IMG/VR virus record: IMGVR_UViG_3300023181_000002
Span: 35,883-99,882 of that record
DNA: 64,000 nucleotides
From: a virus
Reading direction: 5' to 3' (one strand)
Positions 1 to 64,000 of the stretch are shown here, piece by piece; the first letter of the stretch is position 1, and each line of letters opens with the position of its first letter. The notes under the pieces were generated by a model. The model did not search any database. It was not told where the DNA came from and saw only the letters and a program-made list of their open reading frames with translations. A program made the position numbers and the translations under genes.

Positions 1-1
1 A

Positions 2-244
2 ATGATAATATTTTGGCTCCCAATTTCAATAGGTATAATGATTTTACCTCCATTTTGCTTATTTATTGTAATGGGGATTATACTATTTATAGGTAAATCT
101 TTTGAGTACTTAATGTTTGATCAAAGTGATAAACAAAAGAAGGAGTGTAAAGAAGATATTCAAGCTGCCTGCGAAATGATGTTAAGTAGTTTTATTTTAA
201 CATGGAGTCCTATCAGCTACGTTCTTAAAGGCAAATCTAAATGA
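2..244 (+). CDS. small membrane protein, possibly 5'-truncated
   Basis: An 80-residue protein with a strongly hydrophobic N-terminal half (about residues 3-32, one or two membrane segments) followed by a charged Lys/Glu-rich stretch and a weaker hydrophobic segment near the C-terminus. The ATG is the second base of the window, so the real start may lie upstream. It overlaps the next gene by four bases (ATGA), which indicates translational coupling. I recognise no family. Confidence 0.6.
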   Translation: MIIFWLPISIGIMILPPFCLFIVMGIILFIGKSFEYLMFDQSDKQKKECKEDIQAACEMMLSSFILTWSPISYVLKGKSK

Positions 245-438
245 CCGGCATCTATAAACTCTCAGACGGTTCCGTTTACGAGATCACCAAAGAAGATAAG
301 CCCTCTGACAGATCGAAGGGCTTGCAGTATATTGCCAAATGTCTCTATTCTGAGACAAAATCAAATGAGCCTTTCTTTGTGTCGAAGGAGAATTTGCATA
401 GGAATACCCTCTACGGGTTATGGGTGTTACAAGAATGA
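241..438 (+). CDS. hypothetical small phage protein
   Basis: A 65-residue protein starting at the ATGA overlap with the upstream membrane protein. It has alternating polar and hydrophobic residues suggesting a small beta-rich fold, with an N-terminal 'GIYKLSDGSVYEI' hairpin-like start. No motif is recognised. The coupling suggests both genes belong to one early-type operon. Confidence 0.6.
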   Translation: MTGIYKLSDGSVYEITKEDKPSDRSKGLQYIAKCLYSETKSNEPFFVSKENLHRNTLYGLWVLQE

Positions 439-475
439 ATTTAAAAACAATTATAAACAATAAATAATCAGAACC

Positions 476-778
476 ATGTACGGAGAAAAATCAACTTATT
501 CGGGAGAAGCAATGCAATCTACTGAGGCTTTAAATCCTCGCTTAGTAAGAATCCTTGAAACGATTCGCCAGTGCAATCGCCGGTATTCAGAAAACGTTCA
601 GCGCATAGCGGTTTCCGCTAACAATATTATGCCGATTATGTCCAACCCGAAAGGTCCCATGAAGGACGAAAAGCCCCAAGGGATTTTAGCGGACATAGAA
701 GTTGAATTGTCATTATTTACAGAGAGAAACAACGACCTTTCATTGATCGCAGAACATCTTATTGAAATTGCTGGATAA
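476..778 (+). CDS. hypothetical helical protein
   Basis: A 100-residue protein, apparently mostly helical, with a basic middle (RQCNRRYSENVQR) and an amphipathic C-terminal helix. The start codon follows 'CAGAACC' directly, resembling the GAACC-type sequence in front of many late genes of this phage. It is followed by a perfect hairpin at 786-813. Function is unknown. Confidence 0.65.
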   Translation: MYGEKSTYSGEAMQSTEALNPRLVRILETIRQCNRRYSENVQRIAVSANNIMPIMSNPKGPMKDEKPQGILADIEVELSLFTERNNDLSLIAEHLIEIAG

Positions 779-785
779 ATTCACT

Positions 786-813
786 ATGGCACCTGATTAA
801 GTTTGGGTGCCAT
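786..813 (+). terminator. perfect 8-bp hairpin between small genes
   Basis: The arms ATGGCACC (786-793) and GGTGCCAT (806-813) pair perfectly around a 12-base loop. The downstream sequence is AT-rich but lacks a clean T run, so it could be a weak terminator, an mRNA stabiliser or a processing site rather than a strong intrinsic terminator. Confidence 0.45.
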
Positions 814-827
814 TAATTAAAATAATT

Positions 828-1088
828 ATGAAACCAAAAGAAAAGAAGCCAGAAACTGTTTTCAGAATTATCAGCAAACAATCCGGAGAAGCGGTTGGTT
901 CTTATAGCAGAGCATACTGCGATGAGTTTGATTTTAATTCTGTCTCAGAAGCAAGACGCGCTAACTGTCACGGCGTGTTCGAGGACAAGGATAAATATAA
1001 GATCGTCAAATACAAAGTTACGTACGAGCTTATAGAGGACGATTGTCAGGAAGAAGAGTCCAGTAAGAAATGGATTTTACAAAAATGA
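828..1088 (+). CDS. hypothetical small protein
   Basis: I place the start at the ATG at 828 (MKPKEKKP...), giving 86 residues. The longer frame begins at a GTG at 807 inside the right arm of the 786-813 hairpin, which is unlikely. The protein is charged, with 'FRIISKQSGEAVGSYSRAY' at the N-terminus and an acidic C-terminal segment before a basic end. No family is recognised. Confidence 0.6.
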   Translation: MKPKEKKPETVFRIISKQSGEAVGSYSRAYCDEFDFNSVSEARRANCHGVFEDKDKYKIVKYKVTYELIEDDCQEEESSKKWILQK

Positions 1089-1105
1089 CCTTTAAAAAAT
1101 AAATC

Positions 1106-1276
1106 ATGGATCAGGAAGATTTCAATAGAAAAAGGCGTGCTTTAAAAATGCTGTCTCATTCACTTTTCATTCAGGACACTGAAGGCGAAGAAGCGGCTAT
1201 GAAATTTTTAGAGCAATTTAAAAAAGAGGAAGAATTAAGCGTTCTGAATAAAAATACAAAACCCGATGGCATTTGA
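1106..1276 (+). CDS. hypothetical 56-residue helical protein
   Basis: A short frame starting MDQEDFNRKRRAL and ending KPDGI. It is Glu/Lys-rich and probably all-helical. Its stop overlaps the start of the next gene (ATG at 1266) by 11 bases, the same tight packing as its neighbours, which supports it as a real gene. Function is unknown. Confidence 0.55.
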   Translation: MDQEDFNRKRRALKMLSHSLFIQDTEGEEAAMKFLEQFKKEEELSVLNKNTKPDGI

Positions 1277-1718
1277 ATCCCGCATGAAAATTTCCGATGT
1301 GAAAGTATTTGACATGATCGCAGAGATCATCGAGTGGTATTTTCATAATGCGAAAACACCCGACATCGAGAAGATACTCGCTGCGAGGGATCGCCTGGCG
1401 ACGTTGAGCTATAACCTGGCATCGATCAGCGCTGATCTAAAAGAGCGCTATAACGGACAATACTACATCAGAAAGATCGAAACAGCGAAGTCTAAACAAG
1501 GTTTCATCTCGAAAGGGAAGAACATGTCTCAGAGTGAAACTGAAAGCATCATCTCCTCAGCGGAATTCCTGAAAGGGGAGATTGAAGCGGAAGCGGACAG
1601 CTACAAGGTAGATTTGCTCTTAAAGCAGGTTAATAAGATTTTGGATGCCATGGGTCAACGCATCGCGTTTGCGCGTGCTGAGGAGGTTAATTCGAGAAGG
1701 CAGGGGAACAATATGTGA
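1266..1718 (+). CDS. hypothetical helical phage protein
   Basis: A 150-residue protein, predominantly helical, with heptad-like hydrophobic spacing around residues 95-140 (EFLKGEIEAEADSYKVDLL and onward). Codon use is more GC-rich than the flanking small genes. No catalytic motif is visible. Proteins of this size and make-up occur in early regions of Bacteroidota phages, but I cannot assign a function. Confidence 0.65.
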   Translation: MAFESRMKISDVKVFDMIAEIIEWYFHNAKTPDIEKILAARDRLATLSYNLASISADLKERYNGQYYIRKIETAKSKQGFISKGKNMSQSETESIISSAEFLKGEIEAEADSYKVDLLLKQVNKILDAMGQRIAFARAEEVNSRRQGNNM

Positions 1719-1737
1719 AACTTTTTAAACGAACCAT

Positions 1738-2169
1738 ATGATGACAGATCACGATATAAGAATATGTCTAATTGTAAGTATTCAAATGTTTTTCTTGTAT
1801 GTTTATTTTTCAATAACCGTCGCTTCTTTCAAAGCTTATCTCAAAAAAGAGTTTGTAGATTGCAGTTTTTTAATAATGACTTTATTCTTTGTATTTACAG
1901 CAAATGCCTACTCTGTTAAAGAAGTAATTGAGTGGGATAAGGAATATTTGAAGGTAGAATCTGAAAGGGTGGCGCTAGAAATTAAGTTGCAAAAAGAAAA
2001 ACAACAAAGAGACAAGCTTAAGAAAGAAGCCACTGAAGCGGTTGAAAAAGTGGAGAAGGAGTTTGCAAGAAGAATGGAGCTTCAGGAAGACCTGCTTAAA
2101 GAATATAACGATCAGTTAGCTAGGAATATGCAGTTAAGAAAACATCTAAAAAAGAGATACAATTTATGA
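1738..2169 (+). CDS. membrane-anchored coiled-coil protein
   Basis: A 143-residue protein. Residues about 8-28 and 42-60 are hydrophobic membrane segments. The remainder, from about residue 65, is a continuous Lys/Glu-rich coiled coil ending in basic residues. The topology is like spanin- or holin-associated inner-membrane proteins, but it lies away from the lysis genes. 'ACGAACCAT' precedes the start. The stop overlaps the convergent gene 2164-2337 by six bases, so this is the boundary between the plus-strand block and the late block. Confidence 0.65.
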   Translation: MMTDHDIRICLIVSIQMFFLYVYFSITVASFKAYLKKEFVDCSFLIMTLFFVFTANAYSVKEVIEWDKEYLKVESERVALEIKLQKEKQQRDKLKKEATEAVEKVEKEFARRMELQEDLLKEYNDQLARNMQLRKHLKKRYNL

Positions 2170-2337
2170 CGTCTTCTCAATAGTAAAACCATTGCGAACT
2201 GCATTTTTCACCGCATCTCTTTTACGCTTGTAACTCTCGGAGCTACTACCCACGATCTCAGAATTCGGAGCAATCCTCTTCCACCGCCACTCTTTAGCGG
2301 CATCTTTATAGAATATCCAGGTGTCTTTTTCGCCCAT
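2164..2337 (-). CDS. DUF1508 (YegP-like) small protein
   Basis: A 57-residue protein starting MGEKDTWIFYKDAAKEWRW. The order 'WRWKRIAPNSEIVGSSSESY' followed by a Lys/Arg-rich helix and 'NAV..GF' matches the DUF1508 repeat (YegP family: wrWrlkA.NGeiIa.SseGY...a...ai.sv). Members are small domains of unknown role, often duplicated; here there is one unit. It is the last minus-strand gene and converges on the gene ending at 2169. A longer frame on the same strand (2208-2429) lacks this conservation and is a shadow. Confidence 0.75.
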   Translation of the reverse strand: MGEKDTWIFYKDAAKEWRWKRIAPNSEIVGSSSESYKRKRDAVKNAVRNGFTIEKTS

Positions 2338-2382
2338 GGTTGTAGTTTTTTCTTAAAACGCATTTCCATGGGCGAAAGTTCT

Positions 2383-3669
2383 TTAATATATACTTTCCTG
2401 ACCGTAACTCCATGCACTTGAACCTCCACCAGAGGTAACCCCTCTCAAGCGTACATAATATCCAGCGGGTACTTCGCATTGAAGGTTAAATAAATTACTC
2501 TCGTTAAGTCCGACGGAAATCGAAACAGCCAATGTTTTTGTACTGCCTGCGCCATTGATCGTGATCCATGTTGAATTATTCGCGCTGATCTCCAAGAATA
2601 CCTGAGCGCTACTGTTAAGATTTAACAGAGATAAAGCTGTTGTACATGTCACCGTATAAGACACCCTGGCAGGACGCGTCGTTGAAATCTGAAATGAAGT
2701 ACCTATTGTCCTCGCTGGAGCATTATTAAAAGTAACCGCGCTTGAAGAGGCAGAGATTACACCTGCCGTTATATCAACACCCGTCCCGGCAGTATAATTT
2801 ACCGGCGTAGGCACGTTTAAAGCGCCAGTGGTTGAATTGTACGTTGAAACGCCCGATCCTGTCGTAGTGAGCGAAATAGACCCTCTTGCTCGGGTGTTGG
2901 TGTAATATTGATTTGTCGTGCCTTCTGACAATCCGTCTGTAGTCTTGGCGGCGAAGGCTGTATTGAATCGAGCCGCTGTATAATATAGATTTACTCCTTC
3001 AGATAAGTCTGCCGTAGATTTTCCTGAAAAAGCGGTATTAAACCGCGCAGTAGTCCAATAAAGATTACTACCTTCCGAAAGACCTCCTGTATTTTTCGCA
3101 GCAAATTTTGAATCGAAAAGTGGGTCAGATTCTGACGAGATGAACGCGCTGGGGTTGGTACTTGGATAAGGAACGAACCCTAAAGCGAGTGCTATCTGCC
3201 CGGAATTTATTGAGGTCAAATAGTTAGCAGGATTAGTTGATAAAGGATACGCATCTACAATCCCATAGCCAGATAAAGTCGTTGGCCTGCCTGTTAACGA
3301 AGTAAAGCTTTGCGCTGGTACACTCGTCAAGAATCCTAAAGGATTGGAAGTTCCATTATAAGGAGTGTATCCTATAGCTGAAATTATCTGAGCATTTGTC
3401 GGCACATAGCTTATGGGTTTATACAAAGGCGCTGTAAATAAAGAAACACTATCTTTTAAGTGTCGTATCTGTTTCGTGTTAAAGCGTAAAGAAGAGGTGC
3501 GAGCGACCCATGTCCTATTCATAGAGCCGGCAACCGTATCTACCCACATGATATTTGGAGCGGCGGTATCGGCAGGAATTGCCTGACTGGCAATTAATCT
3601 ACTGGCAACCTGACCCCAAGAAACAAAAGAACATAGGCAAATAAAAAATATACTAACAAAACGTTTCAT
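2383..3669 (-). CDS. tail fibre protein with N-terminal signal-peptide-like segment
   Basis: A 428-residue protein rich in Ser, Thr, Asn and Gly. Residues about 195-262 hold three copies of a fibre repeat of the form LSEGxNLYYTxARFNTAFxxK, and earlier residues hold 'AIGYTPYN' and 'ALGFVPYP' units, both known from phage tail-fibre shafts. The C-terminal 150 residues look like a beta-rich head domain. Unusually, it begins with a classic Sec signal peptide (MKRFVSIFFICLCSFVSWGQ), rare for a virion protein, so the product may be exported or the hydrophobic start may be an attachment segment. It is the last fibre gene of the late block. Confidence 0.8.
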   Translation of the reverse strand: MKRFVSIFFICLCSFVSWGQVASRLIASQAIPADTAAPNIMWVDTVAGSMNRTWVARTSSLRFNTKQIRHLKDSVSLFTAPLYKPISYVPTNAQIISAIGYTPYNGTSNPLGFLTSVPAQSFTSLTGRPTTLSGYGIVDAYPLSTNPANYLTSINSGQIALALGFVPYPSTNPSAFISSESDPLFDSKFAAKNTGGLSEGSNLYWTTARFNTAFSGKSTADLSEGVNLYYTAARFNTAFAAKTTDGLSEGTTNQYYTNTRARGSISLTTTGSGVSTYNSTTGALNVPTPVNYTAGTGVDITAGVISASSSAVTFNNAPARTIGTSFQISTTRPARVSYTVTCTTALSLLNLNSSAQVFLEISANNSTWITINGAGSTKTLAVSISVGLNESNLFNLQCEVPAGYYVRLRGVTSGGGSSAWSYGQESIY

Positions 3670-3733
3670 TTTAAAGAATCTGATTAGGTTTAATAATTTA
3701 AAGTCCTAAATCAGTGGGTTGGGCATCAATATA

Positions 3734-4237
3734 CTACTGCAAAGAAGTATACTTCAAAGAATTATTATAAAAAATGTACCGCTCACCAGGAGCAAGTGAA
3801 ATTGTATTGACTATAGTACCTGAATCATCTATATCCATCGATCCGGCAGTTGTATTCACTGTAAGGTTTCCTGTTCCTTGGTTGATCAAGGTTAAACGAT
3901 ATCCAGAGAATACTCCCAAAGGAGGTAATGTCCAAACAGCAGTTGTCCCTGTAAAAGTATAATATGAAGTATAGGAGTTTATCTGAAGTGTTGCCGCAGA
4001 AGAAACAATGTTTATAGCAGACATCTTTCTAACCCATCTTCCAGTAGGCTGACCCGTGACTTGTATTACATTGAAGCCATCAGGAGTCGCTGTATTGGAA
4101 GCTCTAAACATGTAGATATCTCCAAATCCATCGTTTATAGAGTCTTTTCCGTTGACAGTTACGGCTATACCATCAGATCCTGCCTGAGAACTTAGGTCAG
4201 AAATTAACGCGAAAGAAGTTGGTCCTAATTGTCCCAT
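3734..4237 (-). CDS. small tail fibre/spike accessory protein
   Basis: A 167-residue protein starting MGQLGPTSFALISDL. The frame extends to a GTG at 4270, but the ATG at 4237 sits behind an AT-rich leader and is preferred. The middle has 'MSAINIVSSAATLQINSYTSYYTFTGTTAVWTLPP', and the end 'LINQGTGNLTVNTTAGSMDI', a beta-strand pattern seen in C-terminal domains of phage tail fibres. It lies between two fibre/spike genes and probably contributes to the host-recognition apparatus. Confidence 0.6.
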   Translation of the reverse strand: MGQLGPTSFALISDLSSQAGSDGIAVTVNGKDSINDGFGDIYMFRASNTATPDGFNVIQVTGQPTGRWVRKMSAINIVSSAATLQINSYTSYYTFTGTTAVWTLPPLGVFSGYRLTLINQGTGNLTVNTTAGSMDIDDSGTIVNTISLAPGERYIFYNNSLKYTSLQ

Positions 4238-4318
4238 TGTTAATAAAAATAAAGTTTGAATTATATACACTTAAAGTAACATACATAATTCAAACTTTTA
4301 TAAAAACTTATTTAACGG

Positions 4319-6604
4319 TTATTTTTTATAAGAAATATTGTAACTCAAATTGTTTGTGCCAGATGCGGGAGCTACTGCATAGGTTAAAATGAAATTCGTC
4401 GCGTCTGCGGTTATTAAGGGGTTTACATTGGAAGCGACATTATTTGCAATAAGCGAAACTATGACAGGTACGTAAGAAAGTCCATGAGCAATATTAATAG
4501 TCGTTGCAGCTCCTGTTCCAGATGCTGTTTTTACCTGCGTTATAATGGCCGATGGATTGGACACTAAAGGCACTCCGATCCATGTATTTGTACCTATACA
4601 AAAATAAATTCCATCTACTGTAAATTTTATTTCACCAGTAGTACCCGTATCTGTAGCAGAGCTAGGTGTTACATTTGGCGCGTTTAATCTGTATTGATTC
4701 TGATATAAGCGACCAGATGAATCTACGTAAATTAAATTTGTATTCCCGGTTGCTTGTATAGCAAATCCGTTGGAAGTTCCCGCTCCAGTACCTTGAATTC
4801 TTAATCTAGGGATATCTGAAAAATAATCCAAGGCAAAACTAGCTGCTGAGTTATTTGCATTTACTACAGTTTTAGTTGAATTATATGGAATAGTTTTTAT
4901 TTCTTTAGTAGTATTATCATAAACAACAAAAGCGTCGGTAGTAGCACCAGCAATTAATGAATTAACTATTAATTTATTAACAGTTAATTTCCCAGAACTA
5001 TCCACTAAAAGCATATTTGCATTTGCTACCGTTTGTATAGCAAAACTTGCTGAACTATTTTGAAGTCTAATTCTAGCAATTCCACTAAGCCAATTCATTA
5101 TAAATGATTCGTTGACATTTAATGGGTTTATATTTTCATACAGGTTGCGAACATTGGTAGATGTTAATTCGACTCCAGTAGTTACTTGATTTGTAATTGC
5201 TACATTGTAATATATATTACTACAAGAATCAAAATACCTATCAGCATATTGAGAAGGAGCTGAAACGCTATAGTTAGAAGCCTGCCCCGTAATAAGTGTA
5301 TCTTTTGCTCTGTAGGCTTTAAATCCATAGCTATTGCTCAATGTGAACGCACCACCTGTGATAGTGGTAACACCCGCACGCGAGTTAGCATTATTGCCGT
5401 CTGAAAGTACTCCTATAAGTTCATTTTGTTCTGAATTTGATAAAAAGAAACCATGATAATAATTATCCTGACATTCCACTCCTACAATTATACACCTATT
5501 GCTACTTTCTAAGTGAACACCAGAATAATTAACATCAAGCCCTGACTTCCCGTTAGATATTATTTTACCTCCAATTATTCTAGTGTTTGCGCCTCCAAAA
5601 TTATAAAATCCATCAAATCCACAATTGGATATGTCATTATTATAAAAAGCGTTATCAGTAGTAGAGTTGTAAATTCCATACTCATCACAAAATTGAATAT
5701 AATTATTTCGAACTGTAAATATCCAAGCAACAGCTTCTGCTCTTATGCCTGATTTTTTAAAGTCAGTAATAAAAAGATTATCTATAGCAGATGCGGTACT
5801 CTTAGCGCCGTCATTATCTATATCTGCTGCTATAAGGATTGCATTACCTATTGCTCCATTCGACTTATTACCTTCCAGTCGTAAGTTATATAAGCCACCT
5901 CTTGCATAGTTATAAAGTTTAAACAAATCTCCTGTATAGTTAGCTTTTAACCTAAATACAGACTTCTCTTTACTTTCTCCAATCAATGTGATACCTTTTC
6001 TTACGGTTATCGTTTCGGAGATATATGTTCCTATAGGAACTTTTATACTACCTCCAAGTAGGGTGTTGGGATAATATAGCGCTTTTTGAATGCCTATTGT
6101 ATCATCTTGTGTCCCATCTCCCACCGTAAACCACTTTAAGTTGGCAGCTTGCTGGTTTGAGGCTACATTTCCCGCTCCAGTAAATAGTAGCTGATTACCC
6201 TCGTCTATAGGAGATAAAATAGTTAATACAACTGAAGATGATATATTTAAAGTAGACCCAGGAAGCCAATTTAGTTTAATATTGGATGGTATTGATATAT
6301 TTGATGTGATCGCTAGTGTCTTGTCAATTAAAATAGTTGCAGGCGAATTTCCAAAATCATTTATCAACTTCTGGAAATTAGCCTGATTAACAGTTGTCAA
6401 TCTACTTACCGGCCAAGGTCCTGCGGCATTCCACTTGAAATATTTATTAGGACCCGTTATTGTAACATCTCTATTGTATAAACCCCCACAAAGCGCATCC
6501 GTCATAGGAGACCCATCTCGCCAAGTTGTAACAATGGTAGGTGCTAAATATTCACCGGTAATCGGGTGTAATTTATTAGGAAGTAAATTTGGTACCGTAG
6601 CCAT
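4319..6604 (-). CDS. tail spike with pectin-lyase-like beta-helix
   Basis: A 761-residue protein. After a particle-binding-like N-terminus (about 1-150), the motif 'GDGTQDDTIGIQKAL' near residue 160 and 'GGSIKVPIGTYI..TITVRKGITLIGE' mark the start of a right-handed parallel beta-helix, which continues with regular Asn-rich coils to about residue 480. The C-terminus (about 685-761) carries 'INIAHGLSYVPVIVS', typical of phage fibre tips. Such spikes bind and often depolymerise surface glycans. Catalytic residues cannot be named from sequence alone. Confidence 0.85.
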   Translation of the reverse strand: MATVPNLLPNKLHPITGEYLAPTIVTTWRDGSPMTDALCGGLYNRDVTITGPNKYFKWNAAGPWPVSRLTTVNQANFQKLINDFGNSPATILIDKTLAITSNISIPSNIKLNWLPGSTLNISSSVVLTILSPIDEGNQLLFTGAGNVASNQQAANLKWFTVGDGTQDDTIGIQKALYYPNTLLGGSIKVPIGTYISETITVRKGITLIGESKEKSVFRLKANYTGDLFKLYNYARGGLYNLRLEGNKSNGAIGNAILIAADIDNDGAKSTASAIDNLFITDFKKSGIRAEAVAWIFTVRNNYIQFCDEYGIYNSTTDNAFYNNDISNCGFDGFYNFGGANTRIIGGKIISNGKSGLDVNYSGVHLESSNRCIIVGVECQDNYYHGFFLSNSEQNELIGVLSDGNNANSRAGVTTITGGAFTLSNSYGFKAYRAKDTLITGQASNYSVSAPSQYADRYFDSCSNIYYNVAITNQVTTGVELTSTNVRNLYENINPLNVNESFIMNWLSGIARIRLQNSSASFAIQTVANANMLLVDSSGKLTVNKLIVNSLIAGATTDAFVVYDNTTKEIKTIPYNSTKTVVNANNSAASFALDYFSDIPRLRIQGTGAGTSNGFAIQATGNTNLIYVDSSGRLYQNQYRLNAPNVTPSSATDTGTTGEIKFTVDGIYFCIGTNTWIGVPLVSNPSAIITQVKTASGTGAATTINIAHGLSYVPVIVSLIANNVASNVNPLITADATNFILTYAVAPASGTNNLSYNISYKK

Positions 6605-6606
6605 AA

Positions 6607-6828
6607 TTAAAAATCAGCGTTATTATTGTAAACAGATGCATCTCCTGAAGGTCCTTGCGGTCCAATCAGACTCATTAACCATTCTTCTTCAGTTCCTTGG
6701 AAGCCATTATCGACAGCTACTTGATAAGCAGATTCCCCATTAAGTTCACCTGACTCTACTTTATTCTCAATAGTACAAACTTTACAGTTCACCTTTCGGA
6801 GTCCATCTTCCAAGTCCCAATTAGCCAT
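6607..6828 (-). CDS. short fibre-linker protein with collagen-like end
   Basis: A 73-residue protein. Residues about 31-62 contain 'SAYQVAVDNGFQGTEEEWLMSLIGPQGPSGD', a variant of the A-Y-x-I-A-V-x-N-G-F-x-G-T-E-x-E-W-L-x-S-L-x-G motif found in many phage fibres just before collagen-like GPxGPxG triplets. A CxxC pair lies near residue 15. It sits two bases before the beta-helix spike gene and probably acts as its adaptor or as a separated N-terminal segment of it. Confidence 0.7.
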   Translation of the reverse strand: MANWDLEDGLRKVNCKVCTIENKVESGELNGESAYQVAVDNGFQGTEEEWLMSLIGPQGPSGDASVYNNNADF

Positions 6829-6834
6829 AGTTTT

Positions 6835-7485
6835 TTATGATAATAATTTTTCAATTTTCTTATAATAAAATGTTACGTCTCCAAGCCCTATTAACCCACC
6901 GTTAATCTTCTTACGAGCTGCTCCAATATCTTTCCTGTCGGAGGGAACATTTAAAGCGTTTATCTTCCAGAACCATGCTGCTGTTTCAATGCCCACTTCA
7001 GGAAGAAGAACTTTTTCCGGATGCTGTGTAATGTTGTATTTATTATTGGTGTCGTGATCAAACTGAAAATAATTATCATGGAAAGTTAACATCATTGGAC
7101 CCTTGCCTGAGTACTTCCATCCATCACCTGACTCAATATTTCCATTTCCATACCTATTGGCATAAACTGTATTTGATATCAGCTCAGGATTCCTGGCAAT
7201 ATTTTTCGCCAACTCATTCGGCACTTTAACCTTTGCCTGTGGATTTATAGAAAACCTGTTGGGCCAAGTATCCGCTAACCCCTGTGCACTGTAATTTAAA
7301 TTCTCCTGAAAGCGTGTGAACCCTTGACATTCATGCCCAACCTGCGCAAGAAACATCGTAGCGCGTGCATTGGAATTTATATCAGCATACGCAAAAGCAT
7401 CTTCCCAAAAAGGATCAAACTCAGCGATCCTGCTTTTAGGGAATACCTGTTTGGAGACTGATATAAATTTTGCCAGATCAAGCAT
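6835..7485 (-). CDS. GH19 chitinase-like endolysin
   Basis: A 216-residue single-domain protein of the glycoside hydrolase 19 family, which in phages cleaves the peptidoglycan glycan backbone for lysis. Visible landmarks are 'MFLAQVGHECQGF' with the likely catalytic Glu52, 'RFQENLNYSA' with the second Glu61, and 'YANRYGNGNIESGDGWKYSGKGPMMLT', the equivalent of the 'GDGxxYxGRGxiQLTG' segment. No signal peptide is present, so it needs a holin. It overlaps the coiled-coil membrane gene upstream by one base, placing it at the end of a lysis cassette embedded among tail-spike genes. Confidence 0.9.
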   Translation of the reverse strand: MLDLAKFISVSKQVFPKSRIAEFDPFWEDAFAYADINSNARATMFLAQVGHECQGFTRFQENLNYSAQGLADTWPNRFSINPQAKVKVPNELAKNIARNPELISNTVYANRYGNGNIESGDGWKYSGKGPMMLTFHDNYFQFDHDTNNKYNITQHPEKVLLPEVGIETAAWFWKINALNVPSDRKDIGAARKKINGGLIGLGDVTFYYKKIEKLLS

Positions 7486-7973
7486 TATTTCTTACGTTTT
7501 CTAAAGAATACCTTATCAAAAAATGTACGCTTGGTTTCAGGCACTATAAGACTGTCCAGTGTTTTAGGTTTGATATCCACAGGTAATACAGCATCCTTTT
7601 TACGGGGTGCCACTACAAAGGTCATCGGTATCTTCTGAGTCTTGTAAACGGCCACTTTTAAAGTTTGATCCGCAAGTCTTTTAACAGCGATATGTTTATC
7701 CTTATTAATCAAAAGATCCTGCGTAAGCTGCTTGCTTTCTTCGGTTATCGCTTCGGTTTCTGCAACGATAACCTTTGTCTTCTCAGTCTCACTACGAAGG
7801 CTATCTTGTGCACGCACAAGTCTCATGCTGTCTACATTAGCAATCACTTTCGCCTTGCTAAGCTCAGCCGCTTTGGGAGCTTGCTGCGAAAAGCTATTCT
7901 GACTTTTGTCGTTGAATGCGACAAGTAGAACTGCTGACGATAAAAGTATGATTACATGTTTCATTTTGGTCAT
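7485..7973 (-). CDS. membrane-anchored coiled-coil protein of the lysis cassette
   Basis: A 162-residue protein with an N-terminal hydrophobic segment (MKHVIILLSSAVLLVAF) that could be a signal peptide or anchor; no lipobox Cys is present. A long charged coiled coil spans about residues 35-105, followed by a Pro/Lys-rich end that is strongly basic (FFRKRKK). It lies directly upstream of the endolysin. Spanin-like function is plausible from size, topology and position but is inferred only. Confidence 0.6.
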   Translation of the reverse strand: MTKMKHVIILLSSAVLLVAFNDKSQNSFSQQAPKAAELSKAKVIANVDSMRLVRAQDSLRSETEKTKVIVAETEAITEESKQLTQDLLINKDKHIAVKRLADQTLKVAVYKTQKIPMTFVVAPRKKDAVLPVDIKPKTLDSLIVPETKRTFFDKVFFRKRKK

Positions 7974-7977
7974 TATT

Positions 7978-8379
7978 TCAATCGGTTATAACCGTTTTGA
8001 TCTGCTGTATGGTATTCTTCGTACTTTCAGTTGTCTGACGGTTTTGCAAATTAATCTGCTGTTGCCTTGCATTTTCTTCGCGTTGCTTATCATTAATCTC
8101 AACTTGTTTTTGATTTAACGCTTTCTGTTCTTCGTAGAGTTTTTGCACCATGTCATATTTCTCACGGCCACAGTTTACTTCAGCATATCTAAGTTTAACC
8201 TCTAAAGAATCAAGCTTGTCATCTTTCTTCTCAAGTTTGGCTTCGTATTCTGTTCGCACTTTATTTGTTTCAATATACTGATAGGGAACTAAACCTGATA
8301 ATGTAATAATTATACCAAAGCATCCCATCACTAATCTCCTGGTATCATCAGGAAGTCCGTTCCACCAATTAAGGTCCAT
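7978..8379 (-). CDS. single-TM coiled-coil protein (inner-membrane spanin-like)
   Basis: A 133-residue protein with one membrane segment at about residues 15-36 (RLVMGCFGIIITLSGLVPY) and a long Gln/Glu/Lys-rich coiled coil in the rest, matching the layout of inner-membrane spanins (Rz-type): N-terminal TM with a periplasmic coil. Its position between other short membrane proteins and the endolysin supports a lysis role. No holin family is recognised. Confidence 0.6.
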   Translation of the reverse strand: MDLNWWNGLPDDTRRLVMGCFGIIITLSGLVPYQYIETNKVRTEYEAKLEKKDDKLDSLEVKLRYAEVNCGREKYDMVQKLYEEQKALNQKQVEINDKQREENARQQQINLQNRQTTESTKNTIQQIKTVITD

Positions 8380-8403
8380 GTCTTCATGTTAACGTTGCGT
8401 GAG

Positions 8404-8751
8404 TTATTTCTTTATTAGGAGTGCGAGCGTTGCCGTGAGTATTATTCCTGCGGTGGTTCCGGTTAAAAAATATACTACTTTATTGCCTTCTTTTTTATCG
8501 TGTACAATCTTATCAACATAAACAACTTTTGGGGCCTTTTCTATCCCTGAATTGACCGTATTTTGTATACCTTTTAACGCGTACGTTCGGAAGAAAAAAT
8601 TATATTGAGCTTCAGAAATAGAAACCCCTGTCTCGAAAGGGAAAGGTTGCCCTAAGGTTTGATAAATAATCTCCTTTTTAACGCCAGTACTATCCTGAGA
8701 GAATACCCATAAAGGGGTCAATATAAAAATCAATGTCAGTATAGCTCTCAT
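8404..8751 (-). CDS. signal-peptide protein with C-terminal membrane anchor
   Basis: A 115-residue protein starting with a Sec signal peptide (MRAILTLIFILTPLWVFSQ), then a soluble region, then a C-terminal membrane segment (FLTGTTAGIILTATLALLIKK). This is a type I topology, with the body outside the inner membrane and a short basic tail inside. It overlaps the upstream gene by four bases. It could be a lysis or envelope-modifying component; no family is recognised. Confidence 0.6.
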   Translation of the reverse strand: MRAILTLIFILTPLWVFSQDSTGVKKEIIYQTLGQPFPFETGVSISEAQYNFFFRTYALKGIQNTVNSGIEKAPKVVYVDKIVHDKKEGNKVVYFLTGTTAGIILTATLALLIKK

Positions 8752-9098
8752 TTCTTTGGTGGTTTCAAGGTGTTTATATCAGGGAATTCTTCTAACAAGT
8801 TTGGGTTATTCTTTTTGTCATACGCTTTAAAAGCTTTCAATTGAACAGAGGCGTCTCTCAACTTCGATAGGTAAAAAGCCGTGTCAGAACGTAATTGATA
8901 AACATCTCTTCCCCTTGCCGTAGTATCCTTTTGGAATTCTGTAATCTGAATCTCCAAAAAAGTTATCTGCTTCTTCTTATTCTGGTAAGAGACGATAAAC
9001 CCGATCAATATCCCACCTAAAACAATAGCAATAATCAAGCCGGGATTCTTTTTGATAAATCCCCATATTTTCGATAATATTAAAATGAATGCTGTCAT
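8748..9098 (-). CDS. single-TM coiled-coil protein (spanin/holin-region)
   Basis: A 116-residue protein with one strong membrane segment (about residues 19-38, PGLIIAIVLGGILIGFIVSY) flanked by Lys residues, then a coiled-coil region and a Pro/Lys-rich end. It has four-base overlaps with both the tail-spike gene upstream and the next membrane gene. Size and topology fit an inner-membrane spanin or holin partner. Confidence 0.6.
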   Translation of the reverse strand: MTAFILILSKIWGFIKKNPGLIIAIVLGGILIGFIVSYQNKKKQITFLEIQITEFQKDTTARGRDVYQLRSDTAFYLSKLRDASVQLKAFKAYDKKNNPNLLEEFPDINTLKPPKK

Positions 9099-11134
9099 AA
9101 TGCAGTTATGATTACGTCATCAATATATAATGTCCCAACACCCCAGCCATACATATCTATATACAGGCAAATATGAGTATCTGCCGATGTTGTCTTCTGG
9201 CTGATATAGATAACCTCTCCCTTTTGCCACTGTGTAGTAGGTGTAAATGGAGCACTGTAGTCTACACCTCCATTAGAAATAAGAAATAAATTATCCCCTT
9301 TGGTTATAATCTTTCCCGATTGCAATCCCCCCAGGAACATACCGGAACTGCTGCCTAATTGTTTATATGCGAAAGAAACTTTATACAAAGTGTCCGGTTT
9401 GCACTTAACACCGATATCCACACGGGCAGCGCTATTTAAAACACCCGTCTTTGCTATTTTTAACGACCTCAACCCTCCGGTATAAGAAGTCTCAAGTGTA
9501 TCACTAAGCGTTAAATTACCTCCGTTAAACCTGAATATAGGTGGATAGGAGACATCACGTGCGATATAAACATCATCCACAGTAAGGTCTTCATTCTCAA
9601 AAGAGCCATTAGATAATAAATTATTGAATCGGTTTGTAATAGGAGGCATATTCGTCTGCCAGTAAGACTGCATACGCGTAGTCTCAAACCTTGAAGCATT
9701 TGCATTACAGCCACCACAAAGCTCTCCTGAAGAAGTTAATAGATTATTAATAAAACAATTGTCCATTCTTATAGACCTTGTCTGTTCCGTACTGGGTTCT
9801 ATGTAGAAATAGTAGTCCGGCTTAACAGTCACATCAGTGCATACAAGATTACAGTCGTTAAAATTAAGAACAGTCTGTCCATCTGTAATATCAAAAGCTC
9901 TTCCTGTATAATTTCTTCCTTCGATATGACACTTATCGAAATAGCATATCCCCGCAGAGGCAGTCACATTCTTGAGATTGTAATCTATAGAGCATCCAAA
10001 GAATCTGATATTGGCATCCTGCTGAATATCCAAAAAAAGATCAGAGTTGAAAAAAGCACAGTTTACAAAGCGGTGGTTCTCTCCGGAGTCCTCCGCACCT
10101 TCAGGGAGTGATAAATCTATACCACACTCATATACATTCACATTATACCAACTTGTAATATAAGTTCTGTTATTTAAAGCAATGCCTACTCCGAAGTGAT
10201 GAATAGAAATATCAGAGAAAGAGGCGTTCGCTAAGGCAAAAGCGGCAGCAGAATCACAGTTGATACCTGTCACACTACTCGATTTCCCTTGCCCTATCAA
10301 CTCAAATCCTTCAAATTTAACTCTTGACTGCGGATAAGAAGGTTGCAATACACCCGAAATAGTGATAGCAGAACCTGAGCTTAAACTGGTAAAATCCAAA
10401 GTAGACCCTGCCCCTTTTATAGAGTAATTGCCGTATTTTAAATTCAAACCTGTATTGATCTTGTAAGAATTCCCGCCAAGATGAACCTGCATTCTATTTG
10501 GCTCTGCATTCAGATAGATAATCATTTTGGACCACGCAGTATAATCATTTGTAACACCATCTGCTTTAGCGCCAAACTCTTCTGGAGTTACAATATTATT
10601 TTTCCATACACGTTTTCCGAAGTTCCCGTCCTGAAATTTGAAGAATATGATATTGTCAACATCGCTATTAACAATAGGCGACCCGTTTAATTTTGTTGTA
10701 GTAATATTCGCTGTAATCTCGCTGCCAGTAAACTGAGAAATTAACCCATAATAAGTAGTGCCGCTTTTTCTGTAGTTTGAAATAACAAGCTGGGATTCAC
10801 TGACAGGCTTAAAATAGGGAGCTTCGCCAAATCCCTTACGAATATATCTTTTATTATTTTTAACAAGTACATTAATGCCATCATCAGCAGAAGTGGTGTC
10901 ATCGGGATCGTAAACAAATAACCCCTGAAGCCCTTCGTCTGTTACGATAAAGGAATCCTTTACAAAAGTGTCCGCATCACGAAACTCCTGTACTGTAAGC
11001 TGCCCGTAAACAGGAGCCGTATAACCGGCTATTAAAGCCTTAAGATCATTATACAGGCAGTATAACTTATTAACTAAGCTCCAGATGGTTCCCAAAGGCG
11101 GGGTGCTGTTTTGATTTCTCGACCAAGTGCTCAT
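9095..11134 (-). CDS. tail spike with pectate-lyase fold and C-terminal glycan-binding-like domain
   Basis: A 679-residue protein. The segment 'VTPEEFGAKADGVTNDYTAW' at about residues 180-200 is the standard entry motif of phage tail-spike beta-helices (FGA.gDGvtDdt.A). Regular coils follow to about residue 480. The last about 165 residues start 'NNLLSNGSFENEDL' and resemble carbohydrate-binding jelly-roll modules (NGSFE...) that end in 'LYIDDVIITAL'. It is probably a receptor-binding, possibly depolymerising spike. It is coupled by overlap to the lysis cassette. Confidence 0.85.
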   Translation of the reverse strand: MSTWSRNQNSTPPLGTIWSLVNKLYCLYNDLKALIAGYTAPVYGQLTVQEFRDADTFVKDSFIVTDEGLQGLFVYDPDDTTSADDGINVLVKNNKRYIRKGFGEAPYFKPVSESQLVISNYRKSGTTYYGLISQFTGSEITANITTTKLNGSPIVNSDVDNIIFFKFQDGNFGKRVWKNNIVTPEEFGAKADGVTNDYTAWSKMIIYLNAEPNRMQVHLGGNSYKINTGLNLKYGNYSIKGAGSTLDFTSLSSGSAITISGVLQPSYPQSRVKFEGFELIGQGKSSSVTGINCDSAAAFALANASFSDISIHHFGVGIALNNRTYITSWYNVNVYECGIDLSLPEGAEDSGENHRFVNCAFFNSDLFLDIQQDANIRFFGCSIDYNLKNVTASAGICYFDKCHIEGRNYTGRAFDITDGQTVLNFNDCNLVCTDVTVKPDYYFYIEPSTEQTRSIRMDNCFINNLLTSSGELCGGCNANASRFETTRMQSYWQTNMPPITNRFNNLLSNGSFENEDLTVDDVYIARDVSYPPIFRFNGGNLTLSDTLETSYTGGLRSLKIAKTGVLNSAARVDIGVKCKPDTLYKVSFAYKQLGSSSGMFLGGLQSGKIITKGDNLFLISNGGVDYSAPFTPTTQWQKGEVIYISQKTTSADTHICLYIDMYGWGVGTLYIDDVIITAL

Positions 11135-11159
11135 TTACATTCTTTTTAAAAGTTTTTTA

Positions 11160-12782
11160 TTAGCTTGGGGTACAATATTGGGTCATTTCACACAGGTTCG
11201 TACAAGGATTATAAGTGTACCCATCAGGACATCCATACCCGTATTGAACGCCATTTTGCAATCCTCCTATATCAAACTTGCCGTTTATCTTACTCACTGA
11301 AGAAAAGATAATATTCAAATCTCCTACCGTAGAAGCGGCTGCAATGGCTACCGCTGTATTGTCGTATATCTCACAACCAAACCCTGCTGCATATTCTGTA
11401 TTGATTGCCTGCATTGCAATAAGCATGTTGGCTTTTTTAGCAACAACCGGTATAATTTTCCATGTCCTGAAATGCGTATCACTGCCAAGCTTCTCAAAAA
11501 TAATCTCCCCGTCAACGATCAACCTGAAAGCGTTATCCGCTTCAAGACCTACATAATACTGTTTTCCCGGCGTTAATCCCGTTAAACATTTGGAAAACCC
11601 GATCCACATATTCAGTGGTTTGTAATTGACAGGAAATCCTGTGTCTGTCTGATCCGTCCACACCGCACACCTGTTCATAGGTCCATTTGTCGCTGTAGTA
11701 GCTTTCCATACCGGCACCGCGGATAATGTGGTGAATGTTGTCAGATCGCTATTATAAAGCTGCGATCCATCAATAGCGTAATATTTGTTAGGTTTCGCCA
11801 CAACAAGATACCCTGAAGGGACGGCTGTTGAAGCAGTGGTTGTCGTTTTATAATAATCCCCATCAAGATTCATTGTCCATGTTCCATCAGGAGGACATGT
11901 AACAGGGGTTGTACAAACGGCTGTCTTGTCGCGGCCATTGTAGTCCGTATAAAGAAGACAGGCGCCGCTCATGCCATTGTAAACCCTGATCGTATAATAC
12001 TGCTCTACGCCGGGAGTTCCTGGCGTAATGCTTATAATTGTATCACCTGAACTATTTACAGTACCATCGCTGGTTGTACAATCGCCTCCACAGGAAAAAA
12101 CCGGTTGATAGCATATCCTGTAATGAGTGGCATTCGTCACGCCAAACAATCTTACCGTTGCAGGGTTAATTGTAGACCCTGTACAGGTAGAAGGTGACAC
12201 ATCCAGATTAAAAGTAGGCCATGCGCAGCTTAATGCAATATCATCGAAAGAGGTGCAATTATCAGCGCCTTGAAGCGATATTCTATAAGTGCCATCTAAA
12301 CGGTGCAAAGATCCCGCAGGCGCATCGAACGTGAATAGATTACCACTACGCTCATTAAAAAGATTGCCGGTTAATCCCGGTATAGATATACTAATATTGC
12401 TTGCCGGCTCATTAAGTCCCGTAATATTGGTGCCTAATACGCCGTTGCACTGAATAAAAGTAGCATCTACAACCAGTGTACAAGCCGGTGAATTATTAAG
12501 GTCAAAATTCGCCACACCAAAACAGCAATCGGAATTAGTATTCGCGAATAATTTAAGCGTAATACCTGGTATACTGTAAGTAGCATCTGTAATAGGTACA
12601 TTCACAACAAAATTTGTCGTTGTTGTTGTTACAGTAGCTACATAAGGGTTGGGCAGATTTGGATTGCTGATTGCAACACCAGAGCTGTTGAAAAAACGCG
12701 CAACCAAATGATACGTGTTCGTGCTAACCGCAGTAAGCCGGGTTAGAGAGTCAATCGTAATATTGATGCGTAGATTATTCAA
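11160..12782 (-). CDS. Cys-rich modular adhesin; TTG start supported by a paralogue
   Basis: A 540-residue protein. The only available start after the in-frame stop of the upstream gene is TTG at 12782. The resulting N-terminus (NNLRINITIDSLTRL ... PITDATYSIPG) matches that of the gene at 14667-15425 (MNTIRIIVSVDTLTGL ... PITDATYSIPD), which uses ATG, so TTG is credible. Residues about 186-300 form a Cys-containing Ig-like module also found twice in the 686-residue neighbour. The C-terminal half has 'GLTPGKQYYVGLEADNAFRLIVDGEIIFEK', resembling PA14-like carbohydrate-binding domains. Probably a receptor-binding or decoration protein. Confidence 0.75.
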   Translation of the reverse strand: MNNLRINITIDSLTRLTAVSTNTYHLVARFFNSSGVAISNPNLPNPYVATVTTTTTNFVVNVPITDATYSIPGITLKLFANTNSDCCFGVANFDLNNSPACTLVVDATFIQCNGVLGTNITGLNEPASNISISIPGLTGNLFNERSGNLFTFDAPAGSLHRLDGTYRISLQGADNCTSFDDIALSCAWPTFNLDVSPSTCTGSTINPATVRLFGVTNATHYRICYQPVFSCGGDCTTSDGTVNSSGDTIISITPGTPGVEQYYTIRVYNGMSGACLLYTDYNGRDKTAVCTTPVTCPPDGTWTMNLDGDYYKTTTTASTAVPSGYLVVAKPNKYYAIDGSQLYNSDLTTFTTLSAVPVWKATTATNGPMNRCAVWTDQTDTGFPVNYKPLNMWIGFSKCLTGLTPGKQYYVGLEADNAFRLIVDGEIIFEKLGSDTHFRTWKIIPVVAKKANMLIAMQAINTEYAAGFGCEIYDNTAVAIAAASTVGDLNIIFSSVSKINGKFDIGGLQNGVQYGYGCPDGYTYNPCTNLCEMTQYCTPS

Positions 12783-12785
12783 AAG

Positions 12786-13121
12786 TTATTCAGTGATATT
12801 TTTAACAAAAATTGTCTGCACTTTTAATCCAAACTTTTCGCTGTTGGGATCAGAATCTACATCAATGTCTACACGAACAATCTCTTTCTCTCCATACCAT
12901 CCTCTCCATCCGGTATTAGAGCCATCTTCTGATTCGATCCAAGTACCCGCGCGAAATTTGGACACCGAATGATTTTTAAAGTCACTCATAGTGATCCTGT
13001 CACCTTCCTTGAAAAGATTACCATCTTTCGAAGATATCTCATTCAAGCGTAAATAAGGACCTTCCCACTGCTTTTCAACAGGGACTATATAAGTTCTTTC
13101 CGGATAATTTATCTCTGCCAT
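12786..13121 (-). CDS. small beta-rich virion-associated protein
   Basis: A 111-residue protein starting MAEINYPERTYIVPVEKQWEGPY. A longer frame reaches 13289 but overlaps the preceding fibre gene; the ATG at 13121 sits behind a GAACCAC element and is preferred. 'GDRITMSDFKNHSVSKFRAGTWIESEDGSNTGWRGWYGEKEIVRVDIDV' suggests a compact beta fold. Its position between adhesin genes suggests a tail accessory protein. Confidence 0.65.
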   Translation of the reverse strand: MAEINYPERTYIVPVEKQWEGPYLRLNEISSKDGNLFKEGDRITMSDFKNHSVSKFRAGTWIESEDGSNTGWRGWYGEKEIVRVDIDVDSDPNSEKFGLKVQTIFVKNITE

Positions 13122-13124
13122 AAT

Positions 13125-13131
13125 GTGGTTC
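13125..13131 (-). promoter_or_regulatory. GAACCAC element before 12786-13121
   Basis: GAACCAC on the minus strand, three bases before the ATG, within the ten-base gap after the upstream stop. Confidence 0.5.
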
Positions 13132-14670
13132 CTAGAACGTGAAAATATGCATACTGCTGCCTGTAGTGGTAAATGTGTAAGGGCCGCCATATTCATTGAT
13201 TGTCCAAACCGTATTATTTGTTGGAGCACAGTCGAAATCCTGCAAGAAGACAACTCTTTTAGAAGTATCCGCTTGACCACGCCCTGCAAAACATATCGTA
13301 TTAATGCCGTTGAAGAATTTCTTCACAACATTGTTTTGTCCGATGTTAGCCTTACCATATCTACTTACCTGATTACCTAAAGTACCCGTTACGGGGGCAT
13401 TACCATTATAATATCCTGTTTTAGATACGCCGTTACGGATAAAGGAGTAATTAGGATAGATCAAGTCGCCATCGCAATACTGCCAGATTTGACTGTAGAT
13501 ATAATGAGCAGCGTAACCCGCGTTCTCTCTTGGTGCTGCTGGTAAAGCGAATTGCGGTTGACCGGAACTACAAGTACGTGGATGCTGAGACCCATCCGAT
13601 GGATTCCAGTCTACTTCAGAGCCTCCAGCAGGTTTCCATCTCACTGTACTGTCAGGAGGTGTAAATCCATAGGGCAAGCCAAAGCAATTAGGGTCTAGCC
13701 CGTAATCTCCTCTTGTATTCCACACCACCTCGCCATCGGCAATTAAAAGAGACAATGTTGCTTGGGTAAAGAATAAGTCGAAAGAAGATTCACAGAATCC
13801 TCTTCTGATAATCTCTCCGTCAGGACTTTGCAATGGAAGTGCCCCGAAGTTATTGATCGCTTCAATCTTTGAATTAACCCCTTCAAGCTGTCCCCATGCG
13901 AATGTTATCACACGGCGGTCGCTTCTGGCAATGTATTGTCTTTCGAGGTTGAATATCTGATTAAATATACCTTCAGCGTTCGCCTGTGCAGCAACACCAT
14001 CCTGATAACCCGTGCACATGCGGTGACGGTAGTCAAACCCGTTGAAGCGGTAATAGTACCCCTGCTCGTTTGCAGTAAAACCATTGCCCGAATTTGGCTC
14101 ATGATAAATTATTTTCTGCGCTTCAGTAGCCGAACTCATGGCAAGCTCCGACATCGTCTGCCCGATACCCATATTAGAGTCCGTTCCCCAGCCGTAGTTA
14201 TTCATGAAATAATCTCCATGAATATGCGTGTTATCTATCGTGCCTCCCTGATTATCTCTGTAATACTCAAACATTTTACGGAAAGCCGCTTCTACAACTT
14301 CTCCGAAGCCGGTAGCGCATTGGCAGTCTTCCTGAAACTGTGCAAAGATGATGGTGTCTTTATCGTTTTGACCGTAGACGCTTGACGCGACTGTATTAGG
14401 GTCTGTTGACTTACTTTCGTTACGGCCCAGTATCCATTTCTTCTTATTACGCGCAAGCACATTCGGATCGCCAGACACTTGTAGTCCACTCACCAAACCC
14501 GTATCATCAGGTGTCGCCCCTACAATCCTGTCAAAAGATACTGTAGAAGTTGTCTGCGTAACCATGTATGGCTTGTTACTCTTTACGGGCACACCAAACC
14601 CTGGCAGTTGATATTCAGGATACCATACAACCGAATGTATATTAGCAGGTGCTTTAATTTCTGTTATCAT
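13132..14670 (-). CDS. tail-associated protein, possible glycoside-hydrolase-like fold
   Basis: A 512-residue protein with long alternating segments and aromatic-rich motifs (FAQFQEDCQCATGFGEVVEAAF, THIHGDYFMNNYGWGTDS, RRVITFAWGQLEGV). The pattern of acidic and aromatic residues after predicted strands resembles TIM-barrel carbohydrate enzymes, but no family signature is certain. The C-terminus is beta-rich (TVWTINEYGGPYTFTTTG). It lies within the adhesin cluster, is coupled by a four-base overlap to the gene upstream, and is likely part of host recognition. Confidence 0.55.
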   Translation of the reverse strand: MITEIKAPANIHSVVWYPEYQLPGFGVPVKSNKPYMVTQTTSTVSFDRIVGATPDDTGLVSGLQVSGDPNVLARNKKKWILGRNESKSTDPNTVASSVYGQNDKDTIIFAQFQEDCQCATGFGEVVEAAFRKMFEYYRDNQGGTIDNTHIHGDYFMNNYGWGTDSNMGIGQTMSELAMSSATEAQKIIYHEPNSGNGFTANEQGYYYRFNGFDYRHRMCTGYQDGVAAQANAEGIFNQIFNLERQYIARSDRRVITFAWGQLEGVNSKIEAINNFGALPLQSPDGEIIRRGFCESSFDLFFTQATLSLLIADGEVVWNTRGDYGLDPNCFGLPYGFTPPDSTVRWKPAGGSEVDWNPSDGSQHPRTCSSGQPQFALPAAPRENAGYAAHYIYSQIWQYCDGDLIYPNYSFIRNGVSKTGYYNGNAPVTGTLGNQVSRYGKANIGQNNVVKKFFNGINTICFAGRGQADTSKRVVFLQDFDCAPTNNTVWTINEYGGPYTFTTTGSSMHIFTF

Positions 14671-15425
14671 TGCTCAAATTCGATCATACAGTGGTCCGTT
14701 CTATAACTATTCGAAGCGAACGTTGCCGGGTTTCCCCATACCGTCCAAAAGTTGCTTCTTACTTGTGCAAGCGTGGTGCCGTAAGCAGGATTTGCATAAT
14801 AGCAATACACCCAGAATCGTTTCGTGCCTACAGGGAAATTGACCCCGGCAGCAGATTTAAATGCCGTTAAGAAAGCAGCAAAATCTCCTTGCGTTAAATC
14901 TTTCATATTACCATCCATCAGAATCGCATTCACTGTATTAGCCCCGTTAAAAGAAGACTTTGTGGCGGCGTACTCTAAACGGAAATTTCCTGGCGTAGTA
15001 CCCGGAACGATGCGCGTTGTCTGCCCATTGATAATACGTGCCTTTCTGTTGTTGCGAACCACAACGCGAACGCCTCTGTCTAATGTATCAGAATCAGGTA
15101 AGCTACCTCCTGAAGCAACATTCGTAATAGGGAAATTCTGATAAATAGCATAGTAAGCACTAGCCGGATGAATAGCCGGATCAGTTTCTATCTCTACTTT
15201 GAAACGCGCATCAGGGATACTATAAGTCGCATCCGTAATCGGGATATTCAAAATAAAAGTAAGCCCCGAAGGAGGTATCGTGAAACTGCTGCTTACAGGG
15301 ATATTCAAGTCACCCAAAGGTGAACCATCCGTCTTAAGTGCCGTGGCAATTAAATGATAATTACCTCCCGTCGATTTAAGTCCCGTTAGCGTGTCTACCG
15401 ATACAATGATTCTTATAGTATTCAT
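14667..15425 (-). CDS. fibre/adhesin with duplicated N-terminal module
   Basis: A 252-residue protein. The first about 85 residues (MNTIRIIVSVDTLTGL ... FILNIPITDATYSIPDARFKVEI) are paralogous to the N-terminus of the 540-residue adhesin at 11160-12782, suggesting a shared particle-docking module carrying different C-terminal domains. The C-terminal part (FRLEYAATKSSFNGANTVNAILMDGNMKDL...) is unrelated to the paralogue. It overlaps both neighbours by four bases. Confidence 0.65.
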   Translation of the reverse strand: MNTIRIIVSVDTLTGLKSTGGNYHLIATALKTDGSPLGDLNIPVSSSFTIPPSGLTFILNIPITDATYSIPDARFKVEIETDPAIHPASAYYAIYQNFPITNVASGGSLPDSDTLDRGVRVVVRNNRKARIINGQTTRIVPGTTPGNFRLEYAATKSSFNGANTVNAILMDGNMKDLTQGDFAAFLTAFKSAAGVNFPVGTKRFWVYCYYANPAYGTTLAQVRSNFWTVWGNPATFASNSYRTDHCMIEFEQ

Positions 15426-15892
15426 GACTTGTTCGTAAGTTCAATCGATGAGATTGATATGCTGCCAGATTTTGCAGGCACTAATACATTTATACTCCCA
15501 ACCCCGTCACAACTAACACCTGTCAAGGTTACGACATACGTAGATCCGGCAGCAGCCACCTTCGAAAGATTAAGCGTTAAATGCGCCTGCATCTCGACAG
15601 TAGGTTTTATAGTACCCTGTCCAATCACTTCATCTGTATTGGCAAAGTTGGCAATACGCCATGAAAGCTCCCTAACATCGTCGCCATCCCATAACACATC
15701 CCAAACCTTGTCACTTACTATCGTGACCTTCGAAGGTTTTGGACCTCTCTTGCATTTTTTAAGTGCAGGATTAGGCTCTACAGGGGTTATACCTCCTGCG
15801 TCAACGATCTTCTGGATCGCATCGCTCATCGCCTCTGTCAGGATCACTCCTTCAGGCAATGTAATTGTCGTGGTCACTTTAATTGCTTCCAT
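15422..15892 (-). CDS. structural beta-rich protein, probable tail component
   Basis: A 156-residue protein with 'TTTITLPEGVILTEAMSDAIQKIVDAGG' at the N-terminus, a basic linker (KKCKRGPKPSK), and a beta-sandwich-like remainder ending 'SGSISISSIELTNKS'. The start is one base after a GAACCAC element. Function is unknown beyond its place in the adhesin cluster. Confidence 0.6.
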   Translation of the reverse strand: MEAIKVTTTITLPEGVILTEAMSDAIQKIVDAGGITPVEPNPALKKCKRGPKPSKVTIVSDKVWDVLWDGDDVRELSWRIANFANTDEVIGQGTIKPTVEMQAHLTLNLSKVAAAGSTYVVTLTGVSCDGVGSINVLVPAKSGSISISSIELTNKS

Positions 15893-15893
15893 C

Positions 15894-15900
15894 GTGGTTC
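15894..15900 (-). promoter_or_regulatory. GAACCAC element before 15422-15892
   Basis: GAACCAC on the minus strand, one base from the ATG, filling the eight-base gap to the upstream stop. Confidence 0.5.
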
Positions 15901-17961
15901 TTATGTATTAGTAAGCGTAATACTGTTGATCGCTAATCCGCAGCACACGTAGCATGGGTTATTTATTCTTAAAGTATGCGTGTTAAAGCAGGTTTCAGAA
16001 CCATTGTAAACACGTACAGTAAAGTCTTTGTATTCTTGTCCCGGATCAAAACCAAGCGTGTTGAATACGACAATTGGGCCAGCTCCTGAGATAGTAGGCG
16101 AACCAACATAATTAGGCGTACAGGTGAATGTGCTGTCCAGACAGATTTGATACTTCGTACCATTGGTAATCGAAGTAATACTTACTGTGCCGTTACTGTT
16201 GGCATTCCCATCTGTACAGGTAGGCGGTGTGCTTGTAATCGTAAACGCCGGTGTATCGCAAGGCACCACACAGTTTACACCCGGCACTGTAACAGCTACG
16301 TCAATGAAGCAGTTATTTCTGCCATTGAACATGCGAATCACGTAAGGGCTATCCGTAGATGACCCGTTAAGGTTTGCTATGGTGATCGTACTGCCTGAAT
16401 CAAATGCCGTTGAGTAAGTCGGACCCGAATATACTGTCCCTGAAGAGTAGCCATACTTGGTTGTATTGCCTACACCTGGAATAGAAATGATTGCATTGTT
16501 ATTGATTGTCCCGCTGCTACTCGCGCATGTTGCCGGTGTCACACTGACTGTGCCATGTGTCGGATTGATACAAGGAGTCTGATAGCACTGGTTATAGAAA
16601 CGAAGCGGTGTTGTTGTGTAACACGTAGAGGAGTTATTGAATACCCTTACATTGAAATCGCGATACTCTTGTGAAGAAGTAAACCCGATATTCGATGCCA
16701 TCGTAATAGGACCTGCGCCGGAGAACACCGTTGCATTGTCATAATCCGATGGGCACTGGAACGTATTACCTTCACAAAGCTGGAATCGTGTGCCGTTAAC
16801 GATATTAGTCAACCGCAGAATACCATTGCTTAATGTTGCTGTCCCGTTACAAGTGGCATCCGTTTTAACGAAATTAAACGTAGGGGTCACACAAGTGATT
16901 GTGCATGTCACTAACCCGAAATTGGCTATTCTTTCAATGAAACACTCTGTAGTGCCATTGAAAACGATCAGACGGTAAGACTTATCAGTCGAAGCGCCTG
17001 GTATACCTGTGACTTCAATTAAACCATTTTCAGGAACGGTTAATGCATCTGCATAAACAGGACGCGTTTGTGTTCCTGGAAGATAATAAGCGTAACGATC
17101 TGCGTTGTAAACAGGACCATATTCAAAGTGTCCATTATTCAGGTAATTTCCTGCGTTGTCACAGGTAGAAGAAACAGTTTGAATACTATTAGGTCCGACA
17201 GGATACACACAGCCAGAGCCTCCACAAGTCGCGCTTGTTACACGCCACCCGAAAGAGCACCCGTCTGTTGTTTTGATATTAACAAAACCGTTAATACATT
17301 CTGTTACCTGCGGACTCACATCTACTGTTTGTCCGGGCACACATCCTGAAGCAGATACCTGTACCTGAATCTGCGCCCTTGGACCTTCACAGCCATTAAG
17401 CGTTTGGCTCACATAGTAAGAAGTCAATCCTACTGCAGTCGTAGAAGGAACAGGAACAACCGTTGAAGCAGTGCCTCCTGTTGCGGTAGTATACCACTTT
17501 AAAGCAACCCCTGTAGCTTGTAAAGGCGAAGCGGTAGTATTCTGAACATAATTAACAGGCGTAACCACAGACGGAGCAGGTGTTGCGCAGCCGGGAACGG
17601 TAACATAATTTGCCGCGACGCAAGCTTGGTTGCCTGCTTCACGGATATAGTATTTTCTTGGTCCTGGTAGCTGATTGGTGAACGTGGCGCTATCCTGCCA
17701 AAGGACACCATCATTACTGAACTGAACCGCGTTATTGCTATTTGCAGGGATAATTGTTATTGTAGTGCCTTGAATAATAGATCCGCCAAAGGTTAACTTG
17801 CAAGCAGGCTTTGCTCCAAGCGCATCCTTGATCACGTTAGCAACGTCATCACATAGACTTGGCGAGGAGACATATCTTACAACCATTAAATCCGGATCGA
17901 TGCAGTCTGTGCATGGAGCCGGCGAGCAGTTGCAATCATCAAATTCAGGGCATTCGCACAT
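15901..17961 (-). CDS. large Cys-rich repeat adhesin
   Basis: A 686-residue protein. The N-terminus is very Cys-rich (CECPEFDDCNCSPAPCTDC), then Ig-like modules alternate. Type A (starting TFNFVKTDATCNG at about 355 and AFTITSTPPTCTDG at about 565) has internal Cys pairs and ends near 'EYRDFNVRVFN' or 'EYKDFTVRVYN'. Type B (about 210-350 and 455-560) ends near 'RLIVFNGTTECFIE' or 'VIRMFNGRNNCFID'. Conserved Cys pairs suggest disulphides or metal sites in an extracellular fibre. It is probably a host-binding or capsid-decorating adhesin. A type A module recurs in the gene at 11160-12782. Confidence 0.75.
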   Translation of the reverse strand: MCECPEFDDCNCSPAPCTDCIDPDLMVVRYVSSPSLCDDVANVIKDALGAKPACKLTFGGSIIQGTTITIIPANSNNAVQFSNDGVLWQDSATFTNQLPGPRKYYIREAGNQACVAANYVTVPGCATPAPSVVTPVNYVQNTTASPLQATGVALKWYTTATGGTASTVVPVPSTTAVGLTSYYVSQTLNGCEGPRAQIQVQVSASGCVPGQTVDVSPQVTECINGFVNIKTTDGCSFGWRVTSATCGGSGCVYPVGPNSIQTVSSTCDNAGNYLNNGHFEYGPVYNADRYAYYLPGTQTRPVYADALTVPENGLIEVTGIPGASTDKSYRLIVFNGTTECFIERIANFGLVTCTITCVTPTFNFVKTDATCNGTATLSNGILRLTNIVNGTRFQLCEGNTFQCPSDYDNATVFSGAGPITMASNIGFTSSQEYRDFNVRVFNNSSTCYTTTPLRFYNQCYQTPCINPTHGTVSVTPATCASSSGTINNNAIISIPGVGNTTKYGYSSGTVYSGPTYSTAFDSGSTITIANLNGSSTDSPYVIRMFNGRNNCFIDVAVTVPGVNCVVPCDTPAFTITSTPPTCTDGNANSNGTVSITSITNGTKYQICLDSTFTCTPNYVGSPTISGAGPIVVFNTLGFDPGQEYKDFTVRVYNGSETCFNTHTLRINNPCYVCCGLAINSITLTNT

Positions 17962-17964
17962 ATT

Positions 17965-18183
17965 TTATACGTTGTATTTCTCGTTTAAAAGGCATTCTTT
18001 CTGCCTGACTTGTCCTGTATTCCAGTAAGGAAGAAACTCGTGGATGAACATCATCTCGAATAGATCATTTGCGATTTCATCGGAAGCCTTACCCTGCTTT
18101 GCGAGTTGGATATTTTTACAATCCAGTTCGCCTGCCACCTTGATGATCCGTTCTTGCAAATCATTCGCTGAAGTGATTTTCAT
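17965..18183 (-). CDS. hypothetical small protein in virion cluster
   Basis: A 72-residue helical protein (MKITSANDLQERIIKVAGELDCKN...). It overlaps the upstream 226-residue gene by four bases and lies three bases before the Cys-rich adhesin. It may be a chaperone or assembly factor for the adhesin; that role is inferred from position only. Confidence 0.6.
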   Translation of the reverse strand: MKITSANDLQERIIKVAGELDCKNIQLAKQGKASDEIANDLFEMMFIHEFLPYWNTGQVRQKECLLNEKYNV

Positions 18184-18860
18184 AATTTAATTCCATCGAG
18201 ATAAACTTTAATCTGCTTCACGCTGGAAGCGACACACTCGCAATCACAATTACTACCCACTTCCGCTAATAGCTTTAATTTCGTCCATGCAAACATCAGG
18301 TCACGCATGGCATCCAAACGTTTTTCCTTTGTTTTATGGAAGCTGTAACGGCAATCATCGCCAAGGGTCAACTTGTCAGCGATATCAAGTAGTTTCTTAT
18401 CCTGATAACAGGTACTGATGATACGTTTGATCTTTGTGCCTTCCAATACAAAAGTGTTATCTGTCTCGCCGGCACTGAAAACTTCCATCTTTACAGTGAT
18501 ACACCCTTCAGGGAAGCCTGATAAAAATCCTCCACAGTTAGGATCAAGATCAGGAACATCCGAGCAACCTTCACAATCACAAGGAACACCGCAGTCGCTG
18601 CATCCACTCGAAACAGGCACATAAGGAATATCATAGGCATTGATTACCCATTCACCGTTTGTCTGATTAACAGTTCTCTCGAAAGAGTAATATCCGTTAA
18701 TGCCTAAATCAAGGCTTACCTTTGTCTTTACAATTCTGTCAGCGTCCACATTTAAACCGCCATATCCTCCGGGATAATCTACGCTGTACGGCGATGTCAC
18801 ATCTTTAAATATTAAAGCGTCACACTGCTGCTGCGTAATCTGAAAATCGGGGATAAGCAT
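18180..18860 (-). CDS. Cys-rich virion-cluster protein
   Basis: A 226-residue protein. A central Cys cluster (SSGCSDCGVPCDCEGCSD) could bind metal or form disulphides, and a second Cys group lies near the C-terminus (SNCDCECVASS). Between them is a beta-rich segment (CITVKMEVFSAGETDNTFVLEGTKIKRI) and a helical stretch. It is the first gene after a 142-base gap downstream of the terminase gene, so it may start a transcript. Family unknown. Confidence 0.65.
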   Translation of the reverse strand: MLIPDFQITQQQCDALIFKDVTSPYSVDYPGGYGGLNVDADRIVKTKVSLDLGINGYYSFERTVNQTNGEWVINAYDIPYVPVSSGCSDCGVPCDCEGCSDVPDLDPNCGGFLSGFPEGCITVKMEVFSAGETDNTFVLEGTKIKRIISTCYQDKKLLDIADKLTLGDDCRYSFHKTKEKRLDAMRDLMFAWTKLKLLAEVGSNCDCECVASSVKQIKVYLDGIKL

Positions 18861-19002
18861 CGTTTAAAGCGGGATTTCTGATTGATTAGTGAAAGTACTT
18901 TAATGAGAATTATACAATCGTCTCACAAAAGTTTTTTCCGACTTTTAAAAGTAGTTTATTCTATTTAGTCCATGCGAGGTAGTGCCGACTTTTCAGTGAC
19001 AC
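18861..19002 (-). promoter_or_regulatory. 142-base gap with candidate control element
   Basis: On the minus strand the sequence TTGTGAGACGA (18918-18928) lies 58 bases before the start at 18860, followed by TATAAT-like sequence. The same 11-mer lies 60 bases before the start at 27193. The gap also has AT-rich palindromic sequence (CTTTTAAAAG). It probably separates the terminase transcript from the adhesin transcript. The element may be a phage promoter or operator; neither is proven. Confidence 0.4.
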
Positions 19003-20991
19003 TCAATAAGCACGCATAGCCGGACCTAACCTGATCATAGGATAATCAGAAGATTCCTCCCTTTCGCGCTTGCCATTAGAAGGACCTAACTGTATCACGT
19101 AACTCTCTTTTTCGTATTCTTTATTCATGATCGTTACCGCGAGAGACTCTGTCAAGTTAAGCAAATGAAGCACCAAATGGAATGCTGAGGCAACGTCGGT
19201 ATTTCTACGCGTACCCCATTTAATAAGTTCTTCCAAGATTAGAGGCAACGTAATATTCTTGTAGCGGCCTTCCATAAAGTATTTACTTCCAAGGTAAGTA
19301 AGTTCCTGCTTCTCTGTCTGGCTTACTTTGATACCGGGATTACCGTTAATGTAAAACAGACGGTCGCCTGCTTTTTTGTCGCGTAAGAAGTTTGGGAACC
19401 CGTCATGGTTCCACTCATAAAGGGTTTTCTCTACACCGTAAAACAGCATGCCTTTATAAAACTCTTCATAGGCTACCATTAAATCCGGATGATTGCCATA
19501 ATACACGCAGACAGGCATATCTGATTTAATATTCTGTATCGTAGGCTTCCTGTATATAATCATCGCATTACGCGAGTCTTCACCAGTATCCTTGTGATTC
19601 TCGCCTCTGGATTTATATCTATCATCTATGGCTGCTACATGAAGGTTCTTATACGCCTCTGTAGGCATACCTTCCCTGTTTACATACCAGTCTCCATCAA
19701 CACTCTCAACGAATTGCACCTTACCGGTAGGCTTACCATAACCATCGAGTAAATACTCTAACCTGCCTTTGTACCAGTGACTGGCATGATTCATTTTAAG
19801 CCATGCGATATGTTCGTTGATTTGCGCGACATTATAAGCAGACTTTTTATTGTTTGGCAAGAACGCCTCTTCCCATGTAAGCGGGTTTTCGATCAGATCC
19901 TGGTTGTAAGCATCCTGATCACCAACTTTCGATTCACGCGTTTCTTTGATCTGTCTGAGCGCTTTGTCTTCCAAAGACTTTCCAGTCATGTAATCAATAC
20001 AACCAAACAGCACGCGCGTTTTAGGGGTGAAATGTCTTGTCGCATTGTAAGCAGAAGGACTTTCGAAGATTTCCCTATAAGCGGTAGATTTATTGATAAT
20101 CGCATTGGAAGTTCCTCCGATCAGAAACATCCCCCACTGCTCCCCTCCGAGTTTTACAGAAGGTTCATTCTCTGTGATGTAGTTTTTCAAGGAATCCCCC
20201 ACCCAAAGACCAGCTTCTGCCGCGATAGCCAAGTTCACCCGTTTTCCTTTATAAACCCCTGCTTTCGTTTCCTGCCCAATTACATCGAAGCGGCACTGGC
20301 TTACCGGCTGCGCGATCCGGCCAATCTTGTAACCTATCGAGAAAAGATTCTGGTTATCATGAAGCAGATAAATATCATGCACCTTATTACTTCCTACGGG
20401 CTTCTTTCTTTTGAAGATCGGATGAAGATTGATCCATGTATTTTTAAACCAGTCACGCTCGGTATTTACGACTTCATCGTTAGGGTAGGCACACCCCATA
20501 ATCAAATCGTCTTTGAAAACGAAGAAGTACATGCCTACCCCTAAAAGCGTAAATGTGGTCCATGCAATCCCCCTTGGTTTTGCTTCGACATGATTCTTCG
20601 CCATCTTATGCTTCCCGTTAGGAAGTTTCATATAGCGGTTCGCCCATATCTGATTTAATATCTCTTCATCATTATCCCGATAATAAGGATAATCATAATC
20701 GAATGTAGAGCTGTCAGGTTTTTTTAATGGAATCTTGCAGAAGTTGAGATAGAAATAAAGGAACCCATTCAGGTAATGCCCATCAGGAGCTACCCATCCG
20801 AATTGACAGCGCTTGATTTGTTCCTGCCACCACTGATAACCCCAATCGTCTTTGTCGCGCTTGGGCATCGGAGGCACCTTATCCGTTTCATGCAGGGCTA
20901 CAACCGGACGGTATAACACCTGTACAGAATCCGGATGTGTAAATGGATTGCGCTCAAGCTCTTCTATGACGATATCTTCTGCATCTATCAT
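19003..20991 (-). CDS. terL: terminase large subunit (DNA-packaging ATPase/nuclease)
   Basis: A 662-residue protein of the size and layout of phage large terminases. A Walker-A-like segment 'AKPRGIAWTT' (about 137-146) lacks the usual Lys, as in divergent members. 'RVNLAIAAEAGLW' (about 251-263) fits Walker B with catalytic Glu259. A RuvC-like nuclease segment 'LHVAAIDDRYKSRGENHKD' follows at about 450-470, with a conserved Asp pair. It packages DNA through the portal. The start overlaps the upstream stop as TAATG. It sits far from the portal gene, unusual for many tailed phages. Confidence 0.85.
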   Translation of the reverse strand: MIDAEDIVIEELERNPFTHPDSVQVLYRPVVALHETDKVPPMPKRDKDDWGYQWWQEQIKRCQFGWVAPDGHYLNGFLYFYLNFCKIPLKKPDSSTFDYDYPYYRDNDEEILNQIWANRYMKLPNGKHKMAKNHVEAKPRGIAWTTFTLLGVGMYFFVFKDDLIMGCAYPNDEVVNTERDWFKNTWINLHPIFKRKKPVGSNKVHDIYLLHDNQNLFSIGYKIGRIAQPVSQCRFDVIGQETKAGVYKGKRVNLAIAAEAGLWVGDSLKNYITENEPSVKLGGEQWGMFLIGGTSNAIINKSTAYREIFESPSAYNATRHFTPKTRVLFGCIDYMTGKSLEDKALRQIKETRESKVGDQDAYNQDLIENPLTWEEAFLPNNKKSAYNVAQINEHIAWLKMNHASHWYKGRLEYLLDGYGKPTGKVQFVESVDGDWYVNREGMPTEAYKNLHVAAIDDRYKSRGENHKDTGEDSRNAMIIYRKPTIQNIKSDMPVCVYYGNHPDLMVAYEEFYKGMLFYGVEKTLYEWNHDGFPNFLRDKKAGDRLFYINGNPGIKVSQTEKQELTYLGSKYFMEGRYKNITLPLILEELIKWGTRRNTDVASAFHLVLHLLNLTESLAVTIMNKEYEKESYVIQLGPSNGKREREESSDYPMIRLGPAMRAY

Positions 20992-21275
20992 TAACGCGTC
21001 AATGTACCTGTGATTAATAGATTCTCTACGATACCATTTTCGAAATTCACAATGATGCGTTTGCTGATAGAAGCGGTATCAATTCCTTGAGCCAGGCTTT
21101 CTCCGGTGTAAGTGGTTTGCACTCTGTCGCCTAAATCTGTTGGGGATGTACAATGACAAGCGCCATTCGTACTGCGGATGCGCGGAGCATCTTCTACTTT
21201 AAAGAAATCTACTGTAACAGGCTGTCCCGTCTTAACGGTGCCAAAATTCAGATGCTGGGTGGTGAAATAACTCAT
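20991..21275 (-). CDS. small DUF1573-like domain protein
   Basis: A 94-residue protein. 'LNFGTVKTGQPVTVDFFKVEDAPRIRSTNGACHCTSP' follows the DUF1573/ASH-like pattern (FG.v..G..v...f...n......S.CgCt.p) common in Bacteroidota secreted proteins, here without a signal peptide. Such Ig-like domains bind partners or decorate surfaces. A GAACCAC element lies two bases before the ATG, and the stop overlaps the terminase start. Confidence 0.6.
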   Translation of the reverse strand: MSYFTTQHLNFGTVKTGQPVTVDFFKVEDAPRIRSTNGACHCTSPTDLGDRVQTTYTGESLAQGIDTASISKRIIVNFENGIVENLLITGTLTR

Positions 21276-21277
21276 TT

Positions 21278-21284
21278 GTGGTTC
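21278..21284 (-). promoter_or_regulatory. GAACCAC element before 20991-21275
   Basis: AAGAACCAC on the minus strand, two bases before the ATG and just after the upstream stop codon at 21285. Confidence 0.5.
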
Positions 21285-21653
21285 TTATTTATTAGTTTGA
21301 AATTGTTTCCATTCTTTGCGGGACATCATTTTAGGGTAGCACTGCACCAGTCCCTGATCAAGGCACCATTGATCTTTACCTGCTTTACAGGCTTTGTCAG
21401 CGAACATTAAATCAGGTGTTTTACAGCCACAGCATAGACAACTCATATTAGGAGTCGCTACACAGGCTTTCGCAGGAGTTTCTTCTGTACGCCATTTGTA
21501 TTGTTCTACAATATGCCGGCGCATAAAGTATCGGTAATTATGGTAGAGATAAATCCGGACGGTGCCTTGGATGTAATACCATGCATCTAGTGGATCTCGC
21601 CATACGTGCAGTATGTTTTGCTTTACTTTTAGGAATGCTGTTTTTAGTTTCAT
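21285..21653 (-). CDS. basic, Cys-containing small protein
   Basis: A 122-residue protein with an aromatic, basic helical N-terminal half (HNYRYFMRRHIVEQYKWR) and a C-terminal Cys cluster 'MSCLCCGCKTPDLMFADKACKAGKDQWC' that could bind zinc. It precedes the DUF1573-like and terminase genes and starts about 15 bases beyond a bidirectional terminator. It might be a terminase-associated factor; no family is recognised. Confidence 0.6.
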   Translation of the reverse strand: MKLKTAFLKVKQNILHVWRDPLDAWYYIQGTVRIYLYHNYRYFMRRHIVEQYKWRTEETPAKACVATPNMSCLCCGCKTPDLMFADKACKAGKDQWCLDQGLVQCYPKMMSRKEWKQFQTNK

Positions 21654-21668
21654 TTTCAGGTGGGTTAT

Positions 21669-21692
21669 AAAAGCAGGAGAGCCTGCATTTTT
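21669..21692. terminator. bidirectional intrinsic terminator
   Basis: GCAGG-AGAG-CCTGC (21673-21686) is flanked by AAAA on the left and ATTTTT on the right, so either strand reads as a GC stem followed by T residues. On the minus strand it would end the head-gene transcript after the gene at 21799-22965. Confidence 0.6.
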
Positions 21693-21706
21693 AAGTGCAA
21701 GCTCCT

Positions 21707-21725
21707 ACGAAAGTTTCCGAACCAC
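21707..21725 (+). repeat. ACGAAAGTTTYCGAACCAC repeat, copy 1
   Basis: This 19-base sequence matches the one at 57152-57170 with one difference (C instead of T). Its first half is a near-palindrome (CGAAA..TTTCG). It lies between a head gene and the bidirectional terminator, oriented against the surrounding genes. Confidence 0.5.
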
Positions 21726-21798
21726 CTAGAAACCTTTTTTCTTAAAGAGCACTCCACCCATCGTGAAGTGCCGTAATTCGGATACTATCGCGTGCTTG

Positions 21799-22965
21799 TT
21801 ATGCTACGCTTTCGTCATTCGCTGAGCAGTAACCTACTACTACTGTGTCGCCACCTACCGCTGTTGGCAAGGTTGCTGATTTAGACGTTACCGTGTAAAG
21901 GGATTTACCATTTACGTAAGAGTGTCTTACCACAGAGATTGTATTGCTGTTCGTATAATCAGTTTGCGCCGTTGTCAAGTTAGCACCAGAACCAGCATCA
22001 GTACGTGTTACGCAATAACCGTAAACCGCGAAATCTGTTGGTGTTGTACCTGTTGTTTTCTTATCAAGAGCAGCGCTGTAAGCAGTCGGGTTAAGAAGAG
22101 CAACAGTTGCTGTATAAGCAGACTGACTATTCGTTACCGCAGGATCAAATACAAGCGTTGTTGTTTGCAATACACGACTGAAATGATTCGGATCGCTTGA
22201 CGGACTCGAAGTACCTCCAAATTGACGGATCGGCTGATCCACATAATGGAATATTTCAATCGCTGACAAACAACGGTCTGTATCGCACTGTCCGAAGATC
22301 GCAGCGCCAAACCAGTCAATCATCTTAAATGCCGTGTAACCTGTTTTAAAATTCGGCACGATCAAATCTGCTTCTGTAAGTCCTTGTGCTGACGCTACAA
22401 AGAAACCTACACCTGCCACTTTCGCTTCAAGCTCCAGATAAGTATTACCTACATTAGAGGCTACAACCGGAGAATCAGGGTCTTTATTGAATTCCGCTAC
22501 CAGCGCATTGATAATCTGCGTACAGCTCTCAATACAACCCGTTTGTACATAAGCTTCTTTAGGGCTTGACCATGTTTGCCATACCGGATACTCGCAAGCA
22601 TCACTCACGCGGACATCAACAGAAATTGTATCATTGAAAAGTGTACAGTCAGTACCAGCCTGGCACATCAAACGCACTTTCTGCTTCAGGTTAGCACCGC
22701 AGCTACGTAGCTTCACACCAGAACCGCCATTGAGAATATTCTCAAAAGGAATCTTATGAAAATTACTTCCCGCAGCAAAGCCATCTCCTGTGCCAATACC
22801 TGTAGTTTTTGCAGTATACAGAGACGTTCCCCCTTTGAATACAATGTTTCCAAACTCCAGCACCGGAACTTCCGTAGTTGCCCCGGAAAAATAAATAGCA
22901 AGCTGAGGAGACTGTCCGCAGTCGCCTTGCCTTCTTCTGTGAACACCAAAAGGTTTGTCTCTCAT
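21799..22965 (-). CDS. structural protein near capsid genes (auxiliary head or tail protein)
   Basis: A 388-residue beta-rich protein with scattered Cys (CGQ, CGAN, CQAGTDC, CEYP, CIESC, CDTDRC). Gly/Thr-rich stretches and the absence of enzymatic motifs suggest a structural role: head decoration, head-tail or tail-tube-like. It is followed by 145 non-coding bases with a terminator, which suits an abundantly made late protein. It lies three genes downstream of the probable capsid gene. Confidence 0.55.
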   Translation of the reverse strand: MRDKPFGVHRRRQGDCGQSPQLAIYFSGATTEVPVLEFGNIVFKGGTSLYTAKTTGIGTGDGFAAGSNFHKIPFENILNGGSGVKLRSCGANLKQKVRLMCQAGTDCTLFNDTISVDVRVSDACEYPVWQTWSSPKEAYVQTGCIESCTQIINALVAEFNKDPDSPVVASNVGNTYLELEAKVAGVGFFVASAQGLTEADLIVPNFKTGYTAFKMIDWFGAAIFGQCDTDRCLSAIEIFHYVDQPIRQFGGTSSPSSDPNHFSRVLQTTTLVFDPAVTNSQSAYTATVALLNPTAYSAALDKKTTGTTPTDFAVYGYCVTRTDAGSGANLTTAQTDYTNSNTISVVRHSYVNGKSLYTVTSKSATLPTAVGGDTVVVGYCSANDESVA

Positions 22966-22984
22966 TTTATTTTAATTTATTAAA

Positions 22985-23632
22985 TTATCCATTGTTTTGA
23001 ACTTCTTGTCCCGTAGCCTGCCACTTGTTATAGTCTTCAATGCTAAGGGAATATTTCATTACTACCATATCAATGATGTCGTACTGTTGCGCCTGATCCT
23101 CTTCGGTGAACCCGTTAGGCTCTGTCAGAAGCGCGTAAGGCTTTGGCTTTTTTACGTAATAAACACTCACACCTTTCGGGGTATTCGTACTTAATATGTC
23201 AAAGTATAAGCCGGCATCGTTACGTCTTTCTATGTACCTTGGAAACTCGTCGTCTGGTTGATTAAAAGGATCACTTAAAGATTCTATCCCTTCATCTACT
23301 GTAAACGGCACAATCGGTCTTGTATAGGTTGTAATCTGTGCCCCACACTGAAAATCGAAATCTGCCCAAACACCCAGCACAAACGCAATATTCAAATCAT
23401 CTGTGATATTTACCTGGCGAACATCCCCGAAGTCCTTGTCCCTGATAAAAGCTCTTGCGTCGGAACGCTGAAGCTCTGTCACTTCGAAATCCTTCACTTT
23501 TAACCTCAACCATTCAAGTCTTGATTCTTCGTACATCCAGACAAAAGCCAACTTCTGAATATCAGGGGAGTTAGATTTGTCAAGCTTTTCTGAAGCATAC
23601 CTGAATATTTCAAGGTTGGTTAATTTCGCCAT
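22985..23632 (-). CDS. probable head-completion or adaptor protein
   Basis: A 215-residue acidic protein with helical ends (TNLEIFRYASEKLDKSN... and DIIDMVVMKYSLSIEDYNKW) and a beta-rich middle. It overlaps the upstream head gene by one base. Position after capsid-cluster genes and size fit head-completion proteins. No sequence family is recognised. Confidence 0.5.
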   Translation of the reverse strand: MAKLTNLEIFRYASEKLDKSNSPDIQKLAFVWMYEESRLEWLRLKVKDFEVTELQRSDARAFIRDKDFGDVRQVNITDDLNIAFVLGVWADFDFQCGAQITTYTRPIVPFTVDEGIESLSDPFNQPDDEFPRYIERRNDAGLYFDILSTNTPKGVSVYYVKKPKPYALLTEPNGFTEEDQAQQYDIIDMVVMKYSLSIEDYNKWQATGQEVQNNG

Positions 23633-24651
23633 TATTTAATCAAGGATTGCTCCTTTAAACCATTGTACAAAGGTTGATTCGATGCGAAGAACTCTTTAAG
23701 TTTCTTCTTCGTGAAACGTTCGTCAGAAATCGTTGGAAGGAAATACTTTGTCATAGGTCCTTTACCTTCTTTCTCAATCAACTGCGCTTCAAGAAACTCA
23801 TCGATCTTAATATCCATCATCGCGTCATCGTCAATCGGAGCTGAATCATCGAGTGGTCTTGCCTCTAAAGGTTTACCTACTTCATTGAACAAGCTCACAA
23901 AGTCAGAATCTTCGAATTTAGGCTCGTAAGCTTCAACCTTTTTCACATACTTCGGATCAATACCGCGTTGCAAATACACTTTAAAATCTGCATCCGAACG
24001 AAGTTGGAAAGCAGCTTCCTCTTGTGTCTTGGCATAGATCGTATCACGGTCTTTGCGAATCTTTCCATCTGTATCTTTAAACACAACACCTTTCTCGATA
24101 GCCACATCCAAAAGTGCCATCAATTCAAAGTCCTGTGTTTCGACGATCATCTCTTCACCGCGCATAAACTTCGCCGGCTCTGTACGTGCCAGGTTATCAA
24201 GCTTCGTAAAGATGGTCTTCGAAGGTAAACCTGCGGCAAGACCAATCAATCGGCGGTATATCTGTGCCAATAATGTTTCATCATTCTTATGCTTACGAAG
24301 ATATTCTTGCACTTTGAACGACTGCTCAGCGAAGTAAAGCTCTTTGTCAACAATCTCCTGTGGATTAACAAGTAAGATGTGCGAAGTGCTTTCAGGATTC
24401 ATCTTGCAGAAAAGCTGCAAGGTCTTGAAGTTATGCGCTTCAATCTTGTTGTCAAGGTTGAACTGGATTGTGTTGTCAATCACTAAATCTACTTCATCTG
24501 TACCGTCCGAGGTAAAGAAACAACGTCTTGGTTCTGCACTGCCGAGACGAGCTGTAAAGCCCGACCCGATGATTTCTTGTCTAAGCACGCCGCCAGCTTC
24601 CTTTCGGAGTCCGTTGACTTGTCTTAAAGAAGCTGATACAATATTTGACAT
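23632..24651 (-). CDS. capsid-cluster structural protein
   Basis: A 339-residue protein located directly after the probable major capsid gene. It has mixed alpha/beta character, with an acidic segment 'LDDSAPIDDDAMMDIKIDEFLEAQLIEKEG' at about 270-300. No catalytic motif is visible. The start lies 13 bases after a GAACCAC element. A head or head-vertex role is inferred from location. Confidence 0.55.
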   Translation of the reverse strand: MSNIVSASLRQVNGLRKEAGGVLRQEIIGSGFTARLGSAEPRRCFFTSDGTDEVDLVIDNTIQFNLDNKIEAHNFKTLQLFCKMNPESTSHILLVNPQEIVDKELYFAEQSFKVQEYLRKHKNDETLLAQIYRRLIGLAAGLPSKTIFTKLDNLARTEPAKFMRGEEMIVETQDFELMALLDVAIEKGVVFKDTDGKIRKDRDTIYAKTQEEAAFQLRSDADFKVYLQRGIDPKYVKKVEAYEPKFEDSDFVSLFNEVGKPLEARPLDDSAPIDDDAMMDIKIDEFLEAQLIEKEGKGPMTKYFLPTISDERFTKKKLKEFFASNQPLYNGLKEQSLIK

Positions 24652-24664
24652 GATATTTTTATTT

Positions 24665-24671
24665 GTGGTTC
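24665..24671 (-). promoter_or_regulatory. GAACCAC element before 23632-24651
   Basis: TAGAACCAC on the minus strand, 13 bases before the ATG; an AT-rich stretch fills the space between. Confidence 0.45.
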
Positions 24672-24680
24672 TAAAAAATA

Positions 24681-26249
24681 TTAATCCTGCAAAGTAAGCT
24701 TGATGATACCCATGATATCGATGTAAGGCACACCTTCAAACAACAAGTGATGTTCGATACCATCGACAGTAGATCCGATATTGTAAGTATCTTGGTTGTT
24801 CATCATTTGCTGAAGTGCGGTATCCTGCATGTTCATCAATTGTGTACCGGTAGCGCCGTTGAATTGGCCTGTGATACCAGTTGTTTTACCATACACAAAC
24901 CCACGGTCAATGCCGTTACCGGATTTAGTATAATAAGTGAATGATTTTAAACGGGAACCATCATCTCCACGGCGAACCGGGATAAAGAAAATTTCGCGGC
25001 TACGATCTTTACCTTTGATACCATTGTAGTTGAAAGTCTTATACTCTCCTGTGCTTTGGTAAGCGCCTGTCATGTCATACATGAAAAGATCGCCATGATC
25101 CGTTGTGTATTTATTGATACCAAAACCAATATCTACTTTACCCGAAGCAGGCACATCACGGAACAATGTTACAGGATATTTAGCGGCAGCTCCTTCACGG
25201 ATCGTGTCGCGTAGCCATTGCATACCTCCATCTTCACCTACGGCAAGAATGTCTGCGCCTGGGAATATTTGACGGATTTGCTGCATGATACTATCGATAC
25301 GTCCAAGATTCGAACGGTATGTGCCGCGAACAGGATGACGGTATTGAATGCGTGCCTGATCTAATTGCTGACGGATACCTGCGTAAGAAGGACGGTCCGG
25401 ACGAGCTGTTAAACCTTTATAGCCATTCACTTCAAGCGTCAACGGGTCGAAGTTTGAACGGGAGTCCATAATCTGTCCTTCTACACTCGCCAAAGCTTGA
25501 CGGAAGAAGTTAACAGGAAGACTTGTTCTGAAACTTGTAGACGTTGAACCATCCATGGCTCTGTCAACACCGAATGTGAACACCTCATCTGACATAGCAG
25601 AACCTGTTTCAGGATAGCCATAACGAGTGATCATTGTCGGGTTAACAAATTCATTGCGCTTCATCGGGTTAAGCGCTAAACTGTTTGAAGTTTGAGAGCC
25701 TTCACCTTTCGTGTTACCAAATCCCCAGTTTACCGGCTTGCCGATCTGAAGAAGGCTACCTGATGCAGTTTCTCCTACTTGCCCTACAAGTACGAAAGTT
25801 ACATCTACATAACCCTGATTGGTGTTACGACGGGAAACAACGCGAAGAATCGTTCTGTCATCCCATAATTTTACTTGTTCATCCTCGTCAAGCACACCGA
25901 AATCAAGTGATACGTCAAAAGGAATCCCTGCTACCAATACGTCCGGCACTTGGCTGTTGTCAACCACGTAAGACAATTGGCGCGTTTCTGTTTCTTCGCG
26001 GATACGGATAAATTCTGAGCCAATGGTAGAAGTCTCAACTGTAAAGCCTTTGTCTTTCGCAGTAAGATCTACACCAGCGCCGAATAAATTGGTAAACACA
26101 AGATACGGCGATTTCCAGTTGGTGTAACTGATGATCTTGGTTAGGAACTCTTGAGGGTAGCGCGAAAGAAGATCATCGCGCAGGGCAAGATCGTTAACCA
26201 TTCTGCGGCGACTGCCTTTATTAACACTTACTCTAAGTTGGTCTGCCAT
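24681..26249 (-). CDS. probable major capsid protein
   Basis: A 522-residue protein close to the usual length of crAss-like and related capsid proteins. It follows a probable scaffold gene by five bases. Features that fit an HK97-type fold are a basic N-terminal arm (VNKGSRRRMVNDLALRDDLLSRYP), long helical segments (QQLDQARIQYRHP, IDSIMQQIRQIFP) and a C-terminal beta-rich axial part ending 'HHLLFEGVPYIDIMGIIKLTLQD'. No capsid signature can be proved by eye; position, size and composition support the call. Confidence 0.65.
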   Translation of the reverse strand: MADQLRVSVNKGSRRRMVNDLALRDDLLSRYPQEFLTKIISYTNWKSPYLVFTNLFGAGVDLTAKDKGFTVETSTIGSEFIRIREETETRQLSYVVDNSQVPDVLVAGIPFDVSLDFGVLDEDEQVKLWDDRTILRVVSRRNTNQGYVDVTFVLVGQVGETASGSLLQIGKPVNWGFGNTKGEGSQTSNSLALNPMKRNEFVNPTMITRYGYPETGSAMSDEVFTFGVDRAMDGSTSTSFRTSLPVNFFRQALASVEGQIMDSRSNFDPLTLEVNGYKGLTARPDRPSYAGIRQQLDQARIQYRHPVRGTYRSNLGRIDSIMQQIRQIFPGADILAVGEDGGMQWLRDTIREGAAAKYPVTLFRDVPASGKVDIGFGINKYTTDHGDLFMYDMTGAYQSTGEYKTFNYNGIKGKDRSREIFFIPVRRGDDGSRLKSFTYYTKSGNGIDRGFVYGKTTGITGQFNGATGTQLMNMQDTALQQMMNNQDTYNIGSTVDGIEHHLLFEGVPYIDIMGIIKLTLQD

Positions 26250-26254
26250 TGTTT

Positions 26255-27193
26255 TTAGATTTTACTTTTAAACTTTGAATTTTTCCCCGTTTCAAATCCG
26301 CGCTTATCTACGCCTCTCAAAAGACTTGCAAATAATTTCTTGTCCAAAGCGATTGCCTTGACAATTTCGTACTCGGCACGTTCCTCCGGCGTTTTTGGTT
26401 GAGGAGGGTTTGCCATATTTCTTGTTACAACCTGCTTTAGATAAGACTTCATGTCTTCCGGGATTTCAACGCCCATTGGACTGAATGTATCTAAGGTCTG
26501 ATGTAAAACATTTCTGTATTGCTTTTCTGCTTGAAGGGAAGTATCTGCGTGGCTTCTGGCATCGCTAAGAATCTTTTCATATTCATTCTTATAATGACCT
26601 CTAAAAGAGTTCGCCATGCGCTTGCCGTCTTCTGTGAGCTTATTCTCTTCATCGAACAGTTCCGCGATGCGCTCATCATACATTCTCCGTGAGAAGGTAA
26701 TTGGGTCACTATCCATGCGTTCTCTCAGTACTTTACGGATCAGCTCTGCATCAGGCATAGAATTGTTATCCAACGCTTGCTGTGCTTCCGCGAAACGAGG
26801 ATTGCTGCGAAGAAACTCATTGCCTTTCTCCAAGCGGAACGACTCATCGTAAACCGCTTCAGGTGAATTCAGGTGAGAATAGTTCTCTCCAAATTTCTGT
26901 ACTGCAAGCTGAGAGTAATTCGTTTTATCTTCTTCTACTTTAAAGCCTCCTGTGATCAGATCTTTATAAGGTGTCCAGTACTCAGGTAAATCATCAGGAT
27001 CATTACCTTCATTCACCGGAGCAGTATCTACACCTTTAGGAACAGAGGTATTCACCTTGTTCTCTAAACTCTTAATAAGATCATCATCAAATCCCTGCGA
27101 TTTCCCCGCTATAAAAGGCTCAGCCTGTTTGGAGAATCCCGCTTCGGAATTAAATTTCTCAAAAGCATCAACTGCTACTGACGTTCCTGTCAT
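26255..27193 (-). CDS. probable capsid scaffolding protein
   Basis: A 312-residue highly charged, helix-rich protein with few aromatic or Cys residues, and a basic C-terminus (GRKNSKFKSKI-like end). It directly precedes the probable capsid gene, the standard place of a scaffold. Residues about 110-230 look like one long helical region. It is the first gene after a divergent control region. Confidence 0.6.
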   Translation of the reverse strand: MTGTSVAVDAFEKFNSEAGFSKQAEPFIAGKSQGFDDDLIKSLENKVNTSVPKGVDTAPVNEGNDPDDLPEYWTPYKDLITGGFKVEEDKTNYSQLAVQKFGENYSHLNSPEAVYDESFRLEKGNEFLRSNPRFAEAQQALDNNSMPDAELIRKVLRERMDSDPITFSRRMYDERIAELFDEENKLTEDGKRMANSFRGHYKNEYEKILSDARSHADTSLQAEKQYRNVLHQTLDTFSPMGVEIPEDMKSYLKQVVTRNMANPPQPKTPEERAEYEIVKAIALDKKLFASLLRGVDKRGFETGKNSKFKSKI

Positions 27194-27320
27194 GGTATTT
27201 TATTGTTTTCGTGGTTCTTGGAATCAAATTTATATAGAGCGCAATAGATAATTCGTCTCACAACAATTCTTTTGGAATTGATTTTTTATTATATTTACAG
27301 ACGTAAAAATCCACTATAAA
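27194..27320. promoter_or_regulatory. divergent control region between scaffold gene and plus-strand island
   Basis: The 127 bases separate a minus start (27193) from a plus start (27321). On the minus strand TTGTGAGACGA (27253-27263) lies 60 bases before the scaffold gene, mirroring 18918-18928. On the plus strand TATATTTA lies about 25 bases before 27321, one mismatch from the Bacteroidota -7 box TAnnTTTG. Both directions may be initiated here. Confidence 0.45.
27211..27217 (-). promoter_or_regulatory. GAACCAC element before 26255-27193
   Basis: AAGAACCAC on the minus strand, 17 bases before the scaffold-gene ATG, the largest spacing among the eight copies. Confidence 0.45.
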
Positions 27321-27830
27321 ATGTCATTAGAAGAAATCTACAAAATCGTAAATGACTTTAAAGAAGAGCAGAGATTAAGATGGCTCTCAAATGATAACAC
27401 CATCGAAGATTTGTTCTACGTATTGCTATCTGAAAGGGTTGACAAGAAATCTATACAAGAAGTTGTAGAGCTTGCTATCATTGAACACTTCGATGTGAAT
27501 CGTATTGATTTTCACCGTGTGAAGATGGGTAAATATGGAGATGCTGAATCTATACCAGATAATATTAGACGTGTCGCTCATGCAAGAAAATGGCACGTTA
27601 GTATCTTAATGAATATGCTCCATGTATCAAATTTCACAATGAAGAGTAATTACGGTAATTGGTATCATCATAGAATAGCATTCGATCACAGGCCGGCTTA
27701 TATGGGAGCTTTAATGCCTTGTTCTGTCGAAGATCAATCTAACAGAGATCACCTGCTTTCTATCGGTAACATTATAAAAAGAATGTGCAATGAAGAGGGG
27801 CTTTTAGATGAAAGATTGGATTTAATTTAA
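27321..27830 (+). CDS. hypothetical protein of plus-strand island
   Basis: A 169-residue protein with a helical, charged N-terminal half (SLEEIYKIVNDFKEEQRLRWLSNDNTIEDLF) and a His/Trp/Tyr-rich C-terminal half (KWHVSILMNMLHVSNF, GNWYHHRIAFDHRPAYMGALMP). It is transcribed against the surrounding late genes. I recognise no family. Its place in a two-gene insertion between capsid and phosphatase genes suggests accessory, possibly anti-host, function. Confidence 0.6.
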   Translation: MSLEEIYKIVNDFKEEQRLRWLSNDNTIEDLFYVLLSERVDKKSIQEVVELAIIEHFDVNRIDFHRVKMGKYGDAESIPDNIRRVAHARKWHVSILMNMLHVSNFTMKSNYGNWYHHRIAFDHRPAYMGALMPCSVEDQSNRDHLLSIGNIIKRMCNEEGLLDERLDLI

Positions 27831-27848
27831 ACTTTAAGAAAATACACA

Positions 27849-28310
27849 ATGAATGATCATTTGAAATTTCTACAGAACATTATCAACGAAGAAATTAAAG
27901 AAGTTAAGTTATGGCCGAATCCTCAAAAAGATTTAATGGTAGAAGAGCTTCAATCTGCTGATGTATTAATCAATGAATGCACAGACACGAAAGAGTTTAA
28001 GTTCCCCTTTTACGCAGCTCTATGTTTTATGCGTAGAGGTATGAAAATTCAAGTAGATGAGTGGGATGGATTTATCCGGCTGGAAGGGAATTTACTCCCT
28101 ACAGGGAAAGGAGATAAAGTAACCTTAGCAATATCCGGAGGTATGCTTGATATTCGAGATCAAGATGGTAATAAGATAGATTATTTTGACAAAAGAGCTG
28201 AGGTAGTAAAAACTTCCCTTGCAAGAAAAAATGAAAATAGTAATTGCTTTTCAATTTACAGCCTAAATAATCGACTTGAGTTTGTGGACGGCGAATATAT
28301 CAAAGCCTAA
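27849..28310 (+). CDS. hypothetical protein with DUF2829 (Tad2)-like segment
   Basis: A 153-residue protein. Residues about 52-80 read 'FPFYAALCFMRRGMKIQVDEWDGFIRLEG', close in pattern to DUF2829 (F..AL..mk.G.ki.r..WdG..i.l), a family whose phage members include the Thoeris anti-defence protein Tad2 that sequesters cyclic-nucleotide signals. The N-terminal about 50 residues and the rest do not match, so the resemblance could be coincidental. It overlaps the convergent phosphatase gene by 11 bases. Confidence 0.5.
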   Translation: MNDHLKFLQNIINEEIKEVKLWPNPQKDLMVEELQSADVLINECTDTKEFKFPFYAALCFMRRGMKIQVDEWDGFIRLEGNLLPTGKGDKVTLAISGGMLDIRDQDGNKIDYFDKRAEVVKTSLARKNENSNCFSIYSLNNRLEFVDGEYIKA

Positions 28311-28767
28311 CAATTCTCTCCCACCCATTTCGGAGATATCCTTCAATCCCTTTACCTGGCGCATATTCCGGGTAAAGGTCTTCAAACTCTTCGCGGCACT
28401 CCTGAAAGGAATCTCCCTCAAAGAGCATCATCTTTCCGAAGTATGCCATAATGATTGACATGCTGCGAGATTTACCTTGATTACATCTTACAAGTACCGG
28501 GCGATGCTTTATGTTCGCATTGATGAATTTAAATGCTTCCCTAAAAATAGGATCTGTATATTCTGCTTTGAATTCAAACGGAGCATCCACCAAATTTAGC
28601 GTCAAAGCATCTTTCGTTTCATGAATTAAATAGTTCAGGTGATTTGATTCAACTTTTCCTACGGCGTTTACATGCCAAGGCGATTTTGCAGCGTTAATTA
28701 CAGCCCATCCTTCAAGAGGTTCATCCTTTTCGCTTCCATAGAAGAGATTATCCAGTACTTCTACCAT
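28300..28767 (-). CDS. dual-specificity-phosphatase-like protein
   Basis: A 155-residue protein of the Cys-based phosphatase superfamily. The P-loop reads 'PVLVRCNQGKSRSMS', giving a C-x5-R motif with Cys95 and Arg101; the usual His before Cys is Arg. Asp61 (NLVDAPFEF) lies 34 residues upstream, where the general-acid loop is expected. It would hydrolyse phosphate esters, possibly phosphoproteins. It begins two bases after the stop of the gene for the kinase-containing giant virion protein, and is in the same transcript. Confidence 0.75.
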   Translation of the reverse strand: MVEVLDNLFYGSEKDEPLEGWAVINAAKSPWHVNAVGKVESNHLNYLIHETKDALTLNLVDAPFEFKAEYTDPIFREAFKFINANIKHRPVLVRCNQGKSRSMSIIMAYFGKMMLFEGDSFQECREEFEDLYPEYAPGKGIEGYLRNGWERIVRL

Positions 28768-28769
28768 AA

Positions 28770-31700
28770 CTAATCGTATAAATATTCAGGCACTTCTTCC
28801 TCTTCACCGCCATTCTCTTCGAGATACTGATTCTCGTCACCTTCCGGAGATTCCAATGTAATATCTTCTTCTTTAAGACCCTTCGCTGTAGGCTTCTCGT
28901 TTAAACGCTTCACTAAAGGGTTAATCCATGTCTTTGGAGCTAAACCGCTTGTGCCTACTAATTTCGAAGTGTTGTTAATCCAGTCATAAATTGTTTTATC
29001 AACTTCCTTTTCAGTTTGACCATCCCACTGATTGATCAATTGAATGGTTTCTCCTGCGGTCTTAAGAAGCTGATCAATCGTATCAGCGCCGGGAACTTCC
29101 AAGATACCGTCTGCCCATGGTTCGTTGTCAATGTTCGATATAATGGTTTGCAATAACTCAGAAGCAAACCCTGGTGCTAAACCAAGCGCGTAACGGGCAT
29201 AATCAAAGCCAAACTTATCTCTCCAGTAATTCTTATCTTTATCATCGTCTCCGTTTAACGCAGCTCTGAATAGCCCTACAGCAACGTTTGTAGAAGCCAT
29301 CCATAAAGGGTTGATAATGGCATTTGAAACCAACGATCCCTTAAGGCGTGATAATAAGATTGCTTTCTCTTCTGGCGTAACCTTATCCTTGTATTTGTAA
29401 TACTCAATAGCAGATCCTGCAAGTTGATTCCATAGCTTCTGCGTTTGCCCTGAATACATCGTGACAAGACGTGTGGCGAAATTAGGATTACGCTGCGTCA
29501 TGGTCAAATCGGCAGGGTCGCTCATCTGGTTTGTCAGATAAAGCGTTTCTGTGACTTTACTTGCAATCAGGTCTGCCTGCTGTTCTGGGGTTAAAGAAGA
29601 ATGATCTTCAGCGACTTCCTTCTTAGCGGCCAAATAATAAGCGATAATCACAGCACGGTCCAATCGTCTGATGTTCGCCATGCCATATTCCTCATTAAAG
29701 GAATCAATCTTATTATAAAGCTGCTTCGCCCATGCTTTCCCTTTGGAGGTGAACTTTAAATCACCAATGCCTTGCGTATCCGTGTACTGATTTTGCCCAT
29801 AAACGAGACGCTGTATCACGGTTGCATAACGCTCTTCATGTTTCTCTTTTTCAGCCGGATCAGTGATATCCTGTCCGAGTATCTCCTTTATATAAGCAGC
29901 TTCTGTAGTATCAGTTCCTAGAGCCGTTTTGAATCCTTCGCCGGTTGTTTCTATCAAAGTTCCTCCTGCGGTACGATCTATCGTAGAACCCCCTGCGGAC
30001 ATCTTTAAAAGTGGTCCTAATACATCTGCCGAAAATAGATTCTTATTCTTGATATAACCAAGTCCCAAAGCGGAAGCCATCGTACCAAGCTGCTTTGTAG
30101 AGATGCCGATATTGCTACGGAATGTATTCGCAGTGTATTTTACCATCAACGTTACCAATGGTTTAATACTATCCTGCCCTTTGGAAGATTCAAACTGCTG
30201 CTGACGGTAGCTTTGAAGATTTTTTATGGTATCGTTTAATATCTCAGTGATTTCTCCCTTATTTTCGCCATCATAATCAGAAGTCACCGCATTCTGTAAA
30301 CTTTTCAGGTTGTGCACAAGCTTCGTGCTTCCCAAGATATGCCCTACAGATTCTTTATAAGAGTCAAAGCTGTCAAGAATATCCTCTGCATACACAGCAT
30401 CCGGACGCGCGGTGCGTTCTTGTAATTGTCTGCTGTCTTCCAGATCAGGAGAGAATGAATTGACCTTGTCCTGAGCACTTATCCCTTTAACGGATTGCAC
30501 CGGGGAATAGTCGGGTATTACTTTAAACGGCTTGCCTGGATTAATTGCTTCATTTTCTTTATTAAGAAGCTCTCTTACTTTGGCATCGTTAAAAGTGTTC
30601 TTTATCTTCTTAAACCCTTCACGGAAATCAGCCGGCCCGGAGTTCGTTACGAAATCTTCCAAACGATCCATTTCATCCTGCGTAAACAAGCCATACTGCT
30701 GCGCGGTTTTCAGGAGCTGTAAATCTCCTTTAGCATCCGCTTCCATTGCGACATCTTTTTTGAAATGCACGCCTTTATAAACAGACCCTACTGTTTCCTT
30801 ATCATTAAAGAATAGTTTCGGATCATCAGGATCAACGTCGTAAAAACTATCTACAACAAGCGAAGTGTGATCTTCAGTGTATTCAGTGCCGGCAGAATCT
30901 TTCACCTTTCTTACGGTATATTCCGGTCCCATACTGCGCTGTGATTGATGCGTTGCGACCAAATTGGCAATCGTTCCCAATGGAAGCAAAACATTCCTCA
31001 CTACCGACTTCTGGGTAGCGCGATCCCACTGAATCATCTGTACAGGAAGTTTCTCAACAGTATCAATCGTACGGCTTCCTCTATGGGTAGAATACGGGCC
31101 TAAATCTCTTCGGGCAGGTTCGTAGCCACGCCCCATGATATTCAAGGCACGGTTACGGACATTAGATGCTTCGCGTTTTACATCACGAATAACTGATTTT
31201 AATACCCGGTCAAATCCATCAATACCCTGTACAAGCGTTTCAAGGTTATTAAGCCTCTTGAAAGAAGACTGAATCAGCCAGTGGTTTACCTTGTAAGCGG
31301 CATTCCCGTCTACACGCTGTTTTTCCAAAAAGTCTGCTGATTCCTGAATTCCTTTTACAATCCTGTTCGGAGCACCTTTCTTACCCTGTAAAGGCATAAT
31401 GATCATCTCATTATTTTGTCCCGGAAGAAAGTATGAGTCATTCTCTTTAGAGATGTCTCTTGACCAATTCTCGTCAGTTTTTACTCCATTCACTTCACTT
31501 GCACCAAGATACTTCCATCCGTATTTCTTTTGGGTATTCGCGATAAAAGTCTTCTGTGCTCCGGTTAAATCTGAAGCGAGTACACCAAACACGCCTGCAC
31601 TTTCAAGTTCTACTTTCGCTTTATCCTGAAGCTCCTGATGTGTTCCGATTTGTTCCCCCGGCGCAGGTGCTCCGAAAGAGAAAAGAATATTGGTGTTTAT

Positions 31701-34700
31701 CTCTGATTTAGGGACTGTATAGATTCGTTTCGTCTTATCACCACGTATTTTATAAGAATCACCTTCTTCACCTTCAATCGTGCCACGCATAGGAGTTCCT
31801 GCCTGATCAAAGGTTATTTGTTGACCAATCGCTTCTGAAGGCTTAATACTTGGTTTATCCCATGAAATAGCCGCCTGTTCTTGTTTATCCAGTTCCTGTA
31901 TAATTTCAGGAGCCAACTCTTCCTCGACAGGCGTTTCAATAGCCTGCTCTTGTGAAGGATTCAGTATCGCATTGATCTCTTCGCTACTTATGCCTGAAAT
32001 TTCTTTTCCTCCCAGTATATCAGCAGCAACTTTTGAAGCGAACTGATCCATCTCCATATTGCTAAGTTGTTCAGGTGTTAACGTTTCAATAGCAGGAACA
32101 TTAGCAAAATATTCTTTAATACGTCCAAATACTTCTTTCACCCAATTCTTGAAATCAGCCTTACGGGTATTACCCACAAAAGATTCTCCATTGTTACCGA
32201 TTGCTCTGGCAAGGGCTTCCTCTTGCTGTGCCTGCTCTGGTAGTTTACTATAATTAGGATCACGCTTAACAGATTTTAAATAGCCGCTATTCGATAGTAA
32301 AGCAATTCCCCTGTCATATAATGCCTGATCGTTTTGGCGTGCCCATAGCGTCCATATATGCCCAAACTCATGAAGAGGCGTATTCGGATCAGATTCTATC
32401 GTTTGCGGATTTAAATATACTTGTCCTTCACGGATAAATCCTGTCGGGGCTTTCGCTGAGATAGGCAACCCCGCAGCATTCATAAACTCTTTCAGGTTCA
32501 CCGGGATAACAACATCCACATTAGGGAACGCTTTAGAAATTTGCTTGATAACATTTCCTACGATACCTGGCGCTACTACTGGTAGCTCTGATACCGTTTC
32601 TGCTGCCGGCGCTGTACTCTGGTCGCCTCCGCTGCTGTCTCCGGCAGTCTCGTTAATGATAGGGTCAAGTTTTCTGAGGACTTCCTGTAACTGTCCGTCA
32701 ACTGATCCAATCTGTTCACTGACGCTGTCAAGTTGTCCAATAAGCTCTGTGATAGATTCGTCTGTTTCTTCGCTTGGGATAACCTCCTCTGCGACTTGTT
32801 CAACAGATCCAGCGACAGGCTGTACCGGTTCTGTGTTGTTTTGAGCAGATTCGAGAGCGCTTGCGAGTTGTGCCTGCGCAGCGTATTGTTGTTTGACTGA
32901 ACGTGATTTTCGGGTATTGCGGCGAGTTCCTTCGCTGACAGGATTTTCATTGGTGCCTTGTGTTATAGGTTGTATATTCTCTGCATTTAAAATATCTTGA
33001 TCAGTTATCTCGTTGGCAAGTGCCGTACCTCCAAATCCTTTCTCTGCTGTGTTCAACTCTATCAAAGGATCGATATAAAACAAATTCCCATCTTTATCAA
33101 TCAAGGCATTATCCCTTTCATTGATATCCGACAAAAGAAAGTCTCCGAGAGCATAGTGCTCTTTACCAACAGACTCGAATCCAAGCTTTTTCATGCTATC
33201 CTGAATATCCTTCAAGGAAGCGGAAAACTTAGCCTGGACTAAAGGCTGTTTAACAATCGCCGAAAATTGCCCCCTTTTATTTCTTCCGAATCCCTCAAGC
33301 TCGTACTTCGTCTCAGGGAACAAATAATTGTGCATGGCAATCCTGTCAAAGAAAGTCAGGATATCTTTGTGCGAAGCCAGGTTGTTTACCTTTAAAAGAG
33401 ACTTTCTATCAGGTGTATAATACACAGAGGACTCAAAGCCCTTACCGTAATATTCTCCCAATTCCTTGTCAGGATTTTCATACCAGATGCCTTCTTCTTT
33501 AGCATACGCTTCTAGGTCGCGCTCTTGCTTGAGTCTACTTTCGTTTTGAGTGCTTTCATCTGTGCTGTCAAAGCCTCTTGCGATAAGGGATGCTTCAACA
33601 TTTCGGATACCGCCTTCTGCGCGGCCAGACTCGATTTCCGGTGATAATCGTTGAGGTAACGATTGTCCTTCGATGCTTGCTTTTGCATAATCTTTTATAT
33701 TTTGTATACTAACAGCACTTTCTGTGTTGGTGTCAGAATTTTGTGCTGTTTCTATCGGGGCATTATTTTCTATAGGAGCAGCTTCTTGAGCTTGATTTAC
33801 AGGCGCTTCCTCTATAGGTGCTACTACTGGTGGCTCTGGTCTTAATTCTGGTGCCTGCTGATAGGATTTCTCACTGGCAAGCGTATTAAGATCATTCTCT
33901 ATCGCGGCCACAACATCATCGATCTGAGCCAGAGTATAAGCTCTGCCAGAAGCCTTTCTTTTGTTTTGCCACAATTTACGTGTAGCCGTTAACTCAGAAA
34001 TTGCTTTGTCAATTCTTTTCACAGGTACAGTTGTATCACCGCCTTCTATATCCAATATCGTATCGATACTGTCATTGGAAGGAGTATATACATCAGCAAC
34101 TGCTGCCGGAATATTCAGCTCTTTTTGTTTCGCTAAAATAGTTTGCTCGAAAGGGTCAACTCTTTTTCCGTTCACACTCGGCAAAAATCCTACTACATTC
34201 TGAAAGTCTTCTTCCGAAAGCACAGGTACGGATGGTGTTGTTGATTTTTGATCCTGAGCGATAATTTGAGTGTAAAAATCATATGCCTTTGTCACGCGGT
34301 CCGAGATCGCATCATACACAGAAGGATTTGTATTCAAAGTCTGTGCCGCCTGCGCAGTAACCCCTATAAGATCAGCCGCATCCTGACGGTAATCAAAAGG
34401 CGATGTTGCCGCCGCAGAAGCATGCGCTGTCTGGTTATTAGCAATATTAGCCGCAGCCTGCGCATAGTTCTGATAATTACTGATCGGCACGTACTGCTTC
34501 TCAAAGCGCTGTATTGGTTTGTATTTACCTTTATCAAGTTGTGAAACGATATCAGTTGCTGGCTGTACAGGAATTGTGTTTACCTGGCGAATAGCCGTTG
34601 ATTCATTATCTCTGACAATAAGCGAACCATCAGGCAATACTGTTTCCGTATCTGGAGAAAAATCCTGGTCAGGGAATAGGTTACTATTCAAAAATGATCT

Positions 34701-36656
34701 ACCCATTCCCTTACGCGTATCATCCTGACTGGTGATTTCTGGTAATGCCTGCTGAAAGAGTGCTTCTGTTTGTTGCGACTGATTGTTAATATCCTCCATC
34801 GCAAGATATTCTCCTGTCTGTGGATTCTTATCACCTAGCTGCTGTTCGATTGTTGCTTTCTGCGCTTCCAGCTTTGTAGCGGCAAGAGAATTGCCTTCAG
34901 ACTTTGCCTGATCAGCTTGCGCCTGTAATTGATCTACTTGCTGTTTCGCTCCTTCGAACTGTGTTTTCGCTGCCTGGATATTGTTACGCGTATCTGTGAT
35001 GTTAAACATCGATAACCGGTCCTGCGCGTCAAGATTCGGCATATCTTTAAACTCGTAGAAAGAGTCGTATAGCAGATCCGCCTTCTTCGCTACATTCTCA
35101 AGCTTTTGCTGATCAAGCTGCCCATTCGCATCATTAAACTGCCCATTCTGTGTTGCCACATCAAGGAGCGATTTAACGCGTGCATTAGTTTTAAGCTCTT
35201 CAATAGTCGCATTGGGATTGTTTTTAAGCTGCTCTTTGATGTCAGCATTCACAAAGGCACCCAATGTTTCGTGCATCTCTTTGGAGTTTGGCGCGAACGA
35301 GCCTATCGTCCCTCCAAGGAAACCTCCTAAAAGAGCACCATAAGTAGCATCTTCTAAAGTTTTATACGCATCCGTTTGGAATTCACCATTACCGGGAGAA
35401 GTTTGAGCGTCTCCCATTAAGTTGTTGTAGCCTCGCTGTGCGCCATAACTCGCCCACTCCTGAGCAAATTCTGTTGCTGCTTCAGGAAGCGCTCCTTTAG
35501 CGAACTTTCTTCCAAGATTTCCGACTTGCTTTTTAAGTACAGCCATTGAGCCTTGATTAGAAAGCTCGGCGACAGACTCTTTAAAGGTTTTTTCTACTAC
35601 GTCATTGAATAGTTCTTTCGTGATGCCTTTTGAAGCGAGATCAGAAATAGCCTGAGCGCTCTTATCTTTTACAACACGCTTAATAACTTCTTTACCGGCA
35701 TTGCCTTTCAAAGCATTTAATATACCTGCTTCACCCGCAAGTTCCAATGCTGATTGAACCAGGCTTGTACCCGTAGCATATAAAGTAGCTTCAGTACCTT
35801 TTAAACCTGCATCATGCGCATCATCCTGATTGCCACCATACATCTGCGCGAAAGACATTAAAAAAGAAGCCTTCTTTGTAGGAGCTAAAATTGAAACAAG
35901 GCTACCTACGCCTGAGCCTACACCCGCAAGCCATTTGTTTGCATCCGCAGCCTGGCTTAAATCTATCTCAATATGACCATCCGTGCCAGTTTTAAAACTG
36001 ACAGGATTTTGCTTTGTCGTTTCGTCTATCTCTACCCCAGCTTTTGAAAAGCCTTTGTCAATACTCTTTTTAATACCATCATACTGTTGACGGTAAATTT
36101 GAGCATCGGCAATATCTTTCGAGCTTGCCCAAGGCAATTTTGCCTTTAAGTCGAGAGATAATTGATTGGTGTCATTTAAGAAATCTGCCGTTCCTTCCGC
36201 AAGTCCTAGTACTGAATTCCACACAGAACCCATTAAAGCAGTCGTACCGCTTACCCGCTGTACAGGAGGCTTATTAGGTTGATCGATTTGTTGTACCTGC
36301 GGGGCAGCACCCGTTGCAGGTGTCACATCTGGAGAAGCAATATTCTGAGCACGTTGCTCTCTTCGGGATTGAACCTCTGACTGGCGTGCCGCTTTAGCAC
36401 TCGCTGCATTTTCTAAAAGCTTTGTATAACGTGAAGTTTGTCCGATGGTATCAAAAGCAGTAAAAGCCTGCGTAATGGCTTTCTCTTTCGCTTCACCTCC
36501 CTGTGCGATATACCCGTTCAATTGAGACTGCCACGCAATCGGATCGCGTCCGCTATCAACAAGCGCCTGCCTGTAAGAGTCAGGAAGCGTAACAGATTTA
36601 ATATCTGCAAAATAATCCAATGGCTTAACTTCGGTGGTCGGCTGCTGTTTTGCCAT
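28770..36656 (-). CDS. giant polyvalent virion protein with kinase-like and zincin metallopeptidase modules
   Basis: A 2628-residue protein of the large polyvalent type, thought to be packaged and injected with phage DNA. An N-terminal region has Gly-rich hydrophobic helices (GALLGGFLGGTIGSF). A coiled coil lies at about 550-620. A kinase-PolyVal-like domain spans about 1045-1205 (GKGFESSVYY, SLLKVNN, IAMHNYLFPETKYELEGFG, KQPLVQ, FYIDP). A zincin motif 'PLHEFGHIW' lies near 1428. The C-terminal third is helical with a hydrophobic patch near 2450 and an acidic end. It could modify host proteins and cut peptides during infection. No RNA-polymerase DxDxD signature was found. Confidence 0.8.
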   Translation of the reverse strand: MAKQQPTTEVKPLDYFADIKSVTLPDSYRQALVDSGRDPIAWQSQLNGYIAQGGEAKEKAITQAFTAFDTIGQTSRYTKLLENAASAKAARQSEVQSRREQRAQNIASPDVTPATGAAPQVQQIDQPNKPPVQRVSGTTALMGSVWNSVLGLAEGTADFLNDTNQLSLDLKAKLPWASSKDIADAQIYRQQYDGIKKSIDKGFSKAGVEIDETTKQNPVSFKTGTDGHIEIDLSQAADANKWLAGVGSGVGSLVSILAPTKKASFLMSFAQMYGGNQDDAHDAGLKGTEATLYATGTSLVQSALELAGEAGILNALKGNAGKEVIKRVVKDKSAQAISDLASKGITKELFNDVVEKTFKESVAELSNQGSMAVLKKQVGNLGRKFAKGALPEAATEFAQEWASYGAQRGYNNLMGDAQTSPGNGEFQTDAYKTLEDATYGALLGGFLGGTIGSFAPNSKEMHETLGAFVNADIKEQLKNNPNATIEELKTNARVKSLLDVATQNGQFNDANGQLDQQKLENVAKKADLLYDSFYEFKDMPNLDAQDRLSMFNITDTRNNIQAAKTQFEGAKQQVDQLQAQADQAKSEGNSLAATKLEAQKATIEQQLGDKNPQTGEYLAMEDINNQSQQTEALFQQALPEITSQDDTRKGMGRSFLNSNLFPDQDFSPDTETVLPDGSLIVRDNESTAIRQVNTIPVQPATDIVSQLDKGKYKPIQRFEKQYVPISNYQNYAQAAANIANNQTAHASAAATSPFDYRQDAADLIGVTAQAAQTLNTNPSVYDAISDRVTKAYDFYTQIIAQDQKSTTPSVPVLSEEDFQNVVGFLPSVNGKRVDPFEQTILAKQKELNIPAAVADVYTPSNDSIDTILDIEGGDTTVPVKRIDKAISELTATRKLWQNKRKASGRAYTLAQIDDVVAAIENDLNTLASEKSYQQAPELRPEPPVVAPIEEAPVNQAQEAAPIENNAPIETAQNSDTNTESAVSIQNIKDYAKASIEGQSLPQRLSPEIESGRAEGGIRNVEASLIARGFDSTDESTQNESRLKQERDLEAYAKEEGIWYENPDKELGEYYGKGFESSVYYTPDRKSLLKVNNLASHKDILTFFDRIAMHNYLFPETKYELEGFGRNKRGQFSAIVKQPLVQAKFSASLKDIQDSMKKLGFESVGKEHYALGDFLLSDINERDNALIDKDGNLFYIDPLIELNTAEKGFGGTALANEITDQDILNAENIQPITQGTNENPVSEGTRRNTRKSRSVKQQYAAQAQLASALESAQNNTEPVQPVAGSVEQVAEEVIPSEETDESITELIGQLDSVSEQIGSVDGQLQEVLRKLDPIINETAGDSSGGDQSTAPAAETVSELPVVAPGIVGNVIKQISKAFPNVDVVIPVNLKEFMNAAGLPISAKAPTGFIREGQVYLNPQTIESDPNTPLHEFGHIWTLWARQNDQALYDRGIALLSNSGYLKSVKRDPNYSKLPEQAQQEEALARAIGNNGESFVGNTRKADFKNWVKEVFGRIKEYFANVPAIETLTPEQLSNMEMDQFASKVAADILGGKEISGISSEEINAILNPSQEQAIETPVEEELAPEIIQELDKQEQAAISWDKPSIKPSEAIGQQITFDQAGTPMRGTIEGEEGDSYKIRGDKTKRIYTVPKSEINTNILFSFGAPAPGEQIGTHQELQDKAKVELESAGVFGVLASDLTGAQKTFIANTQKKYGWKYLGASEVNGVKTDENWSRDISKENDSYFLPGQNNEMIIMPLQGKKGAPNRIVKGIQESADFLEKQRVDGNAAYKVNHWLIQSSFKRLNNLETLVQGIDGFDRVLKSVIRDVKREASNVRNRALNIMGRGYEPARRDLGPYSTHRGSRTIDTVEKLPVQMIQWDRATQKSVVRNVLLPLGTIANLVATHQSQRSMGPEYTVRKVKDSAGTEYTEDHTSLVVDSFYDVDPDDPKLFFNDKETVGSVYKGVHFKKDVAMEADAKGDLQLLKTAQQYGLFTQDEMDRLEDFVTNSGPADFREGFKKIKNTFNDAKVRELLNKENEAINPGKPFKVIPDYSPVQSVKGISAQDKVNSFSPDLEDSRQLQERTARPDAVYAEDILDSFDSYKESVGHILGSTKLVHNLKSLQNAVTSDYDGENKGEITEILNDTIKNLQSYRQQQFESSKGQDSIKPLVTLMVKYTANTFRSNIGISTKQLGTMASALGLGYIKNKNLFSADVLGPLLKMSAGGSTIDRTAGGTLIETTGEGFKTALGTDTTEAAYIKEILGQDITDPAEKEKHEERYATVIQRLVYGQNQYTDTQGIGDLKFTSKGKAWAKQLYNKIDSFNEEYGMANIRRLDRAVIIAYYLAAKKEVAEDHSSLTPEQQADLIASKVTETLYLTNQMSDPADLTMTQRNPNFATRLVTMYSGQTQKLWNQLAGSAIEYYKYKDKVTPEEKAILLSRLKGSLVSNAIINPLWMASTNVAVGLFRAALNGDDDKDKNYWRDKFGFDYARYALGLAPGFASELLQTIISNIDNEPWADGILEVPGADTIDQLLKTAGETIQLINQWDGQTEKEVDKTIYDWINNTSKLVGTSGLAPKTWINPLVKRLNEKPTAKGLKEEDITLESPEGDENQYLEENGGEEEEVPEYLYD

Positions 36657-36705
36657 GGTTACAACAATTTAAACAAATAATTATTTTTCTTTAAAATATA
36701 TTTCA

Positions 36706-36713
36706 TATATTTG
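36706..36713 (+). promoter_or_regulatory. TATATTTG -7 box before first TnpB gene
   Basis: A perfect TAnnTTTG Bacteroidota -7 box ends four bases before the ATG at 36718, so the transcript would start at or next to the start codon (leaderless). A clear TTG -33 box is not visible at the expected distance. Confidence 0.5.
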
Positions 36714-36717
36714 TGCT

Positions 36718-37884
36718 ATGATTTTAAAGGCATTCAAATATAGGCTTAATCCAACTAAAGAGCAATCTATTTTAATAGATAAGCATATTGGATCATGTCG
36801 GTTTGTTTATAATTTAGCTCTCGAAACTAAGCAAATAGCTTATGCAGGAAGCCAAATAAACCTATCCTGTTTTGACTTAATGAAGCAATTGCCTGACTTG
36901 AAAAAAGAATGCGAATGGTTGAAAGAAGTAAATAGTCAATCATTACAAGCATCAATTACAAACTTAGACAATGCCTACACTAATTTTTTCAAAGGTCAAT
37001 CTAACTTTCCTAAATTCAAATCAAAAAATAAAAGCACTCAAAGTTTCAATGTACCTCAAAGTATTACCCTAGAAAATGGGAGGCTAATTATCCCAAAGTT
37101 CAAAAAAGGCATTAGTGTTGTTCAACATAGAGCTTTTGAAGGGAAAATCAAACAAGCAACACTTTCAAAAACTCCTACCGGCAAATACTTTGCGTCTATT
37201 TTAGTTGAAATAGCTGACAATATTATAACTAAAAAGCTAATCACAAAAGAAAATACTATTGGTGTTGATTTAGGTATTAAGCACTTTTTAATAACCTCAA
37301 ATGGCAAGAAAGTTGCAAATCCAAGATTTTTAAAAAATTCATTATCTAAGCTAAAATATACTCAAAAAAAATATTCAAATAAAAAAGGTAAACAAAAAAA
37401 ACATAAACTTCAAAAACTCCATGAAAAAGTAGTAAATCAAAGAAAGGACTTTTTACATAAAGTTTCAAGTGATTTAGTCAAGAACCACGACACGATTGCA
37501 TTAGAGACGTTGAAAGTAAAAAACATGATTAAAAACCATAATTTAGCACAGGCAATTTCAGACGTTTCTTGGGGAACATTTGTAACAATGCTCGAATATA
37601 AAGCTAATTGGTACGGAACAAATATTATAAGAATTGGCACATTTGAGCCCTCTTCTAAGACTTGCTCTGACTGTGGTATAATAAATAAAGAACTAAAACT
37701 TTCTGATCGTGAATGGAGTTGCAAAAAATGCAATACAACTCACGATAGAGATATAAATGCAAGTATCAATATTAAAAACTTTGCATTAAGAAATTCGTGT
37801 ACGGAACATACACATAAAAATCGTAAAGAACTGCCAACATTGGTTGGAGTATTGACTTACGAAACCACTATTCATTTAGAGTAG
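36718..37884 (+). CDS. tnpB: TnpB (IS200/IS605-type RNA-guided nuclease), no TnpA
   Basis: A 388-residue full-length TnpB. RuvC residues are intact: Asp184 (GVDLGIKHF), Glu263 (ALETLKVKNM) and Asp345 (HDRDINASI). The zinc finger has Cys316, Cys319, Cys335 and Cys338. TnpB proteins are RNA-guided DNA nucleases that act with an RNA from the element's right end. No Y1 transposase (TnpA) gene is nearby. The gene is inserted plus-strand between two minus-strand virion genes without breaking either. It is more AT-rich than its neighbours, which suggests recent acquisition. Confidence 0.9.
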   Translation: MILKAFKYRLNPTKEQSILIDKHIGSCRFVYNLALETKQIAYAGSQINLSCFDLMKQLPDLKKECEWLKEVNSQSLQASITNLDNAYTNFFKGQSNFPKFKSKNKSTQSFNVPQSITLENGRLIIPKFKKGISVVQHRAFEGKIKQATLSKTPTGKYFASILVEIADNIITKKLITKENTIGVDLGIKHFLITSNGKKVANPRFLKNSLSKLKYTQKKYSNKKGKQKKHKLQKLHEKVVNQRKDFLHKVSSDLVKNHDTIALETLKVKNMIKNHNLAQAISDVSWGTFVTMLEYKANWYGTNIIRIGTFEPSSKTCSDCGIINKELKLSDREWSCKKCNTTHDRDINASINIKNFALRNSCTEHTHKNRKELPTLVGVLTYETTIHLE

Positions 37885-37888
37885 TGGT
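37864..37888 (+). ncRNA. right-end hairpin of first TnpB element (candidate reRNA part)
   Basis: ACCACTA (37864-37870) and TAGTGGT (37882-37888) form a 7-bp stem around an 11-base loop, and the stem contains the tnpB stop codon. Subterminal hairpins overlapping the tnpB 3' end are typical of IS200/IS605 right ends and of the guide-RNA scaffold. The exact element end is not determined. Confidence 0.5.
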
Positions 37889-37891
37889 AGT

Positions 37892-39508
37892 TCACTGATT
37901 AACTTTAGGTTGTGGTACCCAATCAAACACGGCATTCTGTTTCGCCGTAGCCTGATCAAAAATTTCATTCGCCGCTTTTTGTCCGGATAAAGTCTTCGTT
38001 GCCATTTGATCTGTCAAGGGATCATTGAAAAGATTTGTAACAGGGACATATCCTTTAAATACATATCCTTTTACTTCTTTCGAAGGAGATTTCCCGGTAG
38101 CCTTTGTTTTATAAATAGTCTTCAGCTCCTTACCCTGCACAGAGAATCCTGGAGTATTTTTACTTTTGTTAGCCTGATCTTCTGTAACGAATGCTTCAAA
38201 GTATTTCCATCCTCTATCAGGTAAAGTAGCACCTTTCATTAATCTACCCGTTTCAGCGGCTCCATCTGTGTAAATATAATTATCACTCTTCGATATGGTA
38301 TGAGGCACATCAGCAAGGTTGATAAAAGAACCATTGCCACTTGTATCAAGAATTCCCGGCAGAGTGCCAGAGAAAGCTTTCTTACCTTTAATTTCTTTCT
38401 CAGTGACACCCAATGAGCTATTAGCATATTTATCAGCTAAAGCGTTATCAAAGCGGTTAAACACGAGAGCCGGCTTACCTGCTACCGTAGTAGTTAACCC
38501 CGAAACAGGAATACCCAGTTGAGGAATCACCGTTGCGCCACCTGTTTGAGGATTATATGTTGCAGCGGCAGAACTTGCCAAAGGATTCGCCAAAGTTCTT
38601 TCAAAGTAACTTCTTCCTGAATTATCTGCTTTATTTTTTTCTTTTAAAGAATCTGCCAATGCTTTCTGCGCTTGAGCATTATTCTCGCTAATTTGAGAAC
38701 GCGTCAACTGCATACCCAATTTCTGGTCAGCCACTTTCAAATTGAAAAGTGTCTGATCTTCTATCGGATCTGTTTTATAGAAAACTTTTCTCCCCGCAAG
38801 ACTCTTTTGATAGTAATCTCTGCCGGCGTTCGCACCAAGCTCCTGCATCGCATAAGCCGCTTTCTCTTCATCTGTTACCGCCTGCCGCACAAACTTGCTT
38901 CCTCCAGGCGCGTACTGCTTGCCGAAATACTCAGCGGCATTCACCTTGGTTGGATCGTAAGAACCATTGAAGTTAACCCGGTCCGTTAATCCATTCTGGT
39001 AATCAAGTATCGCCTGCTGCGCTGATTTATACTTCCCGTCAGGGGTGAACTCTCCTACAAGCTCCTGCTGCTTATTCATCGCGTCACGGATAGCCTCCAT
39101 CTGCGCTTTGTTACTTTGTGCTTGAATGAAAACAGGAGAATTTAAGAGATTGTTCTTTAATTGGGTTAACGCGATATTGCCTTCCGTTTCGAAGAACTTA
39201 CGCGCGTTGCCTTGGTAATTTTTGTCTATATTCTTGATTATATCACTCAGTTGGCTATCTACAAACCCCGCCACTTTAATTTTATCAGGTGCCTCCAGAG
39301 GCATCGCGCGGACCTGATTCACAAAGTCCATTTGACCTTGCACCGCAGCCTGCGATTCCTGTGCATCCTGACGCGCTCTTGCTTCAAGGATATTTCCGTA
39401 TTGAAGCTCCTGCTGTTTCTGCTGCTCACGCGCTGCCCAGTTAGCCCGAGGCTTTAAAGCGACAGCTAAATCAGAAGCACTGTTATTAAAGTAACCTGAG
39501 ATGGGCAT
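37892..39508 (-). CDS. internal virion (ejection) protein
   Basis: A 538-residue protein, Gln/Ala/Lys-rich, with long helical segments (REQQKQQELQYGNILEARARQDAQ, ISENNAQAQKALADSLKEKNK) and a more compact C-terminal half. No enzyme motif is seen. With the 1087- and 2628-residue neighbours it forms a trio of large proteins placed and composed like ejected internal proteins of short-tailed phages. Its stop lies three bases beyond the TnpB element hairpin. Confidence 0.6.
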   Translation of the reverse strand: MPISGYFNNSASDLAVALKPRANWAAREQQKQQELQYGNILEARARQDAQESQAAVQGQMDFVNQVRAMPLEAPDKIKVAGFVDSQLSDIIKNIDKNYQGNARKFFETEGNIALTQLKNNLLNSPVFIQAQSNKAQMEAIRDAMNKQQELVGEFTPDGKYKSAQQAILDYQNGLTDRVNFNGSYDPTKVNAAEYFGKQYAPGGSKFVRQAVTDEEKAAYAMQELGANAGRDYYQKSLAGRKVFYKTDPIEDQTLFNLKVADQKLGMQLTRSQISENNAQAQKALADSLKEKNKADNSGRSYFERTLANPLASSAAATYNPQTGGATVIPQLGIPVSGLTTTVAGKPALVFNRFDNALADKYANSSLGVTEKEIKGKKAFSGTLPGILDTSGNGSFINLADVPHTISKSDNYIYTDGAAETGRLMKGATLPDRGWKYFEAFVTEDQANKSKNTPGFSVQGKELKTIYKTKATGKSPSKEVKGYVFKGYVPVTNLFNDPLTDQMATKTLSGQKAANEIFDQATAKQNAVFDWVPQPKVNQ

Positions 39509-42500
39509 TATATTTTTACGGTTGTGGGTGTTTTCTTATTTAACGAGTCTCTTAAAGCCTGAGCATAGATTTGCGGATAAAGATCGGCCAATTGATTCTG
39601 CTTCTGCGCTCCCGATAATTGTGCTTGCTGCAACTGATCATACGTTGTGCCGGCACCATACTGAGCGTTAAACTGATTACGGTCTGCAATATTCTGAAGT
39701 CCGGCATCCAACAGCCCTACACCAGCCGTTCTCTGTGCGAGTGCCGCTTGTTGATCCTGCGCAAAAATATTCTGATCAAGGGTTAAATCTCCCTGAACTA
39801 CCTTCTGATAATTCGCGTAGTTCTGACGTTGCAACTGATCGCTTTGTAAAGCCGCATTCAATGTGCCTTGATTCTGTTGAGACGAAAGTTGTCCCAATGC
39901 GCCAAGCACTGCTCCCTGAGAAGCACCACCTCCCGCTACCTGCTTGATCGTGTTCACCCCTAACGCGTAATTGTTTTGAAGACCCTGATTTACTGCAGCT
40001 TGTTCTGCGGCTGTAAAACCCTGGTTCTTTCTCGCATACACATCCTGAAGCATGTTTGTATACTCAGTCGTCGGCTTGTAGCGCGGTATCGGATTGTTCA
40101 TCGAAATAACAGCTCCCACACCAGCAGTAGCCAAGTCAGCGATGTTCCCAAAAAGATTTTGTCTTTGAGAAGGTGTCAAGCCTGATTGGTTTGCCGCTAC
40201 AACTGTTGTTGAAGAAGGCGTGCCTGTGTTTACAGCAACAAGATTCTGTAAAGGATTTTGCCCTCCAAAAGAAACCTGATTTACTCCGTTACCATAAGAT
40301 AACGGCGAAGTTTCTGTAACCGGATTTCCTTTGCTATCATAACCCCGTATCGCAGATGCTATTGAAGGTTTATTCGCAGAACCCAGCAAAGGTTGCAAAT
40401 CAAGACCTGTAATTGCTTTCGCAATAGAACCTCCGATATTACCTTTATTCAAAGACTCTACAAAAACCTCTCTTCCGGGGTTTGTTGCATTCCAGTTCGT
40501 TACTGCTGCTGAAGTCTGCGGACCGTACAATCCATCTACCTTAATAGCAGGTAATCCATTCGCAGTAGCCCATTCATTGTAAGAATTTTGAAATTCTTTT
40601 ATATCAGGCTTTGCGCCAGCTCGGGTTTGGTATTTAACCTTACCACCTCCCGCAAAATTATCTTGCTCCATAACCGGCTGTTTGAACTGGTTCGTATTTG
40701 TTTTATATGTATTAGGATTGGACTTTCTAAGTCCCGCTAATCTTCTTTGATAGGCATCCATTGTTTCTCCTGGCAGTGCCGATGGAAGAGATTGCAATGG
40801 TTGCACAACAGGGATTTGCGGTGCTACATAAACAGGCACCTGAATATCTGGCAACACCATTTGAATCTGATCAGTATTCTCAATAGGATCAACATTTGGC
40901 ATTACAACTCTTTGCGGAGCAACCGGTGTCTGTAATCTCTGAGCAAATTGTTCTTTACGTGTTGGAGTAACGGTAGGCACTACTGTCTTTTGTGTCGGCT
41001 GATAAATAACTTGTTGATTTGGCTTTACATTATCATACTTAGCAACAGTTCTTATATCTTGTATAGCTTCTCTTCTTGATGATATTTTGGCAGGTATTAA
41101 TTTTTTATTATCATCAGTCGCGAATACATTTGCCAATTCTTCGGGCTTAATGTCTTTGAAATAATTGGTAACTCCACTCGGTTTGATACTATCTGAATAT
41201 AACTGTTTTGGTATATTTTTATTTATAACTCCTGCCACAAAATCATCTACTTGATTTAAAGTACCTTTACGGGTTAACCCTGTAAGTTGAGGGAAATTAT
41301 GAACAACATTCATTGCTTGCTTCCAAGGATCAGTCTCTTTATGATAATTTCCAGTAGGAAGACTGGGCAATATTTTACTAGCGACATTAAACAAGTTACT
41401 AAGAAGAGTTTCTTTATCCTTCACTTGTCCATTATTGTACCCAGCTTTAATTAAAGCTGCTGTAACCTGATTATAATTATTATAAAGAGCAGCGCTATCA
41501 TTATACGCTCTTATACGAGGATCATTAGGATTGCTCGTTATATATGGCTTTGGTTTAGGCTTACCACCGTCTGCAAAATTTTGATCTCCCTGAAAATCTT
41601 TATGCGTTAAAAGCTCATCGTAGATGTGATCACCCAATAACGCCTTCTTTTTATCCAAGGATAACGGAGATCTCATGATCTGTTCCTGTTTTAAATTACT
41701 TTCCTGATCGAAAATACGCTCTCCAAAGCGCGCTGCACCAATGGAGAGGCTTTTTATCATATGCTCTACAGGAGTGTTTTCTATAGATACTTTTGGAAGC
41801 ATATAGTAATCCTCTGTAGTCTTGTCATTTTTATCGTAAATAATGGCACCGTCAGCAGTCTTCCCTCCGTCAGCGAATCCATTTAAAGTAGGATAGCCAA
41901 ATTTATCATCGATAGCACTTCCGTAAATTGGATTCGGCAACGTTGAAGTACCTACTTGTTTTGTTTTCTTCTGGTCATCGAGCCAGGTTATATTGCTATT
42001 GCCTGAAGCAGGTTCCAAAATAGAATTAGTCTGTCCCATCCCCACCGTGCTGTTCATTTGAAATTGATTCGCATTACCGGGGTTAATCATGTTCTGATTT
42101 TGATTCTGACTGTATTGAGTCAATAAGTTCGTAACATTACTTAACAGTGGATTTTGTTGAGACTGCCCTGCATTCGCTTTCAAGGCATCCAAGAAAGAAG
42201 GTTTCGCTAAAGCACCTACTGCACCGCCAAAACCATTCGAAGTTGCGGCTGCTACAGGGGCTGAGCTAAAACCATTACTCTGCGCAAGATTCCCCCGTAT
42301 TAAACTGTCAAAAGATTTCCCTGCTTCAGAGGTTGTGAAACCGGAGTCTGCCGGCTTAGATGAACTTGCAAAAAGATTGGATGATTTGGCTGCACCTCCG
42401 GCAGCACCAGCTACCTGAGATAATATGTTTATTAAAGCATCATTACCTTCTTCTTTGTTGTTAGTAGCTATACTCTGAATCTGAGTACTTGTTCCTTTTG

Positions 42501-42771
42501 TAAGTTTTTCACTCCATGAATTAAGTCCGGTATTAGCAAGCGAACCTAATTTGTTGCCTAAAATGGCCCCTGCTGGTCCAAGATAGTACCCGCCAACAAG
42601 AGATAATACCGGACTCAAGGCTTTATCAACTACAGAACCGAAAACGTTGGATGTACCGTCAGTATTCTGCCCGGAAATTGCCAAACGCGTTTTGCCCCAC
42701 CAATTACTACTAAAATTTCGTAATCTTGGCTGACTTGTAATCTGAGGGGCTATTGTATTAAATAATGCCAT
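39508..42771 (-). CDS. large internal virion protein with peptidoglycan-binding-like segment
   Basis: A 1087-residue low-complexity Gln/Asn/Gly-rich protein. Near residues 717-760, 'IKEFQNSYNEWATANG' followed by 'KVDGLYGPQTSAAVTNW' matches the peptidoglycan-binding-1 repeat (vDG.yGp.T..AV..fQ). A Gly/Ala-rich early segment (LVGGYYLGPAGAILGNKLGSLANTG) is membrane-active-looking. The C-terminal part is Gln-rich helical. It is probably ejected to help DNA cross the envelope. It overlaps the upstream HNH gene by 14 bases and the downstream gene by one. Confidence 0.65.
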   Translation of the reverse strand: MALFNTIAPQITSQPRLRNFSSNWWGKTRLAISGQNTDGTSNVFGSVVDKALSPVLSLVGGYYLGPAGAILGNKLGSLANTGLNSWSEKLTKGTSTQIQSIATNNKEEGNDALINILSQVAGAAGGAAKSSNLFASSSKPADSGFTTSEAGKSFDSLIRGNLAQSNGFSSAPVAAATSNGFGGAVGALAKPSFLDALKANAGQSQQNPLLSNVTNLLTQYSQNQNQNMINPGNANQFQMNSTVGMGQTNSILEPASGNSNITWLDDQKKTKQVGTSTLPNPIYGSAIDDKFGYPTLNGFADGGKTADGAIIYDKNDKTTEDYYMLPKVSIENTPVEHMIKSLSIGAARFGERIFDQESNLKQEQIMRSPLSLDKKKALLGDHIYDELLTHKDFQGDQNFADGGKPKPKPYITSNPNDPRIRAYNDSAALYNNYNQVTAALIKAGYNNGQVKDKETLLSNLFNVASKILPSLPTGNYHKETDPWKQAMNVVHNFPQLTGLTRKGTLNQVDDFVAGVINKNIPKQLYSDSIKPSGVTNYFKDIKPEELANVFATDDNKKLIPAKISSRREAIQDIRTVAKYDNVKPNQQVIYQPTQKTVVPTVTPTRKEQFAQRLQTPVAPQRVVMPNVDPIENTDQIQMVLPDIQVPVYVAPQIPVVQPLQSLPSALPGETMDAYQRRLAGLRKSNPNTYKTNTNQFKQPVMEQDNFAGGGKVKYQTRAGAKPDIKEFQNSYNEWATANGLPAIKVDGLYGPQTSAAVTNWNATNPGREVFVESLNKGNIGGSIAKAITGLDLQPLLGSANKPSIASAIRGYDSKGNPVTETSPLSYGNGVNQVSFGGQNPLQNLVAVNTGTPSSTTVVAANQSGLTPSQRQNLFGNIADLATAGVGAVISMNNPIPRYKPTTEYTNMLQDVYARKNQGFTAAEQAAVNQGLQNNYALGVNTIKQVAGGGASQGAVLGALGQLSSQQNQGTLNAALQSDQLQRQNYANYQKVVQGDLTLDQNIFAQDQQAALAQRTAGVGLLDAGLQNIADRNQFNAQYGAGTTYDQLQQAQLSGAQKQNQLADLYPQIYAQALRDSLNKKTPTTVKI

Positions 42772-43900
42772 CTTCTTGTTTTTTCAAAAGAAATTTCTTG
42801 TTATTATACTTACTAATAAAATCTACATTTAAAATTTCTTCCACATTCCAACCTGCTTGATATCTAAAATACAAAGTGCCCGGTTTAATGTTTAACCTGT
42901 CAGACCACTGAGATATTGTCATTTTTAACCCATTCAACTCTAAAAATATATTATCTCTCTTATTATTAGCTTGCTGTTTTGATGTAGCCCATCTACAATT
43001 ACTCAATTCGTAATTACCATTTACATCAATTCTATCAATGCTATGATTTTTAGATGGAGCGGCACCCATATCTAAATAGAAATTATCAAAAGACTCTAAC
43101 CATCTATCGCAAACACTTATACCTCTATACCCATAATGAATATAACGCTCATCAGAGTCATTATAACACCTTGACTTCATCTTTGACCAAGAAGAATACT
43201 CTTTACTGAAAGACATATTATGTTTAATATTTATAACTTTCATTAAAGCATTTTTGTAGCATCCACATGATTTACAGTCCCCACTAACTATTGAAGCTAT
43301 ATTAGACTCAAATTCCTTACCACATTTACATAAAAATACTGCACGTCTATTGTTATTACTATATCTTTGACTCTCCCTTAAATAAATACAGGAACCTACT
43401 AAATCTCCATGCTTATAATGTATAAATTGAGAAGATCCTCTTTGTTTAGCTTGTACACACCCACAGGAGGTAGTATGCTCTCTTTTGACATTTAATATAA
43501 AGGCCGTAAATTCATTACCACAACGACACCTAAATAAAGCTTTCCTTCTCTTACTATCACCGTCAACATCTTGCAAGAAAACACACTTGTCTCCTAGTGT
43601 TTCACCTGGATAATAAAGGTGATTATAACTCACTCTCCTTCTCTTTGATTCATCAAGTAAACGAGCTTCTATTTTAAAACTTCCAAACTCAGGATTGCAT
43701 TCAAGAACGCCACTTTTTAAAGACTCATACAAAGGAGATTCATCCGTAAACCAATTTTCACCGAATTCAGACACAAACTTATTTCGCTCATCTTTGTCCT
43801 TTATTTGCTTACTAAGTAAATAATCAGAATGTTTAATCAGATTTTTAACTTGATTAACACCTAAGTCTGGATAAGTAATTTTATAAGTAGCTAATATCAT
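42758..43900 (-). CDS. HNH endonuclease with zinc ribbons and duplicated phage N-terminal module
   Basis: A 380-residue protein. Residues 1-72 (ILATYKITY ... FGENWFTDESPLYESLKSGVLE) are paralogous to the whole protein at 48667-48909. Two Cys-rich ribbons follow (FRCRCGNEF...CGC at about 123-148 and FLCKCGKEF...CGC at about 189-214). Then an HNH-type core at about 258-314 (YRGISVCDRW, HSIDRIDVNGNYELSNCRWAT). A C-terminal helix-turn-helix-like region (ISQWSDRLNIKPGTLYFRYQ) may bind DNA. This matches free-standing homing endonucleases of phages. It lies inside the virion operon, behind a GAACCAC element. Confidence 0.85.
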   Translation of the reverse strand: MILATYKITYPDLGVNQVKNLIKHSDYLLSKQIKDKDERNKFVSEFGENWFTDESPLYESLKSGVLECNPEFGSFKIEARLLDESKRRRVSYNHLYYPGETLGDKCVFLQDVDGDSKRRKALFRCRCGNEFTAFILNVKREHTTSCGCVQAKQRGSSQFIHYKHGDLVGSCIYLRESQRYSNNNRRAVFLCKCGKEFESNIASIVSGDCKSCGCYKNALMKVINIKHNMSFSKEYSSWSKMKSRCYNDSDERYIHYGYRGISVCDRWLESFDNFYLDMGAAPSKNHSIDRIDVNGNYELSNCRWATSKQQANNKRDNIFLELNGLKMTISQWSDRLNIKPGTLYFRYQAGWNVEEILNVDFISKYNNKKFLLKKQEDGII

Positions 43901-43904
43901 ATAT

Positions 43905-43911
43905 GTGGTTC
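43905..43911 (-). promoter_or_regulatory. GAACCAC element before HNH gene
   Basis: AAGAACCAC on the minus strand, four bases before the ATG, directly following the stop codon of the upstream 1373-residue protein gene. Confidence 0.5.
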
Positions 43912-46900
43912 TTAGTATTGATTCGGAGAATTAATTCGGAACTTAAAATCGCTTGACGTGAAACTTACCTGAGTATTTTTACCGTCAATAAGCTGCAAAG
44001 AATTGTTAACCGTAATACGAACTTTCAAATAAGTGCTCTTCAACCGCTCTTTCTCCATTAGAGGATCAAACTCATTGGATGGTCCTGACAAGAGCGATCC
44101 ACTCCATTTATATCTATAATCATTATGAACAATATTAGCTGCCTCTAATTCTGTAAGAATAACCTCATGGATATTATCCTGAGCTTGGAATAATATTTTA
44201 GAAATCCTTTCCCATCCTTCATAGTTAACATTTAACCATATAGAATCGAATGTTTTCCTGAAATTCGGCGCAGGATTAACAATATATTCCAAAATAGTTT
44301 CTTTAAACTCTCTGTAATAATTGCCATATAAGCCATGATTCGCCAGGAATATCTCGTGATGTAACCCCGATTTAGGACTTGAAGTTAATAAAAATCTACG
44401 AATATTGAAATAAAATGGCGCGATGTCGTACGAATACCCATGGAAGTTACCAGCATCCTTGTTAAAAATTAAAGAAAATGAAGATAGCTCATCTTCACGG
44501 TTGTAATCATTTACCGGATTGCTATTCTGTTGCCCTTCGTAAATGAATGACGTAAGAACTTCATTGTTTTCAGTATCCAAGGCAGAAATCACATCTATAA
44601 ATTGTCCTTCCTGATGCGATATATTTCTGTCAAAATAAATTGACTTTTCAACTACAGGATCAGATATGGAATTAGTGTCAGAAGCTGACTGAATTCCTGC
44701 TTGACTAAATATAACAATCTTACCCATTCTGGCATCAAAAAAGCCAAAATTATCGTTAAACACCCATGCACTATTTTTATGTTGAGTGCCATAGATTTTA
44801 CTCACAGGACGAACACCACCAAACACTGCTCCACTGGAGATTTGTAAAGCACCAGCATCTGTCGCAATAGCCCTGTCTGCTTGAGTAAGCAAAGAGAAAG
44901 TTCCCTTTTCTTGAATTATATAAATGTAATTAAATGCCGGAATTAACCTTTGTATAGCTCCAAACTCCCCTGTAGCGAATCCGTAATCGGATGTTAACTT
45001 TTGACGGAAAGAATCTTCAAGTTCTCCATCAATTTTCTTGGGAGAAAATCTTATAATATTAGGTTGGTAATCAACAATTTTTATCGTACTTGGCTTAGGA
45101 AAATAAAATTTAGTATTCTCCTCTAAAAGAAGGACCTCATTATAAGACCACGACTCAGTCTGCTCAGAATTTATACCATTTGAAAGCTGTATTGCTCCAT
45201 TATCACACGCTACATCCTGTGGGTAAACGCAGTTAGCAGCAAACCTTCTCCCATATAAAAGCGCTAGGTTATAACGGCTTTCATTGGGAATAATATGAGA
45301 AAGTGAATAATTAGGATATTTTCCATTAAATTTAGAACAATCCATATACTCTGGATATAGGCGGACGTAATCAAATAGATTCACGTAACAATCTCCGCCC
45401 CATATCTCAACGCCTGAAAAGACATACGCTGTCAAATTTCCCTGTCCATCAACTTGCTTTTCAGCCTGGTCAAGTATTGCCTGAGTAATTGGCTGGTAAT
45501 GCCCTGTTGAAAAATACCTTCTTGTCTCAAGTGAGCTTTCATCAGCACCTGTGTAATAATTTGGTGGCGTAACAAGCATATTCGCTGTCCGGTATGTAGA
45601 CTTGGAATTACTATCCTCAATCGCATCAACGGATTCAAAATCCTGTAATTTCATAATTACAGAATAAGGTTGCTGAGTAGAAGAGAAAGGACTTGCAGGA
45701 TTTATTATTTCATCAGGATTTACAGATCCATCCTGAAAAGCGGAATTCCAGAACAAAGTTGCCCAAGTGTCTGCCCGGTAGTCATAAATATCAGAAGCTT
45801 CCGGATCGAATTCTGCTTTACTATATATTCCAAATTTTCCTTTTGTATGAAGGAAAGCGAATTTTATACGAGACTTATCTCCTATTTTAGGGCGACCATA
45901 GTTTAATAATGTTAAATATTTAGGCCATGACAACGGCAAGCTTCTATAGCTTTTAGTATAAGCATGGTTCTTTCTGTCTCCCGTAATAGCTTTCTTCTCA
46001 GAGTATGCTTTATGCGCAAAACCTATATGCTGCATCTCACCGGAAAGATATCCTTCAGGCAATGCTTGCTCTATGAGAATATCAGGAGAATGATAATTAA
46101 AATAATGCGCAGCACTTAAACCGTCTTCCTGTCCATCATTATCCTGTTTCTTTTTATAATTTGATCCTAAAGCTCCGCTATAATTGTGACCATTGGGAAC
46201 TGATCCGTTTGCATATTCGGGTCTATATTCGTTAGAATACCAAAGCGTAGGCTGGACAAAACGATCATTATCAGTATCAGTTTTCCCATTACTTGTCGTG
46301 TAGCAATTTATAAGCATACCCTGATTGGCAACTCTTCTTATACGCTCTGTTCTGACAATCTTAAATCCGGAAATGTTCAACTTTCCGAATTTATCATACA
46401 GCAAATTTTTAGGAATAACAATATTCGAGAACACAGCACCCATGGCTTTTAAATCGAACTGCCCATCGTTAGCCTGGCGCGTCAAAGTCCAGTCCGTAGG
46501 ATTACCCTGAGCGTCTTTCGTATCGTACTGCTGAGGAAAGGTATAATCCGTAATATGCTGCACAAACAAAGGATTCCCTTTTCGATCTATAAAAAGCAAT
46601 CCAAAAGGCTGCGTTTCTCCACGGAAATATCCTTTGTAAAGGTGATTGAATAACTGGCCTTTATAATTGGTATAATCGTCAACACAATTATAAACCTCTT
46701 TATTATCTCCAAAATTATTGATTACAAACTCTTCATCATAGGTAAAGGTGTTCGTGATCGGATCATTGTCATTACGCCCTGTAACCGGGTTAAAAACAGC
46801 ACTGAAAGGAGGCTCCAATGTATTATCTGCCCTAAAATATTTTATCTTAGGGGATATTGTTACACTAGACAAGTCAATAGCTAGGTCGGGAAGTGTTCTT

Positions 46901-48033
46901 ATATTAGCATCCCATGTACGTCCCTCCTGTTGTGTGGTTGTCTCTACTTCAAGCTGCGTTTCAAATCGCTGATTTAATTCATCCTGCGTGATACCAATAC
47001 CTGTGTGACCTATCAGATCAACCAATAAAACCGGCGATGTTATATCGTAAATTTTATATTGTGTTGCTTCCTGGAATGCTTTCGAAGATTCGTGATATAC
47101 ATATCCGATAGCGATTTGATCCCAACGCGTATCTATGCCATCAATAATCCACTTCTGCCCCTCCTCTGTCATCACATTGGAGATATTCATCGTCCGGTTG
47201 TGATGATTAGTTTTATAGGCATTATTGTATGTAGTAGCGCCAACAGTAATATCTCCATCAAGTCTTTCTGTCGTAACAAATACTGGACGCGTCAAATGGG
47301 ACCAAACCGAAGAGTGTCCCGTTTTAGAAATGTATTTACATACGAGCTGATATTGCCCGGACTTTAGCTTCCCTGGAATACGCTTCCAGAATTTCATCTT
47401 TGGGAATATCAAATCCATGCGCTCGTCAAAAGCATGAACAGAAAGAGATTTTGGGTAGGTTGATCCCGATGTGCAAGAGTCAACCTGATTATGATATGTA
47501 GTGCCATCTGCTTTATAAAACAGCGGCAGATTAATTACTCTTTTTTGATTATATCCGTCAACCCAATATACCCGGTCAATGAATTCATTCTCGTAGACAT
47601 TAAATCCATGGATATATTTGTCAATGTTAAAATTTAACAAGTCTCCATTCGGGTCGTTTCTGTCATTGAAAAGAGTAGTGTATACAGCATATCCTTCTTT
47701 GTAGACGTTATCATTGACTGTTAAAAATCCAATCTCTGAATTTGTTTTATTCGTGCTGAATATTACAGCACCTTTCGTCGTTTCGATTGATCCTATCGGC
47801 TGATATCCTTCACAAAGAGAAAATGAAAAAGAATTCCCTTTAGCATTTGTAAAAGCGCGGGTCTTTCCATCCTTCACATTCTCATCCAAAGACTTATTTA
47901 CATTGTCTGTTCTGTTATGGCTTAGACGACCACCAATTGCATACCGATACGAACTATTGGGTTGTTCGTGCGGATCAATGTCGGTTAACATCCCATTGAC
48001 AAAAGTATTCGTGAAAGTCTGTGATGTGGCCAT
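43912..48033 (-). CDS. tail/neck stabilisation-like protein
   Basis: A 1373-residue protein. The N-terminus (TFTNTFVNGMLTDIDPHEQPNSSYRYAIGGRLS) matches the pattern of the large stabilisation proteins of crAss-like phages and related podoviruses (GM..D..p..qp...Y..a.N.R). The long body shows repeating beta-rich blades (GYQPIGSIETTKGAVIFSTNK, NGFNVYENEFIDRVYWVDGYN), consistent with a propeller-like tail component. It is followed by ring/neck-sized genes. It is a strong marker of a short-tailed Bacteroidota phage, though the crAss relationship is inferred. Confidence 0.7.
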   Translation of the reverse strand: MATSQTFTNTFVNGMLTDIDPHEQPNSSYRYAIGGRLSHNRTDNVNKSLDENVKDGKTRAFTNAKGNSFSFSLCEGYQPIGSIETTKGAVIFSTNKTNSEIGFLTVNDNVYKEGYAVYTTLFNDRNDPNGDLLNFNIDKYIHGFNVYENEFIDRVYWVDGYNQKRVINLPLFYKADGTTYHNQVDSCTSGSTYPKSLSVHAFDERMDLIFPKMKFWKRIPGKLKSGQYQLVCKYISKTGHSSVWSHLTRPVFVTTERLDGDITVGATTYNNAYKTNHHNRTMNISNVMTEEGQKWIIDGIDTRWDQIAIGYVYHESSKAFQEATQYKIYDITSPVLLVDLIGHTGIGITQDELNQRFETQLEVETTTQQEGRTWDANIRTLPDLAIDLSSVTISPKIKYFRADNTLEPPFSAVFNPVTGRNDNDPITNTFTYDEEFVINNFGDNKEVYNCVDDYTNYKGQLFNHLYKGYFRGETQPFGLLFIDRKGNPLFVQHITDYTFPQQYDTKDAQGNPTDWTLTRQANDGQFDLKAMGAVFSNIVIPKNLLYDKFGKLNISGFKIVRTERIRRVANQGMLINCYTTSNGKTDTDNDRFVQPTLWYSNEYRPEYANGSVPNGHNYSGALGSNYKKKQDNDGQEDGLSAAHYFNYHSPDILIEQALPEGYLSGEMQHIGFAHKAYSEKKAITGDRKNHAYTKSYRSLPLSWPKYLTLLNYGRPKIGDKSRIKFAFLHTKGKFGIYSKAEFDPEASDIYDYRADTWATLFWNSAFQDGSVNPDEIINPASPFSSTQQPYSVIMKLQDFESVDAIEDSNSKSTYRTANMLVTPPNYYTGADESSLETRRYFSTGHYQPITQAILDQAEKQVDGQGNLTAYVFSGVEIWGGDCYVNLFDYVRLYPEYMDCSKFNGKYPNYSLSHIIPNESRYNLALLYGRRFAANCVYPQDVACDNGAIQLSNGINSEQTESWSYNEVLLLEENTKFYFPKPSTIKIVDYQPNIIRFSPKKIDGELEDSFRQKLTSDYGFATGEFGAIQRLIPAFNYIYIIQEKGTFSLLTQADRAIATDAGALQISSGAVFGGVRPVSKIYGTQHKNSAWVFNDNFGFFDARMGKIVIFSQAGIQSASDTNSISDPVVEKSIYFDRNISHQEGQFIDVISALDTENNEVLTSFIYEGQQNSNPVNDYNREDELSSFSLIFNKDAGNFHGYSYDIAPFYFNIRRFLLTSSPKSGLHHEIFLANHGLYGNYYREFKETILEYIVNPAPNFRKTFDSIWLNVNYEGWERISKILFQAQDNIHEVILTELEAANIVHNDYRYKWSGSLLSGPSNEFDPLMEKERLKSTYLKVRITVNNSLQLIDGKNTQVSFTSSDFKFRINSPNQY

Positions 48034-48036
48034 GTA

Positions 48037-48663
48037 CTATCGTAAAAGTCTTGCTGTTCTGTGATCTGTTACCTTTGTCTCGTTTAGATTTCCTCTCGCT
48101 TCAAGTATAGCCTGGTTAGCCTGCTGCTCCATAATACGACGTTCCTGCCACTTAGGGTTTCTTGGATTGTTACTCTGATCCAGAAGCATGTAACTGCAAT
48201 ACTGAAGGCATGCCATATAAGCGATCTCCGGTATGATCAATTCTCCGTCCTCATCCTCGTAAAGATAATGACAGGACATATATGCCTTTCCATGGTTTAC
48301 ATTTGGGAAATACAACTCCAAAGGACTTTCCCTGTAAGCGAGTAACTTTCCAGTATACAACCCCGAACTCACTTTATATCCATCAAAGTCCCTTCTACGG
48401 GAAGTGCTTAGAACATGATTATCAAAATCGTAGTTACGATCAAAAACATTCTCAATAGAAATCACCCGATCCGGAATCCTGTATTTATTCTCCACAATAT
48501 CAATCTCCTCATCAGGATTGTAGCCACAGATTAAATGCATACCGATTCTTCTGAATACATGACGTACACCATCCATCACCCCGATACGAATAGACTCCGC
48601 AGTGGGCATCATGACGGTTTTATTAACCTGAGAAAGAAGATATTCCAGACTATGAGTTCTCAT
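48037..48663 (-). CDS. neck/tail-tube-adaptor protein
   Basis: A 208-residue protein with 'LEYLLSQVNKTVMMPTAESIRIGVMDGVRHVFRRIG' at the N-terminus, a beta-rich middle and helices at the C-terminus (AYMACLQYCSYMLLDQSN, RRIMEQQANQAILEARGN). Size and location, between the neck proteins and the stabilisation-like protein, resemble the tail adaptor (gp11/ring) proteins of podoviruses. No sequence family could be confirmed. Confidence 0.55.
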   Translation of the reverse strand: MRTHSLEYLLSQVNKTVMMPTAESIRIGVMDGVRHVFRRIGMHLICGYNPDEEIDIVENKYRIPDRVISIENVFDRNYDFDNHVLSTSRRRDFDGYKVSSGLYTGKLLAYRESPLELYFPNVNHGKAYMSCHYLYEDEDGELIIPEIAYMACLQYCSYMLLDQSNNPRNPKWQERRIMEQQANQAILEARGNLNETKVTDHRTARLLR

Positions 48664-48666
48664 TGA

Positions 48667-48909
48667 TTATATCTTTTCAAATTCAACTTCGTGTACAAAA
48701 TCATTTACATCCATCAAACCTGTTTTCATTGCTTTAAATAAAGGAGACTCATTCGTGAACCAATTTTCACCAAACTGACTGTAATATTTATCCCTTTCAG
48801 ATTTAACCTTTATCATCTTACCTTTCAAATAATCAGAATGAGTTATCAAATTTTTAATTTGAACTGTATTCGAAGCAGTATATTTTATTTTATAAGTGCC
48901 TAATATCAT
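48667..48909 (-). CDS. small phage protein, free-standing copy of HNH N-terminal module
   Basis: An 80-residue protein (MILGTYKIKY ... FGENWFTNESPLFKAMKTGLMD). It matches residues 1-72 of the HNH endonuclease at 42758-43900 along its whole length. The frame extends to a TTG at 48915, but the ATG at 48909 aligns exactly with the ATG of the HNH gene, so I use it. It lies among neck genes. Function is unknown. Confidence 0.7.
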   Translation of the reverse strand: MILGTYKIKYTASNTVQIKNLITHSDYLKGKMIKVKSERDKYYSQFGENWFTNESPLFKAMKTGLMDVNDFVHEVEFEKI

Positions 48910-48911
48910 AA

Positions 48912-49631
48912 TCAAGCTGTTTTAGTAGTTACAAACTGATTACCGGCATTCCCATTATTACGAACATCTCTTCCCTGCGCCGTTTGAAGAAGATTCCCTC
49001 CAAGACTTTGCATAACGCGTTCTTTCGTTAATTGTTTGATATGTCCTGGCGCATTCCATCCGATATTCCAAACGTCGAAACATTTACCATTCGTGGCAGT
49101 TGGATCTTCTGGAATACCAATCACAGTAACTTCACACATTAAAGCGTATTTTTTAGGCAATGACACGTAGATTTTACTTCCAAGGATAAAATACACAGGC
49201 TTGTTAATTTGATCACTTGTAGCGTTAATTTCCTGTATACTTGTCATTGGTACGAATTCCATGTTCAAATCAGAATTACCTACGTAGGTAATGAACGGCT
49301 GACTTCTCCATTCATACATCGCAGGTATTGTTGCTGATTTGAATCTCCCTCCTGACTTTGTACATTTACAAACGAAATCCTTGGAGTCTTTTAAAACAAT
49401 ACATGCGAAAGGGGTGATCCTGCTTTGGCTTGGTGTTATGCCTAAAATCTCGTTGGCAATATCCTCCTGCTTTTGAATAAGTGCCGCTGTATGGCGTATC
49501 TCTGTTTCAATTTGTCTTATCGAAAAGCGGTTATCATCCACAGCAATCCCGCCAGACATTTCATTCCGGATTGCGTAAGCCATCCCGCGAAGGGATTCTG
49601 GATTTGTCTTGGGGAATTTAAAACTTGCCAT
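48912..49631 (-). CDS. neck (ring/connector) protein
   Basis: A 239-residue protein starting MASFKFPKTNPESL; the start at 49631 overlaps the upstream stop as TAATG, and a longer TTG frame is rejected. An N-terminal helical part (RQIETEIRHTAALIQKQEDIANEIL) is followed by a beta-rich domain (CIVLKDSKDFVCKCTKSGGRF, PVYFILGSKIYVSLPKKY) and a disordered C-terminus. Position between portal and stabilisation-like protein supports a neck role. Confidence 0.55.
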   Translation of the reverse strand: MASFKFPKTNPESLRGMAYAIRNEMSGGIAVDDNRFSIRQIETEIRHTAALIQKQEDIANEILGITPSQSRITPFACIVLKDSKDFVCKCTKSGGRFKSATIPAMYEWRSQPFITYVGNSDLNMEFVPMTSIQEINATSDQINKPVYFILGSKIYVSLPKKYALMCEVTVIGIPEDPTATNGKCFDVWNIGWNAPGHIKQLTKERVMQSLGGNLLQTAQGRDVRNNGNAGNQFVTTKTA

Positions 49632-50281
49632 TATGTCGTAAGCCAAAAATCGTTTAAACAGGCCATTACATCAGCCTTTGTTAATATTTCTCTTTCTTGC
49701 ACCAATACGTGATCAAGCCTCTCTTCTGCATCTTTCCTGTTGCCAAGTAAAAGTTTTTGAAGAGCAGCCGCCTCTTTTGCATCCGAAGCAGACTTCCTGT
49801 GATCGAATGGCTGTTTAAGTCCATCCCAAATTCGGTCTATAATAGCAAGGTACTGAATTTTAGATTCTAATACAGGAACCCTGGCAATCTTTGTTACTTT
49901 CTTGCACGCATCAAATATCGCATTGGAAGCTTCGTCACGTTTAAGCTCTATCGGAGTTTTCGGTATAGGTCTTTTATTTGCATCGAGCGCCGGTGGTTGC
50001 GGTGGCTCCGGATAAGGAACTGCTCTTTTAGGGCTTCGCTGATCGGTCTTTGTGACAGGGTCATAGTATTTAGTATTTCCTACTTCTTCCCATACCATTT
50101 CATGACGTTCCTTCGGATTGGTTATCGTCGCGTAAGGGCTTGCAGCCCATCCGTAGAAAACGATGTAATAAATACCATGAATGCCGTATGTATCATAGAT
50201 TTTTTTGAAGGCGTTAACCATCATAATTTGATCCATGATAAATAAAGGCTGTCCGGTTAAAGGGTCAATGTGAACTACCAT
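49631..50281 (-). CDS. neck or head-tail joining protein
   Basis: A 216-residue protein with an aromatic N-terminal domain (AFKKIYDTYGIHGIYYIVFYGWAASPYA), a Pro-rich linker (YPEPPQPPALDANKRPIPKTP) and a helical C-terminus. It is encoded within the portal-to-neck segment and overlaps the next gene by one base as TAATG. No enzyme motif is visible. Confidence 0.55.
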   Translation of the reverse strand: MVVHIDPLTGQPLFIMDQIMMVNAFKKIYDTYGIHGIYYIVFYGWAASPYATITNPKERHEMVWEEVGNTKYYDPVTKTDQRSPKRAVPYPEPPQPPALDANKRPIPKTPIELKRDEASNAIFDACKKVTKIARVPVLESKIQYLAIIDRIWDGLKQPFDHRKSASDAKEAAALQKLLLGNRKDAEERLDHVLVQEREILTKADVMACLNDFWLTT

Positions 50282-50520
50282 ATAATATCCTTATCAGTCT
50301 TTTTAGCTTGATAAATTGCTTCCTTTAAACTCATTTCCGAGACAATACCTCCATCAACTTTTCTAAGAAGCCTATCCATAGGCACGCCTTTTATTTTCTT
50401 AGTTATCGCATACCCTTTCGGAGGCATTAAATTATCAGGTTTAAATTTATCTTCAACCTGAACATATTTGGCCGCAAGTGGCAATGCTAAAACTGACTTC
50501 AAAAAATCTAATCTTTTCAT
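50275..50520 (-). CDS. small protein with Tat/Sec-like leader
   Basis: An 81-residue protein starting MKRLDFLKSVLALPLAAKYVQ, a Bacteroidota-type export leader without a full twin-arginine pair, then a charged Lys-rich region. It begins two bases after a GAACCAC element. It may be exported or membrane-tethered. Function is unknown. Confidence 0.6.
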   Translation of the reverse strand: MKRLDFLKSVLALPLAAKYVQVEDKFKPDNLMPPKGYAITKKIKGVPMDRLLRKVDGGIVSEMSLKEAIYQAKKTDKDIIW

Positions 50521-50522
50521 AA

Positions 50523-50529
50523 GTGGTTC
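50523..50529 (-). promoter_or_regulatory. GAACCAC element before 50275-50520
   Basis: AAGAACCAC on the minus strand, two bases before the ATG, just after the upstream gene's stop codon at 50533. Confidence 0.5.
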
Positions 50530-50532
50530 TTT

Positions 50533-50694
50533 TTAATAGTTTCTAGTCGGCTCAAACCAATCATTTAATCCCTTCTGATCCTGCTTCTCAGAAATCCTAT
50601 CAAATACATCTTCTTCAGGTTTCGCCTCCGGCTTGCTTTCGTAACGAGGTTGACCCCGTTTAGCAGTGAACTTTTTGTAGTGGGATTTTGCCAT
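50533..50694 (-). CDS. hypothetical 53-residue basic/acidic protein
   Basis: A short frame (MAKSHYKKFTAKRGQPRY ... DWFEPTRNY). It is charged and probably disordered, with a basic N-terminus and an acidic middle (KPEAKPEEDVFDRI). It fills the gap between two coupled genes with normal spacing and is preceded by AACC-ATG like its neighbours, so I treat it as real. Confidence 0.6.
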   Translation of the reverse strand: MAKSHYKKFTAKRGQPRYESKPEAKPEEDVFDRISEKQDQKGLNDWFEPTRNY

Positions 50695-50696
50695 GG

Positions 50697-50984
50697 TTAA
50701 ATGGTTTCATAAGTTTTATGAAAAATATCAGGCTTACATGGGTAAAATTCTCCAGAAACTCCTTTAATAATCCAGTCTCCAAAACTAGCTTTCATTGTTC
50801 CTTCTAAAGTCTGTATGCCTAAATAACCTTGCATATTTATATCTTCATAATATGCACCTTTCAACCATTCGGTCGAAACTTCAGATTCTCCATGGATAAA
50901 AATTATTGCTTCATTAACAGAATCCTTATTATCGAGTAATTGAACTGCTTCAATAACTACCGGCTTCTTTCTGTAAAATCCCAT
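50697..50984 (-). CDS. conserved phage protein (YRKKPVVIEA family)
   Basis: A 95-residue protein. The start 'FYRKKPVVIEAVQL' and the end 'IQTLEGTMKASFGDWIIKGVSGEFYPCKPDIFHKTYE' are hallmarks of a small protein family found in very many tailed phages and prophages, of unknown role. It begins 14 bases after a GAACCAC element that is part of the portal gene's last codons. Confidence 0.8.
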   Translation of the reverse strand: MGFYRKKPVVIEAVQLLDNKDSVNEAIIFIHGESEVSTEWLKGAYYEDINMQGYLGIQTLEGTMKASFGDWIIKGVSGEFYPCKPDIFHKTYETI

Positions 50985-50987
50985 AAT

Positions 50988-53534
50988 CTATACTGTTTGT
51001 GGTTCTTGTTGCTTATTCTGTTGCGCCATCTTCAAAGCTTCATTCTCCTGGCGAAGCCTTTCAAGTTGCGCCTCCAAGCCGGCCTGATAAGATTGACTGT
51101 CTTTATTTAACTCGTGATCAAGAAGCTTATCCTGCGTTTTATTGGTATCATTGATGTCATTCAAAGCACCTTTCGCATCTTCACGTTTACGCTGCTCGTC
51201 GTTTTTCAACTGCTGAACGTTCGCTGCGGACTGTGCCTGAATCTGCGCTACATCCACAGGTATCTGATTTTTCTGCTGCATGGTCTGAGCCTGCAACTGT
51301 GCCTGCTGACTTGCGGCCTGCTGTGCTTGCTGCTGTGCTGCCTGAAGCTCCTCTTTTGCTTTACGGAAAATAGATAGCGCCTCGGCAGGATTATCCGTGT
51401 AAAGGATATTAATCAAAGGCTCCAGCATATCGATACCGCCCGAAGAAAGCACCTGCATCACCGCGTTATCTAAGATAGCCTTTTTATCCTTCAATGCCGC
51501 ACCGGATTCCAAATAAATATCAAAATCCGCAACATTTAAATCTTTACTCAATTTCAAGAACTCGCGCTCTCCATCAGAGAGTTTCACATTGATATATCCT
51601 TCACGCGCATACACATGCTTGCTCACATCGCCAACCCTTTGAAGCACCTGGTTCATGAAAAGGTTATGCTCGTAGAATTTCTCCACTTTAAGCTGACTCT
51701 GCGCGGCAATGTTCATCTGCTGCTTAGCGCCAGACTCGTAAGGATTAGATATGCCCTGCACCTGTTCACTCGTGCCGATGATACGGTTATATCCTTCGTT
51801 AAGAATCCCGATCAAGGTAAGCATATTATTGATCTCGTTAATATGGTTCCCCATCTGAAGCATCGTTAAATGCTTTTGGGTATACTCGTTAGAGCCTACC
51901 ATCTTCGAGCTGTTATACATCAGGATACCCGTCTTTTTAGCGCTATACAGCGCATCCTTAGCGTGACCCGATCCAATGATCGCTTCATCGATTAAAAGTG
52001 CCGCATTAAGCCCTGAAAGGTTGACAATATCCTCGATACGGTTAAACAGCGTATTAGTCATCCTTGCAAAGTTCTCTCCGACCAAAACCAAAGACTTTTC
52101 CCGGCTGATCTGCGCTACAATAGGCATGCCTACATAACGCTCTTTTACCGGTTTTACCGTAGCATATTTATAACGGCCCACATCAAGCAGCGTCCCATGC
52201 CCGATACGTGTCGCTTCCCATAATTCTCTTTTGTGTTTCTCTTCAGTATATCCCTTCGGAGGTTTCTCATTCGGATCAATCTCGATCCAGTTGGCGATCA
52301 TCGTACGATCATCATCAATCGTCTTACGCCACTGCTCCACCTCTCGAGCGGTAGTCGGCTTCCCGTTCATCTCTACCAGGTATTTCTTAGGCACAGACAC
52401 CTTGAAAAACATCTTCTGTTCAAGGATCGTATTGGAAAGCGCATAAGCGCCTTTCTGAAAAGGATAAAAAACGTTTCTGAAATAATCTGCCCTGCCGAAC
52501 TGTGGATTAGTATGTTCTGAAAAGTTATTCGCTACAGAGGTGAGCACATTGGTTTTGTAGTATTCTGAAAAGTATGGCCTCGAAGGGTCGTAAATGCATT
52601 CAACACCATCTCTCAATTTCTTTGCCGCGTCAAGAAGTCCCTTTGCGCCGGTGCCGGTATCGAGAATATCCCCGTATTTATCCATCACCTCTGTAAGCGT
52701 TAGATAATCAATCACTGATGCCGCGACAAGTCCCGAATCTTCGAAGGTTTCTATGCCGCGTTTTCCCACCATGCGCACATTCGACGGGTGTACATGCTTC
52801 ACAACCACTTCACCATTGACTACATCCACAAAGGCGAACTCTGAATTGATGTCGAATTTATTATCAAAACAGTCTCTGCCTAATTTTAACAAATTTTGCT
52901 CATTATTGACATGCTGAAGGATTTTAAACAAGATCAGCTCCATCTCATCAGAAGCAAATAATCTATCCAGTACCTCGTCAATAGGTGCCGCTAAGCTGAT
53001 GCTTTTATCTTCAAGGAAATCCAGATTCACACCATCCTGAGAAGCAGCCTGCTGTGAGAGAAGATTCTTTAAAAGTTTCTTCGCGTTGGATTTATCTTTT
53101 TTAAGCTTTTTAAAGCTGTACTCGTTAGAGATATTCTTAACGGTATATTTCAACGGCTGCTTAACGATCTCGCCTAACGTGTGCGATTTAGCGGCATAAA
53201 AGAAATGGTTATCGCGCATCGGGGTTAAACCCTTGTAGCCGTATGCCATCTCCGCAGCAACATAATCTTTCGGGTCGATCTTTCCCTTGGCAACATTGAA
53301 AAGGTGAGGCGTGTTCGGGTTATCATCGTCGTAGATGCCTGATTCATTGAATAACATCGAATCACTAAGCTGCTGAATCTGGTTCAGCCACAGCGTATCA
53401 TCTTTCTCGTATTCCTTCTTCCAGATCAGCAAAGGAGGATCAAGCATCCGCTTACGCTTGCCAGGGAATGTACCATCATCCCTGATCTGTATCTGGGTTA
53501 GCTCGTCGTAAAGTGTTTGCTGTAATGGGTCCAC
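50988..53534 (-). CDS. portal protein
   Basis: An 848-residue protein, the size of portals in crAss-like and related podoviruses. Helical N- and C-terminal regions flank a mixed middle (VNGEVVVKHVHPSNVRMVGKRGIETFEDSGLVA), and a Gln-rich coiled C-terminus (QAAQQQAQQAASQQAQLQAQ) extends like portal barrels. It is the first gene of the late block, next to the divergent control region, as expected for the packaging vertex. It forms the dodecameric channel used by the terminase. Name based on size, position and composition. Confidence 0.75.
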   Translation of the reverse strand: MDPLQQTLYDELTQIQIRDDGTFPGKRKRMLDPPLLIWKKEYEKDDTLWLNQIQQLSDSMLFNESGIYDDDNPNTPHLFNVAKGKIDPKDYVAAEMAYGYKGLTPMRDNHFFYAAKSHTLGEIVKQPLKYTVKNISNEYSFKKLKKDKSNAKKLLKNLLSQQAASQDGVNLDFLEDKSISLAAPIDEVLDRLFASDEMELILFKILQHVNNEQNLLKLGRDCFDNKFDINSEFAFVDVVNGEVVVKHVHPSNVRMVGKRGIETFEDSGLVAASVIDYLTLTEVMDKYGDILDTGTGAKGLLDAAKKLRDGVECIYDPSRPYFSEYYKTNVLTSVANNFSEHTNPQFGRADYFRNVFYPFQKGAYALSNTILEQKMFFKVSVPKKYLVEMNGKPTTAREVEQWRKTIDDDRTMIANWIEIDPNEKPPKGYTEEKHKRELWEATRIGHGTLLDVGRYKYATVKPVKERYVGMPIVAQISREKSLVLVGENFARMTNTLFNRIEDIVNLSGLNAALLIDEAIIGSGHAKDALYSAKKTGILMYNSSKMVGSNEYTQKHLTMLQMGNHINEINNMLTLIGILNEGYNRIIGTSEQVQGISNPYESGAKQQMNIAAQSQLKVEKFYEHNLFMNQVLQRVGDVSKHVYAREGYINVKLSDGEREFLKLSKDLNVADFDIYLESGAALKDKKAILDNAVMQVLSSGGIDMLEPLINILYTDNPAEALSIFRKAKEELQAAQQQAQQAASQQAQLQAQTMQQKNQIPVDVAQIQAQSAANVQQLKNDEQRKREDAKGALNDINDTNKTQDKLLDHELNKDSQSYQAGLEAQLERLRQENEALKMAQQNKQQEPQTV
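50999..51005 (-). promoter_or_regulatory. GAACCAC element inside the portal 3' end
   Basis: GAACCAC forms the portal codons for Glu-Pro-Gln near its C-terminus and lies 14 bases before the start of the next gene at 50984. Confidence 0.45.
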
Positions 53535-53567
53535 AGGCAGTGCTCGAAGTTTCTAAAATTATTCGTG

Positions 53568-53575
53568 TAAATATA
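53568..53575 (-). promoter_or_regulatory. candidate late promoter -7 box (TATATTTA)
   Basis: On the minus strand TATATTTA lies 34 bases before the portal start; it differs from TAnnTTTG at one base. No clear TTG -33 box is visible. It may instead respond to a phage factor. The position at the head of the late block makes a promoter here likely. Confidence 0.4.
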
Positions 53576-53643
53576 TGGAAAATAAATTTAATTATGTATA
53601 TGAGATAATTAATCATAATTGTGTATATTTGTGTTCGCCAAGA

Positions 53644-53675
53644 TTGAATGTATCACGATTATTGTATTACTTTTG
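53644..53675 (+). promoter_or_regulatory. Bacteroidota-type promoter for the early plus-strand block
   Basis: TTG at 53644-53646 is separated by 21 bases from a perfect TACTTTTG -7 box at 53668-53675. This suits the primary sigma factor of Bacteroidota. A second TATATTTG lies at 53624-53631. Transcription would start near 53682, giving a leader of about 130 bases before the ATG at 53812. Confidence 0.65.
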
Positions 53676-53704
53676 CGTACTACATACGGCTCCAATAAAA
53701 TTCA

Positions 53705-53793
53705 GAGGCCCATCTTGAGAACAAAATTTAATCTTGGCGGATGACAATTTTCGTGAATCTCAGATTGGGCCTCAAAACCTTTAGTCCAATCTG
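53705..53793 (+). promoter_or_regulatory. structured leader with two mutually exclusive hairpins
   Basis: Bases 53705-53719 (GAGGCCCATCTTGAG) pair with 53759-53773 (CTCAGATTGGGCCTC) in a 14-bp stem with two single-base bulges. Bases 53761-53768 (CAGATTGG) also pair perfectly with 53786-53793 (CCAATCTG). The two structures share the same strand segment, so only one can form at a time, like an attenuator or riboswitch expression platform. It lies between the promoter and the first early gene. Confidence 0.6.
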
Positions 53794-53811
53794 GTTTTAT
53801 ATGCCAGATAA

Positions 53812-54645
53812 ATGGATCAAACTTACATCTATGTCGAACTTGCTTATAAGGAGATAAAAGCTTCTGACAGGGGAAGATATTTTTTAAGTTATTTACAGAT
53901 TCGTTTAGAGGCTTCTAAACGTGCAGGAACCTTTACCGAAGAAATGTTCCAAGAAGCGACAGGTCTTCATCCTCGCACTGCTAAAAATCATATCAAGGCA
54001 TTGATAGAGAAAAAATACATTTCTCTTAAATCAAAAAATAATTACCAGTTAGTATCTCAGAATAAGATATTCACTAGAGACAAAAACGACTTATTTGTAA
54101 AATTTAGCCAAGACGAACTGAAAAGTTATTCGTGGAAAAATATAAGATCATTTCGGGCATTTTTAATTGAAATGATTTATTCTCGTACAAAGTATTACCA
54201 AAAGAAAAGACATATTGAAAAGTATAAGGAGATTAATCCTCGCGATAAGGCTCCTGAGACAATAGAGAATCCAAGGTACTTACAACCAGAGTGGGATCTT
54301 TTTGTTAGTCTCTCATACGGAAATATGCTTTTGGATATACCGGAAACGACATTGTCGGGCTATAGACGTGCGCAAAGCGTGTCACAGTATTACGAAGGTA
54401 GAACTTTTGTAATCTATGATAGTAAAACGTATCATACGCACCCGAAAATGATGCACAATTTATCAGTTTTTAAAGGTTTTTGTAAAAAGTGGAAAGGGAA
54501 GGAATATTTCTTTCCTATAAGCAAGCGCTATTCATCTCTCTCTTTAAAGAAACATCCTTTTAAGGTGGCTAATGCTCTCTGCATATCACGTAAAAACTTA
54601 GATGCTACTCAAACCTTGCATTTCGATAATTCAATTCCTTTTTGA
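53812..54645 (+). CDS. winged-helix protein, probable early regulator or replication initiator
   Basis: A 277-residue protein. Residues about 20-75 (RYFLSYLQIRLEASKRAG, FTEEMFQEATGLHPRTAKNHIKALIEKKYISLKS) form a winged helix-turn-helix. The rest is basic and aromatic with no nuclease or helicase motif. It is the first gene of the plus-strand block, directly behind a structured leader, so it may control the early/late switch or replication. It resembles initiator-like proteins only in its DNA-binding part. Confidence 0.6.
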   Translation: MDQTYIYVELAYKEIKASDRGRYFLSYLQIRLEASKRAGTFTEEMFQEATGLHPRTAKNHIKALIEKKYISLKSKNNYQLVSQNKIFTRDKNDLFVKFSQDELKSYSWKNIRSFRAFLIEMIYSRTKYYQKKRHIEKYKEINPRDKAPETIENPRYLQPEWDLFVSLSYGNMLLDIPETTLSGYRRAQSVSQYYEGRTFVIYDSKTYHTHPKMMHNLSVFKGFCKKWKGKEYFFPISKRYSSLSLKKHPFKVANALCISRKNLDATQTLHFDNSIPF

Positions 54646-54659
54646 AAATTATATAACAT

Positions 54660-54950
54660 ATGGACCCAATTAAAGTAGGTGACAAGTTTACCGCAATAGG
54701 CATTGATCAGTATTTTATAATCACTGGATTTAAGAAACAAAAGAATAAAGTAAGGAAAAAGTCTGATATAGATAGCGAAGATGAGCATCAGTCTGAAAAA
54801 GAAGCTACCTATACAGATTACTTCCGTGTAGAGGTTTATCGCAATGGCGTTACTCACAAAGATAAAATGATTGTCAGCAAATCAACGCCATTATTTCTTG
54901 ACACAACTTGTTATGTAAGAACGAATATTTACGATTTAATAGAATGGTAA
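54660..54950 (+). CDS. hypothetical small beta-rich protein
   Basis: A 96-residue protein with a 'KVGDKFTAIGIDQYFIITGF' barrel-like N-terminus, a strongly charged Lys/Glu loop and 'YFRVEVYRNGVTHKDKMIVSK'. No family is recognised. It overlaps the downstream nuclease gene by seven bases. Confidence 0.6.
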   Translation: MDPIKVGDKFTAIGIDQYFIITGFKKQKNKVRKKSDIDSEDEHQSEKEATYTDYFRVEVYRNGVTHKDKMIVSKSTPLFLDTTCYVRTNIYDLIEW

Positions 54951-55534
54951 AGCCAGATTTTAGTGCATACGATCAAAGACTCCTTGCTTTAGGTGAGAAA
55001 TACGCAGAAGAAAATTTATATAAGCACAATACATGGGCAGTTCAAAAGATTGCCAGGCAGCTTAGGCGACTAAGAATACCTTTCAGAAGAGAAGTTCCGG
55101 TTATTGTATTGACGCGCGATAAGACAAAAAGAGGTCGTCTTTATATTATTGACTTTTACTTTGAACAGCCTCTTAATTTTATAATCGAAGTTGATGGAGG
55201 TTATCATAAAAAACTTGATCAAGCTGAGAAAGATCGTCTTCGCGACGAAGCTACAGAGATGCACGGTTTAGGTAAAACTTTCAGGTATACAAATGAAGAA
55301 ATACTTGAAGAAAAGTTTGATATCCTAAATAAGATACTTTACAATAATCGAATGAAAGCGATATTTAAAAAGTATTGGGATTTGAATGATCCCACTCCGG
55401 CAGTAAAGAAAAAGAAATCTGTGGCAGGGAATAGTTTAGGTGCTAGATTGAAAAAGAAAGAAGTTAAAGTTGGAGGTAAAAAGTTTTTTAAAGAACATCA
55501 AAGAAGAGTTAGTAAATTAAAGCCTCGCATATGA
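54944..55534 (+). CDS. DUF559 / Vsr-like restriction-fold endonuclease
   Basis: A 196-residue protein starting MVKPDFSAYD; an upstream TTG frame is rejected. The DUF559 signature is clear: Asp70 in 'IIDFYF', 'IIEVDGGYH' with Glu82 and Asp84, then 'DRLRDEATEMHGLGKTFRYTNEEIL', matching the endonuclease fold also seen in Vsr repair nucleases. A Lys-rich C-terminus may bind DNA. Possible roles include DNA processing in replication, recombination or host attack. It is coupled to both neighbours by overlaps. Confidence 0.8.
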   Translation: MVKPDFSAYDQRLLALGEKYAEENLYKHNTWAVQKIARQLRRLRIPFRREVPVIVLTRDKTKRGRLYIIDFYFEQPLNFIIEVDGGYHKKLDQAEKDRLRDEATEMHGLGKTFRYTNEEILEEKFDILNKILYNNRMKAIFKKYWDLNDPTPAVKKKKSVAGNSLGARLKKKEVKVGGKKFFKEHQRRVSKLKPRI

Positions 55535-55788
55535 AAATGCCTAATCCATCCAAAACACAGCTCCTTCTTATCAGGGAACTCCAGTCGAAACCCGGAGCGA
55601 GTTTCCTCTTTCAGAAAGAATGGGAGCTGATGTTGTCTAACGCTTTATTCTCTCAGTTTACCAGCAAGCCAAGGTTTAGCTCTTTCAGGGCACTTGAAAG
55701 GATGGGGCTTGTAGAATACAAATTAATAATATCGGGCGATAAAACCGTTGCTAAATATTATTTAACAGAAAAAGGGATTAATTATTAA
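55531..55788 (+). CDS. small winged-helix protein
   Basis: An 85-residue protein with 'SKTQLLLIRELQ', 'SSFRALERMGLVEYKLI' and 'VAKYYLTEKGINY', a pattern of helix, recognition helix and wing as in small transcription regulators. It overlaps the nuclease gene by four bases. Confidence 0.65.
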   Translation: MKMPNPSKTQLLLIRELQSKPGASFLFQKEWELMLSNALFSQFTSKPRFSSFRALERMGLVEYKLIISGDKTVAKYYLTEKGINY

Positions 55789-55793
55789 TAGGC

Positions 55794-56009
55794 ATGATAG
55801 ACTCAACAAGAAGGCGGTTAGAGGATTCCTATGGAGACGAATGGGAGAAAGAAATGAATAAATGGTTTACTCGTCAAGATTTTGTTGACTTCTTCGATAT
55901 ACCTAATCACGGTACTAAATCTGATTTAATAAATAGAATCCGTAATTATCAAATCAATAGGATAATTAATAACTTGAAAATGAAAACAAAACTGTTAATT
56001 CATAAATGA
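55794..56009 (+). CDS. SAP-domain-like DNA-binding protein
   Basis: A 71-residue protein. Residues about 25-55 (FTRQDFVDFFDIPNHGTKSDLINRIRNY) match the SAP helix-extended loop-helix motif, known for binding DNA. A basic end follows. It overlaps the next gene by four bases. Confidence 0.65.
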   Translation: MIDSTRRRLEDSYGDEWEKEMNKWFTRQDFVDFFDIPNHGTKSDLINRIRNYQINRIINNLKMKTKLLIHK

Positions 56010-56176
56010 AATGCCAAGAGAAAAACAAATATTTTACCCGTAAAGAAGCACGCCGCAGCGCGAGAATACAGAAGCGTAATTCCGGCAAGGATATCCACTG
56101 CTACATCTGTCCGGAGTGCGGATATTATCATTTAACCTCCATGCCGAGGATATTCGTTGTAAGGAATAAAGAATGA
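56006..56176 (+). CDS. small zinc-ribbon protein
   Basis: A 56-residue protein with a basic N-terminal half (KYFTRKEARRSARIQKR) and 'HCYICPECGYYHLTS', giving a CxxCxxC-type zinc site together with Cys3. Short phage proteins with 'CP.CG.yHlTs' are common and probably bind nucleic acid. Confidence 0.7.
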   Translation: MKCQEKNKYFTRKEARRSARIQKRNSGKDIHCYICPECGYYHLTSMPRIFVVRNKE

Positions 56177-56208
56177 AAGGAACGCATTAAAAATAAACCT
56201 TGAATGAT

Positions 56209-56239
56209 TTGATAATATTCACAAAAATACATATCTTTG
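56209..56239 (+). promoter_or_regulatory. Bacteroidota-type promoter giving a leaderless repressor mRNA
   Basis: TTG at 56209-56211 and TATCTTTG at 56232-56239 are 20 bases apart, a perfect TTG-N20-TAnnTTTG promoter. The -7 box ends three bases before the ATG at 56243, so the mRNA would be leaderless or nearly so, as known for some phage repressor genes. Confidence 0.7.
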
Positions 56240-56242
56240 ATC

Positions 56243-56527
56243 ATGATCTTAGGAGATATTGTAAAACAACAGCGCCGTTTAAAGAAGTTAACCCAGAAAG
56301 AGTTATCCGTGAAAGCGGGTGTTGCGATGACGACAATCTCTTTTCTGGAATGCGGCCAGGGAAGATACCCGAACAGTGAAACCCTGACGAGTTTAGCTTT
56401 AGCGTTGGACCTGTACCCGGCATATCTTATTCTGAGTAGTATCCGTGAAGAGGATGTTCCTGCGGGGAACCGTAAAAGGTTTGAAGTTTTGAGAAAGGAA
56501 ATGATTGAGCTTTTAAAGCTATCATAA
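56243..56527 (+). CDS. Cro/C1-type (XRE) transcription regulator
   Basis: A 94-residue protein starting MILGDIVKQQRRLKKL; a TTG two codons upstream is rejected because it would fall in the promoter. The XRE HTH is clear (KKLTQKELSVKAGVAMTTISFLECGQGRYPNSETLTSLALALDL). A short C-terminal helix follows. It probably represses phage or host promoters. No cleavage or dimerisation domain of the CI kind is present, nor any integrase in the window. Confidence 0.85.
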   Translation: MILGDIVKQQRRLKKLTQKELSVKAGVAMTTISFLECGQGRYPNSETLTSLALALDLYPAYLILSSIREEDVPAGNRKRFEVLRKEMIELLKLS

Positions 56528-56570
56528 AGATACCGTCGAGCAACGTAGCCACGGAATAAATAAATCAATT

Positions 56571-56855
56571 ATGAAGTCAAGGTTGGAAATGATTTTAGAT
56601 CCGGAAACGATGTCTCCGTTGATCAAAGTAGACATCAGAAAAAGCGAAGATATGCGAGATGTTATTTTTAATAAGTTCGCAGAAAGTTTCGGATTCCAAT
56701 CTAACTGGTGTTATGTTAAGTTTATCGAAGGTAGTCACCATGAAGGTCCATTTCCTATGATAGACAAAAGCTTATTAATTTCTCCTTTAGGCGGTAAAAA
56801 TGAACTTATCAAAATGAGAGATGAGCTTAATGAGCGGATTGATCAAATGAAATAA
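56571..56855 (+). CDS. hypothetical small protein
   Basis: A 94-residue alpha/beta protein (MKSRLEMILDPETMSPLIKVDIRKSEDMRDVIFNKF). Its middle reads 'FIEGSHHEGPFPMI'; the end is a charged helix. No family is recognised. It is followed by a 9-bp hairpin. Confidence 0.6.
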   Translation: MKSRLEMILDPETMSPLIKVDIRKSEDMRDVIFNKFAESFGFQSNWCYVKFIEGSHHEGPFPMIDKSLLISPLGGKNELIKMRDELNERIDQMK

Positions 56856-56863
56856 TTTATCAA

Positions 56864-56886
56864 AGGGCATACATTTTGTGTGCCCT
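56864..56886 (+). terminator. 9-bp hairpin between small genes
   Basis: AGGGCATAC and GTGTGCCCT pair (one G-T pair) around an ATTTT loop. No T run follows, so termination would be weak; mRNA stabilisation is as likely. Confidence 0.45.
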
Positions 56887-56916
56887 ACTTCAATAAACTA
56901 AAAACTAAAAATCATC

Positions 56917-57147
56917 ATGTCACAGAAAATCGAGAAGGGTAAGGCTTATATAGCAACCCATAAAGAAACAAAACAAACCGTGGATATCCTTGGTGTTAAC
57001 TCCGAACTGGATTTAGTCATTGTAGGCACCATCCCGAATCACATCGATTCATTGTCTCACTACACCAAGTTAAAGCCGGCAGAGAACCTTTCTGACGAGC
57101 AAATCGCTGGAAGGGATGCCCAGTTCGGGTTGAACTGGGATAATTAA
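56917..57147 (+). CDS. hypothetical small protein
   Basis: A 76-residue beta-rich protein (GKAYIATHKETKQTVDILGVNSELDLVIVGTIP). No motif is recognised. It is the last gene before a repeat, a terminator and a new start. Confidence 0.6.
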   Translation: MSQKIEKGKAYIATHKETKQTVDILGVNSELDLVIVGTIPNHIDSLSHYTKLKPAENLSDEQIAGRDAQFGLNWDN

Positions 57148-57151
57148 TGCT

Positions 57152-57170
57152 ACGAAAGTTTTCGAACCAC
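57152..57170 (+). repeat. ACGAAAGTTTYCGAACCAC repeat, copy 2
   Basis: This copy (T at the variable position) follows the stop at 57147 by four bases. TTGTGAGA (57175-57182) follows five bases later, partly matching the element at 18918 and 27253. Confidence 0.5.
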
Positions 57171-57203
57171 ATTATTGTGAGAAGGGTTTAGGTATATTAC
57201 TGT

Positions 57204-57242
57204 ACTCTTAAAGGATATTCTTTGAAAGAGTCTGATTTTTTT
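57204..57242 (+). terminator. intrinsic terminator-like hairpin
   Basis: ACTCTT (57204-57209) pairs with AAGAGT (57226-57231), with an inner AAAG/CTTT pairing, followed by CTGA and a seven-T run. It would end transcripts coming from the upstream small genes. Confidence 0.5.
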
Positions 57243-57256
57243 ACTTCACTTCTGAT

Positions 57257-57538
57257 ATGACCAACAAGAAAATAAAACACTACGCGAAACTTTACTCGCG
57301 CTATCGTCTCGAAGAAGAATCTAACGAGCATGTTCCTGCCGTAGAACTCAAAAAGATTGCCGACTTCATGGAAGAGGATTTCACGGCGGGATGGAAAGCG
57401 TGTATGCATTATAGCAAAGATGAAGGCACGAAGTTGTCCATGTTGAGAGTAATCCTCGATCAGCACTTTAAAGATGGTGTAGAGGTTAACCTGGCAGAAG
57501 TTGGTAAGGCGGTAGGGATTTCTTTGGGATACATTTAA
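57257..57538 (+). CDS. hypothetical small protein
   Basis: A 93-residue helical protein (KIKHYAKLYSRYRLEEESNEHVPAVELKKIADFM) with 'NLAEVGKAVGISLGYI' at the end. No family is recognised. It is the first gene of a series of overlapped small genes. Confidence 0.6.
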   Translation: MTNKKIKHYAKLYSRYRLEEESNEHVPAVELKKIADFMEEDFTAGWKACMHYSKDEGTKLSMLRVILDQHFKDGVEVNLAEVGKAVGISLGYI

Positions 57539-57553
57539 ACAAAATAATTTTTT

Positions 57554-57763
57554 ATGAATTTTATAAAACTAATAGCGGTAGATTCAAAGGATAGCGAACT
57601 ATTTATCAACGCTGAGCACATTAGCTGTATTCAGGGAGATGATAACAGTCCTACTGAAGTGCTTGTTAATAATTCAATTACTTATGTCGTAGCTGATACT
57701 GTAGAGAGCATCTTTAATAAGATAAATAGCAATAGTATTGTTGTTTTCCCTATGCCTCAATGA
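57554..57763 (+). CDS. small FlbD-like beta protein
   Basis: A 69-residue protein. 'IKLIAVDSKDSELFINAEHISCIQGDDNSPTEVLVNNSITYVV' and 'ESIFNKI' resemble the FlbD-like family (I.l....g..i.iN.e.I..ie.....T.v.l.ng....V..s..ei...i). Role in phages is unknown. It overlaps the next gene by four bases. Confidence 0.6.
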   Translation: MNFIKLIAVDSKDSELFINAEHISCIQGDDNSPTEVLVNNSITYVVADTVESIFNKINSNSIVVFPMPQ

Positions 57764-57981
57764 AAGAACAATTCAAAATATACTTTCTCGACAACACCTA
57801 CGCGAATGATTCCGGTAGAGAATCCCGGCATACAAATCTTGAAGAAGTTTCCCTTCGAGATGAAGTTCCTTTCTTTGAGTCTTACCTTGACGCGAAATCC
57901 TGGCTGAATTTGAAAGTGTTTAAAGGTGTGCTTTCGAAGGAGGATAAATATGTTATTTTACCTGTAATCTCATTTGAGTGA
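57760..57981 (+). CDS. hypothetical small protein
   Basis: A 73-residue protein with basic/acidic segments (RESRHTNLEEVSLRDEVPFFESYLDAKSWL). The coupling at both ends (four-base overlaps) supports it. No function is recognised. Confidence 0.6.
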   Translation: MKEQFKIYFLDNTYANDSGRESRHTNLEEVSLRDEVPFFESYLDAKSWLNLKVFKGVLSKEDKYVILPVISFE

Positions 57982-58193
57982 AAAAGAGAATACTAGTCAT
58001 AAGGATTGATAGATTGTCAGAACTTTCTGAAGTGGAAGTTTATAATCTTTTTTGTATTTACTATCAAGTTCACCCATATCCATCTTTCCCTCACAAGTGG
58101 CGGGTAGATAAATATTTTAAATCAGATTTCCATAAATATGTATCCATTGGTTACGATTCAAGAAATCTAGGAAAACCTTTAAAAAAGATATGA
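57978..58193 (+). CDS. hypothetical small protein (GTG start)
   Basis: A 71-residue protein with a GTG start within a GTGA overlap, chosen because both neighbours are coupled the same way. It has a hydrophobic N-terminus (KKRILVIRIDRL) and a Tyr-rich middle. No family is known. Confidence 0.55.
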   Translation: MKKRILVIRIDRLSELSEVEVYNLFCIYYQVHPYPSFPHKWRVDKYFKSDFHKYVSIGYDSRNLGKPLKKI

Positions 58194-58543
58194 TAAAAGA
58201 AAACACAGTACCATTCCGCCTTAAAGAGAAAATCTTTGAAGCGATAGAATCTCAGGAAGGCTTCGCTGAAGATGCTCTGCAGCCTAACAGCGTATATCTT
58301 AAAGAGGGATTCGTTTGGAATCAGGATTTAAACAAGATCGTTCCCAATGTGCCTGTTGTAATCAGAACCATTCATGATGCGCTGTATGGTGTGATTCCGT
58401 ATAAGGTAGCCCCGATAGAGCAGATTCTTTACCGGAATTACGCAACAGGAACGCCTTGGAGAGGCACTTCCGATACAATCTTCGGATGGGCTAATTACGA
58501 TGAGGTAGAGGATATTTTTCAAGGGTTAATCTGGAGTTTATGA
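58190..58543 (+). CDS. hypothetical protein
   Basis: A 117-residue protein (RLKEKIFEAIESQEGFAEDALQPNSVYLKEGFVWNQDL). It has an acidic helical start, then 'YATGTPWRGTSDTIFGWANYDEVEDIFQG'. Tight overlaps with both neighbours. Function unknown. Confidence 0.6.
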   Translation: MIKENTVPFRLKEKIFEAIESQEGFAEDALQPNSVYLKEGFVWNQDLNKIVPNVPVVIRTIHDALYGVIPYKVAPIEQILYRNYATGTPWRGTSDTIFGWANYDEVEDIFQGLIWSL

Positions 58544-58749
58544 CGATGACTATATCTGAATCATTTTCTCTGGGAGATTCTGTTTATGTAAAGACCGATA
58601 CAGAACAGCTTGAGAGAATCATAACAGGTATAATGATTCGTCCTGGTGGAGTTGTTTATTATGTGCAACAGTCTATAAATAACGAAACCTGTCACTATGA
58701 CTTTGAGTTATGCTCTGAAATTAATCAACTTAAAAAGTTTCAAAATTGA
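58540..58749 (+). CDS. hypothetical small beta protein
   Basis: A 69-residue protein. 'FSLGDSVYVKTDTEQLERIITGIMIRPGGVVYYVQQS' resembles the small SH3-like barrels often seen in phages. It ends a coupled series of four genes. No function is known. Confidence 0.6.
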   Translation: MTMTISESFSLGDSVYVKTDTEQLERIITGIMIRPGGVVYYVQQSINNETCHYDFELCSEINQLKKFQN

Positions 58750-58821
58750 TTTAACGGTTTGTCCCTTTAAAATTCAGTACCTAGATTTGGGTAGTTTTTA
58801 AAATTTAACCAAATCAATACC

Positions 58822-59130
58822 ATGTCAGGAAAATTAATCTCCCTAAAAGAAGCCACCGAAAGAAAGGAAGCATACCGTAAACTGCCGCTTGCTGCGGATC
58901 AGATATATGTAGAGTCTGAATTCTACAGCGTAGATATCTTAAAGAAACTTGTTGGAGATGTGCCTATAAAGGATGTAGCCGGGCTGAGAGTGAGCTTTGC
59001 ACAGGTGGGCCGCGAAGGGAAATCTGTTCTGACGACCGTTTTAGAGTTGGTTCTGAAGGAGGAGGTTAAAACTGAAACTATACAAGAAGCTGCGGGAGAT
59101 CCGCCGGCTTGTCCCATATTCTGTTCATGA
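58822..59130 (+). CDS. conserved Bacteroidota small protein, first gene of a two-gene cassette
   Basis: A 102-residue protein (LISLKEATERKEAYRKL ... VAGLRVSFAQVGREGKSVLTTVLELVL ... GDPPACPIFCS). The central 'GLR' strand and Cys-containing 'C.P.CP' end resemble a small-protein family I recall from Bacteroidota chromosomes that sits ahead of a multi-pass membrane gene. It overlaps the following membrane gene by four bases. Its function is unknown to me. Confidence 0.6.
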   Translation: MSGKLISLKEATERKEAYRKLPLAADQIYVESEFYSVDILKKLVGDVPIKDVAGLRVSFAQVGREGKSVLTTVLELVLKEEVKTETIQEAAGDPPACPIFCS

Positions 59131-59801
59131 AGCAATATTTAACATTTTTTGAAAAATATCCAATCATTGCTGTAAGCATTTTTGCAACATTTCTACCTAT
59201 AATAATATTCACAATCCGCAGGAGCAATAAAAAGCCTTTGCGGGTTTTGTTTTTATGGATGGCACTTAAAGTGTTGTTCGACCTCGTTGGTCTTCACTTT
59301 GCATCACAAAGTAAGAATGATTTATTTATCTGTAATGGATGGGTACTTATTAGCTTTATGTGTAATGCATGGTTCTTTTATGAAGTATTTGTTGATGAAA
59401 GAATGAAGAATAAGATAAAATATATCTCTATCGTCTATTGTTCAATATTCCTAATAGACTTCATTATATGTAATCCTGACTTTTCAGATTTTTATAGTCA
59501 TAGATATGTTTCTATATCATTTCCTCTGCGCTCAGCGTTTTTAATTTACTTCTGTCTTATATTTTATCAAGAAGTAATTAAAGAACTTTATATTGATCAT
59601 ATTGAGCGTTCAGCGATATTTTGGGCAGTAAGCTCTATTTTGATATACAACGCAACATCCTTATTTACTACCGTAATAAACCATCAGGAATTCTCCTGGG
59701 ATAGTAAGCGTATGATGGTTATGATCATGTATATTCCTTATGTAATGGATACTTTTCAAATGGCGATAATTTCAGGAGGTTTGCTTGCTGAGAAGAAATA
59801 A
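59127..59801 (+). CDS. multi-pass membrane protein, second gene of cassette
   Basis: A 224-residue protein with about six or seven membrane segments, a basic N-terminal tail and short loops. I use the ATG at 59127 in the ATGA overlap; a TTG at 59109 is rejected. Its topology resembles 7TM sensor-like proteins of Bacteroidota. On a phage it could act in superinfection exclusion or envelope sensing, but this is only a guess. It ends at a strong promoter-like sequence for the second TnpB gene. Confidence 0.65.
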   Translation: MKQYLTFFEKYPIIAVSIFATFLPIIIFTIRRSNKKPLRVLFLWMALKVLFDLVGLHFASQSKNDLFICNGWVLISFMCNAWFFYEVFVDERMKNKIKYISIVYCSIFLIDFIICNPDFSDFYSHRYVSISFPLRSAFLIYFCLIFYQEVIKELYIDHIERSAIFWAVSSILIYNATSLFTTVINHQEFSWDSKRMMVMIMYIPYVMDTFQMAIISGGLLAEKK

Positions 59802-59815
59802 AAATGTTATATTTG
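59785..59815 (+). promoter_or_regulatory. Bacteroidota-type promoter before second TnpB gene
   Basis: TTG at 59785-59787 and TATATTTG at 59808-59815 are 20 bases apart, within and just after the membrane-protein gene. Transcription would start near 59822, giving a leader of about 100 bases. Confidence 0.6.
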
Positions 59816-59860
59816 TCTATATAAAAATGTGTTTTGCAGAACACTATAAAGAATCTTTTT

Positions 59861-59906
59861 AAATCCTGTCCGGTGCGTAGCTGCAACTACAATCCTGTCA
59901 GGATTT
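59861..59906 (+). repeat. structured leader of second TnpB gene
   Basis: AAATCCTG (59861-59868) and CAGGATTT (59899-59906) can pair as an outer stem, with an inner GTAG/CTAC stem. The 9-mer AATCCTGTC appears twice (59862-59870, 59891-59899) as a direct repeat. This may be the left end of the element, or a structured mRNA leader. Confidence 0.4.
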
Positions 59907-59922
59907 TTAATTTATAAAAAAA

Positions 59923-60957
59923 ATGAATTTAACAACATTGCAATTTAGGATAAAGGATGAAACTAGCAGAAGCTGCCTAATTGAAATGGCTAATTCTGTT
60001 AATTTTGTTTGGAATTATTGTAATGAAGTTAATCAGGAACGATGGAAGAAATTTAATAAAACATTTTCTGCATTTGATTTAAATAAGTTAACGTCTGGCT
60101 GTGCAAAGGATTTAGGTTTACACTCTCAAACTGTCCAAGCTATATGTGAAGAATACTACAAATCCTGTAAGCGGCGTAAAAAGGCTCGTTTAAAGTGGCG
60201 TTCTAGTAAGAAATCACTTAAATGGATTCCATTTAAAGGTTCTGGGATTAAAGTTGAGAATGACAAGATTGTTTATGCTGGTCATGTTTTTAAATTCTGG
60301 AAATCTAAGCCTTTCGATGGTAAGATTCGTTTTGGATCATTCTGTCAAGACTCAAAAGGTAGATGGTTTGTGAATTTAGTTATTGAGAAAACTATCCATA
60401 AAAGAACATCTACAGGTAATGTTTGTGGAATTGATTTGGGCTTAAAAACACTTTTAACTCTTTCTGATGGAGTAGAATTCGATCGCGGAAACTTAACCAA
60501 AAAATATGAAAATAAGTTAGCTATTGCGCAACGAGCAAAAAAGAAAAAGCAAGTAACAGCAATCCACGATAAAATAAAAAACCAAAGGAGAGACTGGAGT
60601 CATAAAGTAAGCACGTTACTCATAAGAGAATACGACAAAATAGTGGTTGGAAATGTTTCCAGTTCTCAATTAATGAAAACAAAAATGGCCAAAAGCGTCT
60701 CTGATGCTGGATGGTATAGCTTCAAAGAGATGCTTTCATATAAATCCATTAGGGTTGGTGTCGAATATAAAGAAGTGAATGAAAGTTTTTCAACCGTGAC
60801 ATGCTCCGTTTGTAAAGAGCGGAGCGGCCCAAAAGGTTTGCTCGGATTGAAAGTAAGAGAATGGGTATGCAGCCATTGCAACACCTCACATTTGCGAGAT
60901 GTGAACGCGGCTAAAAATATACTATCATTCTCCCTACAGGACATTGTAGGCCATTAA
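59923..60957 (+). CDS. tnpB: TnpB with alternative catalytic glutamate, no TnpA
   Basis: A 344-residue TnpB of a different lineage from 36718-37884. RuvC Asp171 (GIDLGLKTL) and Asp326 (HLRDVNAA) are present. At the usual RuvC-II Glu site the sequence reads 'IVVGNVSSSQL', so Glu is Gly243; in this subgroup a Glu in 'VNESFST' (Glu287) probably replaces it. The zinc finger has Cys294, Cys297, Cys316 and Cys319. The downstream scaffold end (60963-60988) supports an active RNA-guided nuclease. No transposase TnpA is near. Confidence 0.85.
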   Translation: MNLTTLQFRIKDETSRSCLIEMANSVNFVWNYCNEVNQERWKKFNKTFSAFDLNKLTSGCAKDLGLHSQTVQAICEEYYKSCKRRKKARLKWRSSKKSLKWIPFKGSGIKVENDKIVYAGHVFKFWKSKPFDGKIRFGSFCQDSKGRWFVNLVIEKTIHKRTSTGNVCGIDLGLKTLLTLSDGVEFDRGNLTKKYENKLAIAQRAKKKKQVTAIHDKIKNQRRDWSHKVSTLLIREYDKIVVGNVSSSQLMKTKMAKSVSDAGWYSFKEMLSYKSIRVGVEYKEVNESFSTVTCSVCKERSGPKGLLGLKVREWVCSHCNTSHLRDVNAAKNILSFSLQDIVGH

Positions 60958-60962
60958 GGGAA

Positions 60963-60988
60963 TCCATCGTAAAGGTGGAGGATGTCAA
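60963..60988 (+). ncRNA. 3' end of a TnpB guide-RNA scaffold (reRNA/omegaRNA)
   Basis: TCCATC-GTAAA-GGTGGA is a six-bp hairpin, followed by GGATGTCAA, the usual right-end signature of IS200/IS605 elements of this TnpB type. The guide would start at about 60989 (GAAGGTTATTGGTTGAAG...). The hairpin starts six bases after the stop codon. Confidence 0.7.
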
Positions 60989-61025
60989 GAAGGTTATTGG
61001 TTGAAGAAAACTAAACAAAATTAAT

Positions 61026-61199
61026 ATGACACCTATCAAATACTTTTTCCTGAGATTATTTTATAACTTATTCTTTTCAAAGAAGATATTAAAAATGGTA
61101 ATATCTTCAGAATTAGATTTAGGTGAATTATATAATACAAGTTCCGGCATGAATATGACTTACTTGGGCAAAGGAATATTCTTAATGAAAACAAAATAA
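61026..61199 (+). CDS. hypothetical 57-residue protein
   Basis: A short frame starting MTPIKYFFLRLFYNLFF, hydrophobic and aromatic at the N-terminus, which could be a membrane segment. It lies just after the TnpB scaffold end and two bases before the next short gene. No family is recognised. Confidence 0.5.
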   Translation: MTPIKYFFLRLFYNLFFSKKILKMVISSELDLGELYNTSSGMNMTYLGKGIFLMKTK

Positions 61200-61201
61200 C
61201 T

Positions 61202-61378
61202 ATGGGATTCGTAACACTCGCAGATGGTACTGTAATACATGCCAGTTTATTAGCGCCACCAAGTAATGTGCCTTACACTTACCGCATTACTACATGGCCT
61301 TTAAAAGAAAAATGCCAGGATATAAGCCCTGACATAGTTGATTCTATCACTCAGGATACTCCTCGTCCCAATATCTAA
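61202..61378 (+). CDS. hypothetical 58-residue protein
   Basis: A short protein (MGFVTLADGTVIHASLLAPPSNV...). It overlaps the convergent cupin gene by 32 bases. Codon use is like its neighbours. Function unknown. Confidence 0.5.
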   Translation: MGFVTLADGTVIHASLLAPPSNVPYTYRITTWPLKEKCQDISPDIVDSITQDTPRPNI

Positions 61379-61976
61379 ACTGATATCCACCCTCAAAGAA
61401 CCTGTAAAAGCCCGACTTCTGCTCCCATGGCCCCGGAAGGATTAACGTGTAACACTCACCCTGCGGCAGAGAAATAATCTGATGGATATGGTTCGCTTCG
61501 ATGGTATGAACGGTTCCAGGTTTTCTTTCGATATCTTCGTAGTGCCATAATCCATATGATCCAATAGTATAGACCCTTTCAATGTATCCTCCGGAGAGAA
61601 TGTGGCTTGTAAATGAGAAAGGATGATTGTGTGGGTCACCTGAATCAATCTCCGTGAAGTGATGGATAACCGCGTCGAAGGGAAGTCCTAATATATGTTG
61701 CTTTGTAAAGATGTCTGACATCTTCTCTGTTTTGATTTCAATTTCCATAATTAAATATCCCATATTGTCGTAAGCATCCAGAAACCATTTACTTTTAGCA
61801 ATATTAGCGTATCGCTCTTTAATACTTAATGCCGATACTGATGCCTTGTTAAGCATTCGATCTTTTCTCTCAGCGCGTTTCTTTTCGCGATTCGCTTCCC
61901 ATTCATTCAATTTTTCAGGGGTCATCCCGTCAAATACGGTGTCTATTTCTAAGTTTAATTTATCCCAGTTTTCCAT
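61347..61976 (-). CDS. cupin-fold protein
   Basis: A 209-residue protein. After a charged helical N-terminus, a cupin barrel is suggested by 'DPHNHPFSFTSHILSGGYIE' (His116, His118) and 'ANHIHQIISLPQGECYTLIL' (His163, His165). Cupins bind metals or small molecules and include dioxygenases and sugar enzymes; the substrate cannot be told. It is the last gene of the minus-strand set. Confidence 0.75.
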   Translation of the reverse strand: MENWDKLNLEIDTVFDGMTPEKLNEWEANREKKRAERKDRMLNKASVSALSIKERYANIAKSKWFLDAYDNMGYLIMEIEIKTEKMSDIFTKQHILGLPFDAVIHHFTEIDSGDPHNHPFSFTSHILSGGYIERVYTIGSYGLWHYEDIERKPGTVHTIEANHIHQIISLPQGECYTLILPGPWEQKSGFYRFFEGGYQFRYWDEEYPE

Positions 61977-61978
61977 GG

Positions 61979-62206
61979 TTATTTCTCTTCGATAAATTCG
62001 TATAAAGGTTTCATTCTAAAATTTCTTTCTGGTTGCTGTCTTATCATGTCTTGCATTGTTCTATTAGCATAAACCTTTGCAGAGTATACTTTACAATTCC
62101 AGTGTTGCATCCAGAATTCTTCCTGATATACAGTTCCATCTTCATCTTTAAAAGATCGCATATAACTCCTTTCGATGATATATCCGTATAATCTTTTCTT
62201 ATACAT
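61979..62206 (-). CDS. hypothetical small protein
   Basis: A 75-residue basic protein rich in Tyr, Lys and Arg (MYKKRLYGYIIERSYMRSF). No family is recognised. It lies two bases before the cupin gene. Confidence 0.55.
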   Translation of the reverse strand: MYKKRLYGYIIERSYMRSFKDEDGTVYQEEFWMQHWNCKVYSAKVYANRTMQDMIRQQPERNFRMKPLYEFIEEK

Positions 62207-62210
62207 AATC

Positions 62211-62660
62211 TCAGTTCTTTACATGCCCATAAAACCCATCTTCATTCTGCTCCCACGTTCTCGCTTTGTTCTCTTCAAGTTTCTCCCTGAAAGCGTCAAA
62301 TATATCCTGTACACCGATGCCGCATCTCCCCGCAGCATCGAACAGCAACATCTGCGCGTCGGCGAATTCTTTCACGTCAGGCTTGCCATCTTCGATGCTT
62401 TCCTGGATTTCCCTGATCTCAGACTTTAAATGGTTGAGACTTGATAAGGGTGTCGCTTCGGGGAAGGTTTTAAGAGACCATGCGAAGCGGTCATGTTCTA
62501 AATCATATATATTTACATATTCCACTGGTCTTGATATTATACCCTTGCCACTGCAAACGTTACAAGTGCTATTGTGAAATAGGACATTATTTTGCCATCT
62601 GGTTCCTAGGATCACTCCGTCACCGTAACATCTTGGACAGGTTTGATATTCTGGTTTCAT
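62211..62660 (-). CDS. zinc-ribbon/DUF550 nucleotide-hydrolase-like protein
   Basis: A 149-residue fusion. Residues about 8-40 hold CPRCYGDG and CNVCSGKG (Cys8, Cys11, Cys33, Cys36), the DnaJ-type zinc-ribbon pattern. The rest matches the DUF550 (dATP/dGTP diphosphohydrolase, MazG-like) helical pattern: 'LNHLKSEIREIQESI', 'EFADAQMLLFDAAGRCGIGVQDIFDAFREKLEENKARTWEQ'. DUF550 enzymes remove nucleotides, in phages perhaps to alter host dNTP or alarmone pools. It starts in a four-base overlap. Confidence 0.8.
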   Translation of the reverse strand: MKPEYQTCPRCYGDGVILGTRWQNNVLFHNSTCNVCSGKGIISRPVEYVNIYDLEHDRFAWSLKTFPEATPLSSLNHLKSEIREIQESIEDGKPDVKEFADAQMLLFDAAGRCGIGVQDIFDAFREKLEENKARTWEQNEDGFYGHVKN

Positions 62661-63013
62661 ATTTTCTTCTCAGTTAATCTTTTAAAATAATCCAACTCTT
62701 TGCCTTGCTTTTTCAAATAAGCACCCGTGCCGTATTTTTTAATAAAGTCGGCATCAATTTTACCCTTCTCGCGTATAATAAAGCAGTCATAATGAATCTT
62801 TATTATTTTAGCATAAAACCAGATAAATGCACCAAAGCCTAAAATCGCCATAATAGTATTCAGCACAGGTATCATGCTCAGACGCAAATATTTAATCTTC
62901 TCCGCTTTGGTGTTCAGCGTGGGAGGGATGTCTCCCTGAGAGGTGCTCAGCCAGCGGTAGAATACTAACTGGATGCCTGCTGAGAGGAGGTATGTTAGGA
63001 GGAAGTAGGTCAT
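62657..63013 (-). CDS. two-TM membrane protein
   Basis: A 118-residue protein with membrane segments at about residues 1-18 and 48-72 (MIPVLNTIMAILGFGAFIWFYAKII), then a basic C-terminus. It overlaps both neighbours by four bases. No family is recognised. Confidence 0.6.
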   Translation of the reverse strand: MTYFLLTYLLSAGIQLVFYRWLSTSQGDIPPTLNTKAEKIKYLRLSMIPVLNTIMAILGFGAFIWFYAKIIKIHYDCFIIREKGKIDADFIKKYGTGAYLKKQGKELDYFKRLTEKKI

Positions 63014-63198
63014 ATTATTTTGTTAAAATCATCGCATATGTTATTCCAGTCTTCACGTAGCGCTTTTAAAACCTGCTGCTCAGACCATAAAAGATATTCC
63101 TTGTCAGACATACCTGTATTGGATTTGATCTTCGAGAAGTGTTCTATCTCGGGAGGGTGTATCGCGAAAAGGGTGGAGAGTTGTCGGAGTAGGTTCAT
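63010..63198 (-). CDS. hypothetical small protein
   Basis: A 62-residue helical protein (MNLLRQLSTLFAIHPPEIEHFSKI) with Asp/Glu-rich C-terminus. It is coupled to both neighbours by four-base overlaps. No family is known. Confidence 0.55.
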   Translation of the reverse strand: MNLLRQLSTLFAIHPPEIEHFSKIKSNTGMSDKEYLLWSEQQVLKALREDWNNICDDFNKII

Positions 63199-63458
63199 CT
63201 TAATATCTGCTTTAAAACTTCTTCTTCGTTAAATTTCCTGCCTGTTATTTTTTCGTATTGATAATCCAGATAAGATAAAGACTTCTCCATTCTTTCCTTC
63301 TCAAATCGATCCTTTTCAGATATAGGCTCAGTGTCAATACTTTTTAAAACCCTATTCATTAATCCAAGAAGATTGCATTGAAGGTAGTACCTTATCCTTA
63401 GAATTTCATCTTCATGCTGCTGCTTTGAAAAGGTTGAAAAATCTGGTTGCTTTTTCAT
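63195..63458 (-). CDS. hypothetical helical protein
   Basis: An 87-residue highly charged helical protein (KDRFEKERMEKSLSYLDYQYEKITG). It overlaps both neighbours by four bases. No function is recognised. Confidence 0.6.
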   Translation of the reverse strand: MKKQPDFSTFSKQQHEDEILRIRYYLQCNLLGLMNRVLKSIDTEPISEKDRFEKERMEKSLSYLDYQYEKITGRKFNEEEVLKQILR

Positions 63459-63598
63459 GAAAGTTCTTTTTCAAGATTAATTGATATGAGTAGTTCTTTG
63501 AACAGTTCCTCTAAAGAGTCTGCCTGAACAACGATGTGTTTTTCTTTCACCTGAGCTACATAACCCCAGTCATCATCATATTCTATTTCTATGTTCAT
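63455..63598 (-). CDS. HicB-like small protein
   Basis: A 47-residue protein. 'MNIEIEYDDDWGYVAQVKEKHIVVQADSLEELFKELLISINL' matches the HicB/UPF0150 fold (e.D..gyvA.v......qGdt.eEa..nl.eai.l). No HicA toxin is adjacent, so it is an orphan antitoxin-like gene. It ends in a four-base overlap with the next gene. Confidence 0.6.
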   Translation of the reverse strand: MNIEIEYDDDWGYVAQVKEKHIVVQADSLEELFKELLISINLEKELS

Positions 63599-63600
63599 GA

Positions 63601-63774
63601 TTAATAAGTTTTAGTTTCATCAATAGCTTTTACTCTCATATATCCATTAGGCAGATGTTCCACAGTGTAATTGTTTCGAAGATCAACGGTGTGATTTTCT
63701 TTTAAACGATCCTCCATAGGAATGTGCATGAAAGGATTATTTAATTCGGCCTGCGTAAGAGGTTTATTTTTCAT
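63601..63774 (-). CDS. hypothetical small protein
   Basis: A 57-residue protein (MKNKPLTQAELNNPFMHIPMEDRLKEN...), charged and helical at its start, beta-rich at its end. Its start overlaps the previous gene's end by 11 bases and its stop is two bases from the HicB-like gene. Function unknown. Confidence 0.55.
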   Translation of the reverse strand: MKNKPLTQAELNNPFMHIPMEDRLKENHTVDLRNNYTVEHLPNGYMRVKAIDETKTY

Positions 63775-63985
63775 CAGTTAATTCTATAATAAAATTACAT
63801 AACACAACCACTAAAGCATCTATTTCTTTAAATCCGTTACTTGGAGAAAACATGCCTTTTATCTGAATAGATTTTTCTCTTATTTCCTTTGCTCTTTTTG
63901 CTGTCATGTAATTAACACTATTTAATATCTTTCTTAAAATCATACATAGTCTGGTCAACTTGTATGTATTTTCCGTCAACCGCAT
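63764..63985 (-). CDS. hypothetical helical protein near window end
   Basis: A 73-residue helical, basic protein (MRLTENTYKLTRLCMILRKILNSVNYMTAKRAKEIREK). The window ends 15 bases upstream, so promoter sequence is missing and an upstream extension cannot be excluded. No family is recognised. Confidence 0.55.
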   Translation of the reverse strand: MRLTENTYKLTRLCMILRKILNSVNYMTAKRAKEIREKSIQIKGMFSPSNGFKEIDALVVVLCNFIIELTDEK

Positions 63986-64000
63986 TTAACCTGTCTATCT

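Follow-up and report, generated by a model that had tools for sequence, protein, structure and literature searches.

The stretch of DNA analysed here (the window) covers 64,000 nucleotides, positions 35883-99882 of a virus record of 99,882 bases (IMGVR_UViG_3300023181_000002), and carries at 59923-60957 on the plus strand an intact open reading frame of 344 codons. By curated models and predicted fold, its product is a TnpB. Thus, the NCBIfam model guided_TnpB (NF040570) scored 225.6 bits (cut-off 100), and the Pfam families PF07282 (1.3e-20) and PF01385 (6e-12) were both above gathering, which places the RuvC and zinc-finger architecture of the protein above the curated cut-offs. The AlphaFold2 model, made with 28 aligned sequences, has a pLDDT of 87.5, and Foldseek returned ISDra2 TnpB (PDB 8h1j, E 1.1e-18) as its top PDB match, with mimivirus Fanzor2 ranked fourth. 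The features of the locus are listed below.

59802-59922, plus strand: upstream interval with a terminator-like AAATCCTG...CAGGATTT; a recognisable left-end hairpin and tnpA are absent
59923-60957, plus strand: tnpB coding sequence, an alternative-glutamate (Ealt) TnpB of 344 aa (Pfam, NCBIfam, AlphaFold2, Foldseek)
60433-60435, plus strand: codon of Asp171 in RuvC-I (GIDLG), invariant in the alignment
60649-60651, plus strand: codon of Gly243 at the canonical RuvC-II glutamate position, non-acidic; Gly in 40/40 sequences
60781-60783, plus strand: codon of Glu287, the predicted relocated RuvC-II glutamate; Glu in 40/40
60898-60900, plus strand: codon of Asp326 in RuvC-III, conserved in 41/41
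60934-60988, plus strand: predicted 3' scaffold core of the omegaRNA, 55 nt, overlapping the end of the reading frame (covariance model)
60934-60949, plus strand: stem-loop 1, CTACA-GGACAT-TGTAG, with its stem at 60934-60938/60945-60949; all helix pairs covary and 99-100% of cells are paired
60963-60979, plus strand: terminal hairpin TCCATC-GTAAA-GGTGGA, whose counterpart in relatives is CCCCGTCC-TTTA-GGACGGGG
60982-60986, plus strand: 3' strand of the pseudoknot, ATGTC, pairing with loop GACAT at 60940-60944 (covariation)
60989-61004, plus strand: predicted guide, first 16 nt GAAGGTTATTGGTTGA, directly 3' of ...GTCAA; boundary from near-identical copies

The catalytic residues were read from an alignment of 40 distinct full-length sequences, namely the window TnpB and 39 viral relatives, with the second TnpB of the window (described below) also compared. 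The relatives comprise 52 viral-contig loci, the full-length ones being 42-67% identical to the 344-aa protein; family members also occur in Acinetobacter phage HFM1 and Salmonella phage LPSTLL. At the canonical RuvC-II position, where Gly243 aligns with the Glu278 region of ISDra2, glutamate is present solely in the window's other TnpB. Six residues lead from Glu287 to the first zinc-finger cysteine, an exact spacing kept in all 40 members, and alignment with mimivirus Fanzor2 (PDB 9b0l) puts Glu287 on the glutamate of vNEylttktC, this Fanzor2 also having glycine at the canonical place. An alternative glutamate of this kind, 'Ealt', was described by Yoon et al. 2023, in whose account the D-hydrophobic-G and the DPG proteins form two clades (PMC10711439). 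The window protein has the glutamate six before the zinc-finger cysteine, lacks the canonical one, and carries the non-proline motif DLG in RuvC-I; it therefore falls in the Ealt D-hydrophobic-G clade and not among the pro-Fanzors. Pro-Fanzor or Fanzor identity, which needs DPG in RuvC-I together with Ealt, was set aside, and the likeness to 9b0l in glutamate place and RuvC-II glycine stops at RuvC-I, which is DPG in Fanzors. The spacing from RuvC-I to the glutamate also departs from the published description, being 112-114 in all 40 members as opposed to the 120-160 of the search pattern in PMC10711439, which none of the 40 match. ISDra2 TnpB is alike in fold but has its catalytic glutamate in the other position and is longer, 408 aa compared with 344 aa. 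Judged from these alignments, Glu287 is the putative catalytic glutamate in an already described second position. An earlier note on this DNA, made from the letters alone, had pointed to glycine at residue 243 and to Glu287 within VNESFST, and had proposed a known subgroup with a relocated catalytic glutamate; the residues read exactly so and are invariant in the 40 members, and the subgroup corresponds to the published Ealt clade, with the Fanzor2 glutamate aligned.

The D-E-D triad would thus be completed by D171, E287 (in the alternative position) and D326, and the protein retains all catalytic and zinc-binding residues. This bears on one alternative, a TldR-type repressor that is RNA-guided but has lost its nuclease function. 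Such repressors are TnpB relatives carried by prophages (PMC13418256), but the RuvC residues lost in TldR are intact in the window TnpB, and we regard this identity as extremely improbable.

The second component of the locus is its RNA. A covariance model built from 22 relatives, with the window left out, matched 60934-60988 only (38.1 bits, E 6.3e-8 for the 64-kb window; a single match in the whole record as well). In the family consensus, a stem-loop with loop GGAC(A/G)T is followed by a short stem, a GC-rich hairpin and then GGA(T/C)GTCAA. The pairing between the loop and the 3' end covaries, with GACAT/ATGTC and GACGT/ACGTC among members and GGCAT/ATGCC in the nearest viral relative (L003). 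Overall, 98.1% of cells are paired, whereas shuffled controls reach 73.5% and slid controls do not exceed 46%, and two-sided changes number 64 as against 18; a second alignment, with the window left out, gave the same covariation outcome. Folded as a single sequence, the window RNA did no better than shuffles, and the support for it is entirely comparative. On this evidence, 60934-60988 is predicted to adopt a conserved fold of two hairpins and a loop-to-3'-end pseudoknot. The same topology is known from the ISDra2 omegaRNA, in which stem 1 is accompanied by a pseudoknot involving the nucleotides just 5' of the guide; its scaffold has 116 nt (PMC10097598) as opposed to about 55 nt here, a figure that refers to the conserved core, the full omegaRNA possibly extending further 5'.

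The covariation also argues against a decaying remnant. The left end of the element is not recognisable, as might be expected of one, yet the reading frame is full, catalytic and zinc-binding residues are kept and the RNA fold is maintained by compensatory changes, so that decay appears very improbable. In two other family members, L007 (5001-6023) and L009 (4998-5993), tnpB has one in-frame TAG each, the remaining frame being open, which could be a nonsense mutation or TAG recoding.

The right boundary of the scaffold, and with it the start of the guide, was obtained from copies at different sites. The loci L019-L021 and L024 share 99.7% identity over a stretch that opens with the start codon and runs on for 17 bases past the stop; beyond it they are unrelated, the break falling exactly after TCAA, and many Massilia genome copies diverge at precisely the same point. 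Since near-identical copies part company after TCAA, the window guide, by homology, is predicted to start GAAGGTTATTGG at 60989. This agrees with the guide start given in the earlier note, which had also taken the hairpin and GGATGTCAA at 60963-60988 as the end of the scaffold; GGATGTCAA sits at 60980-60988, directly 3' of the terminal hairpin, and the covariance match and covariation bear that assignment out. The scaffold is larger than was then seen, adding stem-loop 1 inside the end of the reading frame and the pseudoknot 60940-60944/60982-60986. The 3' end of tnpB thus lies within the omegaRNA, whose guide is at the right end, as in a TnpB locus, and no repeat array that would indicate a CRISPR-Cas12 system was found in 58800-63000. 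Taken as a whole, the locus looks like an active RNA-guided DNA nuclease with its own guide RNA, as we infer from its sequence.

A readable guide invites a search for its target. The earlier note had suggested comparing it with phages and plasmids of Bacteroidota, beside a TTGAT- or TTTAA-like motif; such a motif would have to be read at the left boundary of the element, where no end is recognisable. In an exact search of IMG/VR contigs the 18-nt guide had no match, and a sensitive search of phage and plasmid collections gave chance-level matches only, none significant. As a control, the 18-nt guides of two relatives (L003 and L024) were searched; their matches, in unrelated contigs, ended at the 18-nt query and were read as chance. 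A 17/20 match in the terminase gene of a sister phage (G001, see below) was set aside; it has mismatches at guide positions 4 and 6. These results weigh on the idea, raised in the same note, that the TnpB is a weapon directed at competing phages or plasmids that are unrelated to its own phage and whose DNA the guide matches. TnpB cuts any matching DNA adjoining an accepted motif, so that such a use is conceivable; however, the guide has neither an exact IMG/VR match nor a significant phage or plasmid match, the guides of the two relatives met unrelated contigs only as chance predicts, and we give the weapon little credence.

By terminase similarity, the phage lies near the gut crAss-like phages, distantly (about 23% identity). 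Portal and terminase probes recovered one full sister phage, G001 (IMGVR_UViG_3300023096_000001; 96,243 bases), which is syntenic, has a terminase 77% identical and is without both TnpBs and without the HNH endonuclease gene. The latter, at 42758-43900 between two large genes, is a third mobile nuclease gene in the record. That one phage carries two different TnpBs, as had been noticed earlier, holds: the second, at 36718-37884, has the canonical glutamate and is only 29% identical to that at 59923-60957. It is inserted between two minus-strand genes that are nearly adjacent in G001 (about 53152-53169), which therefore offers a usable empty site for it. Around 59923-60957, G001 keeps the left gene (59109-59801) and the further-right gene (61979-62206), but the DNA between these syntenic genes was not alignable above shuffles. 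The G001 locus is thus too diverged at the DNA level for an empty target or insertion point to be read, and the earlier proposal of a guide match at the homologous empty site of a related phage found no alignable counterpart in G001, which lacks the gene. The flanking DNA of this TnpB had no match among phages; used as empty-site probes, the left neighbour gene gave no match and the right one a single distant match without a usable site. Adjoining the TnpB on the minus strand, 61347-61976 has a cysteine-dioxygenase-like PHROG match (1.8e-19). The pairing of two divergent TnpBs has a parallel in the epsilon crAss-like phage crAssE-Sib, whose two, different in sequence from those here, are present in only some relatives (PMC11054128); the parts of that account available to us make no mention of guide RNA or active-site type.

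How the gene moves is the next question. A Y1 transposase (tnpA) was found neither nearby nor in the whole record, in a search that detected it in the positive control genomes, and the locus is in this respect not a complete IS200/IS605 transposon. Upstream of the window tnpB no left-end-type hairpin was found, in a scan that can miss divergent AT-rich ends; it allows G-T pairs, as a version without them missed known left ends. Such a hairpin or a nearby tnpA was present upstream in 11/40 phage-located copies as compared with 32/51 genome copies, a contrast that is suggestive only, because Massilia copies related to one another make up most of the genome set and AT-rich ends can escape the hairpin test. 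Neither feature was found in the remaining 29 phage copies (about 70%), which include the window and L003. The many family copies in Massilia cavernae (L090-L119 and others) share a common left end after TTCAT and would make a good set for the adjacent motif.

These data can be set against a passive IS200/IS605-type passenger, moved by a host Y1 transposase in trans, with TnpB only protecting the element during excision and having no phage-specific role. In its favour, the closest cellular relative (L066, a Cyclobacteriaceae assembly; 66% identical) has a complete, intact, divergent tnpA beside tnpB, tnpA is also present in the phage contigs L004 and L020, and the right end ...GTCAA is of IS605 type. 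Against it, tnpA is absent from the record and no left-end hairpin, which a transposase would need, was recognised, likewise in 29 of the 40 phage copies. We consider the passive passenger unlikely, while giving it some weight. At L066 itself (4054-5394), a DDE-type transposase gene stops exactly where the omegaRNA end of tnpB lies, and its insertion appears to truncate the Cyclobacteriaceae omegaRNA.

Salmonella phage LPSTLL (L142, 3900-5100) provides a case in which empty sites can be read. Three related phages have the site of its family TnpB unoccupied, and in them GTGAT runs directly into the guide sequence. The left flank of the LPSTLL insertion retains AGAATTAAT, the first nine guide bases, which may reflect an aberrant left junction; a duplicated guide start of this kind was looked for at all loci and is not general, being absent in the window.

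Published work describes TnpB, guided by its own flank, as cutting the empty site and so keeping or spreading the IS200/IS605 element, with retention and gene drive as consequences (PMC11870625). By analogy, homing through cleavage of the empty allele would be the likeliest function of the window TnpB. With the scaffold at 60934-60988 overlapping the 3' end of tnpB and the phage DNA immediately to its right serving as guide, TnpB would cut copies of the site without insertion, given a target-adjacent motif; repair from an insertion-bearing phage would keep or copy tnpB; and the outcome would be retention and homing of tnpB among co-infecting sister phages. We think it probable that this Ealt TnpB, with its own guide RNA, acts in this way on insertion-free sites, the cleavage activity, the adjacent motif and the homing all being derived from established TnpB biology. 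In line with this reading as a whole are the protein family and fold, the catalytic columns, the Fanzor2 alignment, the RNA model and covariation, the right boundary, the lack of a Y1 transposase, the absence of both TnpBs and the HNH gene from G001 and the LPSTLL empty sites; on the other side, a target or empty allele was not found for the guide, the G001 locus is too diverged and the left end is unrecognised. The earlier suggestion of 'phage weapons or homing elements' is thus only partly supported: homing is the likelier half, by the analogy and the sister phage lacking the gene, and for the weapon no guide target was found.

Both the Ealt clade and two TnpBs on one crAss-like phage were known before. 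The observation holds and is well formed, and what it adds is mainly one more member of a described clade. Less settled is the idea of a homing lineage among the phage copies that does without transposase and left end; the data for it are suggestive only. A tentative extension, which we hold to be possible but rather doubtful, is that the phage Ealt TnpB lineage has shed transposase and left end and now spreads as tnpB with its omegaRNA and nothing more, the natural scaffold core being only ~55 nt, as the RNA-guided counterpart of free-standing homing endonucleases.

In the literature available to us, the Ealt clade without DPG is described mainly by sequence. Since the present TnpB is unusually small (344 aa) and has a defined guide RNA, one can test directly whether it is active, which adjacent motif it accepts and what the relocated glutamate does, and the compact protein and scaffold may serve genome editing. 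Should the phage copies prove to spread as units that need neither transposase nor left end, they would count as RNA-guided homing endonucleases, which would give a testable reason for the abundance of TnpB on phages.
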